A stretch of DNA of 23,408 nt from a virus, in the IMG/VR virus record IMGVR_UViG_3300048136_000203, positions 1 to 23,408 of that record; one strand, 5' to 3'. Both the position numbers and the translations under genes were made by a program. The notes under the pieces were generated by a model. The model saw only the letters and a list, made by a program, of their open reading frames with translations, did not search any database and was not told where the DNA came from. Shown here in pieces: positions 1 through 23,408 of the stretch (positions within the stretch are counted from its first letter, which is position 1; each line of letters begins with the position of its first letter).

Positions 1-284
1 CGATCTTCGGGCTTGAAAACCATTACTAGGTCTTGAGCTATTAGTTTATCGCTGAAGAAATATTCGGTGATATTGCCTAGAAAGAAGCCAATTATTTCAC
101 CTTCTCTCTCCACAACACGCATAAAGGTTGTTGTGTCAGGCTTACTGCCTGTAGCTACCCAGTAGTAGGATTTTTTATCTGACCAGCCACACTTTTCGTA
201 TAAGCTGTTTTCTTGGAACCATCGACCTAAATCATTAATTTGATTATAATCGTCGAGCGTTGGCTTACGGACGACACACTTCAT
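1..284 (-). CDS. GNAT-family acetyltransferase-like phage protein (3' end off window)
   Basis: The frame is open from an ATG at 284 to the window edge, so about 94 residues are visible and the C-terminus is missing. The protein begins MKCVVRKPTLDDYNQIND and later has REGEIIGFFLGNITEYFF followed by AQDLVMVFKPED. A beta-strand 'GEIIGFxLG' followed by an aromatic stretch and an 'AxD' strand is what GNAT N-acetyltransferases show around motif A. Small GNAT proteins are common next to the tail genes of phages. AAGG lies 6 nt before the ATG and acts as ribosome binding site. The gene sits directly behind a strong sigma70-type promoter (331-360), so it probably heads its own transcript leaving the window to the left. 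The acetyl-CoA-binding loop is not visible in this part, so the substrate is unknown and the family call is moderate. Confidence 0.65.
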   Translation of the reverse strand, partial: MKCVVRKPTLDDYNQINDLGRWFQENSLYEKCGWSDKKSYYWVATGSKPDTTTFMRVVEREGEIIGFFLGNITEYFFSDKLIAQDLVMVFKPED

Positions 285-308
285 AAATTGCCTTGGGATT
301 TGATACAA

Positions 309-325
309 TAGAGAGATTTTCTCTA
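309..325 (-). repeat. Perfect hairpin at the predicted 5' end of the GNAT transcript
   Basis: TAGAGA and TCTCTA are 6-bp perfect arms separated by 5 nt. The right arm ends at the position expected for the transcription start (about 324-325, 6-7 nt past the -10 box). The mRNA would therefore begin with a stem, which could protect the 5' end. The dyad could instead be a protein-binding site. The role is inferred. Confidence 0.45.
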
Positions 326-330
326 GGTGT

Positions 331-360
331 ATTATATCTCATAAAGGGTGTACTTATCAA
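331..360 (-). promoter_or_regulatory. Strong sigma70-type promoter for the GNAT gene
   Basis: Read on the minus strand: -35 TTGATA (355-360, 5 of 6 matches), 18-bp spacer, -10 TATAAT (331-336, 6 of 6). It points to the left and lies 47 nt upstream of the GNAT start codon. It is one of the two best promoters in the window. It implies that bacterial RNA polymerase transcribes the genes beyond the left edge independently of the tail operon. Confidence 0.75.
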
Positions 361-403
361 GTAAATAAGTGTATTAGTTAATACGACCTGTAGCTGATAA
401 GTA
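351..403. repeat. Nested inverted repeats, candidate operator
   Basis: Outer arms TACTTATCA (351-359) and TGATAAGTA (395-403) are 9-bp perfect complements. Inside them, GTATTA (371-376) and TAATAC (379-384) form a second perfect dyad with almost the same centre (377 versus 377.5). A further ATAAGT half-site is at 365-370. The left outer arm overlaps the -35 box of the promoter at 331-360. No T-tract follows on either strand, so this is not a normal terminator. A repressor or activator site is the simplest reading; this is inference. Confidence 0.5.
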
Positions 404-473
404 TATGTAACCAAATAACCCTAACAATGACGGCAATTATTTCTGCAATCAACGTTCATAGTTCCTAAATTAA

Positions 474-743
474 TCAATCACCAGAAATTGGTGCAATACT
501 TTCTTGATAAATACGTTCGTGTTCTTGTCTCATTTCGTCTGTAAAAACTAAATCACAGATTGAAATAACAAGTGGATCTTGATTTGAATAATCATGATCA
601 CAATCAATACTAGTTCTTGCATAAGTACGAGAAACTTCTATGCCGTCCTCAAAGATGACATTACTAGTTCTCACACCTACACTTTTTACTGTATTACCGA
701 CCACTTCAATTTTATCAATTATACTTTCTTTAACTAAAGACAC
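474..743 (-). CDS. Small hypothetical tail-module protein (89 aa, GTG start)
   Basis: The gene starts with GTG at 743, fixed by a strong ribosome binding site AGGAGG (749-754) 5 nt upstream. The protein begins MSLVKESIIDKIEVVGN and contains VIFEDGIEVSRTYARTSIDC and a negatively charged C-terminus (MRQEHERIYQESIAPISGD). It has no signal peptide or membrane segment and looks like an alpha/beta soluble protein. Small proteins of this pattern (EDGxEVSRTYxR, then DYSNQDPxV) recur beside fibre genes in aquatic phages as I remember them, but no function is known to me. It is the last gene of the tail operon: 189 bp of regulatory DNA follow before the GNAT gene. A structural or fibre-assembly accessory role is a guess from position. 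Confidence 0.75.
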   Translation of the reverse strand: MSLVKESIIDKIEVVGNTVKSVGVRTSNVIFEDGIEVSRTYARTSIDCDHDYSNQDPLVISICDLVFTDEMRQEHERIYQESIAPISGD

Positions 744-748
744 TTTTA

Positions 749-754
749 CCTCCT
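749..754 (-). promoter_or_regulatory. Shine-Dalgarno AGGAGG that fixes the GTG start at 743
   Basis: This is a full AGGAGG on the minus strand, 5 nt before GTG. No in-frame ATG gives a comparable site. Confidence 0.8.
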
Positions 755-757
755 AAT

Positions 758-2134
758 TTAAGCATTTGTTTGATAAGTGCATTCAAAGCGGAAAGTCATA
801 GTCGAAGTTCCATTCCAAATGTTTCGAGTAAATAACCCATAATCTACTGCGTTATTATCGCCTTTGTACAATAACATAGTAGTGTTGCCATTTTCACTGA
901 TCCCACTGACTACTGGGTTTCTTTGGGCCATCATTGCATTACAATAAAGAGGCAAATTGGGGACAAAAGGTAGTCCAGTTATTCGTAAGTGACCGTTTGC
1001 ACTTAGTGAGCTAATATTTTTGTTATAGCCATTCATTCCTAAAACAACTGCTCGACCAATTTTAGTGTAATACCCTGTGGTACTACCCAAGCTGACTGAA
1101 GTAGACCCATCACTTATATACGGGTGCCAGTAACCTTCTTCATAATCAGTTAGTGCGTTTGCTTGGGCGGTATCCCCATTAAAGAGTAGTCCATCCCCAG
1201 TAATTCTTGCCACTTCTTGGCTGGAAGTCCTGCCCCCAATGTTAAATCGTATTTTCCCTTTATCAGACGAACTCAGTATATTTACTCCGGTGCTAATTAT
1301 CACATCACCGGTTTGTCCATTATGACTATTTCCTGCGTTTATTAAAACTCGTCCACCTGATAACGCCTGACTTCCTGAAGTAGAACTTGAGGCTTGGATA
1401 GTGATATTTCCTCGATCTCCAACATTATAAAGTGAGGATTGTCTGTCGGGGACGGATATAGAAACATTATCCATACTTGCGTGAGTTGTTATCGCACTAA
1501 ACTCTATATTTCCGCCAAAAGTAGCGTTTTGGGATGAGTCTATGGTTAGCCCAGTAGCATCATTAGTCCTTACAACCATTGAATCATTGTTGTGGTCGTA
1601 AAAAACCTGACCAACATTGTGGTCGCTGGGTGACGCGAAAGAAACTACGCCAGTGCTAGACGCGCCACTACGAATTGTTATTCCAGTGTCTCCGCTTGTA
1701 TCTAGTAACAAATTGTCAGAAGCAGAGCCAATCGTTGATGCCCCGTTTGTAGTGCCATCTGTGATTGTTATAGCTTTACTAGAGATAGTTCCATTAAACG
1801 TAGCATTACCTACATGATTTATAGTTAATTTAGTGCCGTTGTTTGTGCCTAAGAATAAACTTCCGTTTGACTCTTTGTTGTAGAGATAAAGGTCATTGCT
1901 AAATTTCTGTAAATACGCGGCATTAGTTGTTCCCCCACCTGATTCTTGTAAAAATAAAGTTGGGTGTGTTTGAGTGACAGTTACTTGCCCACTATTTGTA
2001 CTTCCTGTGGTAGAAAGACTACTAAAACTACCGGCCGCTGGAGTCGTAGCACCAATAGTCGCACCATCGATATTACCGCCATCAATGTCCGGGCTATTAA
2101 AATCTAAATCTGCAATATCTCTGGCTTTACTCAT
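758..2134 (-). CDS. Tail fibre / receptor-binding protein (458 aa)
   Basis: The N-terminus MSKARDIADLDFNSPDIDGG continues with NIDGATIGATTPAAGSF, a unit that also occurs several times in the 1843-residue fibre encoded upstream. The body is rich in Gly, Asn, Ser and Thr with short beta repeats (for example NATFNGTISS, LTIDSSQNATFGGN), typical of trimeric beta-structured fibres. The C-terminal part begins near residue 330 with DYEEGYWHPYISDGS and YYTKIGRAVVL, a pattern I recognise from the tip domains of phage tailspikes and fibres. No intramolecular chaperone (S74 peptidase) domain is visible. The start overlaps the end of the preceding gene by 8 nt, with AAGGAG 10 nt upstream. It probably forms a distal fibre or adhesin that attaches through the shared N-terminal repeat. 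Confidence 0.8.
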   Translation of the reverse strand: MSKARDIADLDFNSPDIDGGNIDGATIGATTPAAGSFSSLSTTGSTNSGQVTVTQTHPTLFLQESGGGTTNAAYLQKFSNDLYLYNKESNGSLFLGTNNGTKLTINHVGNATFNGTISSKAITITDGTTNGASTIGSASDNLLLDTSGDTGITIRSGASSTGVVSFASPSDHNVGQVFYDHNNDSMVVRTNDATGLTIDSSQNATFGGNIEFSAITTHASMDNVSISVPDRQSSLYNVGDRGNITIQASSSTSGSQALSGGRVLINAGNSHNGQTGDVIISTGVNILSSSDKGKIRFNIGGRTSSQEVARITGDGLLFNGDTAQANALTDYEEGYWHPYISDGSTSVSLGSTTGYYTKIGRAVVLGMNGYNKNISSLSANGHLRITGLPFVPNLPLYCNAMMAQRNPVVSGISENGNTTMLLYKGDNNAVDYGLFTRNIWNGTSTMTFRFECTYQTNA

Positions 2135-2822
2135 TATCTACATGCTCCTTGACCGGGTCAGGTGTATTATCGACTACAGTCTGGGCTTCCGCTCGTTCTG
2201 CGTCATCTTGAACGATCAGAGGATTAGATACTGTTTCGGTAGTAGGCTCTGCTTCTGGATCTTCTTCGTCATAGACAATGATCTCAATAGTAGGCTCTAA
2301 AGGCTCGATAGCTGTTTGGACGATAATTTCTTCAAGTTCATCTTCCATCTCGCCTGTTTCTTCGTTGAATACTTGCTTCCCGGTAGGAACCATCTCGGTT
2401 ACTTCGGGGCGTCCTACGGATAGCTGGTATTGAGCTAAACGGGCTGTAGCAGTTCTGTATTCGTTGGCCTGTGAATTAAATAACTTCTCTGCGGCGGCGT
2501 CTAAGATGTCTTGAGGTACATCACCGATAGTGGTGCCACCTGTAATAGTTTTTGGGAAACGCTCTTTAACGTCCGCTACATGCTCTTCCCAGACACCGTC
2601 GTACTGCATACCTAACTGGTCACCGATAGAAGCATAGCCCTCTGGGCCTGTGCGTAGAGCTACATAATCTGGCTCAATAACGTCTGGGCCTTCTGGTGTG
2701 TTACCTTCGTTAATCCAATCGAGGATTGCTTGGTAATCTCTGTTAGCTGGGTTATTTGGTACGGACATAGTGCCGTTAACGAGGTAGCTATTTTCTTGTG
2801 TTTTTACTGTTTCAATAATCAT
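2127..2822 (-). CDS. Tail-fibre-associated protein with VPNxPANRxYQAI and SIGDQL motifs (231 aa)
   Basis: I chose the ATG at 2822 because GGAG lies 8 nt upstream and the previous stop ends 2 nt before it. An ATG 33 nt further upstream lies inside the preceding gene and adds residues that do not look coding. The protein starts MIIETVKTQENSYLVNG. Residues about 20-45 read MSVPNNPANRDYQAILDWI, and about residue 65 follows GPEGYASIGDQLGMQYDG. Both motifs are widespread in small phage proteins encoded next to fibres, often annotated as fibre-assembly or XkdW-like proteins. The C-terminal third is strongly acidic (Glu/Asp/Pro-rich) and probably disordered. The gene overlaps the 458-aa fibre by 8 nt. 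A fibre chaperone or connector is likely; the biochemical role is not established. Confidence 0.75.
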   Translation of the reverse strand: MIIETVKTQENSYLVNGTMSVPNNPANRDYQAILDWINEGNTPEGPDVIEPDYVALRTGPEGYASIGDQLGMQYDGVWEEHVADVKERFPKTITGGTTIGDVPQDILDAAAEKLFNSQANEYRTATARLAQYQLSVGRPEVTEMVPTGKQVFNEETGEMEDELEEIIVQTAIEPLEPTIEIIVYDEEDPEAEPTTETVSNPLIVQDDAERAEAQTVVDNTPDPVKEHVDNE

Positions 2823-2824
2823 GA

Positions 2825-3958
2825 TTATAGCTCCGCATCTGCTGTGAAACGACACTCAAATATTGCACGGGAGTTCGCCCCAGTACTTACAGCATAAAAT
2901 CTAACAGCATTGGGATTAGCTTGTGCCGATATGTTACCAAAAGCCGTTTTGTTTTGATCTAAAACTGCAACAGTAGGAGTTGTCCTCATTGCAACAGGTA
3001 ATAGTGAAGAGCCGTAGTGCGTGTGTCCCGATCCGTTAGTAACCCCTGTCCACATAAAGGGTCTGTATACCCCAGGATTATAGTGGTCTTGATAATACCG
3101 CTGGCACAACGCCAGTTCTTCACCATATGAACGATGCTCGAATGGGGTGGCGACTTCTCCTGTTTCTACTTGAAGACCGGTAAATTCAAAGTAATCATTT
3201 GTAGAGCTTCCTATAGTAGCAGTTAATCCTGCGTATCTATTACCAGATACTATGTCCTGCCACGCCCCATCAGGACTTGTCCCATTTGTATAAGTAGGCC
3301 CAGAGTTTAAAATAAATGAAACATAAAGGCCGGGGGAGTTATCCGCACTTACTGGATCACTAACATCAGGGTTGTAAGTAATGGTTTTGAACTCCCAAGT
3401 ATTAGGGTTATTAATCGTGTACACCTTGGAAGTGTGCCTACCTCCATCTGGTCTATACAGCCATAAAATAAAGTTTGCCGCTTGGTTAGATTTTACCCAA
3501 AAACTTATTGTAATAAATTTTGCTTGTGGGGTACCATATCCTATTTGTTGTACGTCATACCCTTCTATTGGAATTTCCGTTTTTATTTCTTCACTGCCCG
3601 TTAGCGTAGCACCCGCTGTGGTACAATTAACCCGACAGGTTTTTGGAAACCCTGTAGGCCCTGAAGACCCCTGCGTAATTTCAAATACAGATTCACCGGG
3701 GTGATTAACGTAGACATTACGTCTATCCGGCCCACCATAATTTAATGTGGCAGTGTTAATTCCAGATACTGTTCCTCGTTGATTTATTAAATTTGCCCCA
3801 TTAATCATAATATTTTTACGACCAACTCCGACCAACGACTGTTGATCTTGCGGAGTTTCAGCACGAAGCATCGCTTCACCCGCTATACCAGAGGGTTTAC
3901 GAGCATCGTTTAACTCCTCGCGGACATTAGTTATTGGTTTTGTAATTTGTACACTCAT
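2825..3958 (-). CDS. Tail fibre or virion surface protein with carbohydrate-binding-like domain (377 aa)
   Basis: The start at 3958 has GGAGG 6 nt upstream, inside the end of the fibre gene. Residues 1-60 include REELNDARKPSGIAGEAML and GRKNIMINGANLINQRG, usual openings of phage proteins that describe a decorated surface. The middle (about 90-270) is beta-rich, with TISFWVKSNQAANFILWLYR and later YFEFTGLQVETGEVATPFEH followed by RSYGEELALCQRYYQ. The GxQxExGxxATPFEHRSxxEELxLCQRYY signature is frequent in phage tail proteins that carry a jelly-roll, carbohydrate-binding-like fold. The C-terminus is a small beta domain. Its place between two fibre genes suggests a host-surface or fibre-tip role. 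The ligand cannot be read from sequence. Confidence 0.8.
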   Translation of the reverse strand: MSVQITKPITNVREELNDARKPSGIAGEAMLRAETPQDQQSLVGVGRKNIMINGANLINQRGTVSGINTATLNYGGPDRRNVYVNHPGESVFEITQGSSGPTGFPKTCRVNCTTAGATLTGSEEIKTEIPIEGYDVQQIGYGTPQAKFITISFWVKSNQAANFILWLYRPDGGRHTSKVYTINNPNTWEFKTITYNPDVSDPVSADNSPGLYVSFILNSGPTYTNGTSPDGAWQDIVSGNRYAGLTATIGSSTNDYFEFTGLQVETGEVATPFEHRSYGEELALCQRYYQDHYNPGVYRPFMWTGVTNGSGHTHYGSSLLPVAMRTTPTVAVLDQNKTAFGNISAQANPNAVRFYAVSTGANSRAIFECRFTADAEL

Positions 3959-3959
3959 A

Positions 3960-6900
3960 TTATTCCTCCACCATCAACCCATTGCTTGCGCTTACGCCAG
4001 CCGTTGTGGCAGTCGTTGTATTCGATACTCTTTGTAGACCACTGAATACGCTCGTGCCTTGACTAGTTGCTACATAGAGAAGTTTGTCTACATCATCGTA
4101 AAAGGCACTTTGTACTCCTGTATTACTGGAGCCGTGTAGGATCGCTTTTGCCCCTGTGTTGAAGAGGGTTTTCTCATCGTGATAAATTTTCTTAATCTGC
4201 TCTGGAGACGGGGCTGTTGCAGACACACGGAATAAAGACAAACTAGTGGAACCACCATGAGTGCCGTTCGACCACGCCCCTATTCTAGTGAAGCTGTCAG
4301 TTGCGTTGATGTTGGTAGAGTTTGGTGCGGTAGCGTCTAATCTTCCGTTAATCCAAAGCTCCAAGTTCCCGCTTCGTCGAATATTTTGAATACAATGCCA
4401 TTGGTTCAAAGTAGGGGTAATGTTAAAGCCGCAGTTAGTTCGGCCGCTAGATTGGATCCCGTTTGTATATACAGCAAACCCAAGTGGCCCAGCACCGGCA
4501 GTATTACCTGCAATTCCTTCAGTTCCTGAATTTGTACCAGTACCCACAGTACTGTAAATACTTTGCCCACCCACCGAGCTAAATTTTGCCCAGTACGTTA
4601 TACAGAAGTCGCCAGTGCCAAATTGGAAAGCAGAGTTATATGGCTGTTGTAAGTAATTACTTGCGCTAAACCCACTATACGACACCAGATCTGCACCAGT
4701 TGCTACAGAACTTTTTGTAATAGAACCATGAACACCTATGCCACCATTAATAGTGCTTCTATCATCTTGAGCTAAACGCACTGAAAAATTAGAAAGAGTT
4801 ATTGTGGAAGTGTTGTTATACCCATTCCAATGAAAATACATTGTTGTAGCGGTAGCAGTAAATGTAAAATAATGTGTTCCTGTAGTTTGGAATGAATTAG
4901 TTGAAATATCAGCGTCATGCTGGTTTGATGTATCGCTAATTCTCAAAACGTTCATAGCATTGACGGCAACAATATTTGATTCGATAATATACTTTTTACC
5001 TACTTCGAGAGTTGCCGATGTTCCAAAACCATCCCAAGCCGAATTTGTGTCACTATGAGTAAATATTAAATTATTACTTGAAGTAGTGAGTGTTGCGATT
5101 GTACCACTTGAAACATTTGAGTTGTCTAAATACCAATTTGTAGTGTTTGAAAAATTACTACTATTAGATATTAACTCAGAACCAGTAACATCTACTGTAT
5201 CGCTATCACTGAGTGTGGTAAGTAGATTGTCGCCAACTTGCCAACCAGTGTTTGAGTCGTGCTTGATGTTTGCTTGTAATGACGTTCTACCTGAATTACC
5301 CGCCTCAGAGTACAGGGTTAAATGTGCCCCAGTTCCATGAACAAAGTTATTTTTTCCTAAAGACCTAACGAAACCACCGTTACCATATAGGTGTGGGTGG
5401 TATTGTGTTGCAGGGTTACCGTTGTACCTACGTTCACCTTTAGTGTAATTTATAGTTCCATCATTATCGTGCCAACGGTGGACTGTAATATCATCTCCAC
5501 TACCTTTGGCAATGTAATGTTCTTCGTGGGCGACCACGCTACCATAAACACCTCCACCCTTTTTAATAACCGTGTCATCGTGGTGAATAATATTTACCCC
5601 ACCATCGGTAGCTAACAAAATTGTCTGTTTTGGTAAGCCTGTTTCTGGATCAATTGGTGCGCCGGGCCTTACCGTTACATCAATACCATTAATATCGTAG
5701 CTATTAAGAACATATTTTGGAGTTGTTCTGTCGCCTTGGATTTTAAAGTCAAAACTACTTGTATAAAGACCATTATATCGGCCCTGTCTGTAAGTAGAAA
5801 ATACTGAACCAATATTACTAAAGAAAAAGTCTCCAACAAAGCTCAATTGGAAGAAACCATTTCCACTGAATCCTCCAGTTAAAGCTCTTTGACAACAAGT
5901 TACAACACCATCTTTTGCTCTAACTTTTGCAACACTACCACTATCTTGGGTGAAGTTTGTGTATCTCGCCCAAAGAGGTAGATCAGGATCATCCGCGTCG
6001 TAAATTTCTAATTGTTGGTTCGTGTTAAAAGCTAATACTGCAACCGCTGGGAATTCTTTACGAGAGCTCCTAGTAGAACTAGACGCTTCATTATACCAGC
6101 TTGTGTGTTGAGTACGTTTACGCCAAGCTCCCCCATCACTGTCTTTGCTAGTGTCGTATACAAATATATCGTTTGCGTTAAATGTTTTAGTCTCAGCGAT
6201 AGCTTTGAGGTCTATTTCATTTACCGACAGAGTGCTTGCCATATCGACAGCACCATCGATATCTACAGCATCAAGATTAGTTGTGCCATCAATATCAACA
6301 TCACCTGATATATCGAGACTTGAGGCTACGACTTCTCCGGCCACTGTGACACCAGTTGCAGTAGTTTCAAATTTTAGACTTGGGGATGTGCCGTGGTATA
6401 ACTCGACATTACTGTTGTCGTTAACAGCAAACAAGAAATTTCCAAACTCGTCGCCAACTTTAAAATTACCACCACCATTTACTTTTAATTCAATATTAGA
6501 CGTTGTGGATTTAATGACGTTTGTTGCGCCATTGTAAAAAATTTCTAAATCTGTATTCGCCCCAAATACTAATTTATCATTGTCACCAAGGTTGATATTA
6601 CCAGTTGTAGTTAGCCCGGTGACTGTAGGACTAGAGGTTGGTACGAAGTTAGTACCGTTGTATGCTAGAAGATCATTTGTACTTACACCGCCTGTATTAA
6701 CGTCAGTCATGTCACTGAGTGACTGGTTAGACAGAGTAAAGGTGCCGTAAGTAATTACTTCTAGGATATCGCCTGTAGCCGCGCCAGAAGCTAGTTGAAT
6801 ACTATTTCCTGAAGTCGCAGTGAAGTCTGTACCATTGACGAGCTTGATACCTGATAGATAAACGTCAAGGAACCCGGCGTCGTAGCCAAGTGCGTTACCA

Positions 6901-9491
6901 TTATCGTCATCACCACTGTAAGTAGTTTGGCCGGATGTAGATGTGTATGTAAATCTTTCTGAGGTACCGTTGACCGCTGAACCGGCAGATTGCCATCCAG
7001 AAGATCCGTATACCTTCATGATGTTTGCAGTTGTATCGAAATATAGGGCTCCGACTACAAGTGCATCACCGTCGTTATCTACTGTAGGCGCACTGGATTT
7101 TGCACCGAGATAACGATCATCAAAACTATCATATGAAGCGGCGGCGGCTGTCGCGCTGGATGCCGCATTGCTTTCGCTTGTAGAAGCGGCTGACGCTGAG
7201 TTTGCGGCCGCTGTTGCACTGTTAGCCGCATTAGTAGCCGAAGTCGCGGCCGCTACAGCGGATCCGTGAATTGTATCTACATAGCTCTTTCTAGCAAGAT
7301 CATTAGCGTTAACTGGGTCTGCTGATGTCGTAATTTTGTTTGTACCAATATTGATGTCACCAGTCATGGTGCCACCCGCCGTAGCTAGTCGAGTATCTCG
7401 CTGTGCGTCGGTGTAGGCTTTAGTTGATGCATCTTGAGCATTTGTAGGATCTGTAACGCCAGTAACTTTATTAGAGCCCATAGCGATAGCACCCGACATG
7501 GTGCCGCCAGACAGGTTCAGTTTTAGGGCGTCATTAGTATCTACATAGTTCTTAGTTGCCGCATCTTGAGCCGCTGAAGGATCACCCATACCAGTGATCT
7601 TGTTTGTACTCATTGCGATTGCGCCAGTCATCGTACCACCGGCTTTCGGTAGCTTAGTCGCAATCTCGGCTGAAATTGTTGCACTGAAGTTAGGATCGTC
7701 ACCTAATGCGGCGGCAAGCTCGTTCAGTGTATCAAGTGTACCCGGGGCTGAGTCTACGAGGTTTGCTACCTCAGTATCTACATAACTCTTATTAGCCGCG
7801 TCTGAGTTAGCCGTAGGGGTAGGTAGACCAGTGACTTTTGCACCGCCTGACATAGTCAGGTTGCCAGTCATACTGTCGCCAGCCTTGGTAACTTTTAGGG
7901 CGTCGTTAGTATCGACATAATTCTTGGTGGCCGCGTCTTGTGCATCAGTTGGGTCAACGACGTTAGTAAGCTGAGTATTAGTAAAGTTTGCTGTACCGTT
8001 AACCACCACATCATTAAACGTAGAGGTTCCAGAACTTGCAGTGATATTACCCGTAACGTCACCCGTTACATCTCCAGTAATATCCCCGGTTACGTTACCT
8101 GTAACATTACCTGTGACGTTACCCGCCACATTGCCCGTTAGGGAGCCTGTAATGCCGCCAGAGGACGTTAGAGTAGTAAAGGCACCAGAAGCCTCAGTTG
8201 TGCTTCCTATTGCCGTACCGTCGATTACACCGCCATTAATATCTACTGTAGCAAGCGTTGCCTGACCAGTTGTGCTTACTGTTGTAAATGAACCAGCAAC
8301 CGCTGTACTTGCACCAATTACTGTGTTGTCAATTGTACCACTGTCAATATCAACCTTACTGATATTTACTTCGCCGTTGCCAGCCGGAGTAAGATCAATA
8401 TTACCGTTAGTATTAGTGCTGGTAATCGCATTACCATTAATATTGATGTTATCAATTTGAGCTTCAGTAACCGCTGAATTGGTACCCAATGTGATACCAT
8501 CTACAGAGCCGCCGTTAATATCGGCTGTAGTTACTGAACCTAGATTAGAAACTGTTGCAGAACCGAAGTTAACTGTGCCGTCTGCCGTTAGTCCTGTAAA
8601 TGACCCGGCCGCACGAGTTCCCGCACCAAGTACAGTGCCGTCAATGTTACCGCCGTCGATGTCTGCGCTATCGGCGTTAAGCTGATCAATCTCAGCAATT
8701 CCGTCGATATATAAATTACGCCATTCAGATCCGCTGGCACCTAGGTCATAAGTGTCGTCGGCTGATGGGATTAGATGTGAAGCTACGCCCGCTGTTACTG
8801 TTACCGTATCAGACGCCGCGTTACCAAGTGTAACGTTACCATTAGCATTAAGGTTACCTGTAACCGCAAGATCAGCACTAGCTGTTACGTTTCCACCCAA
8901 AGTACTGATACCAGTGAGTGTGAAGTTCCCACCTACTACAGCATTAGAAGTAACAGTAAGGATACCACCGATATCGGTGTTACCAGTACTCGACATAGTA
9001 TCAGCATTGATATCATCAATGTATCCGATACCATCGATATATAAATCTTTGAACTGAAGTGTAGACGTACCGATGTCCACGGTATTCGTGACTTTCGGTG
9101 CGATAATGTTAGTGTTGCTTATTGCCGCTAACGTGACCCAATTTGCATTGTTGGTTGTATTGTAGAGACAGAGATGGGTGTAACCGGTGGAGGAGTTGAT
9201 CCAGATCGAACCGGGGGCGTAGCCCTCAGTGTTATCATTGGAACTTGTTGGGTCGGTCGTGGCGGTCGTGTTGTTGAGTCCACCAACACCGCCATGAGCA
9301 GGAGGAAGATACCCAGATACAGAAGTAACCAAGTTAATTTTCGGCCCATTGCCTGTCGTTCCATCGTGTGCGTGTCCTGTGCTTCCATTAAATGCGGCTA
9401 AAAGTTGGTTAAACTCAGCATTCAATGGCGGAGCGGTAATGTTAGCTCCGTTAATAATGGAAGCAACTGATTGTCTAGTATATCCTGCCAT
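3960..9491 (-). CDS. Giant tail fibre protein with repeats and C-terminal LamG-like domain (1843 aa)
   Basis: The start ATG overlaps the stop of the hub gene (TAATG); GGGAG lies 6 nt upstream. Approximate layout by residue: 1-130 N-terminal attachment region (INGANITAPPLNAEFNQL); 135-440 repeats of the type DIDGGNIDGTVLGAG and LYIDGI; 448-484 tetrapeptide repeat GNVT/GDVT; 520-740 five copies of an (A/S)xKxYVDT unit, well known from phage fibres; 742-786 Ala/Ser-rich helix, probably a trimeric coiled coil; 843-917 an Ig-like insert related to one in the hub; 1150-1430 a region with SDGGAWRKRTQH and TDGGVNIIHHDDTV; 1600-1775 a concanavalin/LamG-like domain (FCITYWAKFSS, NLELWINGRL); 1776-1843 DKLLYVATSQGTSVF, resembling a propeller blade. 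It would be the main adsorption fibre. The LamG-like domain suggests glycan recognition; that is inference from fold. Confidence 0.9.
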   Translation of the reverse strand: MAGYTRQSVASIINGANITAPPLNAEFNQLLAAFNGSTGHAHDGTTGNGPKINLVTSVSGYLPPAHGGVGGLNNTTATTDPTSSNDNTEGYAPGSIWINSSTGYTHLCLYNTTNNANWVTLAAISNTNIIAPKVTNTVDIGTSTLQFKDLYIDGIGYIDDINADTMSSTGNTDIGGILTVTSNAVVGGNFTLTGISTLGGNVTASADLAVTGNLNANGNVTLGNAASDTVTVTAGVASHLIPSADDTYDLGASGSEWRNLYIDGIAEIDQLNADSADIDGGNIDGTVLGAGTRAAGSFTGLTADGTVNFGSATVSNLGSVTTADINGGSVDGITLGTNSAVTEAQIDNININGNAITSTNTNGNIDLTPAGNGEVNISKVDIDSGTIDNTVIGASTAVAGSFTTVSTTGQATLATVDINGGVIDGTAIGSTTEASGAFTTLTSSGGITGSLTGNVAGNVTGNVTGNVTGDITGDVTGDVTGNITASSGTSTFNDVVVNGTANFTNTQLTNVVDPTDAQDAATKNYVDTNDALKVTKAGDSMTGNLTMSGGAKVTGLPTPTANSDAANKSYVDTEVANLVDSAPGTLDTLNELAAALGDDPNFSATISAEIATKLPKAGGTMTGAIAMSTNKITGMGDPSAAQDAATKNYVDTNDALKLNLSGGTMSGAIAMGSNKVTGVTDPTNAQDASTKAYTDAQRDTRLATAGGTMTGDINIGTNKITTSADPVNANDLARKSYVDTIHGSAVAAATSATNAANSATAAANSASAASTSESNAASSATAAAASYDSFDDRYLGAKSSAPTVDNDGDALVVGALYFDTTANIMKVYGSSGWQSAGSAVNGTSERFTYTSTSGQTTYSGDDDNGNALGYDAGFLDVYLSGIKLVNGTDFTATSGNSIQLASGAATGDILEVITYGTFTLSNQSLSDMTDVNTGGVSTNDLLAYNGTNFVPTSSPTVTGLTTTGNINLGDNDKLVFGANTDLEIFYNGATNVIKSTTSNIELKVNGGGNFKVGDEFGNFLFAVNDNSNVELYHGTSPSLKFETTATGVTVAGEVVASSLDISGDVDIDGTTNLDAVDIDGAVDMASTLSVNEIDLKAIAETKTFNANDIFVYDTSKDSDGGAWRKRTQHTSWYNEASSSTRSSRKEFPAVAVLAFNTNQQLEIYDADDPDLPLWARYTNFTQDSGSVAKVRAKDGVVTCCQRALTGGFSGNGFFQLSFVGDFFFSNIGSVFSTYRQGRYNGLYTSSFDFKIQGDRTTPKYVLNSYDINGIDVTVRPGAPIDPETGLPKQTILLATDGGVNIIHHDDTVIKKGGGVYGSVVAHEEHYIAKGSGDDITVHRWHDNDGTINYTKGERRYNGNPATQYHPHLYGNGGFVRSLGKNNFVHGTGAHLTLYSEAGNSGRTSLQANIKHDSNTGWQVGDNLLTTLSDSDTVDVTGSELISNSSNFSNTTNWYLDNSNVSSGTIATLTTSSNNLIFTHSDTNSAWDGFGTSATLEVGKKYIIESNIVAVNAMNVLRISDTSNQHDADISTNSFQTTGTHYFTFTATATTMYFHWNGYNNTSTITLSNFSVRLAQDDRSTINGGIGVHGSITKSSVATGADLVSYSGFSASNYLQQPYNSAFQFGTGDFCITYWAKFSSVGGQSIYSTVGTGTNSGTEGIAGNTAGAGPLGFAVYTNGIQSSGRTNCGFNITPTLNQWHCIQNIRRSGNLELWINGRLDATAPNSTNINATDSFTRIGAWSNGTHGGSTSLSLFRVSATAPSPEQIKKIYHDEKTLFNTGAKAILHGSSNTGVQSAFYDDVDKLLYVATSQGTSVFSGLQRVSNTTTATTAGVSASNGLMVEE
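8043..8157 (-). repeat. 12-bp tandem repeat coding for GNVT/GDVT tetrapeptides
   Basis: About nine 12-nt units in a row encode Gly-(Asn/Asp)-(Val/Ile)-Thr inside the giant fibre. The codons differ between units (ggt/ggg/gga/ggc, aat/aac/gat/gac), so the protein period is better kept than the DNA. That points to selection for the tetrapeptide rather than recent slippage. The block separates the upstream beta repeats from the YVDT repeats. Confidence 0.85.
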
Positions 9492-11332
9492 TAACGTCTC
9501 CCAGCAATGCTGAATTCAAATACAATTCCTTGAATACTGTAGGGATCGAAGTCCCCAAGAGTAACGAAGGTGAGTTGGGTGGCGTACGCAGAGCCCTGAA
9601 TACTGGTTGTAATGATGGGCTTCTCTGTACCACCGTAGATGATGTTTGCTCCTGCATAATTAATATTCTTACCTTTATATCGAACCGGTGCGCCTTTAGA
9701 CTCTTGTGTGTAGGATGCTGGTACGGCTGTATTGATATCTTCCCAGTCGTATGCCACCGCCATGTTCATTGTCAGAGGGCCTTCAGCGCGAATAAACGTA
9801 TTCGTTTTTCTCATCACCTTCTTCACTTCTGTGTCTCCAAAGTCGAAGAAGGGTGTTGTGTAGACGGCCAATATGTCGTTGCCGTCAAAAGTGTTGGTTT
9901 TCTCTTGTTGGTATACTTTACCGTTGTAATCACCGTGGAGTACTAGCTCCGAGGTGTTCACATATTCGGAGTCACAACAACTGGCTCGTATGCCAATTAA
10001 CTCTCCGAACTCCCAGCCTAATCTTTGGTCAGCGGATCTAAGTCCTCCGATAATTCCAAAGCTGTCTGCCGTAAAAGCATCGTTATCATCACCAACAAAA
10101 TATCGAAGTTGAGATTTGCTTCGTATCACCACACCATTTAAGGTGTCTAAATTGTAATCTTGGGGTAGAGAGGTCAGAAGTTGCTGAATATCTTTACTAA
10201 TTGTTTCAAGTTCGACATCACCAATTCTAGAGGTACCCGCAACTGGACGAAGTCCATCTGGGGCGAGAAACACCAAGTCACCACCGATTTCCAACACAGA
10301 GTCTCGTGCGATACATCCAACATTCGTAGTAATCTGGTCTAAAACAAATCCGGCTGATACATCTGGTGATATCTTCTTGATACCATTGCTACCGAATACA
10401 AACAGATCTCCTCGGAATGGTTTGAACTGTACAACATCGAACCCTACTGCTACTTGTCCCGCGCCGGAACTAGCTGAAAAATTAAGTGGGTTCAGTGGGG
10501 CAGAATGAGCGACAGTCGCTTGTGCTACCCTATCTCCTCCAAAGAATAAGTGGTTCTCAAATGCATCCACCAATTCTGGCCTTGCGAGGGCGTTTGGCCC
10601 CCCGGGGTCACTGTCCGTTCCTGCGCCTGTTGGGCTTATGGATTTCCAGTTAATGCCATCAAATACGACAGCGTTGTTTACCCCATCGACAAAACAGATC
10701 TTGTTACCGTCGCCAAAGTTAAATGTAACGTGGCGGAGTTTATTTACTGATCTTATTCCGTCTTTGAAATTGTGGGTAATACCTGTTGAGTATTTAGACC
10801 ATTGAGCGAACGCTACATGCTTGTAAAAGTTGTACTCATTGGTGTCTACTACGATGGTATCACCGGCTGTTGCTCCCGAAGTTAGCGTGACTGTATTACC
10901 GCTTATGGTGTAGTCAGTATTGTTCGAAAGCGTGGTACCGTTTTTAGTAACCACTGTGTTCGCGGTGTTGTTAATCTCTAGTGATCTAGAGTTATCATCG
11001 TTACCCGTGAACGCCGTTTGACCGGCTGTTGCAGTGTAGGTAAATACTTTGAGTTTCCTAACTGCTATGACGATAGTTGTATCTAGGTTATCGTCTTTGA
11101 AAATCGCTACCGATAAAACTTTACCTTCAGCGTTTAGTGGATCTACTTCTGCATGTTGGGCGTTGTAAGGTACGAAACCTTCAATCCTACGGTATCCACC
11201 AAATAAGCTAACTTCGTAGTTAACTAATCGGGTTGCAGAACCCGGGCTGTTTTCACTTAGGTCTAGGTGGTTCTCGTTACTGTTAAGACCCCCACCGCAT
11301 ATGACCTTATACGATTGAACTCGATCCGCCAT
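9491..11332 (-). CDS. Tail hub / packaged-DNA stabilisation (gp10-like) beta-propeller protein (613 aa)
   Basis: The protein begins MADRVQSYKVICGGGLNSNE. Its body is a series of beta repeats: FVDGVNNAVVFDGINWKSIS, then FENHLFFGGDRVA, KPFRGDLFVFGSNGIKKIS, LEIGGDLVFLAPDGLRPVAG and ELVLHGDYNGKVYQQ. This propeller-like series, coming directly after a small adaptor gene, fits the hub or nozzle at the end of a short tail, as in P22 gp10-like and T7 gp12-like proteins. Residues 97-166 (nt 10835-11044) form an inserted Ig-like domain (FTYTATAGQTAFTGNDDN through AGDTIVVDTNEY) that has a relative in the giant fibre. AGGG lies 7 nt before the ATG, 1 nt after the previous stop. Exact assignment to the P22-type or T7-type family is open. 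Confidence 0.8.
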   Translation of the reverse strand: MADRVQSYKVICGGGLNSNENHLDLSENSPGSATRLVNYEVSLFGGYRRIEGFVPYNAQHAEVDPLNAEGKVLSVAIFKDDNLDTTIVIAVRKLKVFTYTATAGQTAFTGNDDNSRSLEINNTANTVVTKNGTTLSNNTDYTISGNTVTLTSGATAGDTIVVDTNEYNFYKHVAFAQWSKYSTGITHNFKDGIRSVNKLRHVTFNFGDGNKICFVDGVNNAVVFDGINWKSISPTGAGTDSDPGGPNALARPELVDAFENHLFFGGDRVAQATVAHSAPLNPLNFSASSGAGQVAVGFDVVQFKPFRGDLFVFGSNGIKKISPDVSAGFVLDQITTNVGCIARDSVLEIGGDLVFLAPDGLRPVAGTSRIGDVELETISKDIQQLLTSLPQDYNLDTLNGVVIRSKSQLRYFVGDDNDAFTADSFGIIGGLRSADQRLGWEFGELIGIRASCCDSEYVNTSELVLHGDYNGKVYQQEKTNTFDGNDILAVYTTPFFDFGDTEVKKVMRKTNTFIRAEGPLTMNMAVAYDWEDINTAVPASYTQESKGAPVRYKGKNINYAGANIIYGGTEKPIITTSIQGSAYATQLTFVTLGDFDPYSIQGIVFEFSIAGRR

Positions 11333-11333
11333 G

Positions 11334-12056
11334 TTAGTACCCTGCTATTTCAGACGAACTTTTTTTGTTCCTAAAAATGCGCGTATCGTACACTTCTTCG
11401 TACTTATTAATGAAAATGCCTTGCATGTTTTTGATGCCTTGCTGGAACACTTGCAGTGTTACGCCAGCGGCTTCCGGGTTATCTCTGAACATATACATGT
11501 AGTACAGAGCCCCATCGATAATTACGTTGTCGTAACTATCTGGAATTCTTGTCTGATCATCAAACGCTGTTAGACCAACGTTGTTTAGATAGTATTTAAA
11601 CTGGAGTGTGTAGGCTTTGTCTGGTGACGGACTTACTCCATAACCATTACCGTGGGCCGGGAAAACATATTCCGGGCAACGTACCCCGGTGGGCCCTGCG
11701 TCGTCGTCTTTGTCCTTGTGATAACGGAAATAGACATCACGATCTATAAACTCTAGGCGTTTGTTACTTACGCCAAGTGAGTCATTCTTTTGTATTTGAA
11801 AGGTGTTCCAGTCAACCACCTTGAAAAACGAAGGCCAAGAGTACTCTTCTTGACCAACAGCTAAAACCTGTGTGTGTTGAGCGGCATTAAACGGCCACTC
11901 ATACTCTGCTTGGTTAATCTGACCTATAGAATCTAGAATAGCATCTTTCGCTAAAGTCTGGACGCCGCGAGTATTCGAGAAGTCAGCTTCAGAGATTTCT
12001 ACCTCGTTCATCCGACGAAGCAGTTTGTTGGTTAAAGTCAGATAGGTAGATGCCAT
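11334..12056 (-). CDS. Head-to-tail adaptor, tail tubular protein A-like (240 aa)
   Basis: The sequence begins MASTYLTLTNKLLRRMNEVE and has KDAILDSIGQINQAEYEWPF, then QEEYSWPSFFKVVDWNTFQI, DRDVYFRYHKDKDDD and TRIPDSYDNVIIDGALYYMY. A helical first part (residues 1-55), a beta-rich middle and a long helical C-terminus that includes DNPEAAGVTLQVFQQGIKN match adaptor proteins that sit between portal and tail in short-tailed phages (T7 gp11 and P22 gp4 as functional analogues). The length is as expected. The start lies only about 20 nt past the T-tract of the capsid terminator, and I see no good Shine-Dalgarno sequence, which is unusual here. It is followed after 1 nt by the hub gene, its expected partner. 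Confidence 0.75.
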   Translation of the reverse strand: MASTYLTLTNKLLRRMNEVEISEADFSNTRGVQTLAKDAILDSIGQINQAEYEWPFNAAQHTQVLAVGQEEYSWPSFFKVVDWNTFQIQKNDSLGVSNKRLEFIDRDVYFRYHKDKDDDAGPTGVRCPEYVFPAHGNGYGVSPSPDKAYTLQFKYYLNNVGLTAFDDQTRIPDSYDNVIIDGALYYMYMFRDNPEAAGVTLQVFQQGIKNMQGIFINKYEEVYDTRIFRNKKSSSEIAGY

Positions 12057-12075
12057 AGGTTAAATTACTCTAAGT

Positions 12076-12110
12076 AAAAAAAGGGTAACCCCCCGAAAGA
12101 GGTTACCCTT
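12076..12110 (-). terminator. Strong intrinsic terminator after the capsid gene
   Basis: The minus strand reads AAGGGTAACC (12101-12110), a 10-nt loop, GGTTACCCTT (12081-12090), then a T-run (12076-12082). The 10-bp stem is perfect. It starts 6 nt after the capsid stop codon. It would cut most transcription here, keeping coat mRNA abundant and tail mRNA lower through read-through. Confidence 0.93.
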
Positions 12111-12116
12111 AAAGCG

Positions 12117-13193
12117 TTATGCCAAGTTGTAGTTAGCAGTCATGATCGCTTCTGGACGAAGGATCTTACGGCCATACAGTTGCATACCACGAACGATATC
12201 AGCAAAAGATGCTGTATCACGGTAGCTTTCTGTCTTAGCAAGTTGCTGTGCAGTTGCGATAGCTGAATCATGTCCTGCTACCAACACACCAAAGTTCTCT
12301 TCAGAACCGACAGAGGCAGAAGAGCCCGGGCCAGTACCGAAGTAAGGTAGGTTGTTAGACTTATAAACACGGAAGCCACGGATAAGACCATTTCCAACAC
12401 GGCCGTTACGAATTTCTTCGCCACCACCGAAGTCTGCGTTAACAAACTTGGAGTCTTCATCCATTAGCAACTCGTAGAACACTGGATCTGCAACGAACCA
12501 ACGTCCTTCTGAGTCAACATTCGCCTCGTCCATCTTACGAGCCATACGGTTCAAGATAGCAAGAGGTGAAGTGATTGCACCAGCACCACCACCAGCGGCA
12601 GTAGGAATCGAAGTCAGAGCGTGTGTATCCGCGTCTGCTGATCCACCCAAGTCAGAACCACCGAAGTCAGTGATGTCTAGCTTGTTAGCTACTAGCAGTT
12701 CGTCTGAACCAGCACTTGCATCGGCCTTAGTACCGTTTGCGGCTGAACGAACAATCCATGCAGTACCACCTGAGTTACGCTCGTAACCAGACAGATAACC
12801 TAGCACTTCTTGGTCGAAAGTGTCGCTCAAACGGAAAGCCGCACGGTCTGTTGCCAGATCCATGAAGTTAACGTGAGAGTGAGCCGCTTCGATATCGTCA
12901 ACCTTGAACATGAAGTAGTTCGCTTGGTCAACAACAAGGCTGAAATCAGCGTCTGACAAGTCTTGAGCGGCTACAGTTGTACCACGCTTATAGTCAGAAA
13001 CAGTGATTTCTGGTTCTTTGATAATACGGACTGAGTCACCATAGTTGGCGATCTCACCCATGTAATCCGTATTGGTGATGTCTTCTACTACAGAAGATTT
13101 GCGGAAAGCCTTTTGAACTTTCTGCGAGTAAATGACAGGACTAAAGTTACCGTTGGGAAGGTTACTATACCCTGACGCGCTTGGAAAAGCCAT
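12117..13193 (-). CDS. Major capsid protein, HK97-fold (358 aa)
   Basis: The protein begins MAFPSASGYSNLPNGNFSPV. Features typical of coat proteins are: a short N-terminal arm (residues 20-35, VIYSQKVQKAFRKSS); an E-loop-like stretch (NYGDSVRIIKEPEITVSDYK); a spine region (YFMFKVDDIEAAHSHVNFMD, then RLSDTFDQEVLGYL); an Ala/Gly-rich central insertion (about 155-205); ILNRMARKMDEANVDSEGRW with FVADPVFYELL (A-domain); and RGFRVYKSNNLPYFG with a late MQLYGRKILRPEAIMTANYN strand. The ribosome binding site AAGGAG lies 7 nt before the ATG, the best in the structural block. Its own candidate promoter (13471-13500) is upstream and a strong terminator follows, so it is set up for high expression. It follows the scaffold gene, the usual order. 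Confidence 0.93.
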   Translation of the reverse strand: MAFPSASGYSNLPNGNFSPVIYSQKVQKAFRKSSVVEDITNTDYMGEIANYGDSVRIIKEPEITVSDYKRGTTVAAQDLSDADFSLVVDQANYFMFKVDDIEAAHSHVNFMDLATDRAAFRLSDTFDQEVLGYLSGYERNSGGTAWIVRSAANGTKADASAGSDELLVANKLDITDFGGSDLGGSADADTHALTSIPTAAGGGAGAITSPLAILNRMARKMDEANVDSEGRWFVADPVFYELLMDEDSKFVNADFGGGEEIRNGRVGNGLIRGFRVYKSNNLPYFGTGPGSSASVGSEENFGVLVAGHDSAIATAQQLAKTESYRDTASFADIVRGMQLYGRKILRPEAIMTANYNLA

Positions 13194-13244
13194 AGTTCAT
13201 CTCCTTTTAGATGTTATGAAATTCAACACCAGTCAATTTGTACG

Positions 13245-13264
13245 AACTCAGCTATTGCTGAATT
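13245..13264 (-). repeat. Hairpin in the capsid leader
   Basis: AATTCAGC and GCTGAGTT form an 8-bp stem (one G-T pair) around an AATA loop, about 50 nt before the capsid ATG. There is no T-tract after it, so it could be an mRNA processing or stabilising structure rather than a terminator. Confidence 0.4.
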
Positions 13265-13360
13265 ACGCCACTAGTGTCGTTACAAAACAGAAGGGATAGC
13301 TTCATGAAGGGCTAAGTGAGACGGGGTATCTTCCGAGGAAGGGCCTTTTCAACTTAGGTA

Positions 13361-13439
13361 ACTTTAGAATTAAACTTCTGAAAATAGGGAAGGGTGAGGT
13401 AGGAAAGTATGATAAAACTAAAGTAAGACTTTAGAATTA
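13361..13439. repeat. 12-bp direct repeat actttagaatta
   Basis: Identical copies are at 13361-13372 and 13428-13439, 67 bp apart in the capsid leader. The right copy forms one arm of the small terminator-like hairpin. It could be a protein site or a chance duplication. Confidence 0.45.
13414..13434 (-). terminator. Weak terminator or attenuator hairpin upstream of the capsid gene
   Basis: The minus strand reads CTAAAGT, a CTT loop, ACTTTAG, then TTTT. The 7-bp stem is AT-rich, so a weak terminator is expected. It lies about 30 nt after the start predicted for the promoter at 13471-13500, which is the layout of an attenuator. Confidence 0.4.
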
Positions 13440-13470
13440 CATAGGTTTCGGCTCTGATATTATTAAGGTT

Positions 13471-13500
13471 GTTATACCACAATAACTAAGTGTTTAGCAA
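13471..13500 (-). promoter_or_regulatory. Candidate extended -10 promoter for the capsid gene
   Basis: Minus strand: -35 TTGCTA (13495-13500, 4 of 6), 18-bp spacer, -10 TATAAC (13471-13476, 5 of 6), with TGG directly before the -10 box (extended -10, TGn). It begins 6 nt past the scaffold stop codon. Confidence 0.5.
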
Positions 13501-13505
13501 GTGGT

Positions 13506-14291
13506 TTAACGCGCTCCGCCAGTTACATCGTAATCGAACAATCCCTTTTTGATCGAATCCATGATCGCGGCTTCATTCTTTTCGTATTCGGCCGGTGTCA
13601 TAGACTGTACCTGACTTTCCTTGAATGAAGACTTTCCACCTGTTGGGGCGGCTACACCACTTCGGCCTACGGCTTGAGCGGCAAGACTTACATTCTTGGA
13701 TCTCTTTTTACGGATGCCCTTGTCGGCTTTGTAGAGGTCAATTGCTCTAGCGGCCGCTCGTGCATCTGTATTGTTCTTGTACAAGGCGTCCTGAACGTAT
13801 TTTGGTTGTTCAGTTACCCAGTTATGAAATTCTTTGGTTGCACGGATGGTGTCAAAGTCTGGGTGGAACTTCTTGAGTTCTAGAAGAGCTTTTTCAGTCT
13901 TGATGTTCTTTTGCTCTTTTTTGATCTCTTCGAATTCCATTTTAGCATCAGTTACGGCCTCTTGGACACGTTTCTGTGCAATGGTATCCACAATCTTTGC
14001 GACATCAGGATATTTTTTACTCCAAGCATCAACTTCTTCTTCCGTTTTAGGGAACCTGATTTGAGCTTTTGTAGCATCCGACAATTGTTGACGGACTTGT
14101 TGGATCTCCTGATCTCGTTCTGCCATTTGCTGTTGCATGTGGCGTCTTAGATCACCATAACGTTTTTTAAACGTTTCTTCCTCTGGGTTAGCAGAGGCTT
14201 TTGGTTCAGCTTGAGTTTGAGGTTGAGCCTGAACATTCTCAACAACGGGATCATCTAGCGTATCCCGATACGCATTTTTATATTTAGCCAT
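13506..14291 (-). CDS. Capsid assembly scaffold protein (261 aa)
   Basis: The sequence is highly charged and mostly helical. It opens MAKYKNAYRDTLDDPVVEN, then a Gln/Pro/Ala-rich linker (20-40). FKKRYGDLRRHMQQQMAERD begins a coiled coil (about 42-72), and a second coiled coil lies at about 105-140. The segment KFHPDFDTIRATKEFHNWV and DALYKNNTDARAAARAIDLY (about 140-190) is a conserved pattern in scaffolds of this phage type as I recall it. The basic, Gly/Ser-rich C-terminus suits interaction with coat protein. It is directly upstream of the major capsid gene, where scaffolds are normally found. AGGAGA lies 3 nt before the ATG. No protease motif is visible, so a P22-like reusable scaffold rather than a protease-scaffold fusion is likely. 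Confidence 0.85.
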   Translation of the reverse strand: MAKYKNAYRDTLDDPVVENVQAQPQTQAEPKASANPEEETFKKRYGDLRRHMQQQMAERDQEIQQVRQQLSDATKAQIRFPKTEEEVDAWSKKYPDVAKIVDTIAQKRVQEAVTDAKMEFEEIKKEQKNIKTEKALLELKKFHPDFDTIRATKEFHNWVTEQPKYVQDALYKNNTDARAAARAIDLYKADKGIRKKRSKNVSLAAQAVGRSGVAAPTGGKSSFKESQVQSMTPAEYEKNEAAIMDSIKKGLFDYDVTGGAR

Positions 14292-14320
14292 ATTTCTCCT
14301 GATGGGGGCCGTTAAAGTAG

Positions 14321-14336
14321 ACTAGCCAAAGCTAGT
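14321..14336. repeat. Small inverted repeat between genes
   Basis: ACTAGC and GCTAGT are perfect 6-bp arms around a 4-nt loop in the 73-bp gap before the scaffold gene. There is no T-tract on the minus strand, so termination is doubtful. An RNA processing hairpin is possible. Confidence 0.35.
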
Positions 14337-14364
14337 GGTTTATGCGGGTAGCCCGGGCCGCAAA

Positions 14365-15165
14365 TTAGCCTTTCATCAGAGCGATTTTCACGCTCGGACG
14401 ATATGTATTCTTGCCGTCCGACTCTTCTTCGTCTTCTGGTTCTAAAACTTCTTCTTCAATTTCTGTTTGTGCAATTTCGACGACGTTATCTTCTGGAGTT
14501 TCGTACTCCTCTTGACCGTCGTAGTTTAGTTCAGTCATTTCAGACTGTTTGTCTTTGTAGCTAGGCATGTCATCTTCTTCATATTCTTCATCGACATGGT
14601 GGTATCCACGGCCGTCGCAATGATCACATCCTTCCCCTTCACACTCGGGGCATTCAATGACCTCCATATATTCTTCGAGGTAATCATCCTCGTCATCGAG
14701 AGTCTGAATCTGGCCTTCCATATGCATAGCCATCAATCCAATCTTAGCTTCGTCGCGCAACATCATGAATGTCTTCAATCCGTGGTAGCGAACAACATCG
14801 GCTGGGACGACATACTCACCGTCGCTTAGAGCGGCTGGAATATCATCACGAACATTCATTTCGTTAGAGCCGGGGGGAACTGGATTTCCAGATACTGGAT
14901 CCATACCGATAGACATATCACCGCCGCACTCTTCGCAACCGCAATCAGACATTGGGTCGCCCATAAGACCACCGCACATCATCTCTACAGGTTCTTCATC
15001 ACCCATTGCTTTTTGAACAGCTTCACCGCGAGTTTTCTCGTACTCAGACAGTTTACCGTCGTTATCAAGATCTGCTTCGATCTCGTCTAATTGAAATTTT
15101 TTATCAGCCATATCTCTCCCCGCTTTGGTTTTAATACCCCTCCGCATTTCTTCTTTTGAATTCAT
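14365..15165 (-). CDS. Acidic structural-module protein with EF-hand loop and DnaJ-like zinc motifs (266 aa)
   Basis: Residues 32-43 read DLDNDGKLSEYE, a complete EF-hand loop (D at 1, 3 and 5, G at 6, E at 12). A first Cys cluster is C64, C75, C77, C80. Residues 107-133 (DDIPAALSDGEYVVPADVV, then RYHGLKTF) are a domain I recognise from portal-scaffold regions of many aquatic phages. Residues 162-177 (CPECEGEGCDHCDGRG) are two back-to-back CxxCxGxG motifs of the DnaJ zinc-finger type. The C-terminal third is almost all Glu/Asp, ending in a short basic tail. ATG at 15165 makes an ATGA overlap with the 71-aa gene; an alternative ATG at 15111 (MADKKFQLDEI) has GGGGAG upstream and may be the real start. 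A virion or assembly cofactor binding Ca2+ and Zn2+ is plausible; function unknown. Confidence 0.8.
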   Translation of the reverse strand: MNSKEEMRRGIKTKAGRDMADKKFQLDEIEADLDNDGKLSEYEKTRGEAVQKAMGDEEPVEMMCGGLMGDPMSDCGCEECGGDMSIGMDPVSGNPVPPGSNEMNVRDDIPAALSDGEYVVPADVVRYHGLKTFMMLRDEAKIGLMAMHMEGQIQTLDDEDDYLEEYMEVIECPECEGEGCDHCDGRGYHHVDEEYEEDDMPSYKDKQSEMTELNYDGQEEYETPEDNVVEIAQTEIEEEVLEPEDEEESDGKNTYRPSVKIALMKG

Positions 15166-15377
15166 TTCGCACCTTCGTTCGCCTGTTCACGAAGTGTTTG
15201 GAAAATCCTTAATTCTGCGATAGCACCTTGGATCTCTAATATTTTTTCATGAGACTTTTGTACTTCGAGAAAGCATTGCAGAGCTTTAATTCTTTCCTCT
15301 ACATACGCTTGTAAAATCTTGTACTGATCCTCGTCGTTAACGAGTGGTAAAACATTACGAGCCATTTCTCTGTGCAT
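15162..15377 (-). CDS. Small helical protein between portal and scaffold block (71 aa)
   Basis: The protein is almost entirely amphipathic helix: LPLVNDEDQYKILQAYVEER followed by KSHEKILEIQGAIAELRIFQ. Start ATG at 15377 shares one base with the portal stop (TAATG), implying reinitiation. A second ATG four codons later (MARNVLPLV) is an alternative, and neither has a clear Shine-Dalgarno. It also overlaps the next gene (ATGA). Short helical proteins of this pattern follow the portal gene in other aquatic phages in my memory, without assigned function. A head-completion or portal-assembly helper is a guess from context. Confidence 0.75.
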   Translation of the reverse strand: MHREMARNVLPLVNDEDQYKILQAYVEERIKALQCFLEVQKSHEKILEIQGAIAELRIFQTLREQANEGAK

Positions 15378-17497
15378 TACTGAGGTTGTCCTTCTTGTGG
15401 TGGTGGATTTCCTCCGTTAGCTCCGCCGCCTTCGCCGGTAAAACCGGGTGCGCCGGGCTCTGGTGCGTTACCGGGAACTGCTTGTCCCCCGCCGTTTCCA
15501 GTCGGATCTTGTACGTTTGGGCCACCTTGTTGAGCTTGCTGTGGCTGTTGCTGTTCCGGCATCATAGCGGCTACAGCGGCCATCATCTCAGCTTGTATTG
15601 CGGCTTCTCTTGGATCGTTAAGGATCTTGTCCTCATCTAGATCCATGCTGGCGGCAATCTCACGCAGGATGTAGTCATACTTAACAAATGGAGCCATACC
15701 GGGGTTAGCTGTCATCTGCATAAATTGCAGTAGACGTTGTGACCTTATCTCGTTTCGCATGAGGCTTTCAGTCCCCTTGGCTACGACATCGAGATCCCCT
15801 CTAATATCTTTGTCAAAATTAAATTGCATGTTGAACGCAAACAATGAGCGTCCAAGTGGAGACAACAGGTAGTCATCCACATTTCTTACAACGGCTTTAA
15901 TATTCTGAGCCGCCGCGCCCATGAGCATAGACATACCGCTGGCTGTTCGACCAACGCCCATAACGCCTGTGCTTCCATGTGCAAAAGAAGGCATACCAGT
16001 AGCTTCATCCGCTAACTGACGCGCCTTATCAAAAACTTGTATACATTCGCCGGTTACGTTCGGGAACTTAGTCCCGAAGATAGCTTGACCCGGTGCCCCT
16101 GCTTGTCGGCGGAATATCTTGCCGGGATAAACAGATAGGTCTTGCCCGGGGACGAGGTTCGTCTCGTCAATCTCAATCAAGAGATTAGAAGACAGTGCCG
16201 CGTTATCGACAGCGAGACGCATGAAACCATTCATGATCTCTTGAGTGTCTTCCATATTTTCTGCAAGACCGATACCGAAGAAGCTGTAAGGATTTAGCTC
16301 GTACGGTACGGCGTGGTAAGGAATACGGCTTGGTGTGAATGGATTGACGACTAGACGTAAAACCTGACCATTACAGATCCACGCATTAACTTGTACTTCG
16401 TCTTCATCTGCTACCTCATCAGGTAGCTCAAGATCCGCTTTTTCTGCAATATCTGCATCAATAACGCCCCAGTATTCTAGAACTTCATATCTCTCTACGT
16501 TAGAGGACATGTCGTTATCTTCTAGAGCCTCTTCCCAATATTCTGGAGTATAATTCGGGCCAAATTCAATTGCCTCTTCAATTGCCTCCTCACGGAAGAA
16601 AGGTCGTTTCTTCAATGCTCTCATCTGAGAACGGTTAAGTCTGTGTCGTTCAATTACATATTCAGTTTCAGCCATATTCCTTGCATCGGGATCTGGGTAA
16701 AAGTTCCAGATACTGACTGATTCAATCTTAGGAATGGTTCTAAAGACGGGGTCGTATTGACCTTCCTCATTCCAGTTTGGGTATTCTTTGTTAAGAGCAA
16801 ATGGCCCTTTGATAATACCTGTTCCAAATAGCGACATTTCAAATGCCGTAGAACGTAAATGTTTGTTAGCTTGGCTTTCGTCTAGCTGTTCGTGGATGGT
16901 AGATTCCATCTTACGAGCGGCTTTTTGTGCGGGTTCAAATGTGAGAGCCGTCGGAGTTTTACCGGGCCCTTCTCGTAGTTTATCTTCCACACGTTCTAGT
17001 TGGTCTGCATATGGGCCAACATTCTTTAAAATCTCTGGTCGTGCTACTGTAGCTGACTTAGGTAGTTTAACTTGACCACCTGTAGCTTCGTCTACCTTGT
17101 CTTGAGTAATTTCTTTTGGATCAAAGTGTACCGCACCGGCAACGCCTAATGGTTTTTGGCTAGGCTCTATGCCAATGGGAAACTTACTACCAGCAAACAG
17201 AACATCAACAATTTGAGCATAAGCGGCAAGTACCTTGGTCTTGGTGATCTTGATGAATGCTTGGCTCTTTTCTTTTTCAGTAAACTGAACTTCCGGCCCA
17301 TACAAACCTCGGTAATTACGATACGCAGTAAGCCAACGATCCTCGTCGGACTCACGCGAAGTCTTAGAACGGTTATAACGACCTTCGACCCATCCAATCA
17401 GACCATCAAGCTCAAATGCTTGTGGGTCGTCAGAGTCTTTCAGGCCAATACCCGCCTCTTCAATGTCTATGTCTTCTGGTCGATCTACTATTGCCAT
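15377..17497 (-). CDS. Portal protein (706 aa)
   Basis: The large protein directly follows TerL, the normal portal position. N-terminal residues about 30-120 include LDGLIGWVEGRYNRSKTSRE and WLTAYRNYRGLYGPEVQFTE, then KVLAAYAQIVDVLFAGSKFP, typical of the large portals of short-tailed phages. Residues about 250-420 include SVSIWNFYPDPDARNMAETE and YHAVPYELNPYSFFGIGLAE, a signature stretch of the portal core (NPYSFxGxGxxE). A helical wing (MNGFMRLAVDNAALSSNLLI) and the residues after it (GMPSFAHGSTGVMGVGRTAS) follow. The last 60 residues are Gln, Pro, Gly and Asn-rich and probably disordered. As a dodecamer it would form the DNA channel, bind TerL and then the adaptor. The gap to TerL is 4 nt. 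No strong ribosome binding site is seen. Confidence 0.92.
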   Translation of the reverse strand: MAIVDRPEDIDIEEAGIGLKDSDDPQAFELDGLIGWVEGRYNRSKTSRESDEDRWLTAYRNYRGLYGPEVQFTEKEKSQAFIKITKTKVLAAYAQIVDVLFAGSKFPIGIEPSQKPLGVAGAVHFDPKEITQDKVDEATGGQVKLPKSATVARPEILKNVGPYADQLERVEDKLREGPGKTPTALTFEPAQKAARKMESTIHEQLDESQANKHLRSTAFEMSLFGTGIIKGPFALNKEYPNWNEEGQYDPVFRTIPKIESVSIWNFYPDPDARNMAETEYVIERHRLNRSQMRALKKRPFFREEAIEEAIEFGPNYTPEYWEEALEDNDMSSNVERYEVLEYWGVIDADIAEKADLELPDEVADEDEVQVNAWICNGQVLRLVVNPFTPSRIPYHAVPYELNPYSFFGIGLAENMEDTQEIMNGFMRLAVDNAALSSNLLIEIDETNLVPGQDLSVYPGKIFRRQAGAPGQAIFGTKFPNVTGECIQVFDKARQLADEATGMPSFAHGSTGVMGVGRTASGMSMLMGAAAQNIKAVVRNVDDYLLSPLGRSLFAFNMQFNFDKDIRGDLDVVAKGTESLMRNEIRSQRLLQFMQMTANPGMAPFVKYDYILREIAASMDLDEDKILNDPREAAIQAEMMAAVAAMMPEQQQPQQAQQGGPNVQDPTGNGGGQAVPGNAPEPGAPGFTGEGGGANGGNPPPQEGQPQ

Positions 17498-17501
17498 TTA
17501 A

Positions 17502-19388
17502 TTAATATCCAAATTTTAAACTTGCTGGACGATATGCTTGCTCCGTCTTTTTGCCCCAGTCTTCGAAAGGTGAAGTTGCTCGGGGTCTACTCATGATGCC
17601 GTAGCGAATACTGTCGTAAGTGTGGTCGCTGGCGTATCTTGAATCGATGTCATCACTGCCCTTGGGGTCAGATGGAATGACGGGGAGATCTGCAATGATC
17701 TGTCGGCAAGAACTGAAGAACACGATGCCGGGTGTTTCGATTTCTTCATCGTATTTAAGTAATTCATGAAGCCGGTTTTTACCCGCAACGCGAGAGCCGG
17801 TGCTTCTATCTGATGGTCGCCATCTGCAACCCATCGAGATCATTTCTTCCGCTATACTTGGGCCAATCTGTCCTCGATTATGCCAGCAAGAAGAATCCAG
17901 TACACCATAACTTATTTTCTCGCCTTTTTCAAGCTCCATGACCTTTGCGGCTAGATCTCGTGCTGTGTGCTTATTGACGTATAACTCTCTGTAAACAATC
18001 AATGTTTCGTATGCTGGATCTATTGCATACCAGTGTACGGCACTCCAAGAACTGTAACCAAAGTCACATGATCTAAATCTTCGCCACTCTAGTGGAATTT
18101 CAAACGGATCAACAATGTGGATCGTCTGTTTAAACTCACTAAACGCCGCTCCGTCGGCAATGGCCCAATCACCTTCCAATAATTGTCTGCGTTGCATCTC
18201 AGGCAACGATAGAAGGTTAGCCTCGTAGGAACCCTCTTGATACAGATAGGGATTGTCTCGAAGCGTGGCTGGAATAAAGCGTCTGTCAAATAAGGGCTTC
18301 CCTGCCTTTTCATGTCCTTCCGGGTAAGTTAGTTCTTCACCCGTCTCCAGATCCTTCGCACTAAACGTTGTGTTTGCCGGAGCCGGATCAATAAACATTT
18401 TCTTGACCCACGAATGGCCGGGCCCACCCGGGTTCGTAGTAGCTCGCATAAAAATAGGTAAATCTGGATCAGTAGTACGAAGACGAGAACGCATATAGTC
18501 CCAAGCGAACGGAGTAGGGTGCTGAGTGAGTTCGTCAAACCCAATGTAACTAAAGGCTTGACCTTGGTATCGTAGTACGTCTTCAGGTCTTTCAAGATAT
18601 GTCATCCATAGTCGTGCCCCGCTCGGGAAAACCCACTGGCTCTTTTTCTCTTGCCACTTGGCTCCCGGGTAGGCTTGCGGGTAAACTTCTTGGGATTTCC
18701 AAATAAGTTCACGCAATTCATCATTAGTACGGCGGAGTATTAGTCCGTTGAAATTTTTGTTGGAGAAGTATCGCATGGGATCTGCGAGGAGTCCCACTGA
18801 TTTACCTCCACCGGCCGCGCCCCCGTATAGTACTTCTCTTTCCGATGCCGCGAGAAATTCTGTTTGCGGCCCCGGGTTGGGTGCGAAGATAACAGCCTGT
18901 TCTTTTGGGGGTGACTCGAAGTCGAGTGTGTCACTAAACTGGAGTGAGACTGGTTCGAGGTTTGGTTTTTCCTCTTCCCCATTTAAGGCTTGTAACTTTT
19001 TCTTTGTTGCTGTGAGGCTACGTTTTGCCGCCGCCTCGCGCTTCTTGAGATCGTGGACTTCACGTTCTTCCTTAGTCTTCGGCGCATTTTTGCGCTTGCG
19101 TTTCGCAAGCTGTTTAATCCGAGGATTTTTCGCGTCACCTCTGTGACGTTTCCAAATATTAGCAAGACCTTGGTGTGATACTTCCTGACCGGAGTTCTCA
19201 CTTAACCATCTTGCCGCCTCTCTATACGAATTCCCTTCGTCGAGGAAATCCATCGCTTTCTCGATAAAACCAATAAGGTTCCAATCGGGAACAGCTAGTA
19301 ATTCATCATCCTCACTTTGCTTATATCCATACGGTAGTTTGGACGTTTTGTTGGGACGTTTCTTATTCGGCCAGTTGTTCGCAGTCAT
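17502..19388 (-). CDS. terL: Terminase large subunit with N-terminal helix-turn-helix extension (628 aa)
   Basis: This is the packaging motor ATPase and nuclease. Walker A GGAAGGGKS is at residues 189-197, Walker B (YIGFDE) at 281-286, and coupling motif RATTNPGG at 315-322. The RNase H-like nuclease domain is at about 435-600, with acidic candidates D442 (SCDFGY), D498 (GVLDSS) and D588 (ASDHTYDSIRYG). The N-terminal 185 residues are extra relative to a compact terminase. Residues about 41-84 (MDFLDEGNSYREAARWLSEN, then SHQGLANIWKRHRG) form a resolvase-type helix-turn-helix, and about 95-140 a very basic coiled coil. This extension could bind DNA or TerS. The start lies 26 nt inside the end of TerS, with AGGTGA about 10 nt upstream. 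It is followed after 4 nt by the portal gene. Confidence 0.95.
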   Translation of the reverse strand: MTANNWPNKKRPNKTSKLPYGYKQSEDDELLAVPDWNLIGFIEKAMDFLDEGNSYREAARWLSENSGQEVSHQGLANIWKRHRGDAKNPRIKQLAKRKRKNAPKTKEEREVHDLKKREAAAKRSLTATKKKLQALNGEEEKPNLEPVSLQFSDTLDFESPPKEQAVIFAPNPGPQTEFLAASEREVLYGGAAGGGKSVGLLADPMRYFSNKNFNGLILRRTNDELRELIWKSQEVYPQAYPGAKWQEKKSQWVFPSGARLWMTYLERPEDVLRYQGQAFSYIGFDELTQHPTPFAWDYMRSRLRTTDPDLPIFMRATTNPGGPGHSWVKKMFIDPAPANTTFSAKDLETGEELTYPEGHEKAGKPLFDRRFIPATLRDNPYLYQEGSYEANLLSLPEMQRRQLLEGDWAIADGAAFSEFKQTIHIVDPFEIPLEWRRFRSCDFGYSSWSAVHWYAIDPAYETLIVYRELYVNKHTARDLAAKVMELEKGEKISYGVLDSSCWHNRGQIGPSIAEEMISMGCRWRPSDRSTGSRVAGKNRLHELLKYDEEIETPGIVFFSSCRQIIADLPVIPSDPKGSDDIDSRYASDHTYDSIRYGIMSRPRATSPFEDWGKKTEQAYRPASLKFGY

Positions 19389-19764
19389 CGTCTGGGGTCA
19401 CCTGTTTCGGCGGAAGAATAAAAATACCCCCTTCTGGCCCCTTAATCTCGACTTGTTCTTTTTTGACGAGTCCGGCTCTGTCCAAGATTTGAGTGGCCGC
19501 CGCAACCGCGTTTCTCGCTCCCATTGCGCCGGGGTCATGTAATACATCAATCATACTGAATGTCGCTCTAGGAGCGTTCATAGCAAGAAGATCACTAGCG
19601 CGATTTACTATCTCATCACGCAAAGGCCCAACCACTTCACTAATACGAGTGTTAGGCGAGTACCCAGCCATATTCATAGCTTCACGAATATTACCTCGTG
19701 CCTCTCCGCATAATGCTTCGAGAAAGGCTTCTTGCATTTCAGTATACTTTTTCTGTTCAGTCAT
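19363..19764 (-). CDS. terS: Terminase small subunit (133 aa)
   Basis: Residues 5-35 (KYTEMQEAFLEALCGEARGN, then REAMNMAGYS) form the helix-turn-helix DNA-recognition domain seen in small terminases. A helical oligomerisation part follows (PLRDEIVNRASDLLAMNAPR through RNAVAAATQILDRAGLVKKE). The C-terminus EIKGPEGGIFILPPK is the TerL-contact tail common in this family. Its place immediately before TerL, overlapping it by 26 nt, supports the call. The start overlaps the previous gene by 8 nt and has no Shine-Dalgarno of its own, so translation is probably coupled. It would recognise the packaging site, which I could not locate. Confidence 0.85.
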   Translation of the reverse strand: MTEQKKYTEMQEAFLEALCGEARGNIREAMNMAGYSPNTRISEVVGPLRDEIVNRASDLLAMNAPRATFSMIDVLHDPGAMGARNAVAAATQILDRAGLVKKEQVEIKGPEGGIFILPPKQVTPDDDCEQLAE

Positions 19765-20116
19765 TTGTTTTGGTGTCCGCGTCTCGAAGAGCTTCCATAG
19801 TCCCTAACCTGATAGTGATTTCGTGGACTTGCTCTTGTATCAGACGTAAATCATCAACGTCTCGTTCTAGTCCTTCAATCATCATATCTTGCCGGGCGTC
19901 TGCCGGTAAGGCACCTAGCTCTCCCCTAGGCCATTTAATTCTAAATTCGTTATTCTGATCTATCTCCATCTGGCTCTTATCAAACGCATGTTCGAGCGTG
20001 TTTATACGCTCCTGCATCGAGAAGTAGGCCATAGTACCTACTGATGAAGCAAAGATCATGGCAATGAGGTTTCTCAACGGTATAGTAATATCCGTATTAT
20101 CGCTTAACTTTGCCAC
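19757..20116 (-). CDS. Membrane-anchored coiled-coil protein upstream of TerS (119 aa)
   Basis: There is one hydrophobic segment at about residues 13-34 (PLRNLIAMIFASSVGTMAYF), then a coiled coil (INTLEHAFDKSQMEIDQNNE). A conserved-looking FRIKWPRGELGALPADARQD and a second helix (MIEGLERDVDDLRLIQEQV) follow. I recognise the pattern 'TEITIPLRNLIxMI...NNEFRIKWPRGE.G.LPAD' from other aquatic phages, where it is left hypothetical. One N-terminal membrane anchor plus a long helical tail could suit a holin, a spanin-like or a DNA-injection role, but nothing here decides it. It overlaps TerS by 8 nt. Confidence 0.8.
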   Translation of the reverse strand: MAKLSDNTDITIPLRNLIAMIFASSVGTMAYFSMQERINTLEHAFDKSQMEIDQNNEFRIKWPRGELGALPADARQDMMIEGLERDVDDLRLIQEQVHEITIRLGTMEALRDADTKTND

Positions 20117-20138
20117 TAATCCCCCCTAGAAATCTCCT

Positions 20139-20387
20139 CTACCATTTTTTGCAAGACCAATATCTTGCGGTAAATTTATCTTTTGCAGTATCGCACTTAT
20201 GCCGTGCGCGAAACGACTTGCGTCGTTTTGGATTGGACTTCTTGATCTTCATGTTTGGATCACCGAAACGAATGATCTTTTCCTTTCCATCCTTACATGC
20301 CTTAACAACAAACTTCTTGGATCCTCCCGAAGTTCGTCGCGGCTTGTTGCAAGCCATCTTTGACTTGTCTACCGGTTTAGAGGCCAT
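20139..20387 (-). CDS. Small basic conserved phage protein (82 aa)
   Basis: The protein is very rich in Lys and Arg: MACNKPRRTSGGSKKFVVKA near the start, KIIRFGDPNMKIKKSNPKRR in the middle, and KSFRARHKCDTAKDKFTARY ending in WSCKKW. The pattern 'KPRRT...VVKAC..GKEK.IRFG...K..RKSFRARH.C..AKDK..A.YW' is familiar to me from many phage structural modules, with no assigned function. Two Cys near the end (HKC, WSC) may bind a metal with His. Start ATG shares a base with the previous stop (TAATG); an internal ATG at 20357 (MACNKP) is an alternative. It lies in a block of four basic proteins that could bind DNA or RNA, or be packaged in the virion. Confidence 0.8.
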   Translation of the reverse strand: MASKPVDKSKMACNKPRRTSGGSKKFVVKACKDGKEKIIRFGDPNMKIKKSNPKRRKSFRARHKCDTAKDKFTARYWSCKKW

Positions 20388-20575
20388 TAGTACTTCTTCT
20401 TTTTCTTAGCGGACTTTTTCATATGCCCACCACCGTACATGCCTTTCTTCTCTTCTTTGTTAATGTCGAGTTTCTGTAGGCCGTCACCCATTTTCATGAA
20501 TCCACCGGAGTTCATCTTCTTAGGCTTTTGACTTGATTTAACTGAAGCCCCACAGTTTGATTTCTTAGAATGCAC
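20387..20575 (-). CDS. Small Lys/Gly-rich protein (62 aa, GTG start)
   Basis: The GTG start at 20575 is fixed by AGGAGG 5 nt upstream. The sequence is low complexity: NSGGFMKMGDGLQKLDINKE and GMYGGGHMKKSAKKKKKY. It is strongly basic, with a poly-Lys C-terminus, and has no membrane segment. No family is recognised with certainty. It is between two other basic small genes and ends in a TAATG junction with the next. A nucleic-acid-binding or minor virion protein is the likeliest role, inferred from charge and position. Confidence 0.7.
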   Translation of the reverse strand: MHSKKSNCGASVKSSQKPKKMNSGGFMKMGDGLQKLDINKEEKKGMYGGGHMKKSAKKKKKY

Positions 20576-20580
20576 TACTT

Positions 20581-20586
20581 CCTCCT
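20581..20586 (-). promoter_or_regulatory. Shine-Dalgarno AGGAGG that fixes the GTG start at 20575
   Basis: This is a full-consensus site on the minus strand, 5 nt before GTG. It overlaps the stop codon of the upstream 81-aa gene. Confidence 0.75.
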
Positions 20587-20830
20587 ATTTCTTTGAGCGT
20601 ACCTTCGCCTTTTTTGTATTAGATACAAATTGCTTACCCTTCTTGCCCCCGGCCTTTTTCTTCTTGGCTGTGGCGGCTCGTTCAGATTTGCTGAGAGACT
20701 TAGCTTTAGCCATTGGTAAACATCGATCAGGCCGTTTTTTATTCTTGCTAGTGCCGCAAGGGCCTTTGATAGATCCGTCAGTGCCAATACGCACCCACTT
20801 CTGGTTTACCCACTTCTTTAGCTCTCCCAT
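20585..20830 (-). CDS. Small basic protein with IGTDGSIKGPCGTSK motif (81 aa)
   Basis: It begins MGELKKWVNQKWVRIGTDGS followed by IKGPCGTSKNKKRPDRCLP, then AKAKSLSKSERAATAKKKKA and a poly-basic tail. The 'W.(R/D)I...G.IKGPCG.S......RCLP.AKA.SL...ER' motif resembles DUF5872-like proteins found in aquatic phages and some large eukaryotic viruses. The two Cys (CGTSK, RCLP) flank the basic linker. Function is unknown. The C-terminus looks like a histone tail, so DNA binding in the virion is possible. The end overlaps the ribosome binding site of the next gene. Confidence 0.8.
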   Translation of the reverse strand: MGELKKWVNQKWVRIGTDGSIKGPCGTSKNKKRPDRCLPMAKAKSLSKSERAATAKKKKAGGKKGKQFVSNTKKAKVRSKK

Positions 20831-20832
20831 GA

Positions 20833-21018
20833 TTATTTCTTCTTCTTTTTAGACTTCTTGGCGTAATTAGGATCTTTGCAGTACTTAGACGCGGCCATGT
20901 TGGCGTACGCGCTGGGGTACTTATCAAAGGTTCTCTTCGCCCACGCGATACCTTTGTCGCATATCTTGTTGCTCGAAGTTGAGTTCTTGCGCTTCGAAGT
21001 CGTCTTTGATTTCGCCAT
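20833..21018 (-). CDS. Small basic protein with YPSAYANMAASKYC motif (61 aa)
   Basis: The sequence begins MAKSKTTSKRKNSTSSNKIC, then DKGIAWAKRTFDKYPSAYAN and MAASKYCKDPNYAKKSKKKK. The 'C..G...AKR.F..YPSAYAN..ASK.C' motif is familiar from small basic proteins of aquatic phages, without known function. Two Cys (K-I-C and K-Y-C) frame the motif. No Shine-Dalgarno is seen. The first 95 nt lie inside the 3' end of the 109-aa gene in another frame. It is the first of four basic genes in a row. Confidence 0.75.
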   Translation of the reverse strand: MAKSKTTSKRKNSTSSNKICDKGIAWAKRTFDKYPSAYANMAASKYCKDPNYAKKSKKKKK

Positions 21019-21253
21019 AGTCGTAATCGTAAAATTCGGAATACCCCCGGAATATCGTGGCTTCTTTTCTCGCCTGATTAGGGGTAATTAGACCTTCCTC
21101 TAGAAGGTATTGACGGACTTCCTCTAATTTCAGGGAAACGCCCGTAGCCGCTTCAATTGCGGCTTTTATGTAGATAAGATTTATTGAATTAGTTTTTGAA
21201 GACACTGTGCTTCTGGTAATTGTTATAACACTACTACGGTAATAAAGCAACAC
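20924..21253 (-). CDS. Small acidic protein overlapping the next gene (up to 109 aa, start uncertain)
   Basis: The core AAIEAATGVSLKLEEVRQYL continues LEEGLITPNQARKEATIF, then FRGYSEFYDYDYGEIKDDFE. It reads as a helical, acidic protein with a clear phage-like pattern (LxxEEVRxxLxEEGLIT...FRGYSEFYD). The first about 25 residues from the GTG at 21253 do not look coding. A GTG at 21205 is an alternative start; neither has a good ribosome binding site. The last 95 nt also encode the N-terminus of the 61-aa basic protein in another frame. Function unknown. Confidence 0.6.
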   Translation of the reverse strand: MLLYYRSSVITITRSTVSSKTNSINLIYIKAAIEAATGVSLKLEEVRQYLLEEGLITPNQARKEATIFRGYSEFYDYDYGEIKDDFEAQELNFEQQDMRQRYRVGEENL

Positions 21254-21358
21254 CCTGTTAACCCGTAGTTATTAAATTAATTGGGCTTAATTATTGACGA
21301 ATGACAAAATCCATGATAAAACAAACAGGCGTTTGCCGGGCGGTCTATATATATACCG
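21254..21358 (-). other. Short AT-rich intergenic gap
   Basis: 105 bp with the inverted repeat GCGGT/ACCGC around TATATATA near 21340-21359 and a weak hairpin (CAAAC/GTTTG followed by TTTT) just after the nuclease gene. A TTGTCA-like -35 has no good -10 partner. Weak termination or processing is possible; no firm site. Confidence 0.35.
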
Positions 21359-21790
21359 CTAATGGATAGCCAAGGAATGCCATGCCGTATGTGGGCATGT
21401 TTCTGAATGCTCATCTCGGTTCAGATAGATCGAGTTCTTTCCATCATGATCCGAACACATCTGGAAGGTAATTGACATGTCCTCTAAGCAAACCAAAGCA
21501 AACACATCACACTGACCCGCTTCGTACTCACGAAACGTCGTCGTCTTACCCTTTCGAATACTATAGAGCCGCGCACCTGTCGCGGCTTTTTTCGTTTTAA
21601 CGTCTACACGAATAACACCTTCGCCATCCGGTAGCATAACGAGTAAATCGTACCCCGCTCCAGCGGTATGGTGTACTTCGTAACCAAAACCGGCCAATAG
21701 GGCGGCTACTAGATGCTCTCCGATACGTCCAATCTGGGTAGCATCAAGATTTTCCATGAAATCTGGGTTAAATAACGTCTTCATTGTCAT
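21359..21790 (-). CDS. PD-(D/E)XK nuclease-like protein (143 aa)
   Basis: Residues 19-67 follow the plan of the restriction-endonuclease fold: helix QIGRIGEHLVAALLAGFGYE with E25, then AGAGYDLLVMLPD with D48, then VIRVDVKTK with D63 and K65. The continuation YSIRKGKTTTFREYEAGQCD and FALVCLEDMSITFQM resembles small PD-(D/E)XK proteins of the homing-endonuclease or resolvase type. The predicted acid-E...D...DxK set is complete, so catalysis with Mg2+ is plausible. Possible targets are Holliday junctions, packaging intermediates or host DNA. ATG at 21790 lies 23 nt inside the end of the preceding gene; ATG at 21784 is equally possible. No strong ribosome binding site is seen. Confidence 0.7.
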   Translation of the reverse strand: MTMKTLFNPDFMENLDATQIGRIGEHLVAALLAGFGYEVHHTAGAGYDLLVMLPDGEGVIRVDVKTKKAATGARLYSIRKGKTTTFREYEAGQCDVFALVCLEDMSITFQMCSDHDGKNSIYLNRDEHSETCPHTAWHSLAIH

Positions 21791-22100
21791 CGAATAGGTC
21801 TTCGTTCAGGTGCTTACCTTCTACATGCTCTGCAACGCTTCGTAGGTTGTCTGCATGGCGGTGAAGCTCATTCGCGATCATATAAAGTTGACCATAACCG
21901 GCTGGGGTGTGGTCTTCGCGATAGAAATCGATCAGATTATCGATGATATGTTCGAAAGGGATGCGTGTTTCGACGGAATCGTCACTCTCATCAGGGAAAA
22001 GGAAGGTTACAACGTAAAACATGCCCTCGTTATCGACTTCCAAGTCGTTTTCAACGGTTATGGGCAGTTCAAGCGTCGTTGTTTCGCTTGGGAGGCTCAT
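21768..22100 (-). CDS. Acidic hypothetical protein, first gene of the late operon (110 aa)
   Basis: It begins MSLPSETTTLELPITVENDL, then GMFYVVTFLFPDESDDSVET, a probable beta-sandwich start. A helical part follows (FEHIIDNLIDFYRED, then LYMIANELHRHADNLRSVAE). Acidic and soluble, with no membrane segment. I do not recognise a family. It is the first gene behind the tandem promoters at 22153-22212, with about 80 nt of leader. It overlaps the nuclease-like gene by 23 nt, which suggests joint expression. Confidence 0.75.
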   Translation of the reverse strand: MSLPSETTTLELPITVENDLEVDNEGMFYVVTFLFPDESDDSVETRIPFEHIIDNLIDFYREDHTPAGYGQLYMIANELHRHADNLRSVAEHVEGKHLNEDLFDDNEDVI

Positions 22101-22152
22101 ATTTTATTCCATATAAAGCAAATACTCCAACTATTGCCAAAGTCATACCGTT

Positions 22153-22181
22153 AGAATACGTTAATTACCCTAACTAGTCAA
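22153..22181 (-). promoter_or_regulatory. Second, downstream promoter of the tandem pair
   Basis: Minus strand: -35 TTGACT (22176-22181, 5 of 6), 17-bp spacer, -10 TATTCT (22153-22158, 4 of 6). It lies directly downstream of the stronger promoter, in the same direction. Confidence 0.45.
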
Positions 22182-22183
22182 CA

Positions 22184-22212
22184 ATTATACGATAATTAAT
22201 CCCTTTTGACAA
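22184..22212 (-). promoter_or_regulatory. Strong sigma70-type promoter of the packaging/structural operon
   Basis: Minus strand: -35 TTGTCA (22207-22212, 5 of 6), 17-bp spacer, -10 TATAAT (22184-22189, 6 of 6). It is the best-spaced promoter in the window and faces the 110-aa gene and everything to the left. Transcription would start near 22177. Confidence 0.8.
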
Positions 22213-22224
22213 ACTTTGTGTCAA
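22206..22224. promoter_or_regulatory. Dyad over the -35 box, candidate operator
   Basis: TTGACA and TGTCAA are perfect 6-bp arms separated by 7 bp, and the left arm covers the -35 box at 22207-22212. A protein bound here would control the late operon. Operator function is inferred. Confidence 0.5.
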
Positions 22225-22728
22225 TACCCCCCATAAACGTTCAGGGGAATTCGGTATTTTACAGTATATAGTCCGTAGGGCCCCTCGGATCTGTTGACAG
22301 TACCCATTTTCCAATCTCTGGCGGTAGTTGTATACGGTAACGGGTACCCCCCACCCGGCACTGGCGGCCCCGGTTCGGCCTTGTCCGGCCGCAATATCCC
22401 ACGGCAAAACCCACGGGGCCCGGGAATCGCCCGGAATCATTGGGGAAAATTACCCGGGGCGCATAACGCATAGTTATTAGCCGGGGAAATATCGGGCCCG
22501 GGAAACGTCCGCCGCCGGTGTTTACAAAATAAACCGGGCCGAGGGCGGGGCGTCGCGGTGTACGCTATAGCCGGTTAAAAATACCCCTACCCCCCCGGAC
22601 GGCCCCGGCCATATCATAAGGCGGCCATATAACGCCACCACGGGCGGAAACATCCCGGGCAATACTAACCCACCGGGGCCGGATAAAACGCCACCACGGG
22701 GCCGAGAATAGGACGGGAAACAATAGGC
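22225..22728. other. GC-rich gene-free island
   Basis: About 500 bp with no frame that has both a ribosome binding site and a natural-looking protein. It is packed with GGCC, CCGG and CCCGGG strings. It holds an 11-bp repeat gggcccgggaa (22416-22426 and 22494-22504) and a 14-bp repeat aacgccaccacggg (22631-22644 and 22687-22700) in a degenerate unit about 56 bp long. It lies between a terminator and a promoter block. A replication origin, packaging site or non-coding RNA are possible; none is shown. Confidence 0.6.
22631..22700. repeat. 14-bp direct repeat with 56-bp period
   Basis: aacgccaccacggg is at 22631-22644 and 22687-22700. Similar bases (ggcc..ata before it) extend the match upstream, so this looks like a diverged tandem duplication of about 56 bp. 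Confidence 0.6.
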
Positions 22729-22756
22729 AAAAAAAACCCCGGCACAATGGCCGGGG
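22729..22756 (-). terminator. Strong intrinsic terminator of the right-hand operon
   Basis: Minus strand: CCCCGGC, a 6-nt loop (CATTGT), GCCGGGG, then eight T. The 7-bp stem is all G-C. It begins 24 nt after the stop of the 73-aa gene and closes the transcript coming from the right edge. Confidence 0.93.
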
Positions 22757-22779
22757 CTGGATACGTTAACGGGCCCGGA

Positions 22780-23001
22780 TTAAAACCGGGGCGGGGTATA
22801 GTCCGGCAAATGCTCGGCCGCCGTCGCGTAGGTTTCCGGGCAATGTTCGGCCGTTCCGTCATAGTCCGGCCAAACCCCGGCCGCCACGTTGTCGCAATAC
22901 ATAACGGCGGCCCTTAGTTCATCATTAAAATCGGCGCGGCCCACCATGCCAAGGGCGATGATAAACACCGCCCCGACAAGGATATAGGCTAAACGGCCCA
23001 T
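22780..23001 (-). CDS. Small exported or membrane-anchored phage protein (73 aa)
   Basis: A hydrophobic N-terminal helix (residues 4-21, LAYILVGAVFIIALGMVG) is followed by a soluble part, AVMYCDNVAAGVWPDYDGTA with C36, and then EHCPETY with C54. The pattern 'YC..V..G.WPDY.G....C' occurs in many small phage proteins with an N-terminal signal or anchor; the two Cys could form a disulfide in the periplasm. Role unknown. The ATG shares a base with the stop of the DUF932-type gene (TAATG), so the two are probably translated together. Codon use is GC-rich, as in its neighbour and unlike genes to the left. Confidence 0.75.
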   Translation of the reverse strand: MGRLAYILVGAVFIIALGMVGRADFNDELRAAVMYCDNVAAGVWPDYDGTAEHCPETYATAAEHLPDYTPPRF

Positions 23002-23408
23002 TATGCCGCCACCCTTTGGAATGCGTCGCCGTCTACAATTCGCTGAACTTCACGCTCGCGGCCGTCTAAAGTTACCGCCACGTTGTCAACGTTCCCGGAA
23101 TTGCGAACCCCGAAACGCTCGGAATTGTGCGAGGCATAATTAGTAAGGGCCGAGTAAAAGGCCCAAACAGTGCGCCCACGGGCCGCCGCTTCATTTTCGA
23201 ATTGTTGCATTACATTCTTAACCTTGCGCCCGGCCATTCCGGCATCATTTAACACGGCCTCGGCCTCGGCTGGCGTCATGGTGTTTTGCGCCCATGCTTG
23301 CCACGTTCTAACGCGGGTTTTAAAATTGGCCGCTTGCTCTTCTATAAACCCGGCGAAAATTTCCGGGGTAAAGCCGGACGTATGACGGGCCGCCTTGCGG
23401 GTATATTC
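23001..23408 (-). CDS. DUF932-type phage protein, C-terminal part (start off window)
   Basis: The frame stays open to the right edge, giving at least 135 residues; a methionine at 23279 is internal, not the start. The visible part has RKAARHTSGFTPEIFAGFIE, RTWQAWAQNTMTPAEAEAVL, KVKNVMQQFENEAAARGRTV, then WAFYSALTNYASHNSERFGV and a GREREVQRIVDGDAFQRVA ending. 'WxxYxAxTxYASHN' followed by a basic stretch close to the end is the signature of the DUF932 (phage/plasmid-like) family. Such proteins are often expressed early. Their biochemical role is not established. It is GC-rich and forms an operon with the 73-aa gene. Confidence 0.75.
   Translation of the reverse strand, partial: EYTRKAARHTSGFTPEIFAGFIEEQAANFKTRVRTWQAWAQNTMTPAEAEAVLNDAGMAGRKVKNVMQQFENEAAARGRTVWAFYSALTNYASHNSERFGVRNSGNVDNVAVTLDGREREVQRIVDGDAFQRVAA

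Follow-up and report, generated by a model that had tools for sequence, protein, structure and literature searches.

Stem-loops at the 5' terminus of an mRNA stabilize the transcript and hinder 5'-end-dependent decay, according to Emory et al. 1992, cited in PMC3997798. In the ompA and papA leaders, such a stem-loop occupies the first nucleotides of the mRNA, its sequence being free and its pairing kept. Among promoters, the alphaproteobacterial sigma70-type consensus is CTTGAC-N17-CTATAT (PMC2873474), and MerR-type promoters carry a palindrome centred between -35 and -10 boxes that lie 19–20 bp apart. The comparative paper on HMO-2011-type phages (PMC9038755) makes no mention of promoters.

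Comparison of a marine Roseobacter-type phage sequence with its relatives suggests that an internal late promoter, P3, occupies the gap before its GNAT-type acetyltransferase gene and serves GNAT and the virion genes that follow, its mRNA beginning with a hairpin that would protect the 5' end; we assign this reading a probability of about 0.72. P3 resembles sigma70-type promoters in its TTG core at -35, its TATAAT at -10 and a predicted start about 7 bases on. It departs from the alphaproteobacterial consensus in its 18-bp spacer and, in the relatives, in the weak last three bases of the -35 box; the spacer palindrome of close relatives is a further difference from sigma70-type promoters. The P3 leader shares with ompA and papA a stem-loop at the first (here predicted) nucleotides of the mRNA, free in sequence and constant in pairing. 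Unlike in those leaders, the stem is only 6–8 bp and its stabilizing effect is a prediction.

Genomic Context

The window, as the whole 23.4-kb stretch of IMGVR_UViG_3300048136_000203 is called here, has every large gene on the minus strand, including those for terminase, portal, capsid and tail proteins, a small phrog_6228 protein and the GNAT-type acetyltransferase. Its portal is 60–70% identical to those of Roseobacter phages CRP-3 (70%), CRP-212, CRP-235 and CRP-738 and of Puniceispirillum phage HMO-2011, and the order terminase-portal-coat-tail is common to the window and HMO-2011-type isolates. This portal homology and matching gene order place the window among the HMO-2011-type marine podoviruses, of whose genome it represents the late half. 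A tRNA search of the window returned none, and DNA similarity to isolate phages was not found for its first 1.5 kb. At the right end (22200–23408) the GC content rises from about 45% to 55–60%; the DNA there is 70–78% identical to relatives G001 and G006, and so is genuine to the phage group. Positions 3960–9491 on the minus strand encode a tail protein of 1843 residues with many short-motif repeats (GNVTGNVTGNV, DPTNAQDAATKNYVD).

The genes that flank the gap are:

474–743, minus strand: small phrog_6228 protein
3–284, minus strand: opening 94 codons of a GNAT-family acetyltransferase gene, with the ATG at 284–282 and the remainder cut off by the contig end

The 3–308 frame has a PHROG acetyltransferase match. 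Relatives of the encoded protein are 88–89% identical, and their alignment backs the ATG at 284–282; full-length relatives match Pfam GNAT weakly. The gap itself (285–473) is 189 bp long with 31% GC, and the genes on both sides are oriented alike. To the left, in relatives, lie GNAT and then a long virion-type protein. In G001 the latter has 1010 residues, is repetitive, and begins with MCGGGG, resembling the start of the post-GNAT protein in L004; it is probably an internal virion protein.

The closest relatives are G001 (L002/L196), G002 (L003), G004 (L207), G005 (L208) and G006 (L209). Of these, the capsid comparison covered G001, G004, G005 and G006, whose MCP is 85–88% identical to that of the window. 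The GNAT gene is found in relatives at 48–100% identity to the G001 protein.

A Conserved Promoter Sequence Upstream of GNAT

All of the elements that the original prediction named for 285–473 (dyads, ATAAGT, promoter and hairpin) are present where it placed them. They differ in how they stand up to chance expectation and to comparison with relatives. The promoter elements are:

355–360, minus strand: P3 -35 box TTGATA; upstream context ACTTGATA; TTG in 7/7 aligned promoters
331–336, minus strand: P3 -10 box TATAAT; 18-bp spacer; invariant in 7/7 aligned promoters
285–324, minus strand: putative 5' leader of about 40 nt for the GNAT mRNA, its first base predicted from the -10 box

P3 thus reads TTGATA (360–355)-18-TATAAT (336–331), which matches the consensus at 11 of 12 positions, with hexamers spaced within the 16–18 bp that defines sigma70-type promoters. 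The position of the -10 box places +1 at about 324. In 300 shuffles of the 31% GC gap that keep dinucleotides, a promoter matching at 11/12 or better occurs in 1.3% (p about 0.013), and 2 of 123 window tiles contain one. Judged by the window without its relatives, the promoter is the one element of the gap that rises above chance. No intrinsic terminator (GC-rich stem plus T run) is found in the gap, and an Rfam covariance-model search of the window gave no match. A T7-like promoter candidate (TAATACGAC, 379–387) was rejected: its match extends over the first nine bases only, and transcription from it would oppose every gene.

The host-type promoter that had been described is borne out in the relatives. 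TTGnnn-18-TATAATAC occurs before GNAT, at the same place, in G001, G002, G004, G005 and G006, and a promoter of this type is also present in L254 and L255, whose GNAT proteins are 73% and 69% identical. TTGnnn-18-TATAAT is therefore kept in six GNAT-carrying relatives (G001/G002, G004, G005, G006, L254 and L255). The spacer is 18 bp in all seven aligned promoters. The -35 boxes of the close relatives are weak (TTGTAT, TTGTGT, TTGCTC and TTGCTC, versus TTGATA in the window). The rest of the gap is unalignable at the DNA level, with lengths between 101 and 314 bp and different genes on its upstream side.

Searches of larger collections delimit the specificity of the pattern. The only IMG/VR contigs with a relaxed form (TACACCCNTTNTGNTGTATAATAC) are those of G001, G002, G004 and G006, all of which carry GNAT. 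The shorter ACACCCTTT plus TATAAT at the correct spacing has 90 matches collection-wide; this is chance level, since a wrong-spacer control gives 101, and only the longer pattern is specific. A mismatch-tolerant search of whole relative genomes returned noise only. The gaps examined near the corresponding position in isolates CRP-3, CRP-212, CRP-235, HMO-2011, CRP-13 and CRP-810 do not have such a promoter; among the annotations of these six, GNAT is listed only in CRP-810, at another location. On this comparative evidence the P3 region appears to be a real, evolutionarily kept promoter, a useful but fairly ordinary control region.

A Stem-Loop at the Predicted Transcription Start

Immediately downstream of the -10 box lies a further element:

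309–325, minus strand: 5'-terminal stem-loop of the predicted transcript, TAGAGA-AAATC-TCTCTA; stems of different sequence at the same place in relatives

The window hairpin has a perfect 6-bp stem (325–320 paired with 314–309) and a loop of 5, at the predicted +1. Taken alone it is within chance (p 0.07–0.15; folding z 0.03), and hairpins of 6 bp are as numerous in 15% of 300 shuffles of the gap. Its significance derives from comparison with relatives and not from the window sequence. Right after the -10 box the stems are TAGAGA/TCTCTA in the window, AAAGAGG/CCTCTTT in G001, TAGATAG/CTATCTA in G004–G006, TAGGTAA/TTACCTA in L254 and ATATAAAA/TTTTATAT in L255. Five independent leaders thus have a perfect stem of 6–8 bp at about +1, constant in pairing and variable in sequence. 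A stem so close to the 5' end is one hallmark of the stem-loop stabilizers, a longer mRNA half-life being the other. Shuffle p values for the five are 0.07, 0.03, 0.02, 0.015 and 0.016, and the combined value, 6e-5, is optimistic because the limits of the search (a start no more than 14 bases away and a loop of at most 26) were set after examples had been seen. An independent control, 389 -10-like sites on the late strand of the same genomes, points in the same direction: a stem of at least 6 bp follows 9% of them, and one of at least 7 bp follows 2.8%.

The hairpin noted originally at the predicted start has thus gained weight from the relatives. Promoter and start-site hairpin are found together at the operon boundary in all close relatives that keep GNAT, and their retention before GNAT in six relatives argues, as had been proposed, that the gap is not ordinary spacing. 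Its 31% GC content and the occurrence of the dyads and hairpin within shuffle expectation would fit AT-rich intergenic sequence with chance matches only, but the positions of promoter and hairpin are kept in six relatives despite otherwise unalignable gaps, and we regard that account of the locus as very improbable.

Late Promoters and a Model for P3 Function

In a two-strand scan of the window and of G001, G004, G005 and G006 for TTG-17/18-TATAA[TC], only three sites recur on the late strand:

21222–21250, minus strand: P1, TTGCTT-17-TATAAC, where the block of small genes and terminase begins; conserved in G001 and G006
13471–13500, minus strand: P2, TTGCTA-18-TATAAC, ahead of the major capsid gene; conserved in 4 relatives
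360–331, minus strand: P3, before GNAT

P2 and P3 are both conserved TTG-18-TATAA[TC]-A sites. Unlike P3, P2 lacks a 5'-terminal hairpin and has a different spacer sequence (dyad CCAC/GTGG); no 5'-terminal stem was found at P1 either. Similar promoters precede the coat genes of CRP-3 and CRP-212. Between P2 and the capsid start (13194–13470, minus strand) lies a leader of roughly 275 nt, well conserved across the genus and rich in repeated CCCTTC and inverted-repeat elements, which may be a structured capsid leader.

P3 would be read by host RNA polymerase: its boxes match the host-type consensus, and a search for a phage single-subunit RNA polymerase gene found none, though the positive control of that search gave no match either. 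Initiation at P3 would supply mRNA for GNAT and the virion-protein genes beyond it, in addition to read-through from the tail genes. By analogy with ompA-type leaders, the terminal stem-loop could shield the P3 mRNA from 5'-end-dependent decay. Since the gene after GNAT in G001 probably encodes an internal virion protein, the most likely role of P3 is to boost a block of late genes situated at the distal end of that region. In close relatives, the palindrome in the spacer could let a dimeric regulator tune P3; half of that palindrome is lost in the window.

Symmetry in the Promoter Spacer

Two sets of repeats overlap the promoter:

334–353, minus strand: spacer dyad position, 20 bp; ATACACC-N6-GGTGTAT in G001, GTACACCCTTTATGAGATAT in the window
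326–373, plus strand: three GTGTA copies, 326–331 GGTGTA, 347–352 GGTGTA and 368–373 AGTGTA, exactly 21 bp apart; window-specific

The spacer palindrome is present in G001, G004, G005, G006 and L254. It is degenerate in the window, where the left half is kept and the decayed right arm reads GAGATAT. For the 21-bp spacing of GTGTA in the window, a shuffle test devised post hoc gives p 0.015. G001 likewise repeats GTATAATAC 21 bp apart.

It is possible that a repressor or activator acts on P3 through this palindrome in the manner of MerR, the window copy and its 21-bp GTGTA repeats representing a shifted operator, though we consider this doubtful. No other position around the seven promoters is as symmetric as the dyad (42 pairs; mean 19, sd 6), in the five relatives that carry it the palindrome lies between the -35 and -10 boxes as at MerR-type promoters, and both arms change together in L254 (CCC/GGG) and G005 (ACT/AGT). 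This covariation is only suggestive, however, as 41 of 500 shuffles reach its score. The right arm partly coincides with the constrained -10 box, and only 4 of 10 positions pair in the window. Furthermore, the spacer is 18 bp in 7/7 promoters rather than the 19–20 bp of MerR-type promoters, and at 18 bp an activator is unneeded. Searches of G000, G001 and G006 for a MerR-domain (PF00376) gene found none, in contrast to MerR-type systems and to control genomes, which matched; a host protein could still fill the role. Any regulation by a protein may act through the spacer dyad, a different one from the outer dyads described below.

Nested Dyads and Alternative Interpretations

Farther upstream is a cluster of inverted repeats:

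351–403, no strand assigned: outer dyad 351–359/395–403, inner dyad 371–376/379–384, ATAAGT 365–370; not conserved

The outer arms, TACTTATCA (351–359) and TGATAAGTA (395–403), are centred on 377, and the inner arms, GTATTA (371–376) and TAATAC (379–384), on 377.5. That they share nearly one centre, with the -35 box of P3 overlapping one outer arm, had prompted the idea of a regulated switch, with the dyads as its operators, between the tail operon and the genes on the left. The relatives speak strongly against such a switch, which we regard as very improbable. Relatives with both GNAT and the promoter have no counterpart of either dyad, the very finding by which the original prediction proposed that the idea be judged, and the G001 gap, 101 bp in all, is shorter than the span the dyads would need upstream of the promoter. 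A perfect 9-bp inverted repeat appears in 11% of gap shuffles (p 0.11). Nor does the gene arrangement indicate a switch: all genes are co-oriented, both gap-flanking genes included, and in relatives the left side consists of GNAT and a virion-type protein.

The same repeats might instead act in read-through RNA, as a long hairpin that is processed in an RNase III-like manner or that shields the 3' end of the tail mRNA, with the second hairpin shielding the downstream 5' end. The gap folded as RNA does form a long stem in which the 351–359 and 395–403 arms pair and the inner dyad makes up the tip (z -1.96), a fold that carries little weight because it is not conserved. Processing would not require the conserved hairpin to lie exactly at the start of a conserved promoter, and the gap holds no terminator-like site; we judge this interpretation improbable. 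The outer nested dyads are probably incidental, and an internal promoter with a 5'-terminal stem-loop remains the preferred reading.

Structured Leaders in Other Lineages

In distant lineages the GNAT gap holds a leader of 130–190 nt. At least 13 of these long leaders, which belong to other marine phage lineages, share a motif 25–70 nt before the start codon, in which a stem AGYY/RRCU and an internal loop AC/AYAY are followed by invariant U-A and C-G pairs and then by a variable stem. In the outer stem, 3 of 4 pairs change on both sides, and 95% of cells are paired versus 88% after shuffling; pairing is at most 61% when the motif is slid. A covariance model finds one match per genome, before GNAT, with one weaker second match in G017. 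Likewise, the high-scoring matches of an IMG/VR pattern search that have a readable downstream gene all precede GNAT. The long leaders have no Rfam match. The motif, AGYYACUC - variable stem - GAAYAYRRCU, lies at L264:1937-1962, L273:1931-1957 and L275:1931-1970, and at about 1930-1970 in L276, L278, L281, L282, L284, L285, L288 and L289. Other GNAT leaders differ but fold: L256-L258 (about 1937-1976), L259-L269 (about 1840-2000) and L270-L271, with z -4.2 in L256 and -1.8 in L260. The L256-L271 leaders possibly include a related form, AGCCACGC - stem - GCGUUCUUACACGG.

The long-leader motif does not explain the window, since the window's genus lacks it. Nevertheless, the GNAT gene appears often to be given a structured leader. 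A broader proposal, that the pre-GNAT slot is devoted to cis-regulation and that its leader RNA, under structural constraint in all lineages, controls GNAT, for example by feedback, we hold to be unlikely. If it were true, these leaders, long and bearing a new ACUC/GAAYA internal-loop motif in some phages and reduced to one 5' hairpin in the window's genus, would form a new family of phage leader RNAs.

Implications

Phages of the HMO-2011 type rank among the dominant groups of marine phages, and the three conserved late promoters, one of them with a conserved 5' hairpin, provide a testable map of their transcription. Across lineages GNAT is equipped with a promoter of its own and a structured leader, which suggests that the dose or timing of this acetyltransferase matters.
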